DNA of 64,000 nt from Luteolibacter rhizosphaerae (GTDB lineage: Bacteria; Verrucomicrobiota; Verrucomicrobiia; Verrucomicrobiales; Akkermansiaceae): the NCBI RefSeq assembly GCF_025950095.1, contig NZ_JAPDDR010000008.1, positions 124,001-188,000 of the forward strand, written 5' to 3'. A program made the translations under genes and the position numbers. Positions 1-64,000 of this stretch are shown here, one piece after another; within the stretch, counting starts at the first letter, position 1; each line of letters begins with the position of its first letter. Under the pieces are notes generated by a model that saw nothing but the letters and a program-made list of their open reading frames with translations, searched no databases and was not told the DNA's origin.

Positions 1-953
1 TTCATTGGCTGCCGTGGCGGGTGATTTTCCTGATCAATATCCCGATCGGCCTTCTCGGGCTCTGGCTGGTGAAGAAGCACATGCCGGATCACCGCGGCGC
101 GGTGGCGGATCCTTTGGACGCACGGGGCTTCATTCTCTTCGGAGCGGGGATCGCCCTGCTCTCCTGGGTTCTGGAGATCTTCGGCGAGCATCGCATGGAA
201 ACCGGCTGGGTCGCCGGACTGGCCGCCATCTCGCTGGGGCTCATCGGCGCCTATTTCGTTCATGCGCGGAAGTCGGCAAATCCCTTGTTGCCGGTGGATC
301 TATTTAGAGTCCGCACCTTCCGGGTTTCGGTCGTCGGCGGTTTCCTGACCCGTTTGGGGATCAGTGGGATGCCTTTCCTCCTGCCGCTGCTCTATCAGCT
401 CGGGATGGGCTTCTCGCCCTGGCAAGCCGGGCTGCTGGTGATGCCGCAGGCGCTGGCGGCGATCGGCATGAAGCTGGCGGTGCAGCGGATCATGGGACAT
501 TTCGGACATAAGCGCGTGTTGCTATGCAATACGGTCTTGATCGGCCTGATGATCGCCGCCTTCTCGCAGGTCGGGCCCGGAACGCCGGTCTGGGTGATCC
601 TCATCTTCAGCATCCTGCAAGGCAGCGTGTCGGCTTTGCAATTCACCGCGATGAACTCGCTGGCCTATGCCGATACCACGGACGAGCAAGCGAGCGATGC
701 CAGCACCGTGGCCAGCACCGGACAACAGCTTGCGATCAGCTTTGGCATCGCCTTCGCCTCGCTGGTCACTGCGTGGTTCCTCGGCGGAATCGATCGCACG
801 AATCCGGCGCAATTGGTCCCGGCCTTGCACAAGGCCTATCTGCTGTTAGGCGGAGTGACGGTCGCGAGTTCTGCGATGTTCCTCACCCTCAGGCGCGCCG
901 ATGGTGATAACGTCAGCGGCCACGGGCAAATCAAGGAAGTGGTGGAAGCCTGA
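1..953 (+). CDS. MFS multidrug exporter, DHA2/EmrB-like (5' truncated)
   Basis: The reading frame is open from the window edge (first full codon at position 3), so the N-terminal part of the protein lies outside the window. The visible ~317 residues contain about nine hydrophobic segments. Near the start is FLINIPIG, the hallmark that follows the first six helices in 14-helix DHA2 drug:proton antiporters of the EmrB/QacA type. A GTG inside this motif (21-23) is only an internal valine. The predicted role is proton-driven export of small toxic molecules across the inner membrane; the substrate cannot be read from sequence. The C-terminus ends in a short charged tail. It converges with the leftward transporter pair that follows, with 10 bp between the stop codons. 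Family assignment is fairly sure, substrate unknown. Confidence 0.85.
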   Translation, partial: HWLPWRVIFLINIPIGLLGLWLVKKHMPDHRGAVADPLDARGFILFGAGIALLSWVLEIFGEHRMETGWVAGLAAISLGLIGAYFVHARKSANPLLPVDLFRVRTFRVSVVGGFLTRLGISGMPFLLPLLYQLGMGFSPWQAGLLVMPQALAAIGMKLAVQRIMGHFGHKRVLLCNTVLIGLMIAAFSQVGPGTPVWVILIFSILQGSVSALQFTAMNSLAYADTTDEQASDASTVASTGQQLAISFGIAFASLVTAWFLGGIDRTNPAQLVPALHKAYLLLGGVTVASSAMFLTLRRADGDNVSGHGQIKEVVEA

Positions 954-963
954 GTCCCTCGTT

Positions 964-1587
964 TCAGTCCCATTTGATTCGGCGCGCTCCGAGCCACAAC
1001 AGGGCTGGCACGCCAATGCTGAAAGCGATCGCCCATCCCGGGGCATCGCGGCCGACGGCACCGATCCACGCGAAGAGGAAGCCCACCGGGATGCTGCCGC
1101 AAGCCAGCGCGGCAAGAAAGCGGTGGAAGGGCATGCGCACCAGTCCGGCCGTGCATGACAATGCCTCGGGAAGAATGGGGATCGCGCGTGAAAGAGCGAC
1201 CACCCAGCCACCACCGCGGGAGAATAGCAGCCGTCCCCGTTCGAAGTCGCGGTCGCCCAGCAGCTTCCGGGCGGCCTTCTCACCGATCAAACGGCCGAGC
1301 CCGTAACCGCAGAGGCCAGCGAGAATCGATCCCGCCGCCGCGAAGAATCCACCGAGCAGAGCCCCATACACCAGCCCGAGCGCGGACATAACGACCGTCC
1401 CGGGAATCGGGAGCACCAGGTCCGCCGCCAGCAGACCCATGCCCGCCGCCCATGCCCAAGGGCCGGCTTGCTTCATCCACTCCGCGGCTCCGGTGAGGGT
1501 GAAATGCTGCTCCCAATGCCCGCCCCAGAGCAGCCACACCGCGATCACGAGGGCGGAGACGGCGATGAACCAGAGCAGCAGGCGCAT
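964..1587 (-). CDS. TVP38/TMEM64-family (VTT domain) membrane protein
   Basis: This 207-residue protein has five to six hydrophobic segments. It carries features of the DedA/TVP38 'VTT' fold: a small-residue-rich region ending GYGLGRLIGE (about residues 94-103) and the re-entrant motif SRAIPILPE followed by SCTAG, where Arg and the paired prolines are the conserved family positions. Family members are proposed lipid scramblases or flippases and affect envelope integrity; the transported lipid is not inferable. It lies 10 bp downstream of the DASS transporter on the same strand, so the two are probably co-transcribed. The start is the ATG at 1587, and the N-terminal hydrophobic stretch is the first transmembrane helix. 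No oddities seen. Confidence 0.8.
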   Translation of the reverse strand: MRLLLWFIAVSALVIAVWLLWGGHWEQHFTLTGAAEWMKQAGPWAWAAGMGLLAADLVLPIPGTVVMSALGLVYGALLGGFFAAAGSILAGLCGYGLGRLIGEKAARKLLGDRDFERGRLLFSRGGGWVVALSRAIPILPEALSCTAGLVRMPFHRFLAALACGSIPVGFLFAWIGAVGRDAPGWAIAFSIGVPALLWLGARRIKWD

Positions 1588-1597
1588 GGCGGTATTG

Positions 1598-2998
1598 TTA
1601 GAAGATCCACCAGGCCAGCAAGGTCACTCCGAGCAGGCAGAGGAAATCGAGCAGCATCCCCGTCTTGATCATCTGGCGCTGGGGAATGCGTCCCGTTGCA
1701 AAGACGATCGCATTCGGCGGAGTCGCCACCGGGAGCATGGAGCCGCAGGATGATGCGATGGCGATGGGGATCACCAGCTTGGCCGGAGCGATGCCAAGCT
1801 CCAGTCCGATCGAGTGGAAGATCGGCACCATCAGCGCGGCAGTGGCGGTATTGCTGGAGAACTCCCCGAGCAGGATCACGAAGAGCAGCGAGGCGGCGAT
1901 CAGCAAGGCCAAGGGCCAATCGTGGACCATTGCCACGATCTCGCGGGCCATGAACAAGCTCGCGCCCGTCTTGTCCAGCACGGTGCTCAGGGCGATACCT
2001 CCGCCGAAAAGCAGCAAGACTCCCCACTCGGTGCCGCGCTCGATCTGCCTCCATGTAACGGTGCGGAAGATCACGAGCGCCATCACCGCGAGCAGGGCGA
2101 TCAGGGAATCGGTCGCAGCCGTGATCCCGAGCATTTTCCCGAGCCATTCACCGCAGATCCATAGCACTCCGGTGATGGTGAAGATCGCGATGGTCGCCGC
2201 TTTGGTCGCGCTCCACTTGAAGTGGTCGATCTTCGGTAGGGGGAAGCTTGCCACCGTGGGTCGGCACGCCAGTCGCAGGGCCAGCACCATCAGGAAGAAA
2301 AGCAGGAACATGGATGGCAGCCCGAAGCGCAGCCATTCAAGAAAGCCGATGCCGAGTTGCTTGGCGGCAATCCCGTTCGGCGGAGTCCCCACCACGGTAC
2401 CCAATCCACCGATGCTGGAAGCGTAGGCAGTACCTAGCAAAAGGTAGATTGCGTTGCGGTCGCTTCCTTCGCCCTCCGGCAGCTTGCGCAGGATGCCGAT
2501 CACCAGCGGGATCATCAGGGCCGTGGTGGCGGTGTTGCTCATCCACATCGAGAGGAAGGTGGTGGTGCCGAAGACCAACCAGGAAACCCGCATGAAGCTG
2601 CCTTTGCCTCGCAGCAGGAGCTGGTTGGCGATCCATTGGTCCAAGCCTTGGGCGGACATGGCCGATGCCAGGGCGAAGCCGCCGAAAAACAGGAAGATCA
2701 GGGGATCGGCAAATCCGGCCAAAGCCGACTTCATGTCCATCAGCCCGCAGATCGTGGCGAGGATGGGCACCAGCAGGGCGGTGGCTGCCAGTGGCAGCGC
2801 CTCGCTGATCCAAAGTAAACCGATACAAAGGAAGATCCCCAGACCGAGACGGATTTTACCCGGATCGAGACCTGCACCCGGATCAAAAGGGATGATGAAG
2901 GGCAGGGGAATCAGCGCGAAGCTTAGCAAGATCAGCCAGGTTTCACGGCGGCGGAAGAAGGGGCGCTCGTCCGGGGATGGTTCACGGGTTTCCTCCAT
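1598..2998 (-). CDS. DASS/SLC13-family sodium:carboxylate symporter
   Basis: The 466-residue membrane protein belongs to the divalent anion:Na+ symporter family (CitT/SdcS/VcINDY). It shows the two inverted-repeat SNT signatures expected of this fold: SNTATTALMIP in the first half and SNTATAALMVP in the second. Each helps bind Na+ and a substrate carboxylate. The stretch SEALPLAATALLVP matches the first family scaffold helix. The likely function is Na+-coupled uptake of C4-dicarboxylates, citrate or sulfate; sequence alone does not choose among them. It is the first gene of a two-gene leftward unit with the TVP38-like gene. The ATG at 2998 gives a short charged cytoplasmic N-terminus before helix 1. 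Confidence 0.88.
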   Translation of the reverse strand: MEETREPSPDERPFFRRRETWLILLSFALIPLPFIIPFDPGAGLDPGKIRLGLGIFLCIGLLWISEALPLAATALLVPILATICGLMDMKSALAGFADPLIFLFFGGFALASAMSAQGLDQWIANQLLLRGKGSFMRVSWLVFGTTTFLSMWMSNTATTALMIPLVIGILRKLPEGEGSDRNAIYLLLGTAYASSIGGLGTVVGTPPNGIAAKQLGIGFLEWLRFGLPSMFLLFFLMVLALRLACRPTVASFPLPKIDHFKWSATKAATIAIFTITGVLWICGEWLGKMLGITAATDSLIALLAVMALVIFRTVTWRQIERGTEWGVLLLFGGGIALSTVLDKTGASLFMAREIVAMVHDWPLALLIAASLLFVILLGEFSSNTATAALMVPIFHSIGLELGIAPAKLVIPIAIASSCGSMLPVATPPNAIVFATGRIPQRQMIKTGMLLDFLCLLGVTLLAWWIF

Positions 2999-3109
2999 TT
3001 AGGCAGCTAGTTGGAGCCGATCGGCGGGGGAGGGCAAGCTTGCGGCGTGCATGTAAGGAAACAGGATCAAGCGCGGGACAATGTCCGCCAAGGCGTTTAG
3101 GGTCGCGCC

Positions 3110-4078
3110 GTGAAGCATCGCCTGCCTGTCCTCGTCGCCTTGGGTTTCCTGTCACAGGGCGAGGCGTCCGACACCTTTCGCAATCCGATCAATCCATCGG
3201 CGGATCCGTGGATCGGCTATGCCGAGGGCAAATATCATCTGGCCACGACTCAAGGTGACCGGGTGAAGCTCTGGTCGGCCAAGACCATCGCCGGGCTCAA
3301 GGATGCCAAGCCGGTGACGGTGTGGGAGCGGGGGAAAGGCGTCTGGGCCGCGGAGTTCCACTATCTGCCCACCCGCCTGGGCAAGCGCTGGTTCTGCTAC
3401 TTCACCAAGACCGATGGCGAGGACGTCGACCACCGGATGTATGTGGCGGAGAGTAAGACCCACAGCATCACCGGTCCCTATGGCGAGGCGAAGCTCATCA
3501 AGACGGACCCGAAGAACGAGTTCTACGCCATCGACGGCAGCGTCTTCGAGCATGGCGGCAAATACTACTTCATGTGGGCCGGTCATCCCGGGCACCGCAT
3601 CTTCATGTCGCGCATGAAGGACCCCTTCACCCTGGAAGGAGAGCGCGTCCTGATCCCCGCCTCCGGCTTCGGCTGCGAGGAAGTACGGGAGGGTCCGTAC
3701 ATCCTGAAGCATGGAAAGAACCTCTTCCTCACCTATTCCGCCTGCGATACCGGCAAGCCGGACTACAAGGTCGGCTACCTCTGGATGCCGGAGGATAAGG
3801 ATCCGATGAAGCCAGCCTCATGGACCCAGGAGCCGGAGCCCCTGCTGGAGCGGAATGATGCCGGAGAGGTCTTCGGTCCAGGCCACCACTCCTTCTTCAA
3901 GTCGCCCGATGGCAAGGAGGACTGGATCGCCTACCACGGCAAGACCGTGAAGGAATACACCTACCGCGGCCGCAGCACCCGGGTGCAAAAGCTGGAGTGG
4001 GATGGCGACGGCTTTCCCAAGAAGATCGTGCCGCTGCCTCTGGAGGCTGAGGTTGCAGTGCCCTCAGGAGAGAAATGA
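3110..4078 (+). CDS. Secreted glycoside hydrolase family 43-like enzyme
   Basis: Starting at a GTG (3110), the 322-residue product has a signal peptide (about residues 1-19, ending QGEAS). It then shows a five-bladed propeller pattern typical of GH43/GH117-type enzymes. The three catalytic carboxylates can be placed by motif: Asp32 in SADPW (general base), Asp142 in AIDGSVF (pKa modulator) and Glu194 in VREGPY (general acid). Family activities are mainly alpha-L-arabinofuranosidase, endo-arabinanase and beta-xylosidase; subfamily is not resolved. The C-terminus has the YRGRSTRVQKLEW strand often found at the end of GH43 catalytic domains. It sits alone, between a leftward transporter unit and an inverted-repeat element. 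With the GH127 enzyme at the right end of the window it suggests use of arabinose-containing plant polysaccharides. Confidence 0.85.
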   Translation: MKHRLPVLVALGFLSQGEASDTFRNPINPSADPWIGYAEGKYHLATTQGDRVKLWSAKTIAGLKDAKPVTVWERGKGVWAAEFHYLPTRLGKRWFCYFTKTDGEDVDHRMYVAESKTHSITGPYGEAKLIKTDPKNEFYAIDGSVFEHGGKYYFMWAGHPGHRIFMSRMKDPFTLEGERVLIPASGFGCEEVREGPYILKHGKNLFLTYSACDTGKPDYKVGYLWMPEDKDPMKPASWTQEPEPLLERNDAGEVFGPGHHSFFKSPDGKEDWIAYHGKTVKEYTYRGRSTRVQKLEWDGDGFPKKIVPLPLEAEVAVPSGEK

Positions 4079-4154
4079 CGAATGAGGTATTTCCGAATGA
4101 CAAATGAAGCCGCCTTTGAGGCATTCGACATTCGGAAATTCTGAATCCGTCATT
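4074..4154. repeat. Imperfect palindromic intergenic element
   Basis: The short gap between the GH43 gene and the DUF4407 gene is almost filled by an inverted repeat. Outer arms AATGACG (4074-4080) and CGTCATT (4148-4154) are complementary. So are inner arms ATTTCCGAATG (4089-4099) and CATTCGGAAAT (4129-4139), 11 of 11 bp. The element is AT-richer than its surroundings and overlaps the stop codon of the upstream gene. It resembles a small REP/MITE-type intergenic repeat. It could also act as a bidirectional terminator for the two convergent genes. Only one copy is visible in this window. Confidence 0.6.
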
Positions 4155-4162
4155 GCGCAGCC

Positions 4163-5851
4163 CTACGCCGATTGCCCGGCGAAGAAGACCTCCATGCGGT
4201 GCTGCATGTCCTCGTAGAAGCGCTTCTTGATCGCTTCCAAAGCGGCCAGCTTCTCCGGCCCGGCGTGGCGTGCTTCTTCCTGCTCCAGACGGATCTTCTC
4301 GGCGAAGGACTTTTCCATCTGGATCAGGGAATCGAGGAACTCCTGCGCGGCGCGGGAGTGCTCCACGCCATCGACGAGGGCATTCTCCAGACGCTTGTTC
4401 CGCGTGACCGCGAAGAGGTTGCCGGCGGCCACCTTCTCCATGTAGCGCTGGTGGCTGGTGCGGAAGGCCTTGTGCTCGGCATCGTAGGTGATCTCGTCGC
4501 GGTCCAGCAGGGTATCGTAGGGGCCTGGCTTGGTGAAGAACTTCACGATCAGCGGAATCGTGTCCACCAGCATGAAGAGCAGGGTCAGCACGACGTAGGT
4601 GGCGAAGGCGAACTGGCCACCCTCGCTGCCTGCCTTGAAAAGACCATGCAGAGCCAGCGTCTGGGTCAGGATGTCCTTCCGCGGCTCGGCTTGGATCGCC
4701 TCGATTCGGGCCCGCTCATCGGCGGCCACGGCACCGAGTTCGTCTTGGGCGCGCTTCAGTTCGGCGAGGCGGATCTCGATCTGTTGGTCGATCGAGGAGC
4801 GCAGCGAATTCTGCTGCTCGGTGAAGGAGTCGGCCTGGCTTTCCTCGACCTTGCGCTTGAGGGCCGCCACGCGATCCTCCTCCGCCTTGTTGGCTGCGGC
4901 GATCTCGGAAAGCTTCGCCTCGAAGGTGGCGATCGCGCCCTTCTCGGCCTCGCGAACCTGGGTCTGCAGGGTCGCCTTCTCCGCGCTGAGGTGCTCGAGC
5001 AGTCCGCCGATCCGCTGGGATTCCTGGCGGCGCGGCTCGAGCTGGTCGGCCCGGATCGAGCGGGCGCGTGGTCCCTCACCGCGCATGCCGGAGCGCTGGC
5101 CGTTCAGCTCGCGCTCGAATTCCGCCTGCCAGAAACCAAGTTCGGATTGGAGCTTCGTATACTGCGGGCTCAGTTCATCGGCCTGCGTGTTCACGATGTC
5201 GAGGCGGTCGCGGAAAGGCTTGGTCGCCTCATCGGTGGCCGTCTTCAACTCGGCCTGTTGTTCGGGCGTCAGACCCGGGATTGCCGCTTGGGCGTCCTCG
5301 CGGTCCTGGATGATGAACTTCGCTTGGAAGGTTTCCTTGCGCTTCTCGCGCTGGGCTTCGATTGTTTCCTCCAGCTTTGTGACTTCGCCGCGCGCCGCTT
5401 CCTTCGTCACCGCGAACTTCTCGCGCTCGGTCGCAATCTCCTTCGAGCGGTCCTCCTCGACCACCGTCTGGATCGTGTCGCGGAAGAGCAGCAGCACCAG
5501 CGGGTGGGCGATGGTCAGGCCCATCAGGATTGCGACGACCAAACGCAACGAGAATTGGGAGAGCTTCCGCCACCAGGACAAGAAGGGCCGGTAGCCTGCC
5601 AGCAGGGCGCGGTCGATCGTGAGAATGATGAAGGCCCAGACCGCCGCCACCGGATAGATCACACGCGGGTTGTCGGTGAGGGTGGACAACGCGTAGGAGC
5701 ACGCGATGAAGGCGAAGGCGCAGGGCACCAGAACCGTGGCACCGAAGGCGACATACTTTCGCTGCTCCCAATTCGGGCACTGTTCGAGAGTTTCCGTGCC
5801 TGCACCCGAGAGCCAGAAGAAGAGGCGCTTGAAAGGATTGGACTTATTCAT
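4163..5851 (-). CDS. DUF4407 domain membrane protein with long coiled coil
   Basis: This 562-residue protein matches the DUF4407 architecture. A cytoplasmic N-terminus is followed by three hydrophobic helices (about residues 33-56, 66-86 and 98-122) with an LTIDRALLAGY motif between them. Then comes a ~300-residue highly charged heptad-rich coiled coil (about 130-425) and a final membrane helix near residues 435-457, followed by a charged tail ending in FFAGQSA. The function of DUF4407 is not established; membrane anchoring of a long coiled-coil rod is what the sequence shows. It stands alone on the minus strand. The opposite strand also has a long open frame, an artefact of the GC-rich coiled-coil codons. 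Confidence 0.85.
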   Translation of the reverse strand: MNKSNPFKRLFFWLSGAGTETLEQCPNWEQRKYVAFGATVLVPCAFAFIACSYALSTLTDNPRVIYPVAAVWAFIILTIDRALLAGYRPFLSWWRKLSQFSLRLVVAILMGLTIAHPLVLLLFRDTIQTVVEEDRSKEIATEREKFAVTKEAARGEVTKLEETIEAQREKRKETFQAKFIIQDREDAQAAIPGLTPEQQAELKTATDEATKPFRDRLDIVNTQADELSPQYTKLQSELGFWQAEFERELNGQRSGMRGEGPRARSIRADQLEPRRQESQRIGGLLEHLSAEKATLQTQVREAEKGAIATFEAKLSEIAAANKAEEDRVAALKRKVEESQADSFTEQQNSLRSSIDQQIEIRLAELKRAQDELGAVAADERARIEAIQAEPRKDILTQTLALHGLFKAGSEGGQFAFATYVVLTLLFMLVDTIPLIVKFFTKPGPYDTLLDRDEITYDAEHKAFRTSHQRYMEKVAAGNLFAVTRNKRLENALVDGVEHSRAAQEFLDSLIQMEKSFAEKIRLEQEEARHAGPEKLAALEAIKKRFYEDMQHRMEVFFAGQSA

Positions 5852-5903
5852 GGGAAAGCGAACCTGAAGATCAAAGCGTGGTTCTCGCCAAAAGCGAGGC
5901 TGC

Positions 5904-5941
5904 GCGCCGGATTTATCGGCTAACGCGGAATAAATCCGCGC
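5904..5941. repeat. Hairpin-forming inverted repeat upstream of the DUF4407 gene
   Basis: Arms GGATTTAT (5909-5916) and ATAAATCC (5930-5937) pair perfectly around a 13-base loop. With one bulge the stem extends through GCGC/GCGC to about 12 bp. It lies in the 141-bp gap between two leftward genes. It could end transcription of the upstream gene, but no T-tract follows on the minus strand. A REP-like repeat is the other possibility. Confidence 0.45.
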
Positions 5942-5992
5942 TCTCTCACTCGATTCGTCAAAATTTCGTGAAGACGTCCCGGGTGCGTAGAT

Positions 5993-7684
5993 TCACTCGC
6001 CGCTGAACTCTAGTTTCACCAGTCGCTGGTTCCCGGAGTCGAAAACCACCGCCCGCTTTCCCCGCGCTGCTAGCGTCGTCGGCCGGTTGAGCCGCGCGAG
6101 ATCCTCTCCTGCACGGTCGGTAGTTCCAAAGCTAGCGAGGAGTTTTCCCGCGGCATCGAAACATAGCACCCGGTGGCGCAGGGTGTCCGCCACCCAGAGC
6201 AGATCCTCGCTCGCGGCCAAGTGGATGACCTCCCCGAATCGAGAGGCCGTGTCCTCGCTGCCCCAATCCTTCCAGCGCGAGGTCTCCTTGAAGCCTCCTT
6301 GCCCGGTTCTGAACCCAATCACCTCGCCCTTGTCCGCAGCTAGGATCGCCTTCCCTTGCGTGGCCAGGCTGGTGATCGCGGAAAGCCCTCCGGGTAGCTC
6401 CGCCGCCCCTGCATCGCCCTCGAACTTCCCTTCGCCCGCAATGTGCATCATCCGGCCTTTCCCCTGCGCATCCGTGACCAGCAGCGTCAGACGCTCTTGA
6501 TCGGGGACCAGAGCACAGGCCACAGCGTTCTCTGGCAGGGGAATGTCCTCGGAAAGCCCCGCCGGGCCATCGCCTTTGCCATAGTAGAGCGCGGGTTTCT
6601 TCCAGCGGATCCCCGGCGCGACGATACCTCCGCCCGGCAGGGTCGCCGCCCCGGCAAATCCCGGCGCATCCGGCGGCGGCACGCTGTGACGCAGCGGCGT
6701 ATCCGGCCCGTCGCTCCATTCCCAGAATCCGCTGTGGAACCAGACCCGGTCCTCGCCGTCCATGGCCAGTGCTCCGCAACGTGGCACCGCGCCGATCCGC
6801 CGCAGGATCGTGAAGCGGCTTTCCACCGGCGACCACTCCAGCAGGTGCATCACTCCCTCCGCGCCGGAGGCGGCGAAGAGGTTGCCACCGAGATCGGCCA
6901 GGCCACGCGCGTCGTTCAGTTCGTGGTTCCCCGGCACGTAGCCGATGAAGGCCCCGGAAGCCCCGCCGAGCACCACCCCGGGATCCGGTAGGAAGTCCGC
7001 GCCGAAACGCCGCAGGGTGCCGTGCCATGCCGAGCCATACCAGCGCTCTGCCAGCCACTGCGGCCGGTCGCCGGGCGCGGGCCATGGCCCCCGTTGACCC
7101 TCGGGTGCGAAGGAGTCGATCCGCTGCATTGTGTCGCCCGTCTTGGCGAAGATTCCGTTGTCCGGACCGATCGCGATGTCCGAGGTGTCGGATTCCAGCA
7201 CCTCGACCGGCTTGGTCTCGCCCGCGGCATTCACTAAAAAAGCCTCGCGCCCCCTGGCTGCCGCGACCCAGCCGTCTTGGCTGTTGGGTGAGATCCGCGT
7301 GACCTCGGGGGCCAGCGCGGTGGGGTGCGTCGCCGCCTGAGCGTCGAGCGGAAGGACATGGAGCGACTTGCCGACTTTCATCAACAGTTGCTCGCCGCAG
7401 ATCACCAGCGTGTCCTTGTCGTGTGCGCTACCGCCAGGAGGGATCTCGTAGCTCGCTATCAGGCGGCCATCCACCGCATAGCGGTTCAGCCTGCCGTCAC
7501 CGCCCCGATCCCATAGCGAGCCCTGCGCGTCGTAGGCCACGCCCATGCCGCTCGCGTTCTTCTCCGCGAAGCGCACCAAGGTCGTGCCTTGCTCGCCGGA
7601 GTTTCCCAGCACCCCGCGATGGCGCAGGGACGTCTCAGCCGCGGCGGCGGGAATGAGTGCAATCAATAGAAGCGGCAGTCTCAT
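5993..7684 (-). CDS. Secreted beta-propeller (NHL-like) protein
   Basis: The 563-residue product begins with a signal peptide (about residues 1-16, MRLPLLLIALIPAAAA). It continues as repeated beta-propeller blades with recurring motifs such as DAQGSLWDRGGDGRLNRY, MDGEDRVWFHSGFW and WVADTLRHRVLCFDAAGK, the last being a clear NHL-type blade near the C-terminus. The reading frame stays open far upstream, but the ATG at 7684 is chosen because it is followed directly by the signal peptide. It also overlaps the upstream gene's stop as ATGA (7681-7684), the usual sign of translational coupling. It is probably exported and may act with the large upstream protein, whose blade motifs are similar. No enzymatic residues are recognised. 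Confidence 0.78.
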   Translation of the reverse strand: MRLPLLLIALIPAAAAETSLRHRGVLGNSGEQGTTLVRFAEKNASGMGVAYDAQGSLWDRGGDGRLNRYAVDGRLIASYEIPPGGSAHDKDTLVICGEQLLMKVGKSLHVLPLDAQAATHPTALAPEVTRISPNSQDGWVAAARGREAFLVNAAGETKPVEVLESDTSDIAIGPDNGIFAKTGDTMQRIDSFAPEGQRGPWPAPGDRPQWLAERWYGSAWHGTLRRFGADFLPDPGVVLGGASGAFIGYVPGNHELNDARGLADLGGNLFAASGAEGVMHLLEWSPVESRFTILRRIGAVPRCGALAMDGEDRVWFHSGFWEWSDGPDTPLRHSVPPPDAPGFAGAATLPGGGIVAPGIRWKKPALYYGKGDGPAGLSEDIPLPENAVACALVPDQERLTLLVTDAQGKGRMMHIAGEGKFEGDAGAAELPGGLSAITSLATQGKAILAADKGEVIGFRTGQGGFKETSRWKDWGSEDTASRFGEVIHLAASEDLLWVADTLRHRVLCFDAAGKLLASFGTTDRAGEDLARLNRPTTLAARGKRAVVFDSGNQRLVKLEFSGE

Positions 7685-10600
7685 GGTTTGGCGGCGTCGA
7701 AGTGGATGTTCCCCCAGAGATTCGGGCTCAGCATGATTTCCCCCGGCACGTCGTTCACCAAGCCAGTGGCCCGGTTCGACCAGTAGTTGCGGAAGATGTT
7801 CAAGGTCCCCGCGGCATCCCCGTAGATCACGCCGAAGTCTCCGCGCAGCGATAGATTCGCCGGATCGCTCAGGCCCAGCTCGGCGAGGGGGATCGCGACA
7901 TCGACCCGGTAGCTCTCGCCACCGCGCTCCGCCCGGATCTGCACGGCTTCGAGCTTCCTCACCGAGTCCACCTTCTCGCTCCGCCACGGGCTTTGAAAAT
8001 TCACCGTCTCGCCCGCCGCCGCTCCGGGCAGGCGATGCCGGTAGAGTACGGCCACGTTTTCCTCGCCCATCGGCGCGATGAAGAGCCTCAGGTCCCCGGG
8101 CACCGGATTGCTTCGAGCGGTGGCCGCCGCCGGGTCGGTTCCGAGCTGCAGGTCGATCCCGTCTCCCGTCTTGAACAGCGCCTGCCAGTCCGTTCCGTGG
8201 TTCACCCATGGCGAGGCATCCGCCACCTCATACTGTAGATATAGTAGTTTGCCATCGCAGGCTGCGCGGACGGTGACGGGGAATTTGCCCTCGCGGTCCC
8301 ATCGCGTCGTCTCGGTCGTGGCCTTGTCGCCCCGTCCGATCACTGCCTTCGGCGGCTCGGCGCTCTCTGCCACGCTCCGCGCCTGCTTGCGTCCTGCCGC
8401 GATCGATTGCGGCCCGCTCACGGTGAGGCTCCCGCTGCTCCGTTTGGTCTTTCGCAGACCCTCGACCCGATAGATGCGGTAGGCGATCCCGCCTCCTTGG
8501 AAATAGTATTCCCCGTCGGGTGCCCTTCCGAAGGTCCCGCCGAAGCACTCTCCTCCCAAGATACCCACGCCCCCGGCCTGCGGGTTCGTCATCATCCGCA
8601 CGTCGGGAAACATCTCGTCCAGATAGAGGCCGTCGCTTGTCATAATGAAGGCTCGGCCGTGATTGCCGTTGATCGCCATCACGTCGGATTGATCGTCCAG
8701 CGGCACCATCCCGCTGTAGAAGAGCGCCCCTTGTAGCTCGCCGGTCTTCGGGAGCGGTGCCTTGTGCGACCCGTGGACGTTGCTCCACCGGTTGGGATAG
8801 GTCCATTTCAGCTTTCCGTCCGGACCGATCAGGCGCATCGCCGGGTCCGAGTTCATCACCGTGTTGCCGAAGCGGTCGCTGATGCTCTCCACCATGCTGC
8901 TGCCTGGCAGGTCAATCTCCGGCGCCTTCGCCACCGCTTCATTGAGCGAAGGGTAGCGCGGTGCCCCGCCCGGCCACCAGCCCTGCGGAACCAGCGTCAC
9001 CAACACGGCCTTTCCGTTCCGCTCGCCCGGAACGCGGAAGCCCAGGTCCTGTCCATCGTGGCTCCAGCCCGCCCCGCCCGCGCTGGTGTCCTTCGCGGTG
9101 AATTCGATCTCCGCCGCATCCATCTCGCCATTCCCGTTCTGGTCCACCCACAGCATGCCGGTGCCATGCACCGGTTTGCCGTCTTCGATCACCCCGCCCT
9201 GGCTACCGCCGTAGGGAATGTCGGGCCGGTCCCGCTGGAAGGCCTCGGTGAATGCCGCCGGTGGCCGCCAGTCGCAGTCGTAGGAGAATTGGTGGGCAGA
9301 CGACAGACAGGCGAGGGGACGCAAGGTTCCGTCCTCGTGGAGTTCTTGAATCCATGTCGCCTTGCCCGAGCTGATTACGAAGGTCCGCCCCTCCTGTCGC
9401 CAGAACTGGTGCCGCCGTCCGCTCTTACCGCTGGTGATCGCGACCGGCTTGGCCTGCTTCGTCTTGAAGTCGATCTTCCACAGCGCCCCCTGTCCGAGCC
9501 ACCGGCTCGCATCCTTCTCGTCGAAGCCCGCGCCCTGCGCCCCGTAGTTGGTCGGGCCGAAATACTCCTTCACCACCTCGCCGCTCAGGATGTCGAAGGC
9601 AGCCAGCCGCTTCGGCTGCCAGCGCTCGCGTTCCGTCACCCACAGCTTCCCATCCAGTGCGACAAGGCCGCCGGGGTTTTTCAGTCGCTTAGGATCGTAA
9701 GCCCCCGGCACGATCCCTCCCGGCGTGCCCAGCCGCTTCACCTCCTGCCCGCGGCCATCCAGCACCCGCACAATGTGATCTTTCCCGTCGCTGACCAAGA
9801 AGCCGTCCTCCATCACATCCAGCCCCGCCGGATCACCCCCAAGCTTGGCGATCACCTTGCTCTGTCCCGTTGCCGGATCGATTTTCATCAGGCCACCCTG
9901 ACCAATCGCGTGGAACCGCGATCCCTTCGTCGCAAGTGCCCTCACCCCGGGGAGTGGATATTCCCTCTCCAGTTTCCCGCTCCCGGCATCGACGATCATG
10001 ATGCTGGCTGTGGTGCTGTCGCCGATATGGAGCTTGCCATCTAACAGAATCATCCCTGCCAGCGCGTGCTCCAAGGGGTCTCTCTTGGTGCCAGACCCCG
10101 GTCCCACCTGATATTTCCTCAGCGGCGAATGCCTCGTCCCGTCGGGAAACTCCGCGACCTTCCAAGACTTCAGGTCGATCCGTATCACGCTGATCGTGCG
10201 CTCTTCCTTCCAGTCCGGCTTGGATCGGTCCACGTGTTGGCCCCATGCCAGCCCGTCGTGGGCTGCGTAGAGATAGTTTTCGTCCGCCGCCAGCGCCACC
10301 CTGCCCAGCCCATGACCATGCGGCGGATTAAACCCGCGGATGAAGCTGCCGTCCGGCGCCAGCTCCACGATCTCATGCCCGCCCTCCGCCACCGGTGCCG
10401 CGAAGAACAGCGAGGTCCCGTTGGACGCCGCCGCTTGGAAAGTCCCATGGTTCGATCCCGGCCCGTCGCAGAAATCCATCACGTGCACCGGCTTCAGCCC
10501 GGGATGGGAGATCGCCCGCCAGCGATAATCGCCCGGTGCCGCGATGTTTCCCTCTTCGTCCAGCCCGTCCCAGACCAGCCGGTGCTTCCCCGCTGCCAGA

Positions 10601-11178
10601 TCTTGCCCTGAGATCAGGTTCCTGACCCGCGAGCCGTCCGGCTTCTCGATTACCACGCTCGCCTTCCCATCCGAGGGCTGCTGGAAGTCGATCGCGATCT
10701 CCAGTGCCCGGTCCGCTGCCTGCCGCTCCCGCTCCTCCAGGTCGAGTACCTGCCAGTCCCGCGGATTCTCCGACAGACCGGAATGCGCCGCCGCCGGATT
10801 GAGATGTCGGAAGCGCTGCTTCAACCGGACTTGTCCGCCCGGGCCGCCAGCCCATTCGAGGGAGAATGCGAGGCGGAGTGATGAGTTTCCCTTCTCGTCA
10901 GGGATCTCGAATTCCCAGCGGGTTGTCTTGCCGCTACGGGACTGCTTCGCTCTCTCGCCGCCAAGCTCGGTGTGCCCCTTTCCCGCCACTCCGAGCTTCA
11001 GTGCAACGGCTTCTCCATCGAGGGCATCCGCCTCAACCACGATCTTGAGACCGGCTGGCGTTTGTTCCGCATCGAAGGCCACGCGGGGACTCAGCACCGT
11101 CGAAACCGTGGTCAGGTTCTCCGCCGCTACAGAGTAGGGAAGGCCGGCGCAGAGGCAGAGAATGGATCGGAAGGACAT
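7681..11178 (-). CDS. Very large secreted propeller protein with C-terminal CBM9/DOMON-like domain
   Basis: The product has 1165 residues. A signal peptide (about 1-19) leads into a beta-sandwich region. Around residues 170-230 is a FlgD-like fold (RVRNLISGQDLAAGKHRLVWDG in family terms). A long propeller follows, with NHL/SMP-30-like blades, for example ALDGKLWVTERERW and MEDGFLVSDGKDHIVRVLDG. The last ~190 residues resemble a CBM9/DOMON-type sugar- or heme-binding beta-sandwich, with QYEVADASPWVNHGTDWQ and GIDLQLGTDPAAATARSN. It is the promoter-proximal gene of a two-gene operon with the 563-residue propeller protein. Similar proteins are common in Verrucomicrobiota and Planctomycetota but have no assigned function. 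Export and carbohydrate contact are inferred, not shown. Confidence 0.75.
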   Translation of the reverse strand: MSFRSILCLCAGLPYSVAAENLTTVSTVLSPRVAFDAEQTPAGLKIVVEADALDGEAVALKLGVAGKGHTELGGERAKQSRSGKTTRWEFEIPDEKGNSSLRLAFSLEWAGGPGGQVRLKQRFRHLNPAAAHSGLSENPRDWQVLDLEERERQAADRALEIAIDFQQPSDGKASVVIEKPDGSRVRNLISGQDLAAGKHRLVWDGLDEEGNIAAPGDYRWRAISHPGLKPVHVMDFCDGPGSNHGTFQAAASNGTSLFFAAPVAEGGHEIVELAPDGSFIRGFNPPHGHGLGRVALAADENYLYAAHDGLAWGQHVDRSKPDWKEERTISVIRIDLKSWKVAEFPDGTRHSPLRKYQVGPGSGTKRDPLEHALAGMILLDGKLHIGDSTTASIMIVDAGSGKLEREYPLPGVRALATKGSRFHAIGQGGLMKIDPATGQSKVIAKLGGDPAGLDVMEDGFLVSDGKDHIVRVLDGRGQEVKRLGTPGGIVPGAYDPKRLKNPGGLVALDGKLWVTERERWQPKRLAAFDILSGEVVKEYFGPTNYGAQGAGFDEKDASRWLGQGALWKIDFKTKQAKPVAITSGKSGRRHQFWRQEGRTFVISSGKATWIQELHEDGTLRPLACLSSAHQFSYDCDWRPPAAFTEAFQRDRPDIPYGGSQGGVIEDGKPVHGTGMLWVDQNGNGEMDAAEIEFTAKDTSAGGAGWSHDGQDLGFRVPGERNGKAVLVTLVPQGWWPGGAPRYPSLNEAVAKAPEIDLPGSSMVESISDRFGNTVMNSDPAMRLIGPDGKLKWTYPNRWSNVHGSHKAPLPKTGELQGALFYSGMVPLDDQSDVMAINGNHGRAFIMTSDGLYLDEMFPDVRMMTNPQAGGVGILGGECFGGTFGRAPDGEYYFQGGGIAYRIYRVEGLRKTKRSSGSLTVSGPQSIAAGRKQARSVAESAEPPKAVIGRGDKATTETTRWDREGKFPVTVRAACDGKLLYLQYEVADASPWVNHGTDWQALFKTGDGIDLQLGTDPAAATARSNPVPGDLRLFIAPMGEENVAVLYRHRLPGAAAGETVNFQSPWRSEKVDSVRKLEAVQIRAERGGESYRVDVAIPLAELGLSDPANLSLRGDFGVIYGDAAGTLNIFRNYWSNRATGLVNDVPGEIMLSPNLWGNIHFDAAKP

Positions 11179-11298
11179 TTGAATCTGGAGAGAAAGAACC
11201 CCGTCAGGAGGGACTGGCTTTCATCAAAACGCGATCCTTCCCGGCATCTTCCGCCTTGGGGCTCGCCACGGAGCCCGGGGCATCCTAGCAAATCCGCG

Positions 11299-12588
11299 AT
11301 GCCCAATCGCTTCTACGGTGCCTTCGATACCGAGCGCTTTTCCGGAAAACCCGATGCCAGGGACTTCCGCACGCCTTTCCAGATCGATCGCGACCGCATC
11401 CTGCACACGCCCACTTTCCGGCGCTTGCAGAACAAGACCCAGGTTTTCTGGAGCGGGGAGTATGACTTTTATCGCACCCGCCTCACCCACTCCTTGGAAG
11501 TCGCCCAGATCGGTCGTTCGATCTGCCACTGGCTCAAGCATGCGGGCGATCCTCTGGCGGAGGATTTCTTCATCGATCCCGATCTCGTCGAGGCCGCTTG
11601 TCTGTCGCACGACCTCGGTCATCCGCCCTTCGGCCATGCCGGGGAGCGAACCCTCAATCACCTGATGGGTCCCTACGGCGGCTTCGAGGGCAACGCCCAG
11701 ACCCTGCGCCTGCTCACCGAGCGGATATTCTCCGCCAAGCGCACTGGCATGGATCCCACGCGGGGCTTCCTCGACGCGATCCTGAAATACAAGTCGCTAT
11801 GGACCGAACTCCGGACGACAGGAGGCGTACTGCCGGAGAACCATTTCCTCTACGACTTCCAGCACGGCTTTCTCGACTGGGCGATGGGCGGGCATGACTT
11901 TCCCGCAGAGCTCCCGCCCGGTGACGAGCGCGACTCCTTCAAATCGATCGAGTGCCAGGTCATGGACTGGGCCGACGACACCGCTTACTCGCTCAACGAT
12001 ATCGCCGACAGCGTGCGTGCCGGCTTCCTCCGCATCGAGCGGATCGAGGCATGGGCGGAGAAGCACGACAAAGGAATCGGGGAGGGGACCCCGCTTGGCG
12101 AGCTCATCGCCGCCATTCGGAAGCGCCGCGTTGATCCCTTCGTGGGCAAGCGCATCGGGCGCTATATCCAAGCTACCACTCTCAAGGCGGATACCAACTT
12201 CCTCAGCGGCTCCAGCAACCGCTATCGTTTCAAGCTCGTCGTAGATCCCGACATCAAGGCCGAGTCGAAGCTCTTCAAGAAACTCGCCTTCGAACTCGTC
12301 TTCCTCTCCCCCCAGCTCAAGCAACTCGAGCACAAGGGCAATCACCTCCTCCACCGCCTGTGGGACGTGTTGGAGCAGCGCTATGTCACCGGCGGTTCCA
12401 TCGACGGCCAAGACTTCCAACTCCTGCCTGAAGACGCCGCCGCCGAGATTTCCGAAGCGGACAGCCCCGAGAAGAAAGCCCGCCTCATCTGCGACTTCCT
12501 CGCCGGGATGACCGACGGTTACGCGGCGCGCATGTACAAGCGTCTCTTTACTCCGGACTTCGGCTCGATCAGCGACCTGATCGGTTAG
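11299..12588 (+). CDS. dgt: Deoxyguanosinetriphosphate triphosphohydrolase-like HD enzyme
   Basis: The 429-residue protein is a member of the dGTPase branch of the HD superfamily, hydrolysing dNTPs (classically dGTP) to the deoxynucleoside and triphosphate. Visible hallmarks are the family N-terminus FQIDRDRILHTPTFRRL, metal ligand His64 in TRLTHSLEVAQ, the HD pair His104-Asp105 in LSHDLGHPPFGH, and a later MDWADDTAYS motif with the last metal Asp. The frame is open upstream to 10972, but that part overlaps the start of the opposite-strand propeller gene. The ATG at 11299 gives the correct family N-terminus. It is cytoplasmic, involved in dNTP pool control, and monocistronic with a hairpin terminator just after the stop. 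Confidence 0.9.
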   Translation: MPNRFYGAFDTERFSGKPDARDFRTPFQIDRDRILHTPTFRRLQNKTQVFWSGEYDFYRTRLTHSLEVAQIGRSICHWLKHAGDPLAEDFFIDPDLVEAACLSHDLGHPPFGHAGERTLNHLMGPYGGFEGNAQTLRLLTERIFSAKRTGMDPTRGFLDAILKYKSLWTELRTTGGVLPENHFLYDFQHGFLDWAMGGHDFPAELPPGDERDSFKSIECQVMDWADDTAYSLNDIADSVRAGFLRIERIEAWAEKHDKGIGEGTPLGELIAAIRKRRVDPFVGKRIGRYIQATTLKADTNFLSGSSNRYRFKLVVDPDIKAESKLFKKLAFELVFLSPQLKQLEHKGNHLLHRLWDVLEQRYVTGGSIDGQDFQLLPEDAAAEISEADSPEKKARLICDFLAGMTDGYAARMYKRLFTPDFGSISDLIG

Positions 12589-12598
12589 AGAATAACAA

Positions 12599-12635
12599 AA
12601 CGGCTCCGCAGTGCCGAAGCTCTGACGGAGCCGTT
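12599..12635. terminator. Bidirectional hairpin terminator
   Basis: Arms AACGGCTCCG (12599-12608) and CGGAGCCGTT (12626-12635) pair over 10 bp around a 17-base loop, between the convergent dgt gene and the small lipoprotein gene. Read leftward the stem is followed by TTTGTTATT, a proper U-rich tail. So it works best as terminator of the two minus-strand genes, and less well for dgt. Confidence 0.75.
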
Positions 12636-12656
12636 CTAGTCCGGAAGTCAGATCCG

Positions 12657-12839
12657 CTACTCGGGGTAATGAGTTGTCGTCTTCCGCGTGGTGGTGCTTT
12701 CACCCGTTCCGTAGTCCGTCACCGTGGTGGTCGTATCGCGGGTGGTGCTGGAGATTCCGGACGGTTCGTCTTCGTAATAGGTGCAGCTTGAGAGGCTGGC
12801 CAAAAAGCCGGTGACGAGGAATGTCGCTATGATTTTCAT
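12657..12839 (-). CDS. Small Thr-rich lipoprotein
   Basis: The 60-residue product has a short positively charged start, a hydrophobic core and the lipobox LSSC with Cys19 as acylation site. The mature 42-residue tail is rich in Thr and Ser (TTRDTTTTVTDYGTGEST), ends in HYPE and has no recognisable fold. The predicted role is a membrane-tethered surface or periplasmic lipoprotein of unknown function. It lies 18 bp downstream of a small two-helix membrane protein on the same strand. Both contain related Gly/Thr-rich sequence, so they are probably one operon. The clear lipobox supports this as a genuine gene despite its size. Confidence 0.7.
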   Translation of the reverse strand: MKIIATFLVTGFLASLSSCTYYEDEPSGISSTTRDTTTTVTDYGTGESTTTRKTTTHYPE

Positions 12840-12857
12840 GGGTCGAGAAGTTGGAGC

Positions 12858-13064
12858 TTATTCCACTTTGTTGATGACGGTGCTGGTGCCAGAATCGGTA
12901 GTCCCACCGCGGGTCCCGGTACGAGCGGCTCCCATGATACCCAAGCCGAAGATGATCGCGCCGATCACGCCGACCCAAACGGGAGGAACTCCGACCAAGG
13001 TTGCTGCGTAACAAAGGGCTCCGAGAAGGATCAAGGAGCCGAGGATATAGAGGATGATTCTCAT
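12858..13064 (-). CDS. Small two-helix membrane protein
   Basis: The 68-residue protein has two hydrophobic helices, about residues 3-24 and 28-48. A Gly/Thr/Ser-rich polar tail (GTRGGTTDSGTSTVINKVE) follows. The layout resembles YtxH- or DUF1328-type small stress membrane proteins, but I do not recognise the family. The start is the ATG at 13064 and the stop lies 18 bp before the lipoprotein gene, so the two probably share a transcript and the downstream hairpin terminator. No catalytic or binding residues are visible. Confidence 0.6.
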   Translation of the reverse strand: MRIILYILGSLILLGALCYAATLVGVPPVWVGVIGAIIFGLGIMGAARTGTRGGTTDSGTSTVINKVE

Positions 13065-13250
13065 GGCAGTGAATCATCCAGCAATCACGATGCCCGGGCC
13101 TGACGGGGCTGTGATTGGTCTTTGTTAACCGTTGTTGGCGAGTTTGTTATGATCGGTGTTCGATGCTATTTTCCATTTTCAGGAGGACAGCAATCCAGCG
13201 CAAGTCGCACTCCTTCGCCGAGCGTGCGCATTGCAAAGGGCAAGGGTTTG

Positions 13251-15404
13251 TCAACGCAGCAGCTTTTCGTAGTTCGACCTCTCCGTCGCGTCGAGGTCGG
13301 CCCCTTGGATCGCAATTCTCACGGCATCCGCATCGTTCGTATTCCAGTTGCGGATCGTCGCCTCCATGACGGCCGCTCGCTTCGCAGAATCTTGAATCGA
13401 GAGCCCCCATGAGAAGGCGGTCTCGGGATCATTCTGGCGGATGGATTCCACCAAGGGTTGGATTGCCGCATCTTTCACCCCTCCTTCGGGCAATCCGGAG
13501 ATCCAATCGGCCGCGCCTGCCGGGTCATGGGTGCTCCAATTTTGGATCAAAGAACCGGCTCCGGATTCGGCTGCACTTCCTGCCGGGAGCCCTGCTACCC
13601 AAGCTGCGGCTTCTAACGGATTTCGTCCCGCCCACTCGCGTGCCAAGTCGCCGGTGGCCGATTGGAGTACCGCGCCGGTATTGCTACCGGGATTCGCGAG
13701 CAGGGAACTCAGGCGGTTTGCCGCGGAAGCAGGATCGTTCCTGGCCTGTTCAGGCAGAAGCTTGGCCAGCGCTGCCGTCTGCTCTTCTCCGGAGAGCGAT
13801 TCCGCCCAGCGCAGGGCGGCGTCCGGATCGCGCTGGCTCCATGCTTCCGCCAGTGCCACCAGAGCCTGCTGCCGGTCCTTCGGGTCGCTCATGCCTTCCA
13901 TCGTCCGGGCCGCATCCTGTGGAGAGAGCGAGGCCATCTGCTCGAAGGCCTGCCGCACCGCTTGGCTGCGATCGGAGGCCGATTCGAGCGAGGTTGCGAA
14001 CTTCAGAGCCTCCTTCGGATCGTGTTGAGCCAGTGAGGACATGAAGTAGCGGAGATCATACTCACCCCGCAGGGACGGTGGGACTTCCTGGAAAAGCTTC
14101 ATGGCCGCTTCCGGATCCTCGGCGATCATCGAGCCGGCCACCCGGCTGGCGAGCTTGGAGTATTCCGCCCCCTCGAATTGGGCGAGAGTCGCCTGCCGTT
14201 CCGTCGGCGATAGCCAGCGAAGACCCCAGGCCAAGTTATCCAAGGCCGAGTTACGGGCATTCCCCTTGGGCATCGCGAGCAGCACCTTGGTGGCGGCGGT
14301 CGGATCGCTCCAATCGAGCCGGTTGACGAGAGCCTGCATCGCCCGCTCGCGTTCGGCCGGCTGGCCCATTGCTTGGGCTGCGGCCAAGGCCCCGGGTAGG
14401 TCGGTATCCGCCCATGTTTCCATCACCGCGCCGATCAGTTCGGTTCTCAGGTGCGCGGGCATGGCGCCGACCTTTGCCATCGCCGCGGCCGGATCTTCTC
14501 CTGCGATGCGGCGGCAGTAAGCACGGTAGGCCGAGTTCCGCATGTTCAGATCGGTGGCGGTTCCCGCCCAGGCCAGTAGCGCCTCCGGATCGCTCGCCGC
14601 CCATGTGGTGAAAACCCCTTCGCTGTTCCAGAAAGTATCCCGGTCATTGGGCGAGATTTTCGCCAGCTCGGCGACCGCTTCTTCCGGCGCGATCTTCCCC
14701 AATTCATCGATCAGGGCGGTCCGGATATGACCGGGTAGCTCCTTCATCCCTCCGAAGAGCCGGATCGCCTCGCGCGGATTTTTCCTCCCGCTCGCCCATG
14801 CGGCTGCGGCCAAGGCATTCAGCCGTTCCGAGGAGTTCTCCAGACCCTTCGCCCGGCTGAGGGCATCGGCCGGGTTTTCTTCCGCGAGTACGCCGAAGAC
14901 CGAATCGTAGGCCATATTGCGAAAGGTCTTCGAAGGCGAGTCCCTCACGAAGGCCAACGCCCCTTCCGGATCACTGCCGGTCCAAGCGGAAAGCACCGCC
15001 CCCAGCAGCTGCACCTGCTTGTAGTCGTAGCCGGGATTCTTGCGGAAATGCTCCCGCAATTCGTCCGCCAGTTGCGAGAGCTTTTGTGGCGGCACGTCAT
15101 CGAGCGCGAGGGTCAGCCGTGCCTCGGCCACGCCGGTCCGTCCGGACTTCATCAGCTCCATCAAATCCTTCAGCGTCGCATCGGCTTTTACGATCCGCTC
15201 TCCCGTGCGGTTGGTCCGAGAGTGGCCAGCCGGATCGGCGGTTTTAGAGGCCGCGGAGGAGGGGGATTCCTCCTTTCTGACCGAGTGTCCGATCAGGCCT
15301 CCACCGGCCAAACCTAACACCAAACATGTAACGGGGAGAGTCGCCTTGTGCACAACTCCAGCAATGCCGGAGCACCTTGTCCTCGTCAGTAGAAATCCCG
15401 ACAT
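13251..15404 (-). CDS. Membrane-anchored repeat protein with ~15 W-DP-A repeats
   Basis: The 717-residue product starts at the ATG at 15404; a GTG 16 codons later is also possible. It has an N-terminal hydrophobic anchor (about residues 20-37), a Ser/Thr/Pro-rich linker to about residue 70, and then a helical solenoid. At least 15 degenerate repeats of about 35 residues are visible, built on the pattern W-x3-D-P-x-x-A. Examples are [58 protein letters not shown] and [15 protein letters not shown]. This resembles TPR/HEAT-like alpha-hairpin repeats used for protein binding, probably outside the cytoplasm. I do not know a named function. It is divergent from recQ, with only 67 bp between the two starts. 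Confidence 0.78.
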
Positions 15405-15471
15405 CGCGGTCTTCCCTCGCGGAAATTTCACCGTAGCTTCACCGGGAACCCGGCTTGACCCTTGTCGCCGG

Positions 15472-17607
15472 ATGAGTTCACTTGAACAAGTGCCAGCCGC
15501 GCCATCCAAATCCCTTGTCCAAACCCCGCTCGAAGCGCTCCGGAAGCACTTCGGCCACGAAGGTTTTTTGGATGGCCAGGACCGTGTGATCTCCCAGATC
15601 ACCAGCGGGCGCGATGGCCTGGTGGTGATGCCCACCGGCGGTGGCAAGAGCCTCTGCTACCAACTCCCGGCCCTTTGCTTCGAGGGGGTAACACTGGTGG
15701 TTTCTCCGCTGATCGCCCTGATGAAGGACCAGGTGGATGCGCTGGTGGCGAAGGGAATCCCCGCCACGCTGATCAATTCCTCTGTCCCTTGGCCGGAGCA
15801 GAAAGAGCGGCTCGATGGCATGCGGAGCGGACACTGGAAGCTCGTCTACGTCGCGCCGGAGCGTTTCCGCGCCGAGTCCTTCCTAAACGCCCTGAGGGGC
15901 GTGGAAGTCTCGCTCTTCGCGGTCGATGAAGCACACTGCCTGAGTCAGTGGGGCCACGACTTCCGCCCGGACTACATGCGGCTTGGCAAGGCGCTGGACA
16001 AGATCGGGCGTCCCCAGTGCGTGGCACTCACCGCGACCGCCACGCCCGTGGTTCGGCAGGATATCCTGGAAGTGCTGAAGCTCCGCGATCCCTTCGAGGT
16101 GGTTAGCGGCTTCTCGCGGCCCAATCTCTCGCTCGCCATCACTGCGGTCGAGAAGAAGCAGCAGAAGTATGACCGCATCCGCGAGATCCTTCAGGCGCAC
16201 AAGACCGGCATCATCTACTGCGCCACCCGCAAGAAAGTGGAGGAAGTGGCCGAGACGATTGCCTCGTGGCGCATCCGCTCGATCGCCTACCATGGCGGCA
16301 TGAGCGATGCCGAGCGGGAGGATGCTCAGGATATCTTCCTGCAGCGCAAGGCGGACGTCGCCGTGGCCACGAATGCGTTCGGCATGGGGATCGACCGTTC
16401 GGATGTCCGCTTCGTGATCCACTTCGAAGTGCCGGGAAGTGTGGAGGCCTACTATCAGGAGGCGGGCCGCGCCGGTCGCGATGGCGAGGCCGCGCACTGC
16501 GAGCTGCTTTTCAACTATGCGGACACCCGCACCCAAGAGTTCTTCATCGAGGGAGCGAACCCCGGCGCGAGCACCATCCGCGAGGTCTACCAGTATCTCC
16601 TGAATGCCGCTGACAAGGAGTACGAGGTTCATCGTAGCATCGAGGACATCACCGAGGGCGCGGGCATGAAAAATTCGATGTCCGTGAGCAGTGCCTTGGC
16701 TGCGCTCGGGCGGGCAGGTTACATCGAGCGCTTCGATGTCCCCGGCAAGCGCATGCGCGGCACCCGTCTCAAGCGGCCCGATGTTTTCGCCCGCTCCTTG
16801 GAATTGGACGATTCAGCGCTGGAGGAGAAGGAGCGTCGGGATCGTGACAAGCTGAAGTCGATGGTCGAGCTCTGCTATGCCCGCAGTTGCCGTCAGCAAT
16901 GGATACTCGGCTACTTCGGCGAGGAGGACGCCGATGTCTGCGGCAACTGTGACATGTGTCGCGAAAGCGGCGGGAGCGATCAGCGCGGCCCAACCCCCGA
17001 TGAGGACTTGGTGGTCCGCAAGGCGCTCAGCGGTGTCGCCCGGATGTCGCGTAAAGCGGCCTCGGGCTGGGAGGGGAAATTCGGTCGCGGCAAGATCGTG
17101 CAGATGCTCTGCGGCAGTCGTTCGCAAGAGATGATTTCGGGCGGGCTGGACAAGCTCAGCACCTACGCCCTTCTTAAAAGCCAAGGTACTGGCTATGTAA
17201 ATGCCCTCATGCGCTCGCTCTGCGATGCCGGCCTTTTACGGATCGAGGCCGGGGAGTTCCCGCTTCTGACTCTCACCGAGCGAGGTGAGTCGGCTATGCA
17301 GGGGAAGGCGAAGTATCGCATGGTCTGGCCTTCCACCCAGTCGTCCCCGGACCCCTCGCATCATCTCGCGGACCAAGGCTTTGATCCGGTGCTCTATTCC
17401 ATGTTGCGGGATCTCCGCGGCACCCTGGCCAAGCGCGAGGAGGTGCCGCCCTACGTGATCTTCAGCAACAAGACGCTCGAAGCACTCTGCCGTTATCGTC
17501 CCACCACGGTTGAGGAAGGGATGGCCGTGCCGGGAATCGGTGAATCCAAGGCTCAACGCTACCTGCCGGCCTTCCTCCGGGCTCTGAAGGAGTGGAAGCA
17601 GATCTAG
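15472..17607 (+). CDS. recQ: ATP-dependent DNA helicase RecQ
   Basis: The 711-residue protein has the full RecQ layout. The helicase core carries Walker A Lys59 in PTGGGKS, the DEAH box at residues 152-155 ([10 protein letters not shown]), and the motif V/VI region [15 protein letters not shown] with [10 protein letters not shown]. An RQC zinc site follows with four cysteines near residues 468-495 (CYARSC, CGNCDMC), then a winged helix, and an HRDC domain occupies about residues 640-711 ([20 protein letters not shown]). It unwinds recombination and stalled-fork DNA in the 3'-5' direction. The frame is open upstream to 15040 but overlaps the divergent repeat gene; the ATG at 15472 fits the family N-terminus. 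It is slightly longer than E. coli RecQ (about 610), with extra sequence between the RQC and HRDC domains. Confidence 0.95.
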
Positions 17608-17735
17608 GCGGTGTTTCCTTAGGAAAGTTCAAGTATCAGGAGGAATCCCGAGATACGGGAGAGATGAGCGTCACGAATCGTTTTGGCGGGATTTCATCTT
17701 GGTTCCGGAATGGCGCCGGCTAGCCTCGCCCGAGC

Positions 17736-20700
17736 ATGCGCCACTCCCCCCGGTGGAAAAAGCGAGGCCTCTTCATGGCTCTCTGCCTGGCCGCAGCGGG
17801 ATTGGCAGCGCTCCCCGGGCGGCCCAAGCACGCTGCGGTACCGGTTGGCGCGTACTTCAACGGAGTCTTCCCCGCCGAGGCACCCGGCGCTTCCCCGGGC
17901 TTTGCCAGTGCCAATGCATTTCCCGAACTCACCTTCACTGATCCGATGTGGATCGCCGAGATTCCCGGGACGAGCGACATGGTGGTGGTGGAAAAAAGCG
18001 GCAGGCTGAAACGCTTCCCGAAGGAAAGGCAGTCGGGTCCACGCGAGGTTTCGGTCGCTCTCGATCTGGGTTCCCGAGTCCAGATCTCGGAAGATCAGGG
18101 GCTCTATCAGATCGCCTTCCATCCGGAGTTCGGTCGGTCTGGTTCGTCCCATTCCTCCGAGATCTTCCTTAGCTACAACTTTCGCCCCACCTTCGCGGGT
18201 GCCGGTCCTGACGCCAGCTTCTGGCGTCTCTCGCGCTTCCATTGGGATCCCGCCGACGAGACCATCGATCCCTCCAGCGAATCGGTGCTGATCCAACAAT
18301 ATGATCCGAACCGCTGGCACAACGGTGGGGCGCTCGCCTTCGACAAGCAGGGCTTCCTCCTTTTCACCTGTGGTGATGGCGGGGGCACCGATGACCAGTT
18401 CGGTCAGTCCCAAGCCTTGGATGGCTGCTTCTTCGGAGGGGTCTTCAGGATCGATGTGGATCAGGATCCCGAGCGCTCTCATCCTATCCGTCGCCAGCCA
18501 TCGGATGGCGCGGATAAGCCGCTTGGTTTTCCTGCCAGCTTTTCGCAGGGCTATACGATCCCGCATGACAATCCATGGGTGCATCCAGCCGGGCATTACT
18601 TGGAGGAAACCTTCGCGATCGGACTCCGCAGCCCGCACACGGCTCACTACGATCTTCAGACAGATGGACTCTGGGTGAGCGATGTCGGCCGCACCGATCG
18701 CGAGGAACTCAACCTTGTCCCCAAAGGCTCGAACCTTCAGTGGCCTTTCATGGAGGGAGAGGTTCCGGGGCCGAAGTCCCGCGAGCAGGTCCATGGCAGG
18801 GAAACGCCACCGGTCTATGCCTACGACCGTTCCATGGGCGGATGCATCATCGGGGGAATGCGCTACCGCGGTTCGCGCTGGGCGGATCAACTCGACGGGA
18901 AGATCTTATTCGGTGACAACCTGAAAGGCAGCCTCTTTACCTTGGATCCGGATGCTTTCGGAGATCCGGAAGCCACGGAGATCCTCTCGGGCTTGGGTGC
19001 CGGAATCTACTCGGGCCTCTCTAACGTCTGCACCGATTCCGCCGGGGATATTTACCTACTCAAGTTGAACGGTAGCAATCGCGACGGCGGGACGGTGAGG
19101 ATACTCACTCCAGGCAAGCCGCTCGCCGGGCCGCCTGCCTTGCTTTCAGACACCGGGCTCTTCACTGATACCGCCCGCCTCGAGCCTTCTCCTGCCCTGA
19201 TGTCCTACGAGGTTGCCAGTCCCCTCTGGTCGGATGGCGCGATCAAGCGGCGCTGGATGGCATTGCCCAACGATGGCCTCCGCGATTCGGACGAAGAACA
19301 GGTCGCCTACTCCACGGCGGGCAACTGGAGCTTTCCTGCCGGTACCGTTCTGGTGAAACACTTCGATCTGGCTCTCGACGAATGGGATCCCTCGGTCCTC
19401 AAACGGATGGAGACCCGGGTCATCATCTGCACTGCCAAAGGGGGGAAATACGGTCTTACTTACCGCTGGAATGAGCAGGGTACGGATGCGGTTTTGCTCA
19501 ACGAGGGTGCCATCGCGGACTACACGATTACCCGGGAGAACGCGACCAAGGAGACATTCCAATGGCACTTTCCTTCGCGGGCAGACTGCATGCAGTGTCA
19601 CAGCGAGGCCTCCGGCCAAGCGCTCGGTCTGAGAACCCATCAGATCAATCGGCTGGTGTTGTACCCGGGTTCCGACAAGCCGGTCAATCAACTCGCCCAC
19701 TTCAATTCCCTCGGGATCTTCCACCGCAGCTTAAGCCCTTCCGAGCTCGCCGGCGCTTTGGCCGCTTGCGGCCTGGATGATGAATCCGCTCCACTGGAGC
19801 ATCGCCTGCGTTCCTACCTCGATGCGAACTGCGCCCACTGTCATCAACCGGGCGGACCCGTGGAGTATTTCGATGCCCGGCTCCAAACCTCGTTGCAATC
19901 GCAGGGCATCATCGATGTCACTCTGAAAGGCCAGTATGCATTGCCCGGCGGATCCTACATCACCCCGGGTCACCCCGAACTCTCCGCGATCTACACCCGC
20001 ATGACGAGCTGCGAACCCGGCCTCGCGATGCCGCCGCTCGGTTACAACCGCATCGATGCCCGGGCCACATCGCTTCTCGCGGATTACATTTCGGGACTAT
20101 CGCGCGATATCACTCCTCCTCCCTCCGCCCCGCTTGCCCGCTACGTCTGCTTCACCGCTCCGATCGGCAGCGATGGCTTCGCCTCGATCGCTGAGATCCG
20201 TATCCTCGATGAATCCGGGAACCCGATGCCGGCAGCGGATCTCGCGATTGCGGAAGTGAACTCCGAGGATGCCGTCTCCCCCGCCCGGTTTGCCCTTGAT
20301 GGAGATCCGGCTACCTGCTGGTCGAGTTCGGAGAAGGCGGGATTCTTCCTGGCCCTCACCCTCGATCTACAGCGCCCCCGCAGGATCGGCGGCTTTGAAT
20401 ATGTCCCGAGACAGGATTCATCTCTCGGGCGCCTTCCTTCCTATCAAGTCCACCACAGCTTGGACGGGATCGGTTGGACCCAACTCGCGGAGGGAAGGCT
20501 CTCTCCTGGCTCTGGCCCTGCCATTGCGACCTACCGCTTCGATGACCTGATCCATGCGCCAACCTGCACCATCGCTGCCTCTCCGGTTGCTTCCGGCCGT
20601 GATTTCGATGGGACCATCGTGTTTGATTCCGAGGTCCGCGGCTTCGGTCCCGGCGATCTCCGCGTCAGCAACGGACGGGTGAAAGCGCTTCGCGGCGATG

Positions 20701-20843
20701 GCTACTACTACGTGGCCACCATCTCACCGGAGAGGTTTCCGGTGAGCATTTCCGTGCCCGCCGGGGTGGCCACCGCATCCTCGCACGGCAATCTGGAGTC
20801 GAACCTTCTTAAGGTCTCCGGCTCTAAGAACCCGGCCCGCTAG
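17736..20843 (+). CDS. Secreted quinoprotein-propeller / di-heme / discoidin fusion (HNE_0200-like)
   Basis: The 1035-residue exported protein has an N-terminal signal or anchor within residues 1-30. Next comes a soluble PQQ glucose/sorbosone dehydrogenase-like propeller (about 40-440, with GLRSPHTAHYD and WVSDVGRTDREELNLVPKG). A region with two c-heme sites follows: C618-x2-C621-H622 (CMQCH) and C699-x2-C702-H703 (CAHCH), with a likely axial Met in AMPPLG near 765. An F5/8 type C (discoidin) domain and a small Ig-like strand region finish it. The architecture matches proteins named HNE_0200 family. It is probably a periplasmic or extracellular sugar oxidase feeding electrons to c-type cytochromes; substrate unknown. 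It ends tail-to-tail with the cytochrome gene, the two stops sharing CTAG (20840-20843). It is a paralogue of the gene at 24327. Confidence 0.82.
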   Translation: MRHSPRWKKRGLFMALCLAAAGLAALPGRPKHAAVPVGAYFNGVFPAEAPGASPGFASANAFPELTFTDPMWIAEIPGTSDMVVVEKSGRLKRFPKERQSGPREVSVALDLGSRVQISEDQGLYQIAFHPEFGRSGSSHSSEIFLSYNFRPTFAGAGPDASFWRLSRFHWDPADETIDPSSESVLIQQYDPNRWHNGGALAFDKQGFLLFTCGDGGGTDDQFGQSQALDGCFFGGVFRIDVDQDPERSHPIRRQPSDGADKPLGFPASFSQGYTIPHDNPWVHPAGHYLEETFAIGLRSPHTAHYDLQTDGLWVSDVGRTDREELNLVPKGSNLQWPFMEGEVPGPKSREQVHGRETPPVYAYDRSMGGCIIGGMRYRGSRWADQLDGKILFGDNLKGSLFTLDPDAFGDPEATEILSGLGAGIYSGLSNVCTDSAGDIYLLKLNGSNRDGGTVRILTPGKPLAGPPALLSDTGLFTDTARLEPSPALMSYEVASPLWSDGAIKRRWMALPNDGLRDSDEEQVAYSTAGNWSFPAGTVLVKHFDLALDEWDPSVLKRMETRVIICTAKGGKYGLTYRWNEQGTDAVLLNEGAIADYTITRENATKETFQWHFPSRADCMQCHSEASGQALGLRTHQINRLVLYPGSDKPVNQLAHFNSLGIFHRSLSPSELAGALAACGLDDESAPLEHRLRSYLDANCAHCHQPGGPVEYFDARLQTSLQSQGIIDVTLKGQYALPGGSYITPGHPELSAIYTRMTSCEPGLAMPPLGYNRIDARATSLLADYISGLSRDITPPPSAPLARYVCFTAPIGSDGFASIAEIRILDESGNPMPAADLAIAEVNSEDAVSPARFALDGDPATCWSSSEKAGFFLALTLDLQRPRRIGGFEYVPRQDSSLGRLPSYQVHHSLDGIGWTQLAEGRLSPGSGPAIATYRFDDLIHAPTCTIAASPVASGRDFDGTIVFDSEVRGFGPGDLRVSNGRVKALRGDGYYYVATISPERFPVSISVPAGVATASSHGNLESNLLKVSGSKNPAR

Positions 20844-21424
20844 TCAGGAACCTCCGCGCCATTGTCGATCCAGACCTTCATCTGCTTCACGAATTCCTCG
20901 TGGCTCAGCGGGGGCAGGGTCCTGCCCTCGCCGGGATTCCATCCCCATAGTACCAGTTGGTCCTCGGACACGTGATGCAGGATCTGCTCGAGGGTCTTGC
21001 CACCGTTGTGCTTCGGATCCTTGAGCTGCGCTGCGAGTTCGGCGGGAGACTTGCCCTCGAAGACCATCGGCATCTCTGGCGGCGGCAGATGCCAGACGGG
21101 ATTCCCCGGCGGCATGTTCTCGCCCGGCAGGTTCGCGTTCTGGTGGCAGCTCGTGCACTTCATCGCGGCGAAGCCCTCGCCCTTGGGGCCTGCCTTCACG
21201 TTCATCGTATGCGGATGGCTGTCGTCTCCTTGCAACGGGGCATCACCCGCCGGGTGGCAGTTCATGCAGCGCGGGTGCATCAGCACCTTATAGGCTTCCT
21301 TGAAGGCGGCCTTGGAGGCTGCGGCATCTTTCTTTTCAGCAGGGGCATCCTGCCCTTGGAGATGGAAGGCATAGCCCGCCATGGCGATGGCTCCGGTCGC
21401 AAAGATCATTCGTGTGGCTTTCAT
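20840..21424 (-). CDS. Periplasmic di-heme c-type cytochrome
   Basis: The 194-residue product has an N-terminal signal sequence (about residues 1-25) and two heme c sites, C53-x2-C56-H57 (CMNCH) and C90-x2-C93-H94 (CTSCH). A distal His-rich segment, [17 protein letters not shown], may supply axial ligands. It lies 7 bp downstream of the molybdopterin-subunit gene on the same strand, after the 2Fe-2S subunit gene. This three-gene order is the pattern of isoquinoline 1-oxidoreductase-type enzymes that pass electrons to a membrane or periplasmic cytochrome instead of NAD or oxygen. It is therefore read as the electron acceptor of that enzyme. Its stop codon overlaps that of the convergent quinoprotein gene. 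Confidence 0.85.
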
Positions 21425-21430
21425 GGCATC

Positions 21431-23596
21431 TCATGCGTGTTTGAGTTGATCGGTGCGGACCGGCAGCTCCCGCACGCGTTTCCCTGTCGCGGCAAAGATG
21501 GCGTTGGTTACTGCAGCCGCCAGCGGTGGCACCCCGCACTCACCCGCACCACCCATCTTGGCGCTGCTCTGGACGATGTGCGTCTCGATCAAAGGCGTTT
21601 CGTGCATGCGCAGCACCGGGTAGTCGTGGAAGTTTCGTTGCTTCACCGCACCCTTGTCGAAGGTGATCTCGCCGTGCAGCACGGCACTCAGCGCGAAGAC
21701 GATGCCGGACTCCATCTGGGCTTTCACGCCTTCCGGATTTACTGCCAGACCGCAATCGATCGCGCAGGTCACCTTGTGCACCTTGAGGATGCCTTCTTTC
21801 GATACCGATACCTCGGCGACCTCCGCCACGAAGCTTGCGAAGCTCTCGTGGACGGATACCCCGTGGAAGTGACCGGCAGGAAGCGGCTTGCCCCAGCCGG
21901 ATTTCTCCGCCGCCAGATTCAGCGCCGCCAGATGTCTCGGGTGATCTTTTAGCAGCTCCCTGCGATACTCCACCGGATCCTTCTTCGCCTTGTGCGCCAG
22001 TTCATCGATCAGGCTCTCCATCACGAATCCCGTGTGGCTGTGCCCGACGGAGCGCCACCACAGCACCGGGACCCCGGTCTTCGGTGAATGAAGCTCCACC
22101 AGATGATCGGGGATCTCTTTCATGTAGGGCGAATCCGACACGCCCTCGACGGAAGTCGCATCGATCCCGTCCTTCACCATCATGGCTTCCATCATCGTGC
22201 CCGCCATGATCGATTGGCCGACCAGGACATGTTTCCATGCCGCCGGGTATCCATCTTTGCCGAGCGCCACCTTCGCATGATGCAGGAAGGCGGAGCGATA
22301 GTAGCCGCCGCGGATATCGTCCTCCCGCGACCACACCACCTTCACCAGCTTGCCGCTCGCTTTCGCCACTTGCACGGCTTCCGAGATGAAATCGGAGGTC
22401 GGTGTCGCCCGGCGTCCGAATCCTCCGCCGAGGAAGGTCGTGTGAATCGAAATCTGCTCAGGCTTCAACCCGGTGATGTGCGCGACCACCTGCTGGTCCA
22501 CCGTCTGCATCTGCGTGCCGGTCCAGATCTCGCATTTATTCTCGCCCAGTTTCACCGTGCAGTTCAGCGGCTCCATCGGAGCGTGTGCCAGGTAGGGCAC
22601 ATAGTACTCCGCTTCTAGTAGGTCGTCGCCTTGCAGGGCCTTGCCTGCGTCGCCAGCCTTGGCCGCCGGTGCCCCGGCGGTGGCAGCGAGCTTGCGGAAA
22701 TCCTCGCGTTGCTTGGCACTGTCCAGCCCCGCGGTCGGGCCTTCGTCCCACTCGATCTTCAGGGCTTCTCGCCCTTGTTTGGCCGCCCAGTAGTGGTCCG
22801 CCAGCACGGCCACGCCGCTCGGCACTTTCACCACCTGCCGTACCCCGCTCACCGCGAGCGCTGCCTTGTCATCGACCGACCTCAGCTTGCCGCCGAATCC
22901 CGGCGAACGCGCCACCACCGCCGTGAGCATTCCGTCGAAGTGCACGTCCATGCCGAACTGCGCCGTGCCATTTACCTTTTCCGTGCTATCCAGCCGCTTG
23001 GTGGCCTTGCCGATTATCTTCCAGTCCTTAGGATCCTTCAGCGTCACTTTCTCCGGGGCAGGCAGCTTCGCCGCCGCTTCCGCCAGTTCGCCGTAGCTCG
23101 CCTTCTTGTCACCGGCGATCACCATCCCCTTTTCGGTCCGGCATTCTTCCGGCTTCACGGCGAACTTAGCCGCCGCCGCCTTCACCAGGAGCTCCCGCGC
23201 CATCGCTCCCACCTGCCGGTAGCGATCGAATTCCGAATGCGTGGTGGTGGATCCGCCGGTGATCTGGAAGCCGAAGGCGGTGTGATTGTAGGCCGGAGCC
23301 ACGCCGCTGTGCTCCGCGCTCACCTTCGACCAATCGGCATCCAGTTCCTCCGCGATCAGCATCGGCAGCGTGGTCCAGATCCCCTGGCCCATTTCGGCGT
23401 GGGCCAAGATCACTCGCACCGAATCATCCGGCCCGATCCGCAGGAAAGCATTCGGTGCCGGGAGCTTCGAGTCCGGCGCTCCCTGGGCACCGAGCCGCTT
23501 CGCCATCGGCACGGTGAACCCGAGAACCAAGCCTCCACCCAGCAAGCCGCCACGCTTTAGGAATCCGCGCCGGCCCATGCGTTGCTCCGTGCTCAC
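21431..23596 (-). CDS. Molybdopterin-binding aldehyde/xanthine dehydrogenase-family subunit, IorB-like, Tat-exported
   Basis: The 721-residue protein is the large Mo-cofactor subunit of a xanthine dehydrogenase-family enzyme of the isoquinoline 1-oxidoreductase beta type. It starts at a GTG (23596) that overlaps the upstream stop as GTGA. The alternative ATG lies six codons later. A twin-arginine signal with R9-R10 (RRGFLKRGG) directs folded export. Family motifs include [20 protein letters not shown], the Mo-cofactor loop LGGGFGRRA, and the C-terminal [18 protein letters not shown] containing a Glu in the position of the family's catalytic base. The substrate is an aldehyde or N-heterocycle, not predictable. 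It acts with the 2Fe-2S subunit encoded just upstream and the cytochrome encoded just downstream. Confidence 0.88.
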
Positions 23597-24060
23597 TTGG
23601 CACCTCCTTTCGACATCTCGGCGGCCTTGTGGATCGCACAGCGGATTCGTTGGTAGGTTCCGCAGCGGCAGAGGTTCCCGCTCATCGCGGCGTCGATTTC
23701 CTCGTCGCTCGGGTCGGGCTTGCCTTTGAGGAGGACTGCTGCCGACATGATCTGGCCGGACTGGCAATAGCCGCACTGCGGCACATCTTCCTGGATCCAT
23801 GCGACCTGCAGGGGATGCGAGTTGTCGTCGGAAAGTCCCTCGATCGTGGTCACCTGCTTCCCGACCGCGCGGGACACCGGTGTCACACAGGAACGCACGG
23901 CCTCGCCGTCCAGATGCACGGTGCAGGCACCGCACTGGGCCATCCCGCAGCCGAATTTTGTCCCGGTCAGATGAAGGAGGTCTCTCAGCACCCATAGCAG
24001 CGGCGTGGCGGGATCGGCATCCACGGCGTGCTCTTTGCGATTCACTTGGAGCGTGATCAT
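23593..24060 (-). CDS. 2Fe-2S subunit of the molybdenum hydroxylase, IorA-like
   Basis: The 155-residue protein is the small iron-sulfur subunit of a xanthine dehydrogenase-family enzyme. A plant-ferredoxin-type 2Fe-2S cluster is given by Cys38, Cys43 and Cys46 ([16 protein letters not shown]) plus Cys58. The helical-bundle cluster is given by QCGYCQSGQ and NLCRCGTY. Together they move electrons from the Mo centre towards the cytochrome. A longer frame to 24126 exists, but the ATG at 24060 gives the normal N-terminus MITLQVN. The stop overlaps the next start (GTGA), indicating coupled translation of equimolar subunits. No signal peptide is present, so it is probably co-exported with the Tat-bearing large subunit. 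Confidence 0.92.
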
Positions 24061-24250
24061 GGCGAATGGTGGTTGGCGGGGCATGCCGCGACACCGCTTC
24101 ACGCCCGACCTATCAGAAAGCACCATCCGCGACTCCCGTCTAGGGATTTGCGCTCACCTCCTCCGTTGTTTCGGATGAGTGTGACAATTTCGCCTCACTT
24201 CTTCGCGGCCCTGCTCCACAGGCCGCTTGGCAGTAGGGGAGGTGAGCCGG

Positions 24251-24268
24251 ACCACCCGAACGGGTGGT
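24251..24268. promoter_or_regulatory. Palindrome in the divergent iorAB / quinoprotein intergenic region
   Basis: ACCACCCG (24251-24258), two bases, then CGGGTGGT (24261-24268) form an 8+8 bp perfect palindrome. It lies in the 266-bp space between two divergent redox units. The tight two-base spacer fits a dimeric DNA-binding protein better than an RNA hairpin. The rest of this gap (24061-24326) shows no gene. Confidence 0.4.
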
Positions 24269-24326
24269 ATCCATCGTCAGGAATTCCATTGAATCCGTAC
24301 AATCGATTGATATAGCGGGCGCAGTC

Positions 24327-27300
24327 ATGCCCGCAAAACCCAGTCGCGGGAGCGTGTGGACCTCCCTTGCCTTCGCTGTGCTCGGCTCCCTGCCGTGGAC
24401 GCAGACCTTCGCACAGGGTGGACTGGATGCGCCCCAAGCCGTCGGTAGCTTTTTCAACGGTGCCTTTCCCGCTACCCCGCCGGGCCAATCGACCGGCTGG
24501 CAGACGGAGAATGCTTTCCCGAACCTTACTTTCGTCGATCCGCTCTGGCTGACGGAGATTCCCGGTACCACCCAGCTTCTGCTTGTCGGGAAGAACGGGC
24601 AGATCTGGCGCTTCGAGAACAACCCCGCCGTCACCCAAGGACAGGTCACCAAGGTGCTGGAGTGGGTCTCGAATACCCAGTCTTCCGAGGACCAGGGCTT
24701 CTACTCGCTGGTTTTCCATCCGCAGTTCGGCCATCTCGGTTCGCCGAACGCGAACTACGTCTACGTCTGCTACAACCACCGTCCGGCGCTCTCCGGTGCG
24801 GATTCAAATCATTCTTTCTGGCGCGTCTCCCGTTTCACCTGGCTAGCCGCAAGCGGCACCCTCGATCCTGCCAGCGAATACGTGATGATGAACCAGTATG
24901 ACCGCTGTCGTTGGCACAATGGTGGCGCGATGTTCTTCGGCGCGGACGGCTTTCTCTACATCAACTGCGGGGACGGCGGCGACAGCGGCGAGGGTGGGGG
25001 ACTCACCGGGGCCGATGGTGCCCTGAGCCGTACCCAGCGCCTCGACTGGGGACTCTTCAGCGGTGTCTTCCGCATCGACGTCGACAACGACCCCGCCAAA
25101 TCCCACCCGATCCGTCGCCAGCCGCAGAGCCCGACCAACAAGCCCGCCGGCTGGCCCGCCAGCTTCACGCAGGGATACGGCATTCCGAACGATAATCCAT
25201 GGCTCGATGCCGGGGGCTCGATCCTCGAAGAATACCACTCCCTCGGCCTACGCAGCCCGCACACCATGCACCATGATGCCGTGACCGGTGATATCTGGAT
25301 CGGCGATGTGGGTGAAGGTGCGCGCGAAGAGATGACCTTGGCCCCCAAAGGCAGCAACGCCCAGTGGGGTTTCATGGAAGGCGGCATCCCCGGTCCGGGT
25401 ACCACGCCCACCCCGCTCATCGGAGTTTCCCAAGCTCCGGCGCACGACTATAACCGTAGTACCGGCACCTGCATCATCGGTGGCATGCGCTATCGCGGGG
25501 CAAAGTGGAATAGCCTCCTCGGCGGGAAGCTTCTTTTCGGCGATCACGTCCGCGGACGGATCTGGACCGCCACGCTCTCCACCAGTGGCGGCGCTCCGGT
25601 CGTGCAGGAGATCGTGGCGGGGCTGCCCACCGGCAACAAGGCGGGCCTGGCGAACTTTTGCACGGATTCCAGCGGTGAGATTTTCCTGCTGAACGTGAAT
25701 GGCACCAATCAGCCCGGCGGCACCATCCGCAAGCTGGTCTCGGCAGGTGTCTCGCAGGAGCCGCCTCAATGGCTATCGCAGACGGGCGTCTTTACCGACC
25801 TAGCCACGCTTGCCACGGCACCGGGAGTGATCCCTTACAATGTGGCGAATGCGCTCTGGTCGGATGCCGCCGCCAAGCAGCGCTGGATCATTCTGCCGAA
25901 CGACGGCATCCACGATAGCGCCGCGGAGAAGATCACATTCAGCGAGGAGGCCAATTGGGTCTTCCCGGCGGGGACGGTCTTCGTGAAGCACTTCGAGCTT
26001 CCCGTGGATGAGCGGAATCCGTCCCTTGTCCGCCGCCTCGAGACCCGCTTCATCGTGGGCACTACCGGTGGTGGGAAGTACGGCTTCACCTACAAGTGGA
26101 ATGAAGCAGGCACCGATGCCGAACTCCTTTCAAGCGGGGATGCAGATGACTTCGAGGTCACCCTTCAGGATGGCAGCACCGAGACCCGCCACTGGGACTT
26201 CCCCTCGCGGGCGGATTGCCTGCTTTGCCACAATGATGCCTCCGGGCAGGCCCTTGGCGTCCGTACGTCTTCGCTGAACAAGCCCTTCCACTACCCCTCC
26301 ACCGGCCGCACGGCCAACCAGCTCGCGACCTTCAATGCCCTTGGCATGCTGGATGTCTCGCTGACTGCCGCGCAGATCGAGGACTACATCGAGTCCCGCC
26401 CGCTTTACGATGAAACCGCTCCGGTCGAGCATCGGGTCCGATCCTACCTCGACTCGAACTGCTCGCACTGCCACCGGCCCGGCGGCACCGTGGATTACTT
26501 TGATGCGCGCCTCGGGACTCCTCTCAACCTGCAAGGCATCGTGAACGGCGTGATCCAAGGTCACTTCAGCCTCGGGCCTGATGGTCGCTACTTGAAGCCC
26601 GGCATACCGAGTCTCTCCGCACTCCATGTCCGCATGGATAACGTCGGAAACGGTGCCGCGATGCCGCCTCTCGCCAAGAACCTCATCGATGAGGAAGCCG
26701 TCGATCTGATCGAGGGATACATCACCGGTCTCACGGAGGCGGAGTTCCAGACCTCGCCCTCGCCGCAGGCCCGTTATGTCCGCCTCACCGCCACCTCGGA
26801 AGTCGGCGGTGGACCGTGGACGAGCGTCGGGGAGTTCTCGATCCTCGATGGCAATGGTGCTTCCATTCCTGTCTCGGAGCTCTCGGTGTTCGATTTCGAT
26901 AGCGAGGAGCTTGGTGACGAGTTCACTCCCGCGGTGCGCGCCATCGATGGCAACATCACGACTTTCTGGCACACCGGCTACGGCACCGGCGGCATCGATC
27001 CGCTGCCGCACCACATCACCATCGATATCGGCTCCCTCCGCAGTGTCGGAGGCTTCGTCTATACCCCGCGCCAAGGCAACCAGAACGGCCGCATCGCGAA
27101 CTACCAGGTCCACTACAGCACGGATGCCAGCAACTGGACCTTGATGACTTCCGGAACCTGGCCAAATGGCACCGCGGTCCAGCGCTACGACGGCTTGGTC
27201 GGCTTGCGGAAAGCCCGCTGTGAAATCGCCGGGCCGGTGGACACCGTCTCCGGCCCATTCGAGGTGACCGTGGTCTTCGACATGGACGTCACCGACTTCA

Positions 27301-28913
27301 CGGCGGCCGACCTTCAGGTGAATGGTGGCACCGTGACCGGCCTGCGCGGCAAGGGATATTACTACGTCGCGGCCATCGCTCCCGGGGCCGCGAATGTCTC
27401 CGTCTCGGTCCCGGCCGATGCCGCGAATGTCGCCGCACTCGGGAGCCGTGCTTCCGCGTCGCTCTCGATTGGCTTCGTCGATACCGCGCCGCCGCTGCCC
27501 GCCTTCACGAATGTTCCAGCTCAGGTTACCGGGCCCTTCCAAGTCGGCCTGAACTTCGGCGAACCGGTCACCGGTCTCGCGCTCTCCGACTTTGTTGTGA
27601 CTAATGCCACCCTTGATTCAATTGTGCCGGCAGGTGATGCCTACCTGCTCAACCTCACTCCGCTCGTCCCGGGAAGCGTGCTGATCGAGTTGAAAAGCGG
27701 GGCGGTGATCGACACCGCGGGTCTTCAAATGGGCGCGGGTCTCTCTGCCTCCTTGGGCTACGTCCAGCAGATCCTCGCCCGCAACGCGGCGGAGACATCC
27801 TATATCGGCGGGGGCATGGTGGTGGTGACGGATCCCGCGGCACCTCACGGCCAGTATCTCTGGCTTCCGGACGGGGCATACGCGAACAACTTCAATCTGC
27901 CGGTAAAGACCCAGCACCGCGCTGAATACAGTTTCGTCCTGCCTCACGGCGGCCAGTGGATGGTCCGCGGTCTGGTCCGGGCGGCGGACACGTCCAGTGA
28001 TTCCTTCTGGACGGAGATCGATGGCAATTCGGCCACAGGCACCGTGCATCTCTGGGACATCACTCCGGTCGGCACCAGCTACGTCTGGGACTACATGAAC
28101 AACCGCAATGTGGCAGATCCCGTGGTCCTGAACCTTGCCGCGGGTAGCCACACTCTTACCATCTTCGGGCGGGATGATGGCACCCGGATCGATCGCTTGG
28201 AGTTCGAAAGCATCCGCCCGCTTGCCAACCTCAGCGGTCCCCCCGGCGTCGTGAATGGCAGCTTCCCCGCTACCCTCGTGTTCTCGGAGAGCGTCACCGG
28301 GCTTGCGGCGGCAGACTTCTCGATCACTGGCGGTGCGATCACCTCGCTCGCTGGTTCGGGCGCCTCCTACACGCTGACGATCCTGCCTTCCGGAGCGGCC
28401 GTCACGCTTTCGCTTCCGGAGAATACCGCGCTGGATTCGGGCGGTGCAGGGAACTTCCCTTCCAACCCGCTGACGGTGACTCATCGCACGCCCTACGAGC
28501 AATGGGCCTTCGACCATGGAGTGGATGGCGGAGCTTCGTCCCAGCTTTCGGATGAAGATGGCGATGGCATCGCAAAGCTCTTGGAGTATGCCTTCAATCT
28601 CGATCCCTCCGATCCGGATCATTCGGTCTACAACGCCGGCGAGGTTCCCGGCTCCGGCTTGCCCCGCATGATTGTAAGCCCGGGTGATCCCTCCGGCCAG
28701 CTGCTCTCCCTGCAGTTCCTGCGCCGGAAGGCCTCCGCACTGACCTACACCGCGCAGTTCGGAGCGAATCTCCATGACTTCGCCCCGGCGCTCGCACCCC
28801 CGCTGGTGGAGAGCATCGATACCGTCTGGGAACGAGTCACCATCGCCGATCCCGGAGGTTCCGGTCCGGCCCGGCGCTATGGCCGGGTGGTAGTTACCCT
28901 TACACCGCCTTGA
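24327..28913 (+). CDS. Large secreted quinoprotein / di-heme / discoidin / Ig-like fusion (HNE_0200-like paralogue)
   Basis: The 1528-residue exported protein is the longer paralogue of the gene at 17736. It starts at ATG 24327 with a signal peptide to about residue 30; an upstream GTG at 24264 falls inside a palindrome and is less likely. Order: a PQQ-dehydrogenase-like propeller (about 35-450, GLRSPHTMHHD, WIGDVGEGAREEM); heme sites C631-x2-C634-H635 (CLLCH) and C712-x2-C715-H716 (CSHCH); a discoidin domain (about 810-960); two or three Ig-like domains; a CBM/malectin-like domain (about 1150-1300); and a tail with Ca-binding-like SDEDGDGIAKLLEYAF. Function is presumed sugar oxidation at the cell surface with binding modules for polymer attachment. 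Transcribed away from the molybdenum-enzyme operon. Confidence 0.82.
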   Translation: MPAKPSRGSVWTSLAFAVLGSLPWTQTFAQGGLDAPQAVGSFFNGAFPATPPGQSTGWQTENAFPNLTFVDPLWLTEIPGTTQLLLVGKNGQIWRFENNPAVTQGQVTKVLEWVSNTQSSEDQGFYSLVFHPQFGHLGSPNANYVYVCYNHRPALSGADSNHSFWRVSRFTWLAASGTLDPASEYVMMNQYDRCRWHNGGAMFFGADGFLYINCGDGGDSGEGGGLTGADGALSRTQRLDWGLFSGVFRIDVDNDPAKSHPIRRQPQSPTNKPAGWPASFTQGYGIPNDNPWLDAGGSILEEYHSLGLRSPHTMHHDAVTGDIWIGDVGEGAREEMTLAPKGSNAQWGFMEGGIPGPGTTPTPLIGVSQAPAHDYNRSTGTCIIGGMRYRGAKWNSLLGGKLLFGDHVRGRIWTATLSTSGGAPVVQEIVAGLPTGNKAGLANFCTDSSGEIFLLNVNGTNQPGGTIRKLVSAGVSQEPPQWLSQTGVFTDLATLATAPGVIPYNVANALWSDAAAKQRWIILPNDGIHDSAAEKITFSEEANWVFPAGTVFVKHFELPVDERNPSLVRRLETRFIVGTTGGGKYGFTYKWNEAGTDAELLSSGDADDFEVTLQDGSTETRHWDFPSRADCLLCHNDASGQALGVRTSSLNKPFHYPSTGRTANQLATFNALGMLDVSLTAAQIEDYIESRPLYDETAPVEHRVRSYLDSNCSHCHRPGGTVDYFDARLGTPLNLQGIVNGVIQGHFSLGPDGRYLKPGIPSLSALHVRMDNVGNGAAMPPLAKNLIDEEAVDLIEGYITGLTEAEFQTSPSPQARYVRLTATSEVGGGPWTSVGEFSILDGNGASIPVSELSVFDFDSEELGDEFTPAVRAIDGNITTFWHTGYGTGGIDPLPHHITIDIGSLRSVGGFVYTPRQGNQNGRIANYQVHYSTDASNWTLMTSGTWPNGTAVQRYDGLVGLRKARCEIAGPVDTVSGPFEVTVVFDMDVTDFTAADLQVNGGTVTGLRGKGYYYVAAIAPGAANVSVSVPADAANVAALGSRASASLSIGFVDTAPPLPAFTNVPAQVTGPFQVGLNFGEPVTGLALSDFVVTNATLDSIVPAGDAYLLNLTPLVPGSVLIELKSGAVIDTAGLQMGAGLSASLGYVQQILARNAAETSYIGGGMVVVTDPAAPHGQYLWLPDGAYANNFNLPVKTQHRAEYSFVLPHGGQWMVRGLVRAADTSSDSFWTEIDGNSATGTVHLWDITPVGTSYVWDYMNNRNVADPVVLNLAAGSHTLTIFGRDDGTRIDRLEFESIRPLANLSGPPGVVNGSFPATLVFSESVTGLAAADFSITGGAITSLAGSGASYTLTILPSGAAVTLSLPENTALDSGGAGNFPSNPLTVTHRTPYEQWAFDHGVDGGASSQLSDEDGDGIAKLLEYAFNLDPSDPDHSVYNAGEVPGSGLPRMIVSPGDPSGQLLSLQFLRRKASALTYTAQFGANLHDFAPALAPPLVESIDTVWERVTIADPGGSGPARRYGRVVVTLTPP

Positions 28914-28946
28914 CCGCGGAGCGGTTGAGGGACATGGTGCGCGCGC

Positions 28947-29426
28947 ATGTCCGCCAAGAAATCGGTCCTCTTCATCTGCACGGGAAACACCTGTCGCAGC
29001 CCGATGGCCGAGGGCCTCTTTCGGAAGGCGGTCGAAGAGCGGGGTGATTTCGAGGTGCTGTCTGCCGGGGTCGCGGCTTATCCCGGGGACTCGGCCAATC
29101 CGGAGACGAGCAAACTCCTCTCCGGACGCGGCATTTCCTTGGCTAGCTTCAGCAGCCAGCCTGTCACTCAGGAACTGGTGGAGAAAGCCACCCACGTCTT
29201 TGCCATGACCTCCGGTCACCTTGAGGCGCTGGAGAACTTGTTTCCGGACTACAGCGACAAGTTTTATCTGACCTGCGAGTTCGTCGAGATCCCCGGGCGC
29301 GGGGTCGGATCGGACGTTCCGGATCCCATCGGTATGGGCCGCAAGGCTTACGAGGAAACGGCCAAGACCCTCGACCAAGCGATCCCGACCCTGATTGCTT
29401 TCATCGACCAGACCTGGCAGGGCTAA
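28947..29426 (+). CDS. Low-molecular-weight phosphatase, YwlE-type (candidate protein-arginine phosphatase)
   Basis: The 159-residue protein has the low-molecular-weight protein tyrosine phosphatase fold. The P-loop is CTGNTCRS with nucleophile Cys12 and Arg18, and the acid loop is DVPDPIG. The P-loop Thr16 (CTGNT) is the residue that distinguishes Bacillus YwlE, an arginine phosphatase, from classical LMW-PTPs, which carry Ile or Leu there. In Bacillus subtilis ywlE is followed by the rpiB homologue and, a little further, glyA. Here it is followed by a fused RpiB-GlyA gene, so the neighbourhood matches. Substrates would be phospho-Arg (or phospho-Tyr) proteins in the cytoplasm. Whether a McsB-type arginine kinase exists in this genome cannot be seen. 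Confidence 0.85.
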
Positions 29427-29440
29427 AGGCTCACCGGTCC

Positions 29441-29491
29441 CACAAGGACAAGAGCTTCCAACGATTGTCAGCCTCTCTGGCTGTCCTTGTG
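29441..29491. repeat. 10-bp inverted repeat between the ywlE-like and rpiB-glyA genes
   Basis: CACAAGGACA (29441-29450) and TGTCCTTGTG (29482-29491) pair perfectly around a 31-base loop, 15 bp after the phosphatase stop. It is followed by several copies of TTGGAA/GGAACTT-like words up to 29550. It could be a terminator, a leader element of the fused gene, or part of a small intergenic repeat. No U-tract follows directly. Confidence 0.5.
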
Positions 29492-29593
29492 TCTTGGAAT
29501 TTCGGGTTTGGAACGTCCTCCCCCGGAACTTCGTACTTTTCACTTGGAACTTGGGCCCTCGGCCTCCATTTCCGTGCCGCCCAAGCGATCACC

Positions 29594-31267
29594 ATGAGCC
29601 AGAAGTCCCTGCGTATTGCCCTCGGCGCCGACCACGGCGGAGTTGACTTGAAGGACCAGCTTGTCGCCCACCTGAAAGGTGCCGGCCACGAGGTCACCGA
29701 TTTCGGCACCCAAGGCCATGACTCGGTCGACTATGCGGACTACGCGAACCTCGTCGCCCGTGCAGTCGCGGATGGCACTCAGGATTTCGGCATCCTCTGC
29801 TGCACCTCTGGCGTGGGCGTCTCGATCGCCGCGAACCGCCACCGTCACGTCCGCGCCGCCAACGTCCGCACCGCGGAAGAAGCCTCGGTGACCCGCCAGC
29901 ACAATGACGCGAACGTCCTTTGCCTCGGCGCGAAGACTGTCGATTTCGGTACCGCGGTCGCCATGGCGGACGCATTCTTCACCACCTCCTTCGAAGGCGG
30001 TCGCCACGAGGGCCGCGTCTGCAAGTCCTCCGGCTCCCGCATCGCCGAGACCGATCCCGATCTCTACGCCGCCATCGTCGCGGAAGAGAAGCGCCAGCGG
30101 AACAACATCGAGCTGATCGCTTCCGAGAACTTCGCCTCGCCTGCCGTGATGGAGGCCCAAGGCTCGGTCCTCACGAACAAGTATGCCGAGGGCTACCCCG
30201 GCAAGCGCTGGTACGGTGGCTGCGAGAATGTCGATGTCGTCGAGCAACTCGCGATCGACCGCGCCAAGAAGCTCTTCGGTGCCGAGCACGCGAACGTTCA
30301 GCCGCACTCCGGCTCGCAGGCGAATACCGCCGTTTACTTCTCCGTGCTCAAGCCCGGGGACAAGATCCTGACCATGGACTTGTCCCACGGCGGCCACCTG
30401 ACGCACGGCCACAAGGCGAACTTCTCCGGCAAGTTCTACGATGTGGTTCACTACGGTGTCAGCCCGGATGACGAGTGCATCGACTACGACAAGCTCGCCG
30501 AGATGGCGCGCGAGGTGAGGCCCGCTCTCATCACCTGCGGTGCCAGTGCCTACTCCCGCGTGATCGACTTCGAGCGCATGTCCGAGATTGCCCGTGAGGT
30601 TGGTGCCTATCTCTTCGTGGATATGGCGCACATCGCCGGTCTCGTCGCCGCCGGGGTTCATCCGAATCCCGTTCCGCACGCCGATTTCGTCACCTCCACC
30701 ACTCACAAGTCCCTTCGCGGCCCGCGCGGCGGTATCATCCTCTGCAAGGAGGAGTTTGCGAAGAAGATCGATGCGCAGGTCTTCCCGGGCATCCAAGGCG
30801 GCCCGCTCATGCACGTGATCGCCGCGAAGGCGGTGTGCTTCGGTGAGGCTCTCAAGCCGGACTTCAAGGCCTATCAGGAGCAGGTCGTGAAGAACTCCCA
30901 GGCCCTCGCCGCCCGCCTCGCCAGCCACGGCTTCCGCATCGTTTCCGGCGGTTCCGATAACCATGTGATGATGGTCGACCTCCGTCCGAAGGGTCTCAAC
31001 GGAGCCGATGCCTCGCACGCGCTGGACGAAGCCGGCATCACGGTGAACAAGAACTCCATCCCCTTCGACACCGGCACTCCGATGAAGCCGAGCGGTATCC
31101 GCATCGGCACCCCGGCGGTCACCACCCGCGGCATGAAGGAGAAGGACGTCGAGCAAGTCGCCGACTTCATCGCCGAGGCTCTCGCTTCGATCGGTGATGA
31201 GGCCAAGCTGCACGCGATCCGCGACAAGGTCTTCGCCTTCAATCGCGCTTTCCCGATGCCGCTCTGA
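29594..31267 (+). CDS. Fusion of ribose-5-phosphate isomerase B and serine hydroxymethyltransferase
   Basis: One uninterrupted 557-residue frame encodes two complete enzymes. Residues 1-145 are RpiB: ADHGG at 12-16, catalytic-position Cys70 in [14 protein letters not shown] and active-site His103 in [10 protein letters not shown]. From about residue 150 the sequence is Gly[30 protein letters not shown], the PLP lysine Lys372 in [13 protein letters not shown], and a full C-terminus. RpiB would interconvert ribose- and ribulose-5-phosphate; SHMT makes glycine and methylene-tetrahydrofolate from serine. Only the short extreme N-terminus of normal SHMT is missing, replaced by the linker. The ATG at 29594 matches normal RpiB starts. 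The junction has no stop or frameshift. Cytoplasmic; both activities are expected since all recognised catalytic residues are kept. Confidence 0.93.
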
Positions 31268-31294
31268 GAAGGGCGTTACCGGGTTCCAGCTTTC

Positions 31295-31322
31295 AGGCGG
31301 TGGCGTTCGCGCGTCACCGCCT
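31295..31322. terminator. Hairpin terminator with TTCG loop after rpiB-glyA
   Basis: AGGCGGTG (31295-31302) pairs with CACCGCCT (31315-31322). The inner GCG-TTCG-CGC closes on a stable UUCG tetraloop, leaving a GT bulge. It lies between convergent genes and is followed rightward by CCTTCATTT. It probably terminates both. Confidence 0.7.
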
Positions 31323-31325
31323 CCT

Positions 31326-32456
31326 TCATTTCAGCAGCACCACGTTTCGCGCCCGTCCTCCCTCCGCCACCCGCGTGATGGCGGGGATGTGGAGCTTCTC
31401 GAAGCCCGGATAGCTCAGGCCTGTCTGTTGGATCTTCCGCGAGATCTCGTTCAGGCGGATCAGGTCCGCGCGCCCTACCGAGAGCTGTTCGTCGGGATCT
31501 TCCCTCAGGAAGGTATTGAAGTGGCTCAGCACCACATGCCTTGGACGGAGGCGCTTCAGGACGTCTTCCGGGTAGTTGAAGCCGCTCACTTTGTTCGCCC
31601 CGGGCGCGCAGAGCAGCAGGACATCCAGTGGCTTACCATCCGGGAAGCGCTCGGGAATGGCCTGCAAGTCGCCGATCGCGCCGAGGTAGAAGACCGTGAA
31701 GCTTCTACTGCCTTTTGTCAGCTTGACCCAGTAGTTCAGGGCCTCGCCCGTTTTAAAGTCGTCCACCGAATCCGGCGGCTCCGTGAGTTCTTCCGTCACA
31801 CTTCCATCGAAGGCGGTGTAACCGCACTTCAGGTGCGGTCCGTGGGTCCCCTGATAGGCTCGCATCTCCAAGCGACATCCGGGCGGCAACTTCTGCACCG
31901 TGATCGGGCCGCCTTCTTTATCCAGCTTGTGGCAGCGATCGGTGACTTCGGGCTCGCCCCAGCCTGCGATCAGGTTGCGACAGCTCTCGCCACCGTAGAG
32001 AGGCACTTTGGCCCGCTGCCATGAATCTTGGGCCAGTGCAGCATGTGCATCCAGAAAGTGATCGAAATGGCAGTGATTGATCAGCACCGCTTGCGGTGGC
32101 GCGATCCGTCCAAAGGTCTCGCTCACCCGCTTCGGATCGGACTGGAAATCCGTCAACGCCGGACCATTGGTCACGAAGGGATCGGTGAGCACGCTCAGCT
32201 CACCGAGGCGGATCAGGTGGCATCCGGACCCGAACCAGTAGAGCTGCAGGGTATCCTGATAACCCTTCTCCCCGGCAGCGATGGAATGATCCGAGCGACG
32301 GATCTCGATCACCGCGCCATCCACGGCGGGCATCCGCGGTCCGCTCATGCAGGTGCTCAAAACGATAGCGGTGAGCAGGGCCCCGCATGCTCCCATCGCC
32401 GTCCAGCGGGGAAAGGCATATCTTTTGGGTGCGGGTCGGTCTATGAAGGAGAACAT
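31326..32456 (-). CDS. Metallo-beta-lactamase-fold hydrolase, probable lipoprotein
   Basis: The 376-residue protein has a positively charged N-terminus, a hydrophobic stretch and a possible lipobox LSTC (Cys36). It would then be tethered to a membrane outside the cytoplasm. The MBL-fold motif HCHFDH is at residues 128-133, giving His128, His130, Asp132 and His133 as metal ligands. A later VVLSHFNTF supplies the C-terminal His. The start is the ATG at 32456; an ATG 20 codons later is equally workable for a lipoprotein. The family is the UlaG/YycJ-like broad MBL hydrolases; the substrate is not inferable. It converges with rpiB-glyA and lies 63 bp downstream of an alpha/beta hydrolase gene on the same strand. 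Confidence 0.75.
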   Translation of the reverse strand: MFSFIDRPAPKRYAFPRWTAMGACGALLTAIVLSTCMSGPRMPAVDGAVIEIRRSDHSIAAGEKGYQDTLQLYWFGSGCHLIRLGELSVLTDPFVTNGPALTDFQSDPKRVSETFGRIAPPQAVLINHCHFDHFLDAHAALAQDSWQRAKVPLYGGESCRNLIAGWGEPEVTDRCHKLDKEGGPITVQKLPPGCRLEMRAYQGTHGPHLKCGYTAFDGSVTEELTEPPDSVDDFKTGEALNYWVKLTKGSRSFTVFYLGAIGDLQAIPERFPDGKPLDVLLLCAPGANKVSGFNYPEDVLKRLRPRHVVLSHFNTFLREDPDEQLSVGRADLIRLNEISRKIQQTGLSYPGFEKLHIPAITRVAEGGRARNVVLLK

Positions 32457-32519
32457 CGGCTCTGACCCGCATCGTGATTCGACCGGTCTTGACCGGACAA
32501 TCCCGAATTGGAGCCATCT

Positions 32520-33446
32520 TCAATCGCCCTCGGCAACCTTCTTCAAGAAGGCATCCACCTCCCGCCGGTAGGTCGAGGCGTCGCCCGCTTGGATCTGGAA
32601 ATGAGTTCCTCCTTTGATCGGGATGAAGCGATAGTTCCCGCTCTTCGCATGGCTGGCGATACGCCGCCCGTGTGCGATGGGGATGATTTCGTCAGCATCT
32701 CCGTGCAGGTGCAGCACCGGCACCCCGATCTTCTCCGCCGAGCGCTCGGGAGAGATCTGTCCTGGGTCGAAGCCCGCCTTCTTCCCGGCCTTGTCGATGA
32801 AGTAAGGCCCCAGCCCGGTCAGCGGCAGGCTGGTGTGATTCGCCACCTGCTGTCGGGAAATATCCCGCAGGTCCGCGAAGGTGTTCTCGATGATCGCGAA
32901 GTCGAAGTCCGGATCGGATCCCAGCGCCTGCAGCGCCACCGCCCCACCATACGAGGTGCCCCACAGGCCAATCTCTAGGCCCGGAAACTCGTTTTCCACC
33001 GCCCGTCTCAGCCGGGATAGATCGTCCTTCTCCAGATATCCGTAAGTCGCATTCGCCCCGCTGCTGTCGCCATGAGCGCGCAGGTCCGGCGCGATGGCAA
33101 GTAGACCGCTCCTTGAAAGATGTTTCAGCGTGTTCGCTTGGGTCGCCTTCGAGTCAGAGATCCCGTGGAGCACGAAAACCGCCGCCTTCGGGCGTTCCTG
33201 CGGTCGCGCTTCCCAGGTCCGGATCTCGGCTCGGTCCGGCATCACGAAGGTCCGCGCCTGCATCCCTTCCGGGACTTGGGCTCCCACGCCTTTCCGACGC
33301 GGGTGCAAGATCGCATCGGTCGCGATCAGGGAGACCGCCGCACACGACGCGAGGATCGAGGTGAAGACGGCGATGCTGCCAATCCGCAGCCAGCGCCGCC
33401 ATCCGCGACGCTTGGGTCGATCGTATCTCGATGACTCAGTGCTCAA
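32520..33446 (-). CDS. Alpha/beta hydrolase, probable lipoprotein or membrane-anchored
   Basis: The 308-residue protein has an Arg/Lys-rich start, one hydrophobic segment (about residues 21-45) and a potential lipobox ILASC (Cys35). The catalytic domain has oxyanion motif LHGISDSK, nucleophile Ser165 in WGTSYGG, an acid in HGDADEIIP, and His in GGTHFQ. All members of the catalytic triad are present. The best available start is a TTG (33446), as no ATG or GTG lies before the anchor. It resembles the peptidase S9/BAAT-like hydrolase group often annotated as alpha/beta hydrolase of unknown substrate. It sits between the pilus cluster and the MBL hydrolase and is probably a separate unit with the latter. 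Confidence 0.78.
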   Translation of the reverse strand: MSTESSRYDRPKRRGWRRWLRIGSIAVFTSILASCAAVSLIATDAILHPRRKGVGAQVPEGMQARTFVMPDRAEIRTWEARPQERPKAAVFVLHGISDSKATQANTLKHLSRSGLLAIAPDLRAHGDSSGANATYGYLEKDDLSRLRRAVENEFPGLEIGLWGTSYGGAVALQALGSDPDFDFAIIENTFADLRDISRQQVANHTSLPLTGLGPYFIDKAGKKAGFDPGQISPERSAEKIGVPVLHLHGDADEIIPIAHGRRIASHAKSGNYRFIPIKGGTHFQIQAGDASTYRREVDAFLKKVAEGD

Positions 33447-33490
33447 TCGGCGGAATCATACGCGACTTCCGGGAAACTTCCATCGACTCC

Positions 33491-34000
33491 TTACGGAGCT
33501 TCCAAGGGAGGCAGAACCCCGCCGCTCCCGTCGTCAAAGTAGGTTGGCTCTTCTTCCACCTTCAGCGGGCGGAATTGGCCATGATAGCTGTCCACCTGGA
33601 AGCGCAGTTCCATCATGTCACGGTTCGTGTCCGCCACCCGGTCGCGCAGTTCCTGATTCTGCTGGAGCATGTCCTCGAAGAGTCGGAGCAAGCGCTCCTC
33701 GGTGCCTGCTCCTCCGCCGGCTGAGGCACGGCTAGCGAGGGCGCCGGCATTCGGCTTCACGGCCGGGGCCGGCTGTTCGCGGCGCGCTTCAGCCAGAAGT
33801 GTCTTCGCTTCCTGGGCCAAGCCATCATCCGGCAGCGGCTGGATAGCGGGAGCTTTCGGGAGTGTCGCGGGAGCAGGTGCTTGCGGCATGAGCCGCGCGA
33901 AGGCGACCATGTTGCGGACGGAGAGCCAATGGGATCCGGCGGCCCCGGCCATCAGGGCGAGGGCGGTTCCGCAGGCGATCGGAACGAAGCTGGATTTCAT
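33491..34000 (-). CDS. Unrecognised envelope protein, last gene of the pilus block
   Basis: The 169-residue product has an N-terminal hydrophobic anchor (about 5-28), an Ala/Pro-rich stretch to about residue 100 and a short coiled coil (EERLLRLFEDMLQQNQELRDR). It ends in an acidic tail. I do not recognise a family. Its start overlaps the previous gene's stop as ATGA (33997-34000), so it is translated with the pilus-associated genes. The layout of anchor, flexible linker and coiled coil suggests a periplasmic bridging or scaffold component. This is inference from layout and position. Confidence 0.6.
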   Translation of the reverse strand: MKSSFVPIACGTALALMAGAAGSHWLSVRNMVAFARLMPQAPAPATLPKAPAIQPLPDDGLAQEAKTLLAEARREQPAPAVKPNAGALASRASAGGGAGTEERLLRLFEDMLQQNQELRDRVADTNRDMMELRFQVDSYHGQFRPLKVEEEPTYFDDGSGGVLPPLEAP

Positions 34001-34734
34001 CGCTGTTTCTTGTTGGGAGTCGGCGCCACGGGAGTGGCAACGGGAGGTGCGACAGGGGCGGGAAGAGATCCGAGGAGTTGCTCCAGACGGTCGATGGCTT
34101 CTCCCATTTTGCGCGAGTCATCGTCGAGGCGCTCCAGGGAGGTGGCGAGCACGGCCGCCGTGGTCGCAGTTTGAGCGTATCGCTTGTCAGGCTCGAAGCC
34201 CGGCTCGCTCACGGAAATGACTTGGGCACCATCCGCGTCCGGCACCAGCAAATGGGGGCGGATCGAGAGTTGGATACGCGTCCCGTTGGACAGCGGCACC
34301 TCGCGGGTGAAGGCGGGCAGATCCTTCGGATGCTCCAAGCGCCATCCGGTCGGCGGCGCGGCCAAGGGCTTGGCAGGGAAGGGGGCCAGCAATTTGACCG
34401 ACTTCGCGTCCACGGATCCGCTTCCGCTGCTGCCGGGTTCTACCGAAACGGTCACCCCTTCCGGTTCCGGTGGTGCGGGTGGCGCTTCCTCCGGGGCGGG
34501 GGTTTCATCTTCCTGAAGTTCTCCTTTTACCTCGACCGGCTTCTTCTCCTCGTCCGGAACGTGTGACTCCGCCGTCGAGCGGATATCAACCGTTACGGAA
34601 GGTCCTTCCTCGTCGGTAATCTCCTCGAGAGCGGAGAGCAGCGGGTCGCGTTCCGAATTTTCCGGAGCGAGATTCTGGGCGTAGGCGGGCGCGGCGAGCA
34701 CCGCGCAGGCGAGCAGCGGGCGTAAGGCTTTCAT
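33997..34734 (-). CDS. Unrecognised secreted protein in the pilus block
   Basis: The 245-residue product has a cleavable signal peptide (about 1-19, ending AYAQ). A long acidic/proline-rich low-complexity region (about 25-110) follows, then a compact domain (about 115-185; RLEHPKDLPAFTREVPLSN, IQLSIRPHLLVPDADG) and a predicted helix (YAQTATTAAVLATSLERLDDD). The C-terminus is Pro-rich. No family is recognised. It overlaps both neighbours by 4 bp (ATGA at 34731-34734 and 33997-34000). That places it firmly in the pilus operon and argues for a role in pilus assembly or surface display. Confidence 0.62.
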   Translation of the reverse strand: MKALRPLLACAVLAAPAYAQNLAPENSERDPLLSALEEITDEEGPSVTVDIRSTAESHVPDEEKKPVEVKGELQEDETPAPEEAPPAPPEPEGVTVSVEPGSSGSGSVDAKSVKLLAPFPAKPLAAPPTGWRLEHPKDLPAFTREVPLSNGTRIQLSIRPHLLVPDADGAQVISVSEPGFEPDKRYAQTATTAAVLATSLERLDDDSRKMGEAIDRLEQLLGSLPAPVAPPVATPVAPTPNKKQR

Positions 34735-35513
34735 CGGTTCTGGATTTCGATCGCTTCGGAGCTGTCCAGCCCCTCGGCCGGGGTCAAAAGGGCATCCCGG
34801 ATTAGGGATGGGCTATCCGCGCGCAGCGCACCCGCCGGGATGGAGTCACCCACCAGCGTGTTCCACTGTTCCAAGAGCAAGCTTCCTTCCTCTCGCAGGG
34901 CGCGGGATTTCTCCTGATAGTCCCCGATTTTCACCAGCAGCGCGCGGGCCCGGGCGACTCCCTCCGGCGTCCAGCGCATGGTGCGGCTCCCATAGAGCAC
35001 CGGCACCTCCAGAGTGACCTTGCCCAGATCCTCGCCATTCGGCCCGCGGGCATTCAGGACGTGTTGGACCCGGAGATTGGTCTCCTCATAGGCGGCTGCG
35101 GAACCGGTGGCCGCAGAGCCGAGGCGCCGTGGATCGGTGGATTGGGGCTTGGAAGCCTTGTCTCCAGGCAAAGCATTGCCGCTCGGCAACAATGGGTCCT
35201 GGGGCTTCTGCGCCGGTCCGGGCAGCGGTGGCGGAGCCGGATCCATGGCCATCTCACTGGCGGCTGGAGACACGCTGGCCGCGATGACCGGTTTGGTCAG
35301 ATACAGGCCGAAAAAAATGGCAGAGAGCGCGGTGCTCGTGACGAGCAGCCAGGGGTAGGCCCGCTGGGTCGCTGCGGCAGGGGTGCGGCGGTTCGGGGCC
35401 GGCGTGGTGTGGCTGCTCAGCGGTCCCAGCTCCAGGGTTTGGGGTCCTGTGACCAGCGGCACCGTCTTCGGCGCTACCGGCGTGACCTGTGTGGATGTCG
35501 GAAGTGGTCGCAT
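34731..35513 (-). CDS. Unrecognised single-pass membrane protein in the pilus block
   Basis: Starting at the ATG at 35513, 4 bp after the upstream stop, the 260-residue product has a ~50-residue cytoplasmic Pro/Thr-rich segment. One membrane helix follows (YPWLLVTSTALSAIFFGLYL, about residues 55-74), then a Pro-rich linker and an outside domain of ~120 residues (EETNLRVQHVLNARGPNGEDL, RTMRWTPEGVARARALL). The bitopic shape with a C-terminal outside domain resembles PilN/PilO/GspC-type assembly proteins, but no family motif is clear. A longer frame starting at 35591 would overlap the upstream gene by 74 bp and is less likely. Confidence 0.62.
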   Translation of the reverse strand: MRPLPTSTQVTPVAPKTVPLVTGPQTLELGPLSSHTTPAPNRRTPAAATQRAYPWLLVTSTALSAIFFGLYLTKPVIAASVSPAASEMAMDPAPPPLPGPAQKPQDPLLPSGNALPGDKASKPQSTDPRRLGSAATGSAAAYEETNLRVQHVLNARGPNGEDLGKVTLEVPVLYGSRTMRWTPEGVARARALLVKIGDYQEKSRALREEGSLLLEQWNTLVGDSIPAGALRADSPSLIRDALLTPAEGLDSSEAIEIQNR

Positions 35514-35517
35514 GAGA

Positions 35518-36009
35518 TCAAGGATCGGCTTGCTCGGCCCGGGCATCTGCCGCGGGTTGCTTGTTGGTGGCGGGGGGAGCGAGTCGGGCATGAGTGATGA
35601 CGGTCTGATCGGAGACTCCGGGGAAAACGGTGAGAGTCAGTGTGTCCTGCGTGAGTCGCAGGTGCTTGTGCACCCCGCCGGTATCGCTGGTGGCCTGCAC
35701 CCCGGGAACCACCTCAAGCGGGCCTCCGGCGGTAGTCTGGCGACCGATGCCGTCCGAACGATAAATCGTGAAAGTCGACCAGTTGTCGTTCTCTGCCGAG
35801 GTCGAGATCCGCACGGTCACACCGTCCGTCTCCACCCGCAGCGGCAGGGGTTTCATCGGGATTTCCAGTACCTTTCCGGTACCCGTGATCTTCACCTGGC
35901 GGTGGATCACGTAGTCCCCCATCACGCTGAATTCCGCGCCAAGCGCTGCGCCGGCGAAAGCCAGAGCGGCACTGAGCAGGGCGACGATGGTGGTGCGGCG
36001 ATACTTCAT
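35518..36009 (-). CDS. Unrecognised secreted beta-rich protein in the pilus block
   Basis: The 163-residue product carries a signal peptide (about 1-24, ending ALGA) and a mature part made mostly of predicted beta strands (EFSVMGDYVIHRQVKITGTG, RVETDGVTVRISTS, LRLTQDTLTLTVF). It resembles a small beta-sandwich. No family is recognised. Its ATG overlaps the stop of the prepilin gene upstream (ATGA, 36006-36009). Tight coupling to a minor prepilin suggests a periplasmic accessory or a partner of that pilin. Function is otherwise unknown. Confidence 0.6.
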   Translation of the reverse strand: MKYRRTTIVALLSAALAFAGAALGAEFSVMGDYVIHRQVKITGTGKVLEIPMKPLPLRVETDGVTVRISTSAENDNWSTFTIYRSDGIGRQTTAGGPLEVVPGVQATSDTGGVHKHLRLTQDTLTLTVFPGVSDQTVITHARLAPPATNKQPAADARAEQADP

Positions 36010-36428
36010 TCCCCGACGTCCCAGAGCGAATCCGTGTTGCTACCGGAGGGATCGTAGCGTGCGCCTGATGTGCCACCTGCGGTGGCAGTCAGATAAGGGG
36101 GGGAAACATTTACCCGGGCATGTAGCACCGTGTTCTCGTTCGAGGTCGAGGTCGGGAAGGCGGCAGGTCCACTTGGCAAATAGGGCAGGAGGAGAGCTTG
36201 GGTGAGGCTGGCCACGGTCGCCGTCGGATGGTCCGCCAGATACGCTCTCTGCGCGGAGTAGACCGAACGCAGTGTCTCGGAGCCCGCACGGCCGTTCTTC
36301 CATGTCCTCGCGGAGCCGGAGACGCTCATCCCCACTCCCATCAACGCGATCAGGATGCAGATCACGATGGACATCTCGATCAGCGTGAAACCGCCGCACC
36401 GCGTGGTGGATGTGGAGGAAGACTTCAT
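36006..36428 (-). CDS. Type IV prepilin (minor pilin or pseudopilin)
   Basis: The 140-residue protein has a class III prepilin signal: a short polar leader ending Gly13, then FTLIEMSIVICILIALMG, with cleavage before Phe14 and the conserved Glu at +5 (Glu18). The hydrophobic N-terminal helix is followed by a small Ser/Thr-rich globular domain (SVYSAQRAYLADHP). It needs a prepilin peptidase, which is not encoded in this window. Because a more typical pilin lies at the head of the locus, this one is probably a minor or priming pilin. Its stop overlaps the next start (ATGA). Confidence 0.85.
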   Translation of the reverse strand: MKSSSTSTTRCGGFTLIEMSIVICILIALMGVGMSVSGSARTWKNGRAGSETLRSVYSAQRAYLADHPTATVASLTQALLLPYLPSGPAAFPTSTSNENTVLHARVNVSPPYLTATAGGTSGARYDPSGSNTDSLWDVGE

Positions 36429-36490
36429 GGGACGAAAGAAGTTAAGATGTTCAGGGACTCTTGAAAAGACGGAAATCTAAAGGATTCCGC

Positions 36491-36901
36491 CTATTTGAAT
36501 AGTTGGAGAGCTTCCGCGACGTTCCGCCGGAGTTCTTCATTCGCCCATGCCGCTTGGGCCACGCGAACCAGCCCGAAGATGCCGAGACCGGAGGCCGCGG
36601 CCCAAATCAGCCACCAAGTCACCGATTTGCCCTGGGGAGCAAGAATAGGCACATACCATGCCTCCCGGTCGACCACGCGGGTGGTAAACATCTGGTTGCC
36701 GTTTCGCAGGCTTTCGATGAGCGCTCCCACCGCCTTGTCATTGCGGAGGATAAAGCGGTGGCGGAACTTGCGGCCCGGGCTATCCGGCAGCTCTTCGGCA
36801 ATCGCTCCGGCAGGGATCGATTCCGGCAGCCGCAGGGTATACACGTGCGTTTCGTAGACGAAGCGTTCGCGCAGGTAGCGGTCGAGTCGGGTAAGTTGCA
36901 T
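36491..36901 (-). CDS. Unrecognised small membrane protein between GspF and the minor pilin
   Basis: The 136-residue product has a soluble N-terminal part of about 85 residues (RFVYETHVYTLRLPESIPAG, KFRHRFILRNDKAVGALIE). One hydrophobic helix follows (SVTWWLIWAAASGLGIFGLV, about 93-112), then a short charged tail. It may be tail-anchored with the large domain inside the cell. I do not recognise the family. Position between the platform protein gene and the minor pilin gene, with small gaps (24 and 62 bp), suggests a pilus-machine accessory. Confidence 0.6.
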   Translation of the reverse strand: MQLTRLDRYLRERFVYETHVYTLRLPESIPAGAIAEELPDSPGRKFRHRFILRNDKAVGALIESLRNGNQMFTTRVVDREAWYVPILAPQGKSVTWWLIWAAASGLGIFGLVRVAQAAWANEELRRNVAEALQLFK

Positions 36902-36925
36902 GGCGACGAGGTAGGGTGAGCGGCT

Positions 36926-38065
36926 TCAGATTCCGCTGTTCATCATCTTCGGACCCATGAGGAAGATTGGCAGGAAAGTGCCGATGAAGACCGCCGCAAT
37001 CAGCGCGACCGCAAGCAGCAGCACGATGAAGCCGATCGAGGCGGTGAAGGCGGCCATGTAGTTCTCCGCGTCCTCCTCATACATCTGGGAAAGCATGTCC
37101 AACTGGTTGTCCAGCGAGGCGGACTTTTCGCCGATCGAGAGCATGTGCACCACCTGCGAATCCACCGAGGTATACTTCGCGAAGGCGGTCGAGAGCGGCA
37201 CGCCCGAGTGCTCGTATTTGTCCGCCGCTTCCCGCAGTTCGTTGTAGAAGGGCGTGCCCTTCACGCTGTTCGCGGAGACGCGGATCGATTTTGCCAGGTT
37301 GATGCCGTTCGCATGCAGCAGCTTGATCGTCGCGAGGAAAGTCATCTGGCGCAGGCTCATGATCAGGTTGCGCAGCAACCGCCACTTCGACATCGCGATG
37401 CCAAGGATCAGGTTGCGCACCTTGTCGGAACGCCAGATCACCGTCGCGACGCCTATGATCGTCAGCACCACGACAGGCCAGATCGCCTGGGTCATGTGCG
37501 AGACTTTGAAGGAGATCGCCGTCATGCCGTCCGGCTTCGCACCCACGCCCGAAAGCATATCCTCGACCTGAGGCACGATCTTCACTTGGGAAACGATGAA
37601 GGCACAGATCAGCACCGAAATGATCACCGATGGCATCAGCGTCGCCTTGCGGATCGCCTTGTTGAAGTGGAGCTCGCTGGTGAAGCGCGTGGCGAGTGAC
37701 TTGAAGGCCTCGTTGAGCTGGCCGGCATCGCTACCCGCCTGGATCAAACCCACGACCATGTCGCTGAAACGGCCGGTCCGGCGGAAAGCTTCGTGCACGC
37801 TCACGCCGGAGCTGATTTCCTCACGCACCTTGTTGAGCGTGTCGGCCATCGTCTTGTCGTGGAGGCCCTGGGCATAGTATTTCAGCGCGTCCGCCGTGTT
37901 GATCTGGGCACGCAGCATCGAGGCCAGACCCCGGAAAAGTCCGATCAGCGTCTTCTTGTTGAACTCCTTGACCTTGTCGGCCTTGAGGAAGCTGAAGGAA
38001 GCCTGGGCGGGCTTTCCTCCGGCCCCGGGTTTGGCAGAAGTGGCGGTGGCGGCGGCGCTACTCAT
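36926..38065 (-). CDS. Type IV pilus inner-membrane platform protein, PilC/GspF family
   Basis: The 379-residue protein has the two tandem T2SSF cytoplasmic helical domains of GspF/PilC. The first is around residues 40-160 (FRGLASMLRAQINTADALKYY) and the second around 245-360 (SLRQMTFLATIKLLHANGINLAKS). Membrane helices lie after each, near 150-170, 195-215 and 345-375. It forms the platform that couples ATPase turning to pilin insertion. It is slightly shorter than typical PilC (about 400). Its start overlaps the GspE/PilB stop by 8 bp, so ATPase and platform are co-translated, as in most T4P and T2SS loci. Confidence 0.92.
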   Translation of the reverse strand: MSSAAATATSAKPGAGGKPAQASFSFLKADKVKEFNKKTLIGLFRGLASMLRAQINTADALKYYAQGLHDKTMADTLNKVREEISSGVSVHEAFRRTGRFSDMVVGLIQAGSDAGQLNEAFKSLATRFTSELHFNKAIRKATLMPSVIISVLICAFIVSQVKIVPQVEDMLSGVGAKPDGMTAISFKVSHMTQAIWPVVVLTIIGVATVIWRSDKVRNLILGIAMSKWRLLRNLIMSLRQMTFLATIKLLHANGINLAKSIRVSANSVKGTPFYNELREAADKYEHSGVPLSTAFAKYTSVDSQVVHMLSIGEKSASLDNQLDMLSQMYEEDAENYMAAFTASIGFIVLLLAVALIAAVFIGTFLPIFLMGPKMMNSGI

Positions 38066-39752
38066 CGGTGTATGTCATGTCGATGACCTTGGACACGGCG
38101 TCGATATCGGTCTTGCCTTCGCGGAGAAGGCGCAGGCCGCTGCGACGCAAGTTGGGCAGCTTGCCCTCTTCCTGGATCTTCAGTTCCAGATCGTAGGGCG
38201 AAATCTCTCCTTTCGAGAGCATGTCCGAGGTCTTCGGGGTGATTGGGATGATTTCGAGGATGGCGGTACGACCGCTGTAGCCGGAATTGCGGCACTCCGA
38301 GCAGCCGCCCGGCTTCGCTTGGAAGACGGGGATCGTCGCCCACGAGTCGTCCAGATTGAAGGTCCGGCGGTCGTGGTCGGAGATGCCCTGTTTGGGCTCC
38401 TTGCAGTAGGGGCAGAGGATCTTCACCAGACGCTGGGCGCAGGCTGCCTTGAGGGTCTGGGCGATCTTCCATCGCTCGATGCCGAGCTGCTCGAAACGCT
38501 CGATGATCTGCGAGGCACGCGGGGTGTGAATCGTCGTCAGAACCTTGTGACCCGTCACCGCCGCTTCGATCGCGAGCTCCGCGGACTCCAGGTCGCGGAC
38601 CTCACCCATCAGGATGATGTCCGGGTCGGAGCGCATGAAGGATGCGATCATCGGCTTGAACTCCTTCGGGCTCTTCAAGTCGCAATGGGTAATTCCCGGG
38701 ACTTCGTCTTCCACCGGGTTCTCCAGAGTGAGGATGTTCACGTCCGGCCGGTTCAACTCGCGCAGGATCGCGTTCAGCGTGGTCGATTTGCCCGAACCCG
38801 TCGGACCGGACATGACGATGATGCCGGCAGGCACCTTCATCACCTTGCCTAGCTCGAAAAGCGTCTCCTCGTCGAAAGCCAGCGTGCCCTTGCCTAGCGT
38901 CACGTTGATGTTGCTCTTGTCGAGCAAACGCATCGTGATGTGGTAGCCGCGGTAAGTACGATGCCGCTCGTAGCGGATGTCGATCGGACGGTGGAAGTAA
39001 GAGATCGTGAAGCGTCCCGAGATACCCGGAGCCGTCGCACGGATCTCCGTCGGCAGCTTCATCAGGTTCAGCATGAAGGCATCCAAGCGGTCCTTCAGCT
39101 TCATCGGGATCTCAACCTTCTGGCCGATGTCGCCGTCGACACGGTAGGCATAGTAGAAGGATTCCTTCTCCACCTTGAAGTGGATGTCCGAGGCACGCAT
39201 CTTCACCGCGTCGGCCATCACCGTGGCGACCAGCTGTGCCATCGGTTCGGTGTAGTCGGTCGTCACGTCGAAGTCGCGATGCCCCTCGTCGAGGTCTTCG
39301 ACGTCGATGGCTTCAAGTTCCGATTTGCTCGGGCCGGAACTGGTCGCCACCGATTCGATCGCGCGTGCGATCTCGGAGGCGAGTGTCACGATTTTGACGA
39401 TCTCCAGATCCGGGAAGCGCGGCGCCAGATACTCGTCGGGTAGCGGGTTCCAAGGGTTGGAGACGGCGACCACAAGCTTGTCACCCGTCACGCACAGGGG
39501 GCTGAAAAGACCGCGGGTCAATACCGTCGGGTCGCAATAAGTGTGAAGGGAGCCGTCGCAGAACTCCGCCACCTTCGGGAAAAAGGGCAGGCCGTTGATC
39601 TTCGCCACCGCGCCCATGAAGCAGTAGCGCGTCACGCGGTTCGGCACCTGATCGTGGGTGAGCTCGGAGAACTGGGGATCATGGATCGCCAGTGCCCGCA
39701 TGATCTGCCCGCTGATCAGCTCGTTGAAGGACATGCTGTCGTAGTCGATCAC
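38058..39752 (-). CDS. Type IV pilus assembly ATPase, PilB/GspE family
   Basis: The 564-residue protein has an N-terminal MshEN-like domain (about 1-140) and the GspE/PilB ATPase core. It shows Walker A GPTGSGKST with Lys322, an Asp box, and Walker B with VRDLESAE. A tetracysteine zinc site follows (CPYC...CSEC, around residues 450-485), characteristic of assembly ATPases and absent from PilT. The likely start is a GTG at 39752 forming a GTGA overlap with the previous gene. It powers pilin polymerisation at the cytoplasmic face. The C-terminus ends in a DIDAVSKVIDMTYTDE segment. Confidence 0.93.
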   Translation of the reverse strand: MIDYDSMSFNELISGQIMRALAIHDPQFSELTHDQVPNRVTRYCFMGAVAKINGLPFFPKVAEFCDGSLHTYCDPTVLTRGLFSPLCVTGDKLVVAVSNPWNPLPDEYLAPRFPDLEIVKIVTLASEIARAIESVATSSGPSKSELEAIDVEDLDEGHRDFDVTTDYTEPMAQLVATVMADAVKMRASDIHFKVEKESFYYAYRVDGDIGQKVEIPMKLKDRLDAFMLNLMKLPTEIRATAPGISGRFTISYFHRPIDIRYERHRTYRGYHITMRLLDKSNINVTLGKGTLAFDEETLFELGKVMKVPAGIIVMSGPTGSGKSTTLNAILRELNRPDVNILTLENPVEDEVPGITHCDLKSPKEFKPMIASFMRSDPDIILMGEVRDLESAELAIEAAVTGHKVLTTIHTPRASQIIERFEQLGIERWKIAQTLKAACAQRLVKILCPYCKEPKQGISDHDRRTFNLDDSWATIPVFQAKPGGCSECRNSGYSGRTAILEIIPITPKTSDMLSKGEISPYDLELKIQEEGKLPNLRRSGLRLLREGKTDIDAVSKVIDMTYTDE

Positions 39753-40324
39753 AGCGCGAAGTGTTTGCGGGTGAGGAATGCCCAGCTCTCGTAGTCCATG
39801 CGGACGGAGGTGACGAAAGGCTTGATGCCGAAACGGCGGTCCACGGTGCCTAGGATTTCATCCGCCATGATGCGGGCGGCCACCGGGTTCAGCGCTCCCG
39901 TGCCGATCGAATCGGTGTCTTCAGCGTAGAGAACGGGAGCGAGGAGGGCGCGGGCGACCTTGTGAATGTGGTCGAAGGATTCGTAGAATGCGGAGGGAGC
40001 AATCAGTTTGCCGGCGAAGGGGATCAGCGGCGGGGAAGGGTGGATCACCGAGGAAACCGCGTGGGTGATCCGGGCCACTTCCGAGCCCACGTGTTCTTCC
40101 TCCGCGCCTTGCACGCGGGCCAGCAGTTCCAGCACGTCCTGGGGCTCGTCCTTGGCTACGGATCGCTCGTAGGCGACCCGCGTCCTCGCGATGTCGGTGT
40201 CGGTGGCGATTCCCGTGGCTTGGATCGCTTGGATCGTCTGATCCAGGCAGATCCGCAGGAGATCGCCGATGTCACCGGGTTTGCGGACCGGGTGTTCGTG
40301 CATGGCTTGTACGGGGGATGACAT
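39749..40324 (-). CDS. Unrecognised cytoplasmic protein between secretin and PilB
   Basis: The 191-residue product starts at ATG 40324 and overlaps the PilB-like start by 4 bp. No signal peptide or membrane helix is visible. The first half is helical (DLLRICLDQTIQAIQATG, DVLELLARVQGAEEEHVG) and the second half mixed (IPFAGKLIAPSAFYESFDHI). No family is recognised. The frame is open further upstream to 40555, but that part overlaps the secretin gene. Coupling to the assembly ATPase suggests a regulator or adaptor of that ATPase; this is inference from position only. Confidence 0.6.
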   Translation of the reverse strand: MSSPVQAMHEHPVRKPGDIGDLLRICLDQTIQAIQATGIATDTDIARTRVAYERSVAKDEPQDVLELLARVQGAEEEHVGSEVARITHAVSSVIHPSPPLIPFAGKLIAPSAFYESFDHIHKVARALLAPVLYAEDTDSIGTGALNPVAARIMADEILGTVDRRFGIKPFVTSVRMDYESWAFLTRKHFAL

Positions 40325-40389
40325 GGCTCCGTGTCTGGGGGAGACGGTTGGGGGCGGAGACTTTCGCCTCCGCCCTTCTCTCGATTGTT

Positions 40390-42213
40390 TTACTTCCGTC
40401 CGCCCTTGCCGAAGCGCGACTTGCTGGTCGCGGCAGGCTTGGCGGCAGGCTGTTGCTGAAGTTCCGCCGCCGTGGGGTAGTATGGAGCCTGCGTTGGACG
40501 CAGGTCGCGCACGCCGCGCTTCAGGTTCGGCTCGTGGGCAGGGCCCGGGTTGCACTCGGGATCCACCCAGTCGTGATCCTGCGTCAGCATGGTCCCGTTG
40601 TGCACCTTGCTGGAGACCCTGCGGGTGCCCGAAGTGCTGGCGGGATCATAGGAGGTCGGCGTCACGATGAAGACCAAGCTGGAGTTTTCCTTCACCGTCT
40701 CCTTACTCTTGAAGAAGAAGTTGATCACCGGCACGTCACCGAGCAGCGGCACCTTGGTGTTGTTCTTGTTCTCGACCTCGCCGTAGAAGCCGCCGACTAC
40801 CAGCGAGTGGCCGTCCGGCACGCGGGAAAGGGATTCGATCATCGATTCCGAAACGCGGGGATACACGTTGCCGGACTGACCGGTGATCTGCTCCACGATC
40901 TGGGCGGAGCGCGGGCGCAGGCGCATGCGTACCGTACCGTCAGGCAGCAGGGTCGGGGTCACCACCAGCGAGATGCCGATTTCGCGGTGCTTCTCCGGAT
41001 CCTCGGAGATCGACTTGTCGTCGGTGCCGACCTTGTAGCGCACTTCTTCCGTGACGTTGCTCACACCATTGGACTGGGTCACCGTCGCGGTGATGATCGG
41101 AATACGGTCAATGATCGAGATCGTGCCTTGCTCGTTGTCCTCGGTGATCATCGTGGGGTTCGAGATCTGGGTAGCGAAGTTGCCTTCGGCGAGCGCTCTC
41201 ATCACACCGGTGAGTTGAATGGGGGACAGTACCAAGTTCTGCCCGACGGTGTCATCGGTCATGACGGTGCCTCCACCTCCGCCGGTGCCAAGCGTTTCGA
41301 CGGCATTGTCGATGCCGAAGACGCTGTTCAAGCTTCGGGTAAGATTGACGGCCGTACCAGTTTCCCCCAGCGAGGAGGACCAGTTAATGCCAACCCGCTC
41401 CGCGGCCGTGCTGTTTACACGCAGAATCTTGGTTTCCACCACGATCTGACCTTTCGGACGGTCGATGCCTTCCAAAAGACGCTTCGCCTGCTCGATACGG
41501 TGGGCCGTGTCCACGATCACGATCGTACTGGTCTTCGGCTCGAAGTTCACAAGCCCCGTGCCCGGCGTCAGCATCGGCTGGATCAAGGCTTTGATCGGCT
41601 CAATGTCGGTGGGGCGGAGGTAGCGGAGTTGATAGTTGTACTCGGCGCTCGGCAGCTGACCCAACTGGGCTTGGCTCAGGGCGTAGATGGTGTTGCCCTT
41701 GGTGTAGAGCGTGAGGCCGTACATGAAGGCCAGCTCTTCCATCTGGTTGAGCGGATTGCCGTCATTCAGGTGACCCGTCACCCGGTACTCCGGCGAGATC
41801 AGCTTGGCGTTATGGAAATACTGGCGGCCAGCCTGCTTGGCGAGGAACTGGAAGATATCGTTGATCGGCGCGTCCTTGATCAGGTAGCCCTCTTCGGACT
41901 CTTGGATCTCCTGGCCTGCGGCGCCCCCGGCATTTGGATCCGCCGGCACGGCGTTCGGATCGGCAGCAGGAGCAGGCGGCGGGGTGACCGGCTCGACCGG
42001 ATCCGCACCCGGTGGCGGCGGCGGTGGAGCAGCAGGCAGGTTCGGCAGGTCCGCGGCGGGCGCGGGTGCTGGAGGGGCCGGTGCCGGCGGCGGCAGGTCC
42101 GGCACGGCGGGTTCATTCGCTTGCGCCAGATCTGCGGGCGGCAAGCCGTCCTGGGCGGAAACGAAGGATACGGGCAAGGCCAGCAGCGTGGCGACGGCGA
42201 TTGCAGGCTTCAT
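40390..42213 (-). CDS. Outer-membrane secretin of the type IV pilus, PilQ/GspD family
   Basis: The 607-residue protein has a signal peptide (about 1-20), a long Pro/Ala/Asp linker (25-100) and periplasmic N-domains (NDIFQFLAKQAGRQYFHN; LRYLRPTDIEPIKALIQ). The secretin barrel domain carries the classic VPLLGDVPVINFFF signature and QIVVETKILRVN. It would form the gated multimeric channel through which the pilus passes the outer membrane. A conserved GLVNFEPKTSTIVIVDT segment marks the N1/N3-type domain. By order it corresponds to Akkermansia Amuc_1098, the secretin of that genome's pilus locus. It is followed by a 65-bp gap before the next gene. Confidence 0.93.
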   Translation of the reverse strand: MKPAIAVATLLALPVSFVSAQDGLPPADLAQANEPAVPDLPPPAPAPPAPAPAADLPNLPAAPPPPPPGADPVEPVTPPPAPAADPNAVPADPNAGGAAGQEIQESEEGYLIKDAPINDIFQFLAKQAGRQYFHNAKLISPEYRVTGHLNDGNPLNQMEELAFMYGLTLYTKGNTIYALSQAQLGQLPSAEYNYQLRYLRPTDIEPIKALIQPMLTPGTGLVNFEPKTSTIVIVDTAHRIEQAKRLLEGIDRPKGQIVVETKILRVNSTAAERVGINWSSSLGETGTAVNLTRSLNSVFGIDNAVETLGTGGGGGTVMTDDTVGQNLVLSPIQLTGVMRALAEGNFATQISNPTMITEDNEQGTISIIDRIPIITATVTQSNGVSNVTEEVRYKVGTDDKSISEDPEKHREIGISLVVTPTLLPDGTVRMRLRPRSAQIVEQITGQSGNVYPRVSESMIESLSRVPDGHSLVVGGFYGEVENKNNTKVPLLGDVPVINFFFKSKETVKENSSLVFIVTPTSYDPASTSGTRRVSSKVHNGTMLTQDHDWVDPECNPGPAHEPNLKRGVRDLRPTQAPYYPTAAELQQQPAAKPAATSKSRFGKGGRK

Positions 42214-42260
42214 GGTGTGTGCGGGTGTTGTGGGACAGCAGGAGGACGGGTTTTTACCCC

Positions 42261-42974
42261 TCAGTTGGACGAGAGTGGCGGCGGACCGGGTTGGACGAGC
42301 AGGGGTGCATCCTGTCGGGTGGATTGCATGCCGGGAGCCGTGAGCGGCTGGCCGCCCTTGCTCATCCCGGCGGGTAGCATCTCCAGCTTGCGGCTGGCGG
42401 TTTCCCCCGTTTCCAGATTGCGGAAGCCGATGGCGGTCGAGGTGACGGACAGCACCTGGACCTTGATCGTCTTACCGTTCGGAAGCTGGACAGGGAACAC
42501 GCTGCCCTTGCGGAACTCGCGCGTGCTCACCAGGAAGCGCTGCTTCGCGAGATCCACCGTGTTCACCTCGATGGCGGACACGATGTCCACGAAAGGTGTC
42601 GGTGGTGTCGGCTTGTAGCTGGGTCGCGCCGAGGAAGAAACGATCTTCGGCTCGGGCGCCTTGAAGTCGGGATCTTGGAAACGGCCGAAGGGATCGGTCT
42701 TCCGGTCCTTGATCGAGAACCTGCCGGAGTAGGCGCTGATGTAAGCGGCCAGATTGGTGCCTGCCCCCGCATAGCGCGAAGGAAGCTTCAGCACCGCTTC
42801 TGCTTCTGGACTCGTTTCCTCCTTCTTCGGGGGCGCAGGTGCGGCGGCTGGCGCGCCGTTGGTGGGAGCCAGGCCGGTGGTGTCGAATCCTTCTGCGGAT
42901 TGGGCAGAGGCTGGAATCGCCGCGAAAGACAGCGATACCACCACGAGCGATTGGATCAGGGGTAGCGTCTTCAT
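42261..42974 (-). CDS. Secreted pilus alignment protein, PilP/GspC-like by position (Amuc_1099 equivalent)
   Basis: Starting at ATG 42974, the 237-residue product has a signal peptide (about 1-26, ending ASAQ). An Ala/Pro-rich linker and a domain with AYISAYSGRFSIKDRKTDPFG follow, reminiscent of PilP's DPF motif. A beta-rich C-terminal part comes next (KGSVFPVQLPNGKTIKVQVL). PilP proteins link the PilM-N-O complex to the secretin, which fits its position immediately upstream of the secretin gene. It overlaps the PilO-like gene by 4 bp (ATGA, 42971-42974). Assignment is by layout and neighbours rather than strong similarity. Confidence 0.65.
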   Translation of the reverse strand: MKTLPLIQSLVVVSLSFAAIPASAQSAEGFDTTGLAPTNGAPAAAPAPPKKEETSPEAEAVLKLPSRYAGAGTNLAAYISAYSGRFSIKDRKTDPFGRFQDPDFKAPEPKIVSSSARPSYKPTPPTPFVDIVSAIEVNTVDLAKQRFLVSTREFRKGSVFPVQLPNGKTIKVQVLSVTSTAIGFRNLETGETASRKLEMLPAGMSKGGQPLTAPGMQSTRQDAPLLVQPGPPPLSSN

Positions 42975-43504
42975 TTTTCCCAAGAGGTGTAGGTTACAGC
43001 GAAGTTCATCGTCGACGAGGACGACACGCTCGGGTCGATCTTGAGTTCCTGCAGTTGCAGTTGCGGCATCAGCGTTTCCAGTTCCAGGAAAGCTCGCTGT
43101 ACCGAGCGATAGGTACCACGGAAGGCGAGCTTCACTTGGGAGGACTTCTGGGCCGTGACCGTGCCTATGGTTCCCTCGCCGGATAGATACTCCACCGCGG
43201 TTTGTTGGAATTCCTTGGAAGGCAGGCGATCGGCGATCTCCTTCAGGCAAGAGGTGATCGAGTTTGCGGTCTCACGCTCAAGTTGTGCGGTCCAGCGTTC
43301 GACGTGCTCGCGCTTCTTGCTGATGTCCTTTTCGATGCCCTGCGAGCCGATGCGATTCTGCTCGGAGGATTTGTACAGCGACAGCTTCTGCTGGAAGGAA
43401 GCGGTCGCCTTCGACTTCAGGAAGAAGCCCCCGCCCACGATGATCGCGCAGATCGCGGCAGGCACTACAATGCCGAAGATGACGATCGATTGTCGGTAAA
43501 ACAT
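42971..43504 (-). CDS. PilO/GspM-like inner-membrane protein (positional equivalent of Amuc_1100)
   Basis: The 177-residue product has an N-terminal membrane anchor (IVIFGIVVPAAICAIIVGGG, about 7-27), a coiled coil (about 33-90) and a C-terminal ferredoxin-like domain (VKLAFRGTYRSVQRAFLELE). The LxFRGxYxxVxxFLxxLE pattern is typical of PilO/GspM. It would dimerise with the GspL/PilN-like partner encoded just upstream to align the pilus machine. In Akkermansia muciniphila the gene at this place is Amuc_1100, an abundant envelope protein known for host TLR2 signalling. The present protein is considerably shorter, so only positional and fold-level equivalence is claimed. Confidence 0.72.
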   Translation of the reverse strand: MFYRQSIVIFGIVVPAAICAIIVGGGFFLKSKATASFQQKLSLYKSSEQNRIGSQGIEKDISKKREHVERWTAQLERETANSITSCLKEIADRLPSKEFQQTAVEYLSGEGTIGTVTAQKSSQVKLAFRGTYRSVQRAFLELETLMPQLQLQELKIDPSVSSSSTMNFAVTYTSWEK

Positions 43505-43532
43505 GGTAAGATGGAATTGTGGCTTGGCCGTG

Positions 43533-45320
43533 TCAGGGGGCCGCCGAGGCTTTCAGCGCCATCGGATCCGAGGATTCGAAGCGCTGTGTGATGGTGAGAT
43601 CGAAGGAAAAGGGATAGGTGCTGTCGTCGAGGATGGACGCCTCTTCCAATGGGGCTTGCTTGAAGCCGGAGTTCTCAAGCGTGCGGACATTCACCACCAG
43701 CGTACGGTTGCCGATGGTGGTGCGAAAGGCCTCGTTGCCGGTGGCGTCTGCCACTTGGTTGAAGACCGCCGAGATCCCGTCTCGTGTATTCAGCACCGAG
43801 AGGCGTTCCAATGCCTCCTCGCGGGCAAGGCCGGTGATTTTCCATTCCTTCACGAAGCCCGCCATGACTTGGCCCGGTGTGTTTTCCGTCCGCACCGAGT
43901 GATTGAAGGTTTTGGCGAGGAAACCGCCATTCTCCGGGAAGAGAATGCCCAGAAGTTCCATGGAAGCCCATGCCTTCGAGCGGTCGGCCAACAGGTTGTC
44001 CCAGTGATCGATGCGGGTCCGCTCGGCGGATACCATCGCGAGCCGTTGCTTGCCTACCTGCGCGCTCTCGGCATTGAAGGCCCACTCCGGCTGACGGATC
44101 ATTCCGACCATCCCGACAACAAGCCAACCCAGCGAAAGTAACGCGGCTGCGCCGAAGCCCAGCCTGGCATACCTCGCCATGCGCAGGAGCTTCATCTCCC
44201 CACGGTTGGGATATAGTTCGGCCGCCTCGTGCGCCATCGGCAGGAAATCCTGCGTTGCCCACCCCTCCGTGCGGAAATCGCTGAAGGTATGAGCGTTCGC
44301 AATCGGCGTTTCCGCAGCCGTGGTCAGTCCGGCAGTTACCAAGGGCTCGGGGAAGCTTACGCTGTTACTCCCCGCTTGATAGCGCGTGCCGCTCCAATCG
44401 ATCTCGCGGATCGAGGTGGCCGGGAACACGACCTGGACATCCGCTGCCAGTTGCGGATCGGCGCCTTCGCCGATATTGAACAGGAAGATCTCCGGGTCCG
44501 CGAGTTCAAGGGCCGCGGCGGTTGTGGAAGTCGCGTGCCGCAAGTTTGTCGGACGGCGCTGGCCCCGGTGTTGAAGGGTGCGCAGCAAGCGCAGGTCGCC
44601 GTGCTCGTTGAAGAAGGCGAGCAGCGTGAAGCGCGGATAGGGCAGGATCGCGATGATCGGCCGTGTCACGGCGTCGGTCTTCAGGTCCGGCAGAGCCAGC
44701 AGGCAGATCAGCGGTGAGCTCACCGCCCGGGTCACGATCGGGAAATTGTTTTCCTCGCCGATGCGGCGCAGTCCATCGAGGAAAGGAGACCAGCGATGGC
44801 TGATGCAGAGGGTCGTGGCGATCGCCTCGCTGCCGGCGGCAGGGTAGGGGATCAAACGCCAGGAATTCTCGGCCTCGCTGACAGAAGCATCGTCGAGAAC
44901 TCCCTTGGGATCGGTTTCGATCTGGGCACGCAATTCGGAAAGAGCTCCCGGATTGTCCAGCTCGGGCTTCAACTCGGAGGTCGCGAATTCGTCGGCTACA
45001 TGCAGCACGACGGCGATCGAGGAAGCATTGGAGGCCTTGGCGGTGGCCAGAACTTGGTTCGCGAAAGCGGAAACCAAGGTGAGATCGGTGGCGCAGGCCT
45101 CGTCCGGCACTGGTCCGGCGGCCCAAGTGTTCGCGCGGCGGTTGTAGAGCCAGGAATCGATCCGGCTGCCGTCCACGCGGACGTGAAGCTGGAAATCCAG
45201 CTCGAGCGCGTTCTGATACCACGCGGTATTAGCCGCACGGCTGGTGCCGCGCAGGATCGCGCCGGCTTGGCGGAACCTCTGGAGAGGATTCAGCCCCGAG
45301 GGATGTTGGTAGGCGACCAA
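43533..45320 (-). CDS. GspL/PilM-PilN-type inner-membrane assembly protein (Amuc_1101 equivalent by position)
   Basis: The 595-residue product combines a large N-terminal cytoplasmic part of ~375 residues, compatible with the PilM/GspL actin-like fold. One membrane helix follows (about residues 385-405, LGFGAAALLSLGWLVVGMV), then a periplasmic coiled coil and ferredoxin-like domain resembling PilN (FVKEWKITGLAREEALERL). It therefore looks like GspL, or fused PilM and PilN. The only usable start is a TTG at 45320, and its leader is C-rich with no Shine-Dalgarno, so the start is uncertain. It lies 153 bp after the pilin gene, beyond a hairpin that may lower its expression relative to pilin. Confidence 0.72.
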   Translation of the reverse strand: MVAYQHPSGLNPLQRFRQAGAILRGTSRAANTAWYQNALELDFQLHVRVDGSRIDSWLYNRRANTWAAGPVPDEACATDLTLVSAFANQVLATAKASNASSIAVVLHVADEFATSELKPELDNPGALSELRAQIETDPKGVLDDASVSEAENSWRLIPYPAAGSEAIATTLCISHRWSPFLDGLRRIGEENNFPIVTRAVSSPLICLLALPDLKTDAVTRPIIAILPYPRFTLLAFFNEHGDLRLLRTLQHRGQRRPTNLRHATSTTAAALELADPEIFLFNIGEGADPQLAADVQVVFPATSIREIDWSGTRYQAGSNSVSFPEPLVTAGLTTAAETPIANAHTFSDFRTEGWATQDFLPMAHEAAELYPNRGEMKLLRMARYARLGFGAAALLSLGWLVVGMVGMIRQPEWAFNAESAQVGKQRLAMVSAERTRIDHWDNLLADRSKAWASMELLGILFPENGGFLAKTFNHSVRTENTPGQVMAGFVKEWKITGLAREEALERLSVLNTRDGISAVFNQVADATGNEAFRTTIGNRTLVVNVRTLENSGFKQAPLEEASILDDSTYPFSFDLTITQRFESSDPMALKASAAP

Positions 45321-45352
45321 GGGTGTAGGTGGGTGAAGGTGGGAACAGCATT

Positions 45353-45383
45353 GGGGGGAGTTGGGGAGAATTGGGGGAAGGGG
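45353..45383 (+). other. G-quadruplex-type motif between pilin and PilMN-like genes
   Basis: Four runs of four to six G (45353-45358, 45363-45366, 45373-45377, 45380-45383) are separated by loops AGTT, AGAATT and AA. Further GGG runs lie to the left (45321-45351). The G-rich strand is the template strand for the pilus operon, so the mRNA leader of the GspL-like gene is C-rich. This is a textbook intramolecular G4 pattern; folding is not shown. Confidence 0.6.
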
Positions 45384-45412
45384 TCTCCCGCCCGCCGGAG
45401 CGGACGGGAGAC
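45383..45412. terminator. Hairpin downstream of the major pilin gene
   Basis: GTCTCCCG (45383-45390) and CGGGAGAC (45405-45412) pair over 8 bp, 61 bp beyond the pilin stop in transcription direction. No U-tract follows. It may be an RNA-stabilising or partial-termination hairpin that keeps pilin mRNA more abundant than the downstream genes. Confidence 0.5.
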
Positions 45413-45473
45413 AATGGCTGGTTCATTCCACTCGCAACCGCGAGGCCCGGGTGGAATAGGCAGCTTCAGACGA

Positions 45474-45899
45474 TTACCAGTCGGAGTAGGAACCGGTGGC
45501 CGGAGCGTAGTCGGTTTCACCGGTGCCGGTGTAGGTCACGCCGAGCCAGAGGGTGCCCACTGGCGGCACGTTGGCACCACCGGCGTAGGCGGTGATTTCA
45601 GCCGCCGGCGGGTTAGGCTTGCGGAGGTAACCGCCGACACCGTCATCAAGCGGGCCGTAGATTTCGTTCTCGCCGCAGGCGCCCGTCGTTTCCGGCAGGT
45701 TACGCATGTTGGCGTGGCCACGAACCGCCTGCTGGGCATTGCGGATGTTCATGATGTTGGCCGAGCGGTCCGAACCCTTCTTCCAAGCGCGGGCGCCGAC
45801 GAAGAGGATCGAGATGAGCGAAAGCAGAACGAGGATGACCACGGTCAGTTCGAGGAGGGTCATGCCGCTTGCGCGCTTGGAGGTACGAGTCAGTTTCAT
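45474..45899 (-). CDS. Major type IV pilin-like protein (Amuc_1102 equivalent by position)
   Basis: The 141-residue prepilin starts at ATG 45899. Its leader is short and basic, ending Gly12. The mature protein begins MTLLELTVVILVLLSLIS with Glu at +5 (Glu17), the standard class III signal and hydrophobic helix. The globular part holds a Cys (TTGACGENEIYG) and Gly/Pro-rich loops (GVGGYLRKPNPP), ending in YAPATGSYSDW. Being directly downstream of the PilT-like gene and followed by a hairpin suggests it is the main structural pilin. Two start codons upstream (to 45956) would add an unusual polar extension and are rejected. Confidence 0.86.
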   Translation of the reverse strand: MKLTRTSKRASGMTLLELTVVILVLLSLISILFVGARAWKKGSDRSANIMNIRNAQQAVRGHANMRNLPETTGACGENEIYGPLDDGVGGYLRKPNPPAAEITAYAGGANVPPVGTLWLGVTYTGTGETDYAPATGSYSDW

Positions 45900-45966
45900 G
45901 TTTGGTGTGTGTATCTTTGGGTGTGTCTTTGTCTTGTCTTTGGCAGGAGATCGCACGTCTGGGTGT

Positions 45967-47241
45967 TTACAGGATTTCAGTATCGTCCCGGTTCATTCGT
46001 GCGTTCTCGAAAGTGGTTTCGGTGATCAGCCCCTGGCGCATCAGCCTGCGCAGGTTTGCATCCCACTCGATATTTCCGGCCCTGCGTATTACGTCTTCGA
46101 GTGATCTGGCACCTCCGTCGTAGTTTGTGATGGCGGAGGCGACAGCGTCGTCGTTGTTCTGCAGGAATTCGTAGGTCAGGACCCGCTTCTGGACCCCGTT
46201 GAGGAGGCCTTGCGAGTGGATGAAGATCAAAATCTCGGAAAGGCGGGAAAGCACCGCGGAGTGGTTCTCCTTCGGGTAGAGTTCCAGGATACGACCGATG
46301 GTCTTGACCGCACCGGTGGTGTGTAGCGTGGAGAGTACCAAGTGGCCGGTTTGTGCCGCTTCCATGCATGTTTCCATGGCCTCGCGGTCGCGGATTTCCC
46401 CCAAGAGGATGACGTGCGGCGCTTTACGCAGCACATCCTTCAGGCCCTGGCGGTAGGAGTGGACGTCCCGGCCGACTTCCTGCTGCGTCACCACGCTGGG
46501 GCAGGGGATGCGGCGTCCCGGATACTCCGGGTCATCCATGTCGTCGGGATATTGATATTCGATCGGGTCCTCCACCGTCACGATGTGCTTGCCGTGGTTG
46601 CGGCGCAGCCAGTCGATCAAGGCGGCGAGAGTGGTCGATTTGCCGGAGCCGGTTGGACCGGTCACCAGGCAGAGGCCGGCGCGCTTTTGTACCGCTTGGC
46701 GGAGCACATAGTTGGTATCGGCGTCGATACCGAGGCTCTCCAGCTCCGGAATGTAGTCATTCAGGATACGGCAGGTCACCCCTAGGCCGGACGAACTCAG
46801 GTGAGCTTGAATACGCAGGCGGCCGGAGCGCTCTCCATTCTCGCCCATCGGGATGCCATCGCAAGAGAAGTCGGCCACTTTTCTCTCGGCAAAATCACGG
46901 ATCGCATTGGCGATCTTGTCTTCCACGCGCTCTTCCACGCTGTCCTTCTCTCCGAAGCCGTGGCTCGCGCTTTCCTTGTTCGAGATCAGTGTCTTCAGGA
47001 TCTCGTCCATGTGGAACCCGTTCAGCAGTCCCAGGAAGTCGAGTTTCTCCACGCCCTTGTTGGTGTGGATATACACTGGCCGCTCGGTGCGCATCTGAAT
47101 GTCCGAAACGCGCAGCTCCTTGCAGGTGCGGAAGATGATGCCCAGCAGCGTGGCCCCGTCCATCCCCGGCGCGAATCGCGGCAGCGCGACAGGAGAATTC
47201 CTGACGGGCAGCGGCGGCGGTTCATGTACGGCGGTGAACAT
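45967..47241 (-). CDS. Pilus retraction ATPase, PilT/PilU-like
   Basis: The 424-residue hexameric AAA+-like ATPase has Walker A GPTGSGKST with Lys201, and Walker B plus arginine residues in LLGEIRDREAMETCMEAA. The His box STLHTTGAVKTIGRILELY is diagnostic of PilT/PilU. It has no tetracysteine zinc site, unlike the PilB-like protein in this locus. That supports a retraction rather than assembly role. It would depolymerise pili from the cytoplasmic base, giving twitching motility or DNA uptake. It is ~80 residues longer than typical PilT, with an extended N-terminal domain. It sits 67 bp upstream of the major pilin gene. Confidence 0.88.
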   Translation of the reverse strand: MFTAVHEPPPLPVRNSPVALPRFAPGMDGATLLGIIFRTCKELRVSDIQMRTERPVYIHTNKGVEKLDFLGLLNGFHMDEILKTLISNKESASHGFGEKDSVEERVEDKIANAIRDFAERKVADFSCDGIPMGENGERSGRLRIQAHLSSSGLGVTCRILNDYIPELESLGIDADTNYVLRQAVQKRAGLCLVTGPTGSGKSTTLAALIDWLRRNHGKHIVTVEDPIEYQYPDDMDDPEYPGRRIPCPSVVTQQEVGRDVHSYRQGLKDVLRKAPHVILLGEIRDREAMETCMEAAQTGHLVLSTLHTTGAVKTIGRILELYPKENHSAVLSRLSEILIFIHSQGLLNGVQKRVLTYEFLQNNDDAVASAITNYDGGARSLEDVIRRAGNIEWDANLRRLMRQGLITETTFENARMNRDDTEIL

Positions 47242-47267
47242 GCGGGAGGTGAGAGACGGGAAGTTGC

Positions 47268-48128
47268 TTAGAAGGTGGAGCTGATCTCAGGGCTCTCCTT
47301 GGAAAGGCGTTCGATTGTTGCGGCGGAGGCGCTGCGGATCTTGGTGATGAATTCAAGGCGCTCTTGCATCTCGTATTGGCGCGCAGGGGAGAGGCGTCCG
47401 TATTCGCCGGATTCGATCCAGCGGTCGGTCAGTTCGTGATGGCGGGCCAGCGAGAAGTCCAAGCGCTTCAACTCGTCGCGCATCTGGTCGAGGCTGTAGT
47501 CCTGCTTGTGGAGGAACATCAGTTCCAAGACAGTCGCGGAAGCGGAGGCGGCGGTCAGTGCCGGGCGGGGATCGTGTTCCTCGCGCAGACAGTAGAGGAT
47601 CGTGTTTTTCGCCAGAGCCAGCACCTTGTCGCTGAGGATCGGGCGCGTGCCCACCTGTGGCTCGCTCAGGAAGAGATGATACGAATTGTAGTTCGCGTAG
47701 TTGGAAGGATCCAGCTCGTAAGCCGTGCGGAGACGGTCTTCGATCTGGCGGCGCAGATATTTCTTGTGGGCCTCCGTCGCAGGGCGGGCGTTGGTGCGTT
47801 CCGTCACCGCTTCTTCCAGCCGCACGATGAGGCTCGGCGTGGAGTCTTCGCACTCGTCGTGAGACCCGTCGGAATGATCGTGACCGCAGTCACACTTCCG
47901 GCCCTTTTTGCCGGTCTCACCGGAAACCTCCACCGCGTGCCAGTCAGATGAAACACCGCCCTGTGCCGCGATCGCGATGACCTGACCATATGGGCTCATC
48001 TTCAGGCCCAAGGGATTCGGGAAGTAGTTGAAGTCCCCGCCCCCTGCCAGCTCCTTCGCGCCGTACGACCACAACGCGGCGCCAGCGAGGGCGAGCGTGG
48101 ATGGGATCGCGAAATTGCGAAGGTTCAT
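47268..48128 (-). CDS. Unrecognised anchored protein with a Cys/His cluster
   Basis: The 286-residue product has an N-terminal hydrophobic segment (about 8-27) acting as signal or anchor. A dense Cys/His/Asp cluster follows around residues 82-97 (CDCGHDHSDGSHDEC), a likely metal-binding patch. The rest is helical (YLRRQIEDRLRTAYELDPSN, QDYSLDQMRDELKRLDFSLA). No family is recognised. It lies between an ABC transporter permease gene and the PilT-like gene with small gaps (36 and 26 bp). In Myxococcus xanthus an ABC pair (PilH, PilI) and an accessory (PilG) are needed for pili; this gene could fill the accessory place, by position only. Confidence 0.6.
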   Translation of the reverse strand: MNLRNFAIPSTLALAGAALWSYGAKELAGGGDFNYFPNPLGLKMSPYGQVIAIAAQGGVSSDWHAVEVSGETGKKGRKCDCGHDHSDGSHDECEDSTPSLIVRLEEAVTERTNARPATEAHKKYLRRQIEDRLRTAYELDPSNYANYNSYHLFLSEPQVGTRPILSDKVLALAKNTILYCLREEHDPRPALTAASASATVLELMFLHKQDYSLDQMRDELKRLDFSLARHHELTDRWIESGEYGRLSPARQYEMQERLEFITKIRSASAATIERLSKESPEISSTF

Positions 48129-48164
48129 GATCTTAGGGAGGGAAAGGGAGGTAGAGATGAAATC

Positions 48165-48932
48165 TCAGGCAGCGGCACGGGTCCGGAAGACGAGGCGGGA
48201 GATCGCCGCGTAGACCAGGAGGATACCGCCGAAGTAGGCGAGGAGCAGAGGGAACTTGTCCCAAGCGATCGCGCCGAGCTTGTAGCGCAGGCGCTCGGTC
48301 GGATCCGCAAAGTGGTAATGCGGGGAGGCCGCCCAGATCCACTTCAGCACCGGATTGTCTTCCAAGTTGCCGAGCAGCTTGAGGTAGCCCACGCCGTAAA
48401 GGCCGTAGATGGCGAGACCGCCGGAAGTGAGGAAGCCGGTGAGACTGCCGAAGCGGGATGCCACGGCGCTCGCAAGAGCCACCAGCGGTGCCATCACGAT
48501 CAGGAACAGCATCGCGTATTGGAAATTGGTGGCGATCCACATGCTCCGCTCGTCCGGGGCTGCCGGGCTGGCCGCCAGCATGCAGACCGCAGCGGAGAGC
48601 AGGGGTAGCGGGGCAAGGAAGGTGAAGACCGAGAGCCACATCTCGAAGAGCTGGCGGCTGGCCGAAATGCCTGTCGTCAGGAAGTACTCGCCGAGTCCGG
48701 AGCGTGCGTTGGATTCGCCCTGTTTCGCCGCCGTGAAGAAACCCCAGAAAATCGCCGAGAGCAGCGCCATGGCCCAGGTCGCTTGGGCGATCGCCGGCTT
48801 CTTCAGCACTTCGTTCTCCGTGCCGCTCGAAATCTGCGTGAGCAGGAAGGGCATCACACCGACGGCGAAGACACAGATGATCCAGGAATTCCTCCGGAAC
48901 AGCGTGGTGGTGGTGAGACGGTAGAGTCGCAT
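48165..48932 (-). CDS. ABC transporter permease subunit (PilI-like by position)
   Basis: The 255-residue protein has six hydrophobic helices. It fits the ABC-2 permease layout: a short N-terminal amphipathic part (LYRLTTTTLFRRNSWIICVF), a cytoplasmic loop GESNARSGLGEYFLTTGIS that would contact the ATPase, and a later loop before the last helix. It is encoded 4 bp downstream of the ATPase gene and would form the membrane channel with it. The substrate is unknown. Adjacency to pilus genes suggests the transporter is a pilus-linked system like PilHI of Myxococcus. Confidence 0.72.
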   Translation of the reverse strand: MRLYRLTTTTLFRRNSWIICVFAVGVMPFLLTQISSGTENEVLKKPAIAQATWAMALLSAIFWGFFTAAKQGESNARSGLGEYFLTTGISASRQLFEMWLSVFTFLAPLPLLSAAVCMLAASPAAPDERSMWIATNFQYAMLFLIVMAPLVALASAVASRFGSLTGFLTSGGLAIYGLYGVGYLKLLGNLEDNPVLKWIWAASPHYHFADPTERLRYKLGAIAWDKFPLLLAYFGGILLVYAAISRLVFRTRAAA

Positions 48933-48936
48933 GGCT

Positions 48937-49587
48937 TCAGTTGAGCTGTTGCTTCAGGTGACTCCAGGTCTGCTCCGATCCCGTCGTGTGACGGATCCCT
49001 TCGCCTTGGATCACGATCGCGCTGGGCATTCCCATCGAATCGTAGTCCGGGTGGCAGCTCACCAGGCGCAAGACTCCGTCGGAGCTGGTGCGCCAGATGT
49101 TCTCGAAAATTTCGCGTGCATACGCGTCCAGCCCGCTGAAGGGCTCGTCCAGCAGCAGGATGTTCCCGCGCTTCGGATCGATCGAATATTCCGCCACGAT
49201 CAGGTGCGTCTTGCGGCGGTTGCCGGTAGAGAGTTTCCCGTAGGGCTTGCGCACGTCCAATTCCATCGAGGTCGCCAGCTCGATCGCGGCCTTCCGCTTG
49301 TCCGCCGGTAGCATCGCGTTGAAAATCCCCGTGACCGTGATCTCCGGGTCGAAGCGCAGGTCTTCGGCCAGGAACTGAATCTTGCCCGTCGCTTCAAAAG
49401 CTCCGCCCATCGGCTTAAGGGTTTTCGAAACTGTCCGGAGCAGGGTGGTCTTGCCGCGACCATTGCGGGCGATCAGAAAATGCGTTCCGCCGCCCAGCAC
49501 GATCTCTTCTGCCGCCGAGGCCAGAGGCTTCCCGTAGCCGATCGTCAGACCGGCCTGAAGCTTTAGCTGTGGAGGCTCAAAATTCAT
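48937..49587 (-). CDS. ABC transporter ATP-binding subunit with divergent motifs (PilH-like by position)
   Basis: The 216-residue nucleotide-binding domain starts at ATG 49587. A longer frame to 49641 adds only an out-of-family extension. Walker A is ARNGRGKTT (Ala replaces the first Gly of GxxGxGKT). The ABC signature is LSTGNRRK where LSGGQ is usual. Walker B is NILLLDEPFSGLD and the H-loop His is in LVSCHPDYDS. The core catalytic residues are present, so hydrolysis is expected, but the signature loop is atypical. It is the first gene of the leftward block that runs into the pilus genes. Confidence 0.8.
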   Translation of the reverse strand: MNFEPPQLKLQAGLTIGYGKPLASAAEEIVLGGGTHFLIARNGRGKTTLLRTVSKTLKPMGGAFEATGKIQFLAEDLRFDPEITVTGIFNAMLPADKRKAAIELATSMELDVRKPYGKLSTGNRRKTHLIVAEYSIDPKRGNILLLDEPFSGLDAYAREIFENIWRTSSDGVLRLVSCHPDYDSMGMPSAIVIQGEGIRHTTGSEQTWSHLKQQLN

Positions 49588-49957
49588 GCTCTTTGCAATC
49601 CAATGCTGCGATTTTCTACCCGGCGCAGGGCAGATATTCAAGTTTAATTAAATATCTGGCGTGCCGATGGGTCTAGGCTTTAGGAATTTTTTGTGAATGA
49701 AGCAATAAATTTTTGAACATTTTCCAAAGTTCTTGGTCATCAAGCCTTGGGGGTGGCCCTTTCCGACCGAAAATGACCCGATCTAGCAGACTTTTTGCTG
49801 CATGACACGGAATCGCGGTATTCCTGATGAGGTTATTGAAGAGTTGGCACGCTGAAATTTCAGCAGGAAGGGTGCCTCAGCGTGGGTTGCACGATTCAAC
49901 TTTTTTCCGCGTGACGGTGGGGGGTGCGCTGTTACAACCCGCGCACCGAGCGAACGC
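49588..49957. promoter_or_regulatory. 370-bp divergent intergenic region with nested palindromes
   Basis: No protein gene is seen here. The left part is AT-rich and holds an inverted repeat, CAGATATT (49631-49638) and AATATCTG (49651-49658), enclosing TTTAATTAAA. This is a likely promoter or operator for the pilus block. Nearer to purM are a 14-bp perfect palindrome GCTGAAATTTCAGC (49851-49864) and arms CACGCTGA (49849-49856) with TCAGCGTG (49877-49884). The last two share bases and exclude each other, a possible attenuator-type switch in the purM leader. Confidence 0.5.
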
Positions 49958-50956
49958 ATGGGATCAACAAAGCTGACTTACCAGCAGGCCGGGGTGGACA
50001 CGCGCAGAGCGGCCGCCTTGGTGGGTGACATCAAGAGCCACGTGGCCCGCACGCAGCAGAACCGTAAGCTCCTCGGAGCATTCGGTCTCTTCGCTGCCTG
50101 CTACGATCTGAGTTCCTACAAGGAACCGGTGATCGTCACCGGCTGCGATGGCGTAGGCACCAAGCTGGAGCTGCTCCTTGAGCACGATCTGCTTGAGACC
50201 GCTGGCAAGGACCTCGTCGCGATGAGCGTGAACGACATCCTCACTACCGGTGGCGATCCGCTGCTCTTCCTCGATTACATCGGCATTGCCGCCCTTAATG
50301 AGGAGAAAATCACCCGCCTGATCGCAGGCATGGCCGATTATCTGGCCTCCTGCGATTGCATCCTCGCCGGCGGGGAAACCGCCGAAATGCCCGGAATCGT
50401 CCCTGCGGACGTGATCGAGCTCTCCGGTTTCTGCATCGGTTGCGCTGAAAAGCCGGACCTCGTCGATCCCTCCGCCCTCAAGGTCGGGGACGTTTTGGTC
50501 GGCTACAAGTCGGACAGCATCCACGCGAATGGCTGGAGCCTCGTCCGCCGCGTCCTGCGTGAGCATCCCGGCTGCGTGAGCGAGGAAGAACTTCTCGGTT
50601 TCTTGGAGCCGACCCGCCTCTATCACGACGTCGTCCGCGACATTCGCGCCGCCGGCGTGAAGCCCAAGGCCTACTCCCACATCACCGGTGGTGGCCTGCC
50701 GGAGAATCTCGAACGTCTCTTCCGCGGCTTCGGTGCGGATCTGGAAATCCCCGCATGGGAGCTTCCCGGCATCTCGAAGCTCCTCGAACACGTCGATTCG
50801 GAGGACCGCTTCCATACTTTCAACATGGGCATTGGCTGGGTTGCGATCGTCGCCGCGGAAGATGCGGAGAAGATCCTTTCCGCCGGCCCCGGCGGCACGA
50901 TTCTGGGTACCTTGGTTGACACCGAGGGCGTTCGGGTGAAAGTCCGCGGCGAGTGA
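49958..50956 (+). CDS. purM: Phosphoribosylformylglycinamidine cyclo-ligase
   Basis: The 332-residue enzyme (AIR synthetase) closes the imidazole ring in step five of purine synthesis, using ATP. Family motifs present are YQQAGVDTRRAAALV at the N-terminus, the ATP/Mg loop TGCDGVGTKLELLL, DLVAMSVNDILTTGGDPLLF, and GETAEMPGIV. A later HITGGGLPENLERLF segment and GWVAIVAAEDAEKIL are also present. Length is normal (about 345). Cytoplasmic dimer. It is 16 bp upstream of purF and probably co-transcribed with it, giving a small purine operon. Confidence 0.96.
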   Translation: MGSTKLTYQQAGVDTRRAAALVGDIKSHVARTQQNRKLLGAFGLFAACYDLSSYKEPVIVTGCDGVGTKLELLLEHDLLETAGKDLVAMSVNDILTTGGDPLLFLDYIGIAALNEEKITRLIAGMADYLASCDCILAGGETAEMPGIVPADVIELSGFCIGCAEKPDLVDPSALKVGDVLVGYKSDSIHANGWSLVRRVLREHPGCVSEEELLGFLEPTRLYHDVVRDIRAAGVKPKAYSHITGGGLPENLERLFRGFGADLEIPAWELPGISKLLEHVDSEDRFHTFNMGIGWVAIVAAEDAEKILSAGPGGTILGTLVDTEGVRVKVRGE

Positions 50957-50972
50957 GCCCTAGCACCACCCG

Positions 50973-52898
50973 ATGAGCGACTTCCTGAAGCACGAATGCG
51001 GAATCGCTGCGGTGCGGCTCCGCAAACCGCTGGCGTATTACTACGACCGTTACGGCACCGCGCTGTGGGGCTTCCAGAAGCTCTTCCTCCTGATGGAGAA
51101 GCAGCACAACCGCGGCCAAGACGGCGTCGGCATCGGCTGCGCCAAGCTGAACATGCCGCTCGGCCAGCCCTACATTTTCCGCCGCCGCGATAGCGAGCGG
51201 GATGGTCTGGCCAACATCTTCCGCAAGGAGATGAAGTCCTACCACAAGATGGCGCGGAAGGGCATCCTGGATACCTCCAAGCCGGACAGCGTGAAGGCGC
51301 ACTACGATTTCGGCGGAGAGGTCCTCGTCGGTCACCTTCGCTACGGCACCTCCGGCGAGTTCGACGAAGGCTCCTGCCATCCCTACCTGCGCCGCAGTAA
51401 CTGGCCCACCCGCACGCTCATGGTCATGGGCAATTTCAACATGACCAATGCCGCGGAGCTGAACCAAGTGCTCGTCGAGCGCGGCCAGCACCCGGTCTTC
51501 GGCACGGATACGCAGACGGTGCTCGAGGAAATCGGCTTCCATCTCGATGAGGCCCACACCGACCTCTACCGCAAGCTGCGGGACGAAGGCGTGGATGGCC
51601 GCGACATGCCGGACCGCATCTCCTCGCAGCTCGATCTCGCCCGTATCGTCGGCGAATCCGCCCAGCCATGGGACGGCGGCTACTCGATCTGTGGCGTCGT
51701 CGGAAACGGCGACATGTTCGTGATGCGCGATCCGCGCGGCATCCGTCCCTGCCACATGCTGGTCACGGATGAAGTGATTGCTTTCGCCTCCGAGCGCGTG
51801 CCGCTCATGACGGTGTTCGAAGCGGATGCCTCCCAGGTGAAAGCCGTCGATCCCGGCAGCATCATCACCATCAAGTCGGACGGCACTTTCACCGATCAGC
51901 CCTTCTCTCCGCCGCAGAAATACACGCCCTGCTCCTTCGAGAAGATCTACTTCTCCCGCGGCAACGACCCGCTGATCTACCGCGAGCGCAAGGCCATGGG
52001 GGCTTCGCTCGTCCCGCAGATCATGGAGGCCATTGGCGGTTCCTTCGACAAGGCCGTCTTCTCCTTCATCCCGAACACCGCGGAAACCGCCTACTACGGC
52101 CTCATGGACGGCCTGCGTCTCTTCCGTCGTCAGGAGGTGCGCTCCGCCATCCTCGAAGCGCAGTCCAAGGGCGAGCTCACGCCGGAAGCGCTCGACGACT
52201 TGATCCTCCGCAATTGGCCGCGTGGCGAAAAGATCGCCCACAAGGACATCAAGATGCGGACCTTCATCGCACAGGAGAAGGGTCGCGATCAACTCGTCTC
52301 CCACGTCTACGACATCACCTACGGCGTCGTCCGTCCGGAGGACGCGCTCGTGGCCTTGGATGACTCGATTGTCCGCGGCACCACCCTCAAGAAGTCGATC
52401 CTCAAGATCCTAGCACGCACCTCGCCGCGGAAGATTGTCGTCTGCTCCACCGCCCCGCAGATCCGCTATCCGGACTGCTACGGCATCGACATGTCGGAGC
52501 TCGGCAAGTTCATCGCCTTCCAAGCCGCCGTGGCTCTCCATCGCCGCGCCGGTCGCCAAGCTCTGCTCGACCAGATCTACGAGGAATGTCGCGATGAACT
52601 GCGGAAGCCGCACGGCCAGATGGTCAACCGGGTGAAGCGTGTCTACGAAGCCTTCACGCCGGAAGAAATCTCCGCAGAGATCAGCCGCATGGTTTCGCCG
52701 GAGGATATCGATTGGGATGGCGAGGTGCAGGTCATCTTCCAAACCATCGAGGACCTCCACGCCTCGATCAAGGGCCCCTGCGGCGACTGGTATTTCACCG
52801 GCGACTATCCCACCGCGGGAGGCTATTCGATGGTCAATGCCGCCTATGTCCGTTGGTACGACGGAGTTGGCGGCCGCAGCTACGGCCTGCAACTCTGA
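50973..52898 (+). CDS. purF: Amidophosphoribosyltransferase, long form
   Basis: The 641-residue enzyme makes phosphoribosylamine from PRPP and glutamine, the first committed step of purine synthesis. Catalytic Cys9 (KHECGIAAV) would be exposed by removal of an eight-residue propeptide. Glutaminase motifs HNRGQDGVGIG, VGHLRYGTSG and GNFNMTNA follow. The phosphoribosyltransferase domain has the PRPP loop ALDDSIVRGTTLK. It is about 150 residues longer than E. coli PurF, with insertions in the glutaminase domain and a C-terminal extension. This long form is seen in Bacteroidota and related phyla. No [4Fe-4S] cysteine set was identified with confidence. Coupled with purM. Confidence 0.93.
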   Translation: MSDFLKHECGIAAVRLRKPLAYYYDRYGTALWGFQKLFLLMEKQHNRGQDGVGIGCAKLNMPLGQPYIFRRRDSERDGLANIFRKEMKSYHKMARKGILDTSKPDSVKAHYDFGGEVLVGHLRYGTSGEFDEGSCHPYLRRSNWPTRTLMVMGNFNMTNAAELNQVLVERGQHPVFGTDTQTVLEEIGFHLDEAHTDLYRKLRDEGVDGRDMPDRISSQLDLARIVGESAQPWDGGYSICGVVGNGDMFVMRDPRGIRPCHMLVTDEVIAFASERVPLMTVFEADASQVKAVDPGSIITIKSDGTFTDQPFSPPQKYTPCSFEKIYFSRGNDPLIYRERKAMGASLVPQIMEAIGGSFDKAVFSFIPNTAETAYYGLMDGLRLFRRQEVRSAILEAQSKGELTPEALDDLILRNWPRGEKIAHKDIKMRTFIAQEKGRDQLVSHVYDITYGVVRPEDALVALDDSIVRGTTLKKSILKILARTSPRKIVVCSTAPQIRYPDCYGIDMSELGKFIAFQAAVALHRRAGRQALLDQIYEECRDELRKPHGQMVNRVKRVYEAFTPEEISAEISRMVSPEDIDWDGEVQVIFQTIEDLHASIKGPCGDWYFTGDYPTAGGYSMVNAAYVRWYDGVGGRSYGLQL

Positions 52899-52961
52899 TC
52901 CCTTCGACGCGGCGCAACCGCCCTTTGGCATCTTTGTTCCTGCTCTTTCGGAGTCGTCGGG

Positions 52962-52985
52962 GAGCCGTGCCCGCAACAACGGCTC
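52962..52985. terminator. Possible terminator after purF
   Basis: GAGCCGT (52962-52968) pairs with ACGGCTC (52979-52985) around a 10-base loop, 63 bp after the purF stop. No clear T-tract follows, so factor-independent termination is uncertain. Confidence 0.4.
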
Positions 52986-53159
52986 TCAAAGCGCGCCGCG
53001 ATTCCTCTTGAGGAAGAAATTTTCGTGGATATTTCGCATTTCTAAATCACTGAAAACTAAGGGATCAGGCTCTCCCAATCATCGCCTTTCAAAAAATTTC
53101 CATAAAATTTGGAAATCCACCTGAGTCGATTGCGATTGGTCCAGTAATGACGAGCTTCC

Positions 53160-53646
53160 TCTCCAACGCAAACCTGACCGGCACGGACGTTCCGGGGGGT
53201 GCGCTCCGGGCTGAAAGGTTGCACGCTGGGTTGAATCTCGTCTTGGCACCGCTTGGGAGCGAAAGCTCCCCGGTGCCGACCATTTTCCAAATGCTGGCCC
53301 TGATGGGGGGAACGGTTGCCACACGCGAAGGTCGTGAAGCGAAAGAAGGCCGGGGGGCCTCCTTCGTGGATAGCCCGAGCAGGCACTGTCTGTCATGGAC
53401 CAGTCGAACGGGATCGGCCCACCAACGGCCGGGGGGCCTGTCAGGTGGACCGATCCCGATGATTTCCTGGTTGTCGGCTAATTAGTATTCAGGTGCTGCC
53501 AGGGTCCGGGGGGACCCTGGCGCGCTGAGGCCACACTGGAGAAAGTTCTCACACGCACACACACCTGCTCATGATGGGCCGGGACCGTTTAATCCGGGGG
53601 GATTAGCAGCGGTCCCGGCCCGCTTGCGTCTGCACCACCGCTTTTT
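53160..53646 (+). ncRNA. Candidate novel structured RNA with repeated CC-GGGG-GG hairpins
   Basis: The 815 bp between purF and the next gene contain no credible protein gene. After an AT-rich stretch (53000-53150) the sequence folds into consecutive hairpins. One has arms GGCACCG/CGGTGCC and GGGAGC-GAAA-GCTCCC (53245-53277), a GNRA tetraloop. Five end in CC-GGGG-GG: 53168-53222; 53340-53366; 53409-53458 (14 of 15 bp lower stem); 53499-53520 (9 bp, CCAGGGTCC/GGACCCTGG); and 53576-53621 (12-bp lower stem GGGCCGGGACCG/CGGTCCCGGCCC plus TAATCC/GGATTA). Two share the same internal loop shape: 2-3 bases left, 4-5 right. Stems differ in sequence but keep pairing. A sixth G6 run lies at 53305-53310. 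A CTTTTT tract (53640-53645) could end it. Strand is assumed from flanking genes. Confidence 0.6.
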
Positions 53647-53713
53647 CCAAAGTCTCGACATCGGAACCTCGGCAGGAGATTGGTTTCACGCGATTCTCCT
53701 CCCCCTTCGCACG

Positions 53714-54283
53714 ATGGATCTCCTCCTCCGCATCAAATGGCGTCCCGGCATCGGGGATGATAGCGCCTTGGGGTGGTTCACGGTCCTTGCCTACGCCGTC
53801 GCCGCCTGCCTCGCCCTTCTGGTGTGGAAGAAGGCCGCCATCGGCAGGAAGATCTGGTTCTGGGTGGGCCTGCTCATGGCGCTCCTTTGCCTGAACAAGC
53901 AGCTCGATCTCCAGTCCCTCTTCACCGATCTCGGTCGGGAGGTCGCGAATGCCGGCGGCTGGTACGGCCAACGCCGCGGGGTGCAGAAGTGGTTCGTGAT
54001 CGGCGTGATCCTCGGAGCTGCTGTCTTCGGGGCTTGGTTCGCCTGGCGCTTCCGGAATTTCCTCGTGCATCACAAGCTGCTCTCCCTCGGCCTGCTCTTC
54101 CTGCTCACCTTCATCGTCGTCCGAGCCATCTCCTTCCATCACGTCGATGTTTTCCTGAAGACGGAGTTCGCCGGGATCCGCATAAACGGCATCTTGGAGC
54201 TCGGCGGCATCTTCCTGATCGCCGCGGCCGCCATCCGTGAGCGGCTTTCGCAGATGAAATCCGCGCCGTCCTTGCGGCGATGA
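53714..54283 (+). CDS. Unrecognised polytopic membrane protein
   Basis: Starting at ATG 53714, the 189-residue protein has five hydrophobic segments (for example FTVLAYAVAACLALLVWKK, IWFWVGLLMALLCLN, WFVIGVILGAAVFGAWFAW, LLSLGLLFLLTFIVVRAIS). An outside loop has the motif LNKQLDLQSLF, and a SFHHVDVFLKTEF segment lies near the end. No family is assigned here. It follows the structured-RNA candidate by about 70-90 bp, and the PQQ dehydrogenase gene begins 72 bp after its stop. A longer start at 53624 would run into the last hairpin and lacks support. Confidence 0.65.
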   Translation: MDLLLRIKWRPGIGDDSALGWFTVLAYAVAACLALLVWKKAAIGRKIWFWVGLLMALLCLNKQLDLQSLFTDLGREVANAGGWYGQRRGVQKWFVIGVILGAAVFGAWFAWRFRNFLVHHKLLSLGLLFLLTFIVVRAISFHHVDVFLKTEFAGIRINGILELGGIFLIAAAAIRERLSQMKSAPSLRR

Positions 54284-54355
54284 GGACACAGGTTTCCGCC
54301 TCCGCATGAAAGGCCATGCCGCGTCTCATCCGTTGAGCGCGATGCCACCTTTCCC

Positions 54356-56455
54356 ATGACCCGCCTTCTCCTGCTGCTCGCCACCCTCAGCGCCTCCGCC
54401 CAAGAAAAGGACTGGGGCACCTACCTCGGCGACAAGGCTTCGAGCCACTACTCGCAGCTCCAGCAGATCACGCCTGCGAACGTGGCCACCCTCGAACCGG
54501 CCTGGACCTATCATTCCGGCGGGGCCGATCCCCAGAATCGCTCCCAGATCCAGTGCAACCCGCTGGTCAAGGATGGCATCCTCTACGGCACCTCGCCGGA
54601 CTTCCGGCTCTTCGCCATTCACGCCGCCACTGGCGAAAAGAAGTGGAACTTCGATCCCGCTGCGGAAGGCATGCCGAAGGGCGGCGTGAACCGCGGTATC
54701 GTCTACTGGTGCGGGGCAGGGGAGCCGCGCATTCTTTACGCGAATGATCGCTTCCTCCACGCCATCGATGCGAAGACCGGCAAGCGCGTCACTTCCTTCG
54801 GCAAGGGCGGCAGCATCGACCTGCGCGAGAACCTCGGCGCCCACTCGGGAGACCTCTACCTCTCCGCGAATACCCCCGGCGTGATCTTCCGTGACCTCCT
54901 CATCATAGGCATGCGTCTCGGGGAGGGCCCGGCACCCGCCGCTCCCGGCCCGATCCGCGCCTTCAATCTCCACACCGGCGAGCTCGTCTGGCGCTTCAAT
55001 ACCATCCCGCTGCCCGGCGAGCCCGGGCACGAGACTTGGCCGCCGAATGCTTACAAGACCATCGGCGGCGCGAATGTCTGGACCGGCTTCGCCCTCGATG
55101 AAGCCCGCGGCCTCGTCTTCTGCCCCACCGGTTCCGCCGCCTTCGATTTCTGGGGCGGCGACCGCATCGGCAAGAACCTCTTCGCGAATTGCCTGATCGC
55201 GATCGATGCCGCCACCGGCAAGTACCGCTGGCACTTCCAGTTCGTGCATCACGATCTATGGGACCGCGATCTGCCCGCGCCACCGAATCTTCTCACCGTC
55301 ACCCACGCCGGCCGCCGTATCGATGCCGTCGCACAGGTCACGAAGTCCGGCCACGTCTTCCTCTTCGAGCGCGACACCTGGACCCCGCTCTTTCCCATCG
55401 AGGAGAAGCCCGTGCCACCCTCCGATCTGCAGGGAGAGTCCGCATGGCCCACCCAGCCTTTCCCGCAAAGGCCTGCACCCTTTGCCCGTCAGATCTTCAA
55501 TGAATCCGAGGCCACCGACCTTGCTCCCGATTCCCGCAAAACTGTCCTCGCTCAACTCGCGAAGGTCCGTTCCCATGTCCCCTTCGCGCCGCCCAGCCAG
55601 CAGGGCACCGTGATCTTCCCGGGCTTCGATGGCGGGGCGGAGTGGGGTGGCGCCGCCGCGGATCCGGATGGCATCCTCTACGTGAACGCGAACGAGATGC
55701 CGTGGATCCTCACCATGGTGCCCGCCAAGTCCGGCGAAGGCTCGCCCGCCACCGGCGAAGCGATCTTCGCCCAGATCTGCGCCGCCTGTCATGGGGCCGA
55801 CCGCAAGGGGAATGCTGCCCAGAATGTCCCGGATCTCACCACCCTTGCCACCCGGCTGAAGAAGCCCGATGTCGAGACTCTGCTCAAAACCGGCAAGGGT
55901 GTGATGCCCTCCTTCGCCTTTCTAACAGATAGCCAGCGCTCCAAGCTCGTCGACTTCCTCTACGGGGAATTGCCTGCCAACGATCCCGGCCGGAAAGAGG
56001 AGCCCGGTGGTCACGCCCTCGGCTCCATGCCCTACTCGACCACCGGCTACAACCGCTGGCTCGATCCCCAAGGTTACCCCGCCGTGAAGCCGCCCTGGGG
56101 CACCCTCCATGCCATCGACCTGAATGACGGCAGCTACAAATGGAGCGTCCCCCTCGGCGAATATCCCGAGCTCAGCGCGAAGGGTATCCCGAAGACCGGC
56201 ACCGAGAACTACGGCGGTCCGGTCGTCACCGCCGGCGGCCTCGTCTTTATCGCTGCCAGCCGGGACGAGCACATCCGCGCTTTCGACCGCAAGACCGGTG
56301 CCGAACTCTGGAAGGCCAAGCTCCCCGCCGGCGGCTACGCCACCCCCGCCACCTACGAGGTGAATGGCCGGCAGTTCCTCGTCATCGCCTGCGGTGGCGG
56401 AAAGATGGGCACCAAGAGCGGCGATGCCTACGTCGCCTTCGCACTCCCCCACTAA
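54356..56455 (+). CDS. PQQ-dependent quinoprotein dehydrogenase with internal c-type heme domain
   Basis: The 699-residue product has a signal peptide (about 1-15) and an eight-bladed PQQ propeller as in membrane glucose dehydrogenase and alcohol dehydrogenases. Motifs are NVATLEPAWTYHSGG, HAATGEKKWNFDP, VTKSGHVFLFERDTW and, at the end, GGPVVTAGGLVFIAAS. A cytochrome c domain is inserted at about residues 460-545, with heme site C475-x2-C478-H479 (CAACH) and axial Met candidate in VMPSFAFLT. Electrons from PQQ would pass internally to this heme and then to the respiratory chain. It is periplasmic; the substrate is a sugar or alcohol and not predictable. PQQ-synthesis genes are not in the window. 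Confidence 0.87.
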   Translation: MTRLLLLLATLSASAQEKDWGTYLGDKASSHYSQLQQITPANVATLEPAWTYHSGGADPQNRSQIQCNPLVKDGILYGTSPDFRLFAIHAATGEKKWNFDPAAEGMPKGGVNRGIVYWCGAGEPRILYANDRFLHAIDAKTGKRVTSFGKGGSIDLRENLGAHSGDLYLSANTPGVIFRDLLIIGMRLGEGPAPAAPGPIRAFNLHTGELVWRFNTIPLPGEPGHETWPPNAYKTIGGANVWTGFALDEARGLVFCPTGSAAFDFWGGDRIGKNLFANCLIAIDAATGKYRWHFQFVHHDLWDRDLPAPPNLLTVTHAGRRIDAVAQVTKSGHVFLFERDTWTPLFPIEEKPVPPSDLQGESAWPTQPFPQRPAPFARQIFNESEATDLAPDSRKTVLAQLAKVRSHVPFAPPSQQGTVIFPGFDGGAEWGGAAADPDGILYVNANEMPWILTMVPAKSGEGSPATGEAIFAQICAACHGADRKGNAAQNVPDLTTLATRLKKPDVETLLKTGKGVMPSFAFLTDSQRSKLVDFLYGELPANDPGRKEEPGGHALGSMPYSTTGYNRWLDPQGYPAVKPPWGTLHAIDLNDGSYKWSVPLGEYPELSAKGIPKTGTENYGGPVVTAGGLVFIAASRDEHIRAFDRKTGAELWKAKLPAGGYATPATYEVNGRQFLVIACGGGKMGTKSGDAYVAFALPH

Positions 56456-56609
56456 TACTCTCCCGCCTCGCAGGGTACGTAGTCCCGCCTTCAGGCGGTG
56501 GGGGTGCGTGATTCTTCAGCCTATCGTCCCCTTGAAGCCCATGGATCGATCTCCGAGCCCGACACTCTCCCGCGTTGCGAACCCTCAATCCCCCCGCCAT
56601 GCTCCCGCC

Positions 56610-57818
56610 ATGCGGTGGATGCTCCTGCTCACGATTCCGACTCTCGCGCTGGCTCAGGAAAAGAAAGTCGTGCCACCGGATCCGGATGAGGCCGCTTACC
56701 CCGCCATCGAGCGCTTCGTGAAAGTGCTGGAGCAAGTCCGCCAGCGGCACCCGGATGCGGACAAGGTCGCCTACGACCGCCTCGTGAACCATGCCCTCGA
56801 AGGCATGCTCTCCAGCCTCGATCCTTTCTCCAGTTTCATCCATCCGGAGATGGCCCGCGCCCTTGAAGCGGACCCGAAGCTCGATCCCTACATTCCCTCG
56901 CTCGGCCTCACCCTCGGCCTGCGGGATGACGGCGTCTTCGTCGCGAACGTGGCACCCGCATCGCCCGCTTCCCGTGCCGGCCTCCTTGCCGGATCTTCGA
57001 TCCTGGAAGTCGATGGTGCCGCGCCGCCGCCGCTGTCGCCCCTGCTTTCCACGCTGAAGAAGGTCCCGGGCATGAAGACCACGCTCAAGCTGAAGTCTTT
57101 GACCGAGCCCCAGCCCATCACCGTGGATCTCGTCCACGTCGCCGTCGAAGAGCGCGCCGTTACCGATGCCCGCCTCCTGGATGACCAGAGCACCGGTTAC
57201 ATCCGCCTCACGTCCTTCATGGGCACCTGCGCCCGCGAGATCGAAGCCGCCCTCGATGAACTCGAGGACAAGGGCATGAAGACCCTCATCCTCGACCTCC
57301 GCGGCAACCCCGGCGGTGACCTTCACCAGACCGTCCAGATCCTTGGCTACTTCCTCCCGCCGAATACGGCCGTCGTCACCACTCAGGGCCGGGGTGGGGA
57401 GGCGCAAGGAGACCCGCTCAAAACGCCCGATCGCCAGCGTCGCAAACGCGAATATCCGATCCGGGTGCTCATCGACCACATGTCTGCCTCCGCTTCCGAA
57501 CTCACGGCCGGTGCCCTGCAGGATCTCAAGCGTGCCACCATCGTTGGCGAGACCAGCTATGGAAAAGGCTCGGTGCAGAACATCGTCCCCATGGGTGGCG
57601 GCACCGCCTTGCGGATCACCATCGCCACCTATCACACGCCCTCCGGTAATACCCCGCACCGCAAGGGCATCACCCCCGACATCAAGGTGGAGATGAGCGA
57701 TGCCGACCGCACCAAGCTCCAGCTTTCCTATCGCAAGGACTCCCTTACTCCCGAGGAGGCCAAGCAGCTCGAAGGCTGGGAAGACCCCGGCCTGAAAGCG
57801 GCCAAGGAAGCGAAGTAA
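56610..57818 (+). CDS. C-terminal processing peptidase, S41 family
   Basis: The 402-residue protein has a signal peptide (about 1-16, MRWMLLLTIPTLALAQ), an N-terminal helical part (VAYDRLVNHALEGMLSSLDPF) and a PDZ domain (about 95-180; VAPASPASRAGLLAGSSILE). The S41 protease domain holds the nucleophilic Ser in DHMSASASE and Lys in SYGKGSVQ, plus LRGNPGGDL. It cleaves proteins after C-terminal recognition in the periplasm. The frame is open to 56364 upstream, but the ATG at 56610 places the signal peptide correctly. It is separate from the upstream dehydrogenase (154-bp gap with a CCGCC-TTCA-GGCGG mini-hairpin at about 56490-56503). Confidence 0.92.
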   Translation: MRWMLLLTIPTLALAQEKKVVPPDPDEAAYPAIERFVKVLEQVRQRHPDADKVAYDRLVNHALEGMLSSLDPFSSFIHPEMARALEADPKLDPYIPSLGLTLGLRDDGVFVANVAPASPASRAGLLAGSSILEVDGAAPPPLSPLLSTLKKVPGMKTTLKLKSLTEPQPITVDLVHVAVEERAVTDARLLDDQSTGYIRLTSFMGTCAREIEAALDELEDKGMKTLILDLRGNPGGDLHQTVQILGYFLPPNTAVVTTQGRGGEAQGDPLKTPDRQRRKREYPIRVLIDHMSASASELTAGALQDLKRATIVGETSYGKGSVQNIVPMGGGTALRITIATYHTPSGNTPHRKGITPDIKVEMSDADRTKLQLSYRKDSLTPEEAKQLEGWEDPGLKAAKEAK

Positions 57819-57834
57819 TCAACCCACTCGCACG

Positions 57835-58202
57835 ATGAGATCCATCGTCTCGGCAATCCTCATCCTCTCCGCCAGCTTGGCCTGCTCGGAAGAAGAGGCA
57901 GCAACCAAGATCACCGTCCACCTCTGCGGCGAGGCGAGAAAGCCGGGCAAGCATGAGATCCCGCCCGCCTGTAGCTACGAGGAGCTGGAAAAGGCCACGG
58001 GCGGGTGGACCGAGTGGGGCTCGGGCAAACGCTTCTTTTTTCTCCGTTTTCCACGATGGAAGGGCTTTTCATGCAGAATGGTCTGCAACAACGCATACAG
58101 GAGGTCCTGCAATCCGGGCAATTGGAGAAGAAGGATGGCCGCTTCGTCTTTCTTCCGGGAGACGTGATCTACATCCCTATGAAAAGCGTCGCAGCCCGAT
58201 AG
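57835..58202 (+). pseudogene. SLBB/beta-grasp-like exported protein with a -1 frameshift
   Basis: An ATG at 57835 starts a signal peptide (about 1-18, with Cys17 as possible lipobox). SLBB-like sequence follows: ITVHLCGEARKPGKHEIPP and SYEELEKATGGW. After a T6 run (58032-58037) the original frame becomes unlike the family and runs to 58167. The -1 frame continues as MEGLFMQNGLQQRIQEVLQS and ends RFVFLPGDVIYIPMKSVAAR, the typical SLBB closing strand. Joining the frames gives a complete ~122-residue protein. So this is a homopolymer sequencing error, a real frameshift mutation, or a programmed -1 shift. SLBB domains bind polysaccharide in exporters. It lies 16 bp after the S41 protease gene. 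Confidence 0.65.
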
Positions 58203-58217
58203 TTCGCATCTTCTTCC

Positions 58218-58249
58218 TTGGCACTTGGAACTTCTTCCTTGGAACTTCC
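58218..58249. repeat. Short direct repeats of CTTGGAACTT type
   Basis: Two copies of CTTGGMACTT-like words (CTTGGCACTTGGAACTTC and CTTGGAACTTCC) sit directly before tsaD. The same word occurs before rpiB-glyA at about 29539-29551. They look like degenerate intergenic direct repeats of this genome. Confidence 0.45.
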
Positions 58250-58253
58250 CGCC

Positions 58254-59282
58254 GTGCTCCTGCTCGCCCTCGAATCTTCCTGCGATGAAACCGCGGTCGC
58301 CATCCTCTCCGGCGAGCCCGGGCAGCCTGCACGCATCCTTGCCTCGGAGATCGCCTCGCAGATCGAGCTGCATCGCCAATACGGCGGTGTCGTTCCGGAG
58401 GTCGCCTCGCGCAATCACTCGCTGCACCTCAGACCCCTCGTCGAGCAAGCCCTCGCACACGCCGGGGTGAACATGCGTCAGATCGATGCCTTCGCTGCCA
58501 CCTCCGGTCCCGGCCTCGCCTCTTCGCTCCTCATCGGTGCCACCGCGGCCAAAGCCATGGCTGCTGCCGCGGGCAAGCCCTTCATCGCCGCCAATCACTT
58601 GGAGGGCCACCTGCTCTCGCCCTTCGTCGATACCGGCATCGTGCCTCCTCACCTGGGCCTCATCGTTTCCGGTGGCCACACGCTTTTGTTAGATGTCGAA
58701 GCTCCGGGGGCTTATCGCAAGCTCGGCAGCACCCGTGATGATGCCGCGGGCGAAGCCTTCGACAAGGTCGCGAAGATGCTCGGCTTGCCTTATCCCGGCG
58801 GTCCCGAGATCGAGAGAACGGCGCACGATGGCAGATGCGATGCCTTCTCCTTCCCGCGCTCCATGATGAAGGAGCCCGGCTTCGACTTTTCCTTCTCCGG
58901 TCTCAAGACCGCCGTTCTCTACACCCTCTCCGAGCGCAACCCCGAAACCGGCACCCCGCTCCCAGACGATCTCGCCGATCTCTGTGCCTCTTTCCAAGAA
59001 GCCGTCATCGAAGTCCTCGTCGTCAAAACCATCCGCGCCGCGAAGCACTCCGGCCGCCGCCTCATCGCCCTCTCCGGCGGCGTCAGCCTGAACAAAACCC
59101 TGCGCGCCGCCTTTGAGAAAGCCTGCCATCGCGAGGGCATCACCCTCGCCCTCGCTACCCCCGGCCTCTGCACCGACAATGCTGCCATGATCGGCTTCGC
59201 CGGCCTGCTCCGCGCCTTCGCCGGCGAGAGTTCCCCCCTCGATGGCGACATCGATCCGAATCTCACCCTCGCCGCGCGCTGA
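58254..59282 (+). CDS. tsaD: tRNA N6-threonylcarbamoyladenosine transferase
   Basis: The 342-residue enzyme (Gcp/YgjD) transfers threonylcarbamoyl from TC-AMP to A37 of ANN-decoding tRNAs. It is an ASKHA-fold protein with LALESSCDETAVA at the N-terminus, metal ligands His115 and His119 in NHLEGHLLSP, the nucleotide loop SGGHTLLL, GEAFDKVAKMLGLPYPGG, and the C-terminal SGGVSLNK and TDNAAMIGFAG motifs. The GTG at 58254 gives the normal family start. A TTG at 58218 would add 12 residues encoded by intergenic repeats and is rejected. Cytoplasmic and normally essential; needs TsaB and TsaE, not seen here. Confidence 0.95.
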   Translation: MLLLALESSCDETAVAILSGEPGQPARILASEIASQIELHRQYGGVVPEVASRNHSLHLRPLVEQALAHAGVNMRQIDAFAATSGPGLASSLLIGATAAKAMAAAAGKPFIAANHLEGHLLSPFVDTGIVPPHLGLIVSGGHTLLLDVEAPGAYRKLGSTRDDAAGEAFDKVAKMLGLPYPGGPEIERTAHDGRCDAFSFPRSMMKEPGFDFSFSGLKTAVLYTLSERNPETGTPLPDDLADLCASFQEAVIEVLVVKTIRAAKHSGRRLIALSGGVSLNKTLRAAFEKACHREGITLALATPGLCTDNAAMIGFAGLLRAFAGESSPLDGDIDPNLTLAAR

Positions 59283-59339
59283 GACCTTCCCTCCGAGCAT
59301 CCTTGCCTCGACTGCCATTCCCGTCTTTCCTTGATCGCG

Positions 59340-59975
59340 ATGGCTTACCGCACCGTGATTTTCGATTTCGATGGCACTCTGGCAGACACGCTGGAAGAGA
59401 GCCGCCGGATCTACAATCACCTCGCCCCGGACTACGGCCTGCGCGAAGTCGATGCGGAGGAACTCCCGAAGCTCCGCCACTTCTCCCTGCTGGAACTCCT
59501 CGGGCATCTCGACATCCCGAAGCGCCGCGTGCCCTCGCTGCTCTCCCGCGGCACCGCCCTCATGCGCGGGAATATCACCCGTCTCCAGCTCATCCCCGGC
59601 ATCGCGGAGATCCTCCCGGAGATGCGCGATCGCGCGGAGTCCTTCGGCATCCTGACCTCGAACGCCACGGCCAACGTGGACCTCTTCCTCCGCGCCCACG
59701 GCCTGCGCGAGCACTTCGACTTCATCTCCTCCACCTCCAAGCTCACCGGAAAATCCAAGCACCTCCGCGCCATCCGCAAGACCTTCTCGGTCCGCGAGGA
59801 TGAGATGCTCTACGTGGGCGACGAGATCCGCGATATCCGCGCCTCCAAGAAGGCGGGAATCGCGGTTGCCGCGGTGACTTGGGGCTTCAATTCCCCCGAA
59901 TCCCTTCGGGCGGAGGATCCCGAGCACCTCGTCCACGCCCCGGCCGAGCTCCTCGCACTGGTGCAACCGCGCTGA
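59340..59975 (+). CDS. HAD-superfamily phosphatase, phosphoglycolate phosphatase-like
   Basis: The 211-residue enzyme has the HAD motifs in order. Motif I is FDFDGTLADT with nucleophile Asp9 and acid Asp11. A small helical cap follows. Motif II is GILTSNATAN with Ser, motif III is the Lys in TGKSKHL, and motif IV is YVGDEIRDI with the metal Asp. This is the Gph/PpaX-like subgroup, acting on small phosphorylated metabolites in the cytoplasm. Start at ATG 59340; a TTG three codons earlier is less likely. It is 57 bp downstream of tsaD and probably in the same transcript. Exact substrate unknown. Confidence 0.88.
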   Translation: MAYRTVIFDFDGTLADTLEESRRIYNHLAPDYGLREVDAEELPKLRHFSLLELLGHLDIPKRRVPSLLSRGTALMRGNITRLQLIPGIAEILPEMRDRAESFGILTSNATANVDLFLRAHGLREHFDFISSTSKLTGKSKHLRAIRKTFSVREDEMLYVGDEIRDIRASKKAGIAVAAVTWGFNSPESLRAEDPEHLVHAPAELLALVQPR

Positions 59976-60032
59976 AATGGAAGGAAATTTCCGGGTTCGA
60001 CAATCGCGGGCGGCTTGTCAAACCTGCCCGCC

Positions 60033-61178
60033 ATGAATCCCGAGCCCGCCACCCCCGAGCCGCAAGCCCCGGCACCGGAGACCCCCACCACCAAGACCAT
60101 CGCCGCCGTGCCGCCTTCGGTGCTGGCCCTCGGCTTCATCGCCATCGTCTTGCTCGGCGTGCTCGTCGCCGTGAGCCTGAAGGACAAGTCCGGTAAGGAT
60201 ACCTCCACCGAGGATCCCGCCCTCAAGGAGATGAAGGGCCGTCTTCAGGCGCTCCAAGACAACGTCAACCAAGACCGTGCCAAGCTCGGCCTGTCGCCGC
60301 TCTACAATGCCGGCAACACCGAGTCCGCCGAAGCCGTGGCCAAGCGCATCACCGACGATGCCGCCACCCTCGTGGCCCTCTCGAAGGGCGTGAGCGACCT
60401 GATCACCACCAAGGACGCCGAGCGCTCGAAGACCGCCAACGAACTCACCGAGGCTCTCAAGCGCCAGACCGCTCTGCTCGAGGAACTCACCAAGACCAAG
60501 CGCGAGCGTGACGAAGCCGTCATCGAAGCCTCCACCGCCGGCACCGCCCGCCTCCAGCTCGAAAAGGCCAGCAGCACCATCACCACGCTGACGAAGGAAA
60601 TCGAAAGCCTGAAAAAAGGCCCGCTCGATCTCCAAGCCCGCCTTGCCACCGTCACCGCCGAGCGCGACGCACTCCTCGCCCGCCTCACCGAGCTCGAAGC
60701 CCGCGTCTCGAAGAACTCGCTCTTCGCTGGCACCGAAGCCGAACTCTTCACCGAAGCCGTCGAACTCTTCCGCGAGCTCCGCGGGCTCGAAGGCAAGCCG
60801 GATTCCGATATCGCCCAGGCCTACAGCCAGTTCGGTGTAAAACTGGGTGCCAGCGTCTATGGCAAGCTTGAGTTCCCCACCGGCTCGGCCGATCTCGCGC
60901 CAGCCGATATCGCAAGGGTGGAAGCCTTCCCGGTCGAAGCCGCCGACAACGCCGTCATCATGGTCGTCGGTTACGCTTCCGAAACCGGCAATGTCGATGC
61001 CAACCGCGCCCTCTCCTCCGATCGCGCCACCGCCGTCGCCCGCCTCTTGGATGCCACCAAGAAGCCCGGCCAGCGCGTCCAGGCCTCCTACCTCGGCCAG
61101 ACCGATCGCTTCGGGTCCCAAGTTCCCGAGCGCAACCAGATCTGCGAGGTCTGGCAGATCGTCCCGAAGGCCGAATAA
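60033..61178 (+). CDS. Inner-membrane coiled-coil protein with C-terminal OmpA/MotB domain
   Basis: Starting at ATG 60033, the 381-residue product has a Pro-rich cytoplasmic N-terminus (1-27), one membrane helix (SVLALGFIAIVLLGVLVAVS, about 28-47) and a long coiled coil (about 65-245). The OmpA/MotB domain (about 270-381) shows GKLEFPTGSADLAP, VVGYASETGNVDANRALSSDRA and a final cell-wall-binding strand. The domain would bind peptidoglycan non-covalently, so the protein may span from inner membrane to wall. It is not a typical MotB, since no plug helix or channel Asp is evident. A TTG six codons upstream is an alternative start. A strong hairpin terminator follows. Confidence 0.83.
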   Translation: MNPEPATPEPQAPAPETPTTKTIAAVPPSVLALGFIAIVLLGVLVAVSLKDKSGKDTSTEDPALKEMKGRLQALQDNVNQDRAKLGLSPLYNAGNTESAEAVAKRITDDAATLVALSKGVSDLITTKDAERSKTANELTEALKRQTALLEELTKTKRERDEAVIEASTAGTARLQLEKASSTITTLTKEIESLKKGPLDLQARLATVTAERDALLARLTELEARVSKNSLFAGTEAELFTEAVELFRELRGLEGKPDSDIAQAYSQFGVKLGASVYGKLEFPTGSADLAPADIARVEAFPVEAADNAVIMVVGYASETGNVDANRALSSDRATAVARLLDATKKPGQRVQASYLGQTDRFGSQVPERNQICEVWQIVPKAE

Positions 61179-61202
61179 GCCTGCCGCTTTCCCCGAAACC
61201 AA

Positions 61203-61234
61203 AAGACCCGCCATCCTCTCGGATCGCGGGTCTT
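61203..61234. terminator. Bidirectional hairpin terminator
   Basis: AAGACCCGC (61203-61211) pairs perfectly with GCGGGTCTT (61226-61234), 9 bp with a 14-base loop. It lies between the convergent OmpA-like and GH127 genes. TCTCTTT follows on the plus strand and TTTGGTTTC on the minus strand, so both directions have T-rich tails. Confidence 0.8.
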
Positions 61235-61258
61235 CTCTTTGGATCTCCTCAGCCGCGC

Positions 61259-63805
61259 TCAGAGGCTGCTCACCTTGATCCCGCTGAAGCTCGCCGGATT
61301 CTTCTCCGGAGTCGTCGTGTAGCGACGCACGCCGATTGCTCCTTCGCTGAAGCTCGCATCCTCCAGTTCGATCACCGGCGCATCCAGATCGTTCACATAC
61401 ACCCGGATCATCAGTCCTTCCGCCTCGATCCGCAGCGAGTGCTCTTCCCCTGCCTTGATCGCCATCTTGGCGGACTTGAGCTGGGTCCACTTGTTGTCCG
61501 CCTTGCCCAGCACCACCTCGCCTTTCTCGCTACTAATCCCGGCGTAGTAGCCGTGGTAGTTGTCCGCGCCGATCGAAGCATCGCTCACCCGGAAGATCAG
61601 CCCGGCATCACCCGAGTCATTCAGCTTCACTTTCGCGTCGTAGACGAAGTCCTTGAAGACCGCTTCCGGTGCCACCGCCTTCACTCCATTCAGACCGTAG
61701 CTGAATGACATGGCATTCGAGGCCGTGTGCAGCGCGCCATTGCGCACATACCAACCACCGCCATAGAGCAGCCAACCGTCGAGCCGTTCCTCGGCGAACT
61801 TGTCCGTGAAGCTCTCCGGCTTCACCGCCGGCGTCCCGATCACCGGGAAGCTCGTCACCCGCAGCATCCCAGCACCATAGGGCACCAGCGTGAGCTTCTC
61901 CTCCGGGGCCTCGGAAGCCACCGGCGATACCGGCGGGTCCAACGCCACCAGACCGTTCGATGCCGTCTTCCAGGAAGCCACCTTCTTCGCCTTCGCCTGG
62001 ATCGTCACCGGCGTCGTTCCCCGCGCGAAGGGATTCGCCGTGTTCGCCACCGCCCGCACCGCAAACGACGAACCGGGGTCCTTCTCATCGATCACCAGCC
62101 CGTAGTTCCACTCGGAGTCCGGGAACAACTCGTAGGAATCAAAACCCTTCTTCTCCCAGCGTACCACGTTTTCGTCCGGTTTCTCGCGCTTCGTCATGCT
62201 CTCCTTGCGCTCCTTCACCGGCAGCACATAGACCAGCGGCCCGCGCGTTACCGAGATGGAGCCGTTCACCCCTTCGTGGGTCTTCACCTTCATCGGCAGC
62301 TTCAGGATCACTTCATCGCCGTCCCTCCAGGTCCGGGTGATCTTCGCGAAGCTACCCGCCTTCGCTTCCGGTCCGGCCTCGCCGTTTACCGTGATCGCCG
62401 CCGCATCGCACCAGCCCGGGATCCGCAGCGAGAGCGGGAAGGCCACATCTCCCTCCGCCTTCAGCTTGATCCTCACCGTCTCCGCGAAGGGATAGTAGGT
62501 GTCTGCCGTCAGCGTCACCTTCTTCCCATCCGCCACCGGCGCACTCACCACCGTTGGCGCGATCGCCAGCATCGCCAGACCCTTGTCCGGGGTCGCCGCC
62601 CACGAGTTCTGCACCAGCTTCGGCCAGCCCATGTGAAAGTTATAGCAGCAGCAGGGGAAGCCCGAGATGGGGGAGGGGGTCGATCCGTTGCCGTAGTCTT
62701 GGTTGAAGCCCTTCGGCCCCAGCTTCGCCGCCACGTTGTTAGGGATCGTGTAGTAGACGTGCTGGTGAATGTCTGGCGACAGCGACCCCGGTAGCGCGTT
62801 GTAGGCCATCATCTCCAGGCTGTCTCCCGCCTTCGCATCGCCGAGGCTTCGCATGGCGCAGGCATCGCTCAGCATCCGCTCCACCACCGAGCACAGCTCG
62901 ATGCCTTGCGTGGTGGACGCTCCTGCCAGGAACTCGCTCCCGGAGTTGATCCCCACCGCCAGCCCGTGATCGCGCATCAGGTTCGCCACGCCCGCGGAAT
63001 ACGCCTTCTTGTCCGCCTCGCTGTTCGAGCGCAGCGAGTAGACCGCCGGCATCTTCAGCGCCTGCGGCACGTTCACCCCGTGCTTCGGCTGGAAGTCATC
63101 ACCATACTCCAGGAACTTGTTGTTCGTGAAAATGTCCGTCCAAGGGTAGGCCTGCTTCGCCAGCTTGTCGGAGAGCGTCAGCAGCGTGGTCTCGCCCGTC
63201 TGGCGGTAGAGCCAGAACACCGTCTCGATCTCATCGCCGGCACGAGCCTTCCCCCAGTCCCGCAATGGTCGCGAGTCCAGCGTGGAATTCAGGTGCGCAT
63301 AGTACTTGCTCAGGAAGGGGATCACCCGTTCGTCGCCAGTGGCCTCCTGATAGTCGCGCAGCAGGTGGTTCACCACCATCCGCGGCCACCAGTCCGGGTT
63401 GTTCGCCGGGCCATAGAATCCATCCTCGCGCTGGCTCTTCAGAATGCCATCGATCCATTTCTTCGCCTCGGCTTGCAGCTTCTCGTCGCCTAGGCCCCAT
63501 GCCAGAGGGATCAGCCCCTTCAAATAGTAGGGCCCCTTCTCCCAATTCTCCCCGTCGCCTCCGCGCCAAGCATTGTTCGCACCGGCCGCTTCTAGCAGTT
63601 CCGGCGCATGCCCGGTCAATCCATCGCGCTGCAGCTCCAGTTGCTGCTTCAGCCAGCCCTGCGGTTTCACGCTGCCCAGAGGCAGCGCGCTGAAGGCCTC
63701 CGGCTGCAAACCCTCACCCGCCTTCTTGGGCGTGGTATCGGCGAAACAGACGATGCCCAAGAGGGTCAGGGGAACGGAGATCGAGAGCAGGACCGATGTC
63801 TTCAT
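61259..63805 (-). CDS. Secreted GH127 beta-L-arabinofuranosidase-like enzyme with C-terminal lectin-like domain
   Basis: The 848-residue exported protein has a signal peptide (about 1-21). The GH127 (DUF1680) alpha/alpha barrel follows, with [20 protein letters not shown] and [10 protein letters not shown]. The family's unusual zinc-cysteine active site is visible as [11 protein letters not shown] (Glu and Cys ligands) and the cysteine triplet in [15 protein letters not shown], one Cys being the nucleophile. A beta-sandwich follows ([32 protein letters not shown]). About 170 C-terminal residues form a concanavalin/LamG-like domain ([24 protein letters not shown]). Start at ATG 63805; a frame open to 63850 has no signal peptide. 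It would release L-arabinofuranose from plant glycans and complements the GH43 enzyme at 3110. Confidence 0.88.
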
Positions 63806-63894
63806 GGGTGGGAAAAGGTTACGGGGCGAAGCTGGGTTCCATTCGTCCATCCTTCAAACCTGTTTGTTATGCGGATGCTGTTTTCCGCGGCCAG

Positions 63895-63920
63895 TTGACT
63901 CCCTCGGTTCGAGTGAACCG
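63895..63920. promoter_or_regulatory. Candidate promoter with overlapping operator palindrome
   Basis: TTGACT (63895-63900) resembles a -35 box reading rightward. It abuts CGGTTC (63905-63910), GAGT, GAACCG (63915-63920), a 6+6 bp inverted repeat. It lies in the 151-bp gap between the GH127 gene and a possible rightward gene. The half-site style fits a LacI-type sugar-responsive repressor. No convincing -10 box is seen. Confidence 0.4.
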
Positions 63921-63956
63921 TTTCCTAAGGTCAGCTCACTGGCCCGGATCCGTAGC

Positions 63957-64000
63957 ATGCCGCCGATATTCCATCTTCCGACCCCACACAAGCGGCACCG
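63957..64000 (+). CDS. Possible start of a rightward gene, cut by the window edge
   Basis: An ATG at 63957 opens a frame that runs off the window end with residues MPPIFHLPTPHKR. Only 14 codons are available, so no product can be named. The upstream operator-like palindrome and the divergent GH127 gene make a real gene start plausible. The remaining 63806-63894 shows nothing else. Confidence 0.25.
   Translation, partial: MPPIFHLPTPHKRH

Follow-up and report, generated by a model that had tools for sequence, protein, structure and literature searches.

A Conserved Structured RNA With Repeated GGGG-Tipped Hairpins in Luteolibacter rhizosphaerae and Its Possible Link to a Two-Partner Secretion Locus

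Organization of the Locus

The window, i.e., the entire 64,000-nt stretch of Luteolibacter rhizosphaerae DNA analyzed here, contains an open frame that we take to be purF from its sequence and, behind it, a promoter-like block, a structured RNA and an open frame that runs through this RNA (Table 1). The region had been described as gene-less in a previous reading of the sequence alone (the sequence-only reading), which is at odds with this frame of 112 codons. That reading likewise had no means of recognizing the conservation of the block, the second copy of the RNA or the locus with secretion and sigma-like genes.

Table 1. Features of the purF-downstream region (positions in the window).
Feature	Position	Strand	Description
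purF (presumed), upstream neighbor of copy A	50973..52898	+	Open frame; protein relatives in 26/27 genomes searched
Promoter-like block	53109..53138	+	TTGGAAATC 53109-53117, N14, GCGATTG 53132-53138
Structured RNA, ~480 nt	53145..53630	+	14-copy alignment; 5' and 3' ends both putative
Open frame, 112 codons	53147..53485	+	ATG 8 nt behind GCGATTG; candidate for translation
5' domain	53150..53244	+	Basal helices 53150-53161 with 53230-53244; inner helix 53172-53180 with 53211-53219
Apex hairpin 1, inside 5' domain	53188-53203	+	CCGGGGGG 53192-53199, identical in 14/14 copies
GAAA-loop hairpin	53245..53277	+	Two helices, 100% and 92.9% of cells paired
Long-range helices	53293..53404	+	53293-53297 with 53400-53404; 53302-53310 (holds sixth G6 run) with 53386-53394
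Apex hairpin 2	53348..53359	+	CCGGGGGG 53350-53357; compensatory change in 3/4 pairs
Apex hairpin 3, with internal loop	53409..53458	+	CCGGGGGG 53429-53436; compensatory changes at 9/15 pairs
Apex hairpin 4	53492..53526	+	CCGGGGGG 53506-53513; compensatory changes at 10/14 pairs
Apex hairpin 5, terminator-like	53576..53621	+	CCGGGGGG 53594-53601; one helix of 14-copy alignment

Five hairpins that share one apex on differing stems, as first noticed in the sequence-only reading, are present on the + strand between 53192 and 53601, with their CCGGGGGG octamers at 53192, 53350, 53429, 53506, and 53594. Two of the stems quoted at that time were recovered as given, namely 12 of 12 pairs (53576-53587 with 53610-53621) and 14 of 15 pairs (53409-53423 with 53444-53458); the third, quoted as nine of nine, actually comprises ten of ten pairs (53498-53507 with 53512-53521). 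The proposed hairpin with a GAAA loop was located as well; according to the alignments, some relatives carry GCAA or UUCG at this place. The sixth G6 run (53305-53310) does not form an apex; it is a strand of a conserved long-range helix and its partner is a conserved GUCUGUC-like stretch.

Counting both strands of the 64-kb window, seven CCGGGGGG octamers were found, the other two being located on the minus strand. Whole-window shuffles contained 8.4 octamers on average and 75 of 100 shuffles reached seven; thus, the unusual property is the clustering of the octamers and their stems, and not their total. Among 23 family sequences (one strand), GGGG tetraloops cap 35 of 74 hairpins whose stems pair perfectly over 6 bp or more, and in all 35 the closing pair is C-G. 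The flanks show such loops in 7 of 1366 hairpins (406,036 nt from 19 loci, both strands, one tpsA leader included). When the window and 30 loci, some of them overlapping, were searched for YCGGGGGR hairpins with at least five further perfect pairs, all hits but one lay behind the block and inside such elements. The one remaining hairpin, in L142, was rejected as a family element, as its surrounding sequence reads like a tpsB coding region.

Conserved Structure and Strand

Folding of positions 53120-53660 yielded -263.4 kcal/mol for the + strand, compared to a shuffle mean of -225.7 (z -6.3), and a z of -7.3 was obtained for the minus strand. Since both strands fold below their shuffles, the strand is not given by single-sequence folding. 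An alignment of 14 full-length copies (579 columns, 91 pairs) has 94.5% of its cells paired; the compensatory count excluded L018, L022, L023, and three truncated copies (L014, L024, and L026). Compensatory changes on both sides were identified for 41 of the 91 pairs, compared to a shuffle mean of 19.2, and none of 500 shuffles was as high. These shuffles leave relatedness uncorrected; a control that retains it, in which the partners were slid by one to three columns, gave 10-17 compensatory pairs instead of 41. The existence of a conserved structured RNA at this locus is near certain. The earlier proposal that structure is kept while the sequence drifts is borne out, and conservation and covariation, on which that proposal had been made to depend, were both found among the relatives. 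G-U pairs outnumber A-C mismatches in the alignment (137 cells vs. 13), and RNAalifold prefers the + strand (-277) to the minus strand (-235). Together, these two observations identify the + strand as the RNA.

Across the copies, the tips are mostly C-CGGGGG-G or U-CGGGGG-A, those of hairpins 4 and 5 being more variable. The outer tip pair of hairpin 3 covaries in the 14 copies (C-G in eight, U-A in five, and U-G in one). Either CCGGGGGG or UCGGGGGA forms tip 2 in 11 of 14 copies and tip 3 in 12 of 14, hence the loops are kept where the stems change. Hairpin 2 is missing from L015 and L018. A T-rich stretch follows hairpin 5 in many relatives and is poor in the window copy, in which this hairpin was not called by a terminator scan of the window.

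In agreement with its earlier description as an undescribed candidate, Rfam 15 yielded no match at the gathering cut-off in the 64-kb window. Lax settings applied to positions 52900-53800 returned nothing credible (best E 0.26), and five relative loci gave a single match below the cut-off (E 0.89). The OLE, GOLLD, and ROOL classes, which are included among the Rfam models, were not matched in the window or the region. One sub-threshold match to the CcsR1 sRNA (RF02791, CCUCCUCCC motif) exists at 53571-53668; however, it lies on the minus strand, reaches 16.9 bits compared to a cut-off of 65.3, and concerns a model of 83 positions instead of an RNA of about 480 nt. A literature search covering titles and the openings of abstracts, in sources other than subscription journals and bioRxiv, returned no description of such an RNA.

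OLE, GOLLD, and ROOL are reported to form RNA-only complexes (PMC12286853). Like them, the RNA described here is large and elaborate. Its size, fold and kept loops would suit a scaffold or oligomer RNA of this type, whose GGGG tips join in G-quartets or in other contacts between hairpins or molecules. In contrast to these classes, it is tied to a secretion locus (see below) and has no Rfam match in the window. The loops, moreover, are not self-complementary. A scaffold function is accordingly regarded as very unlikely.

An Open Frame Through the RNA

The start codon of the frame is located 7-9 nt behind the block across the copies. All 18 copies that begin with ATGACG lack a stop codon within 300 nt (20 sequences were given, of which L018 and L024 are without ATGACG), and the frame is also open in L111 and L113 and closed in L124. 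Shuffling predicts 0.7-2.0 stops per copy, so that a closed frame would be anticipated in some lineages. Moreover, codon scoring ranks frame 0 above the other two forward frames in 16 of 18 copies, and in four tpsA leaders (see below) an ATG similarly lies 8-9 nt downstream of the block and opens frames of 48-98 codons. Because the frame is open, the RNA has to be weighed as the message of a small, fast-evolving protein of about 100-128 aa that is incidentally heavily structured. With an ATG 7-9 nt behind a -10-like element, this message may be leaderless.

The pattern of change argues against this explanation. Substitutions show no excess at the third position (0.356/0.378/0.341 by codon position for pairs of 17 copies, in-frame columns only) and are likewise flat among four distant copies, which lowers the protein reading. 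The frame 0 codon scores are near 0, between those of coding (+0.22) and off-frame sequence (-0.36), and 227 of 779 pairwise gap runs inside the frame are multiples of three. The ATG is lost in L018 and in L124, the first codons lie inside the basal helix, and the frame product has no match in Pfam or NCBIfam. A protein message thus appears improbable, and we read the element as an RNA first, which may in addition be translated.

Copies of the RNA and Their Genomic Context

A BLAST search of 97 genomes identified matches in 11, including the genome of origin, and all of these belong to the same genus. When the 5' part of 15 copies was turned into a covariance model, this model matched 10 of 18 genomes of the genus, with two copies in each of eight genomes and one in each of two. 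Within the order, 10 of 386 genomes are matched, one of them in another genus. Most genomes with the RNA contain two diverged copies, A and B. Copy A is located behind purF. In 10 loci, distributed over two genera, copy B lies immediately 3' of a ShlB/FhaC-type gene; the one neighboring protein that was domain-tested, from G318 of the other genus, shows ShlB (1.4e-13) and POTRA_2. A synteny search of the 1.5 kb behind purF in 19 loci revealed the block in G007 only, whose contig ends in the RNA, and no locus with more than one YCGGGGGR octamer; G004, with a contig that starts inside purF, was left out. Matches in the viral L088 and the Fontibacillus L085 were rejected, as they are identical to each other and carry no apex octamer.

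Further free RNAs were identified at new places of the block in L111, L113, and L124. The L124 copy (G380) is a decaying free RNA that has lost its ATG, has a closed frame and retains fewer tips. In G005, copy L014 (C80) looks nearly identical to L005 (C1) over about 350 nt and then continues into unrelated sequence; it looks like a truncated or recombined copy.

Several contigs end inside or beside copies of the RNA, i.e., L012, L020, L024, and L026 in G007 and L006 and L017 in G010, as expected if copies are locally identical, which suggests gene conversion between copies A and B. In addition, a gene for a small membrane protein (MDLLLRIKWRP-like) lies 3' of the window copy, of L006, L007, and L011, and of L008, L010, and L013. 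It is found behind copy A in some genomes and behind copy B in others, as if the flanks were exchanged by recombination between the copies, and for this reason the membrane protein was rejected as a partner of the RNA. The contig ends in G007 and G010 and the switching neighbor could also be attributed to an element acting at the DNA level, with palindromic repeats serving recombination or slippage. However, the tenfold excess of G-U over A-C fits an RNA of one strand, and the block is present on one side only; an explanation at the DNA level thus seems hardly credible.

The Promoter-Like Block and the Sigma-Like Gene

All full copies read carry TTGGAAATC-N13..15-GCGATTG upstream or a one-base variant of it (L005 and L014 of G005, L007 of G009). 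In the genome of origin, TTTGGAAATC-N{10,20}-GCGATTG occurs exactly twice, both times at a copy of the RNA. TTGGAAATC-N{13,15}-GCGATTG was detected in 21 of 260 family genomes, with reversed control columns at zero. This search returned 33 places, of which six (L125-L129 and L135) were judged to be chance matches. A scan of positions 52900-53750 with the sigma-70 consensus found no promoter. The block may act as a promoter of another type, as the putative target of a sigma-like factor encoded in the locus described below.

This locus was read in G318 (L145:2437-12021). Four proteins are encoded on one strand, namely one of 192 aa that contains a single hydrophobic stretch, one of 308 aa, a subtilase, and a TPR-CHAT protein. 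The opposite strand carries the block, a leader, tpsA, tpsB, and copy B of the RNA. The TPR-CHAT protein (CHAT 9.4e-49) exhibits, by eye, a signal-like N-terminus and a hydrophobic C-terminus. The counterpart locus in the genome of origin is L139 (C4). The exoprotein-like protein of the locus is short and has an SFFGMRGG-like tail. Overall, the locus looks like a cell-surface signaling system that joins two-partner secretion and a CHAT protease.

For the 308-aa protein, a divergent ECF sigma factor is the probable, albeit weak, assignment. Three of six sigma-like proteins matched Sigma70_r2 weakly, with a best Pfam E of 0.024, below the cut-off. Foldseek with a model of the sigma-like protein (pLDDT 67.5) placed sigma factors on top (best E 0.08). 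VIA-align, whose list is likewise dominated at the top by sigma factors, gave a Z of 9.9 for E. coli sigma-E (rmsd 24.2 over 131) and of 9.1 for SigW (rmsd 3.2 over 83 residues), values that helical models can reach by chance. When solved structures were searched with the sigma-like profile, the matches listed were headed by designed TIM barrels and included no sigma factor. The 192-aa neighbor would then be a candidate anti-sigma factor. The sigma-like gene is present in 39 of 260 family genomes and in 17 of the 18 that have the RNA or the block before tpsA (G000, G002, G003, G005-G017, G318, and G380), a co-occurrence that is confounded by kinship. The exception is G380, an assembly of 81% completeness in which no sigma-like gene was found.

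The combination of genes resembles ECF sigma/anti-sigma signaling and CRISPR type III-E, in which a TPR-CHAT protease is reported to cleave Csx30 and thereby relieve the inhibition of the ECF-like sigma factor CASP-sigma (PMC10028731). The locus described here likewise joins TPR-CHAT, sigma-like, and anti-sigma-like genes; its TPR-CHAT protein differs in the signal-like N-terminus and hydrophobic C-terminus.

Leaders and Coding Starts of tpsA

The name tpsA is used for exoprotein-like genes on the basis of their look, their place near a ShlB/FhaC gene and a signal-like N-terminus; one tpsA protein tested had no match in Pfam or NCBIfam. The block precedes tpsA in five related genomes, and similar G-rich hairpin tips follow it in four of the five. 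Such a block with G-rich hairpins lies 5' of tpsA in G318, G002, and G017, and a variant block in G013. The G318 leader carries three YCGGGGGR tips, the G002 leader three together with two UGGGGGGA tips, the G017 leader one YCGGGGGR and one UGGGGGGA tip, and the G013 leader one plus one. In G014, the block before tpsA is not followed by any tips. Similarly, four loci read in genus g16 exhibit a related block (TTGGAAATC, 15 nt, CGGTTGG) that either precedes a tpsA-like gene or coincides with its start, with no tips behind it. Consequently, the hairpins are not needed for the pairing of the sigma-like gene with tpsA. A screen for GGGG loops on at least six perfect pairs in 19 further loci with a sigma-like gene (L180-L197 and L199) returned no arrays and a single CCGGGGGG hairpin in L197; as the tips of L190 (G013), later read by eye, escaped it, the screen is too strict to count as a negative.

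G318, G002, and G017 also contain the free RNA. In the two-copy clade, three tpsA starts were read and show neither leader nor block, so that the putative cis target and decoy were observed together only in G318, G002, and G017.

The same evidence bears on the idea that the RNA is, or formerly was, a cis attenuator of tpsA, acting on transcription or translation through a regulated last hairpin, with the free copies as duplicated leaders. The block and the hairpins are common to the tpsA leaders, and the final element of many free RNAs is an apex hairpin that looks like a terminator. A last hairpin of this kind is also present in the G002, G017, and G013 leaders, where no T-run follows immediately. 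On the other hand, the free copies retain their pairs by compensatory change, and the RNA occurs twice per genome in the very clade whose three tpsA starts have no leader. Attenuation in cis is thus rather improbable.

The start of tpsA is itself conserved in the two-copy clade, where ten genes keep a UUCCCCCUUGCCGGG-like sequence beyond what the protein needs. Codon 7 is CCC for eight of eight prolines (usage 0.29), codon 8 is CTT in seven of ten genes (usage 0.13), and codon 10 is GGG for eight of nine glycines (usage 0.17). CCCCC was found by eye within the first 36 nt of seven of the ten tpsA genes, compared to 4 of 38 long frames of the window. Part of this conservation is accounted for by a small hairpin, GCCGG-N7-CCGGC. 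In L165 (G000), tpsA codons 7-13 show synonymous conservation of CCCCCUUGCCGGG-N6-CCGG together with a small conserved hairpin.

Discussion

The presence of similar G-rich tips both on the leader of a likely target and on free RNAs behind one type of block suggests a decoy circuit. Combining the computed features, i.e., the conserved structure and its strand, the repeated tip, the copy number, the shared block and the linkage, we tentatively favor, with somewhat less than even confidence, a folded regulatory RNA, about 480 nt long, that has a dedicated promoter and sets tpsA expression as a multivalent decoy or antisense RNA. In this model, the RNA would be transcribed from the ECF-sigma-type block when the sigma factor is active and would present up to five hairpins, the stems of which drift while the tip remains mostly Y-C-GGGG-G-R. 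Each GGGG tip would offer the same docking site to a single partner, which could be an RNA-binding protein or else the C-rich beginning of the tpsA mRNA. Similar tips would act in cis in the tpsA leader and in trans on the free copies, which would behave like CsrB/CsrC. Transcription, the role of the block as promoter of the sigma factor, the partner and the direction of regulation are the inferred parts of the model. Pairing of the GGGG tips with the C-run of tpsA offers a testable alternative to a protein partner. The open frame through the RNA is unaccounted for by the decoy model.

CsrB/CsrC and RsmX/Y/Z are decoy RNAs of CsrA that consist of many hairpins with one repeated GGA loop on unrelated stems and occur in more than one copy per genome. 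The comparison with CsrB and RsmZ drawn in the sequence-only reading is apt as an analogy, since a decoy model predicts similar tips in the leader of the target, as seen for tpsA in relatives. The Csr system itself is unlikely to be involved, because searches of the genome of origin, a 98% complete assembly, detected neither CsrA (PF02599; 3 of 14 controls positive) nor Hfq. By analogy, the CsrB-type decoys would be the nearest known system in working: both display a repeated identical loop on varied stems, more than one copy per genome, and a proposed target leader with similar tips. They differ in the loop, which is GGA in the CsrB type and here GGGG closed by C-G, the commonest loop (35/74). 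In addition, the RNA described here has extra long-range helices, a different type of proposed promoter and no Rfam match.

A bolder version of the decoy model proposes a new RNA class, in which the sigma-type block and the array of GGGG tips form a portable module that occurs as cis leader of a secreted-protein gene and as free, duplicated trans copies. Its loops would be recognized in an undescribed way: by a new GGGG-binding protein, through stacking of four tips into a G-quartet within one molecule, or by base pairing with the C5 run at the start of tpsA. This possibility is a speculative one and, in our estimate, unlikely to hold in full.

The RNA has no match in Rfam 15 and comes from a phylum whose RNA regulation is scarcely covered in the literature found. 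It exists in few copies, and a single locus holds both its proposed target and its proposed sigma factor. Should the loops dock a single partner, multivalent RNA decoys would have arisen by an independent route in a genome in which neither CsrA nor Hfq was detected. If true, this would lead to a new RNA-binding partner and would link loci with TPR-CHAT and sigma-like genes to RNA control.
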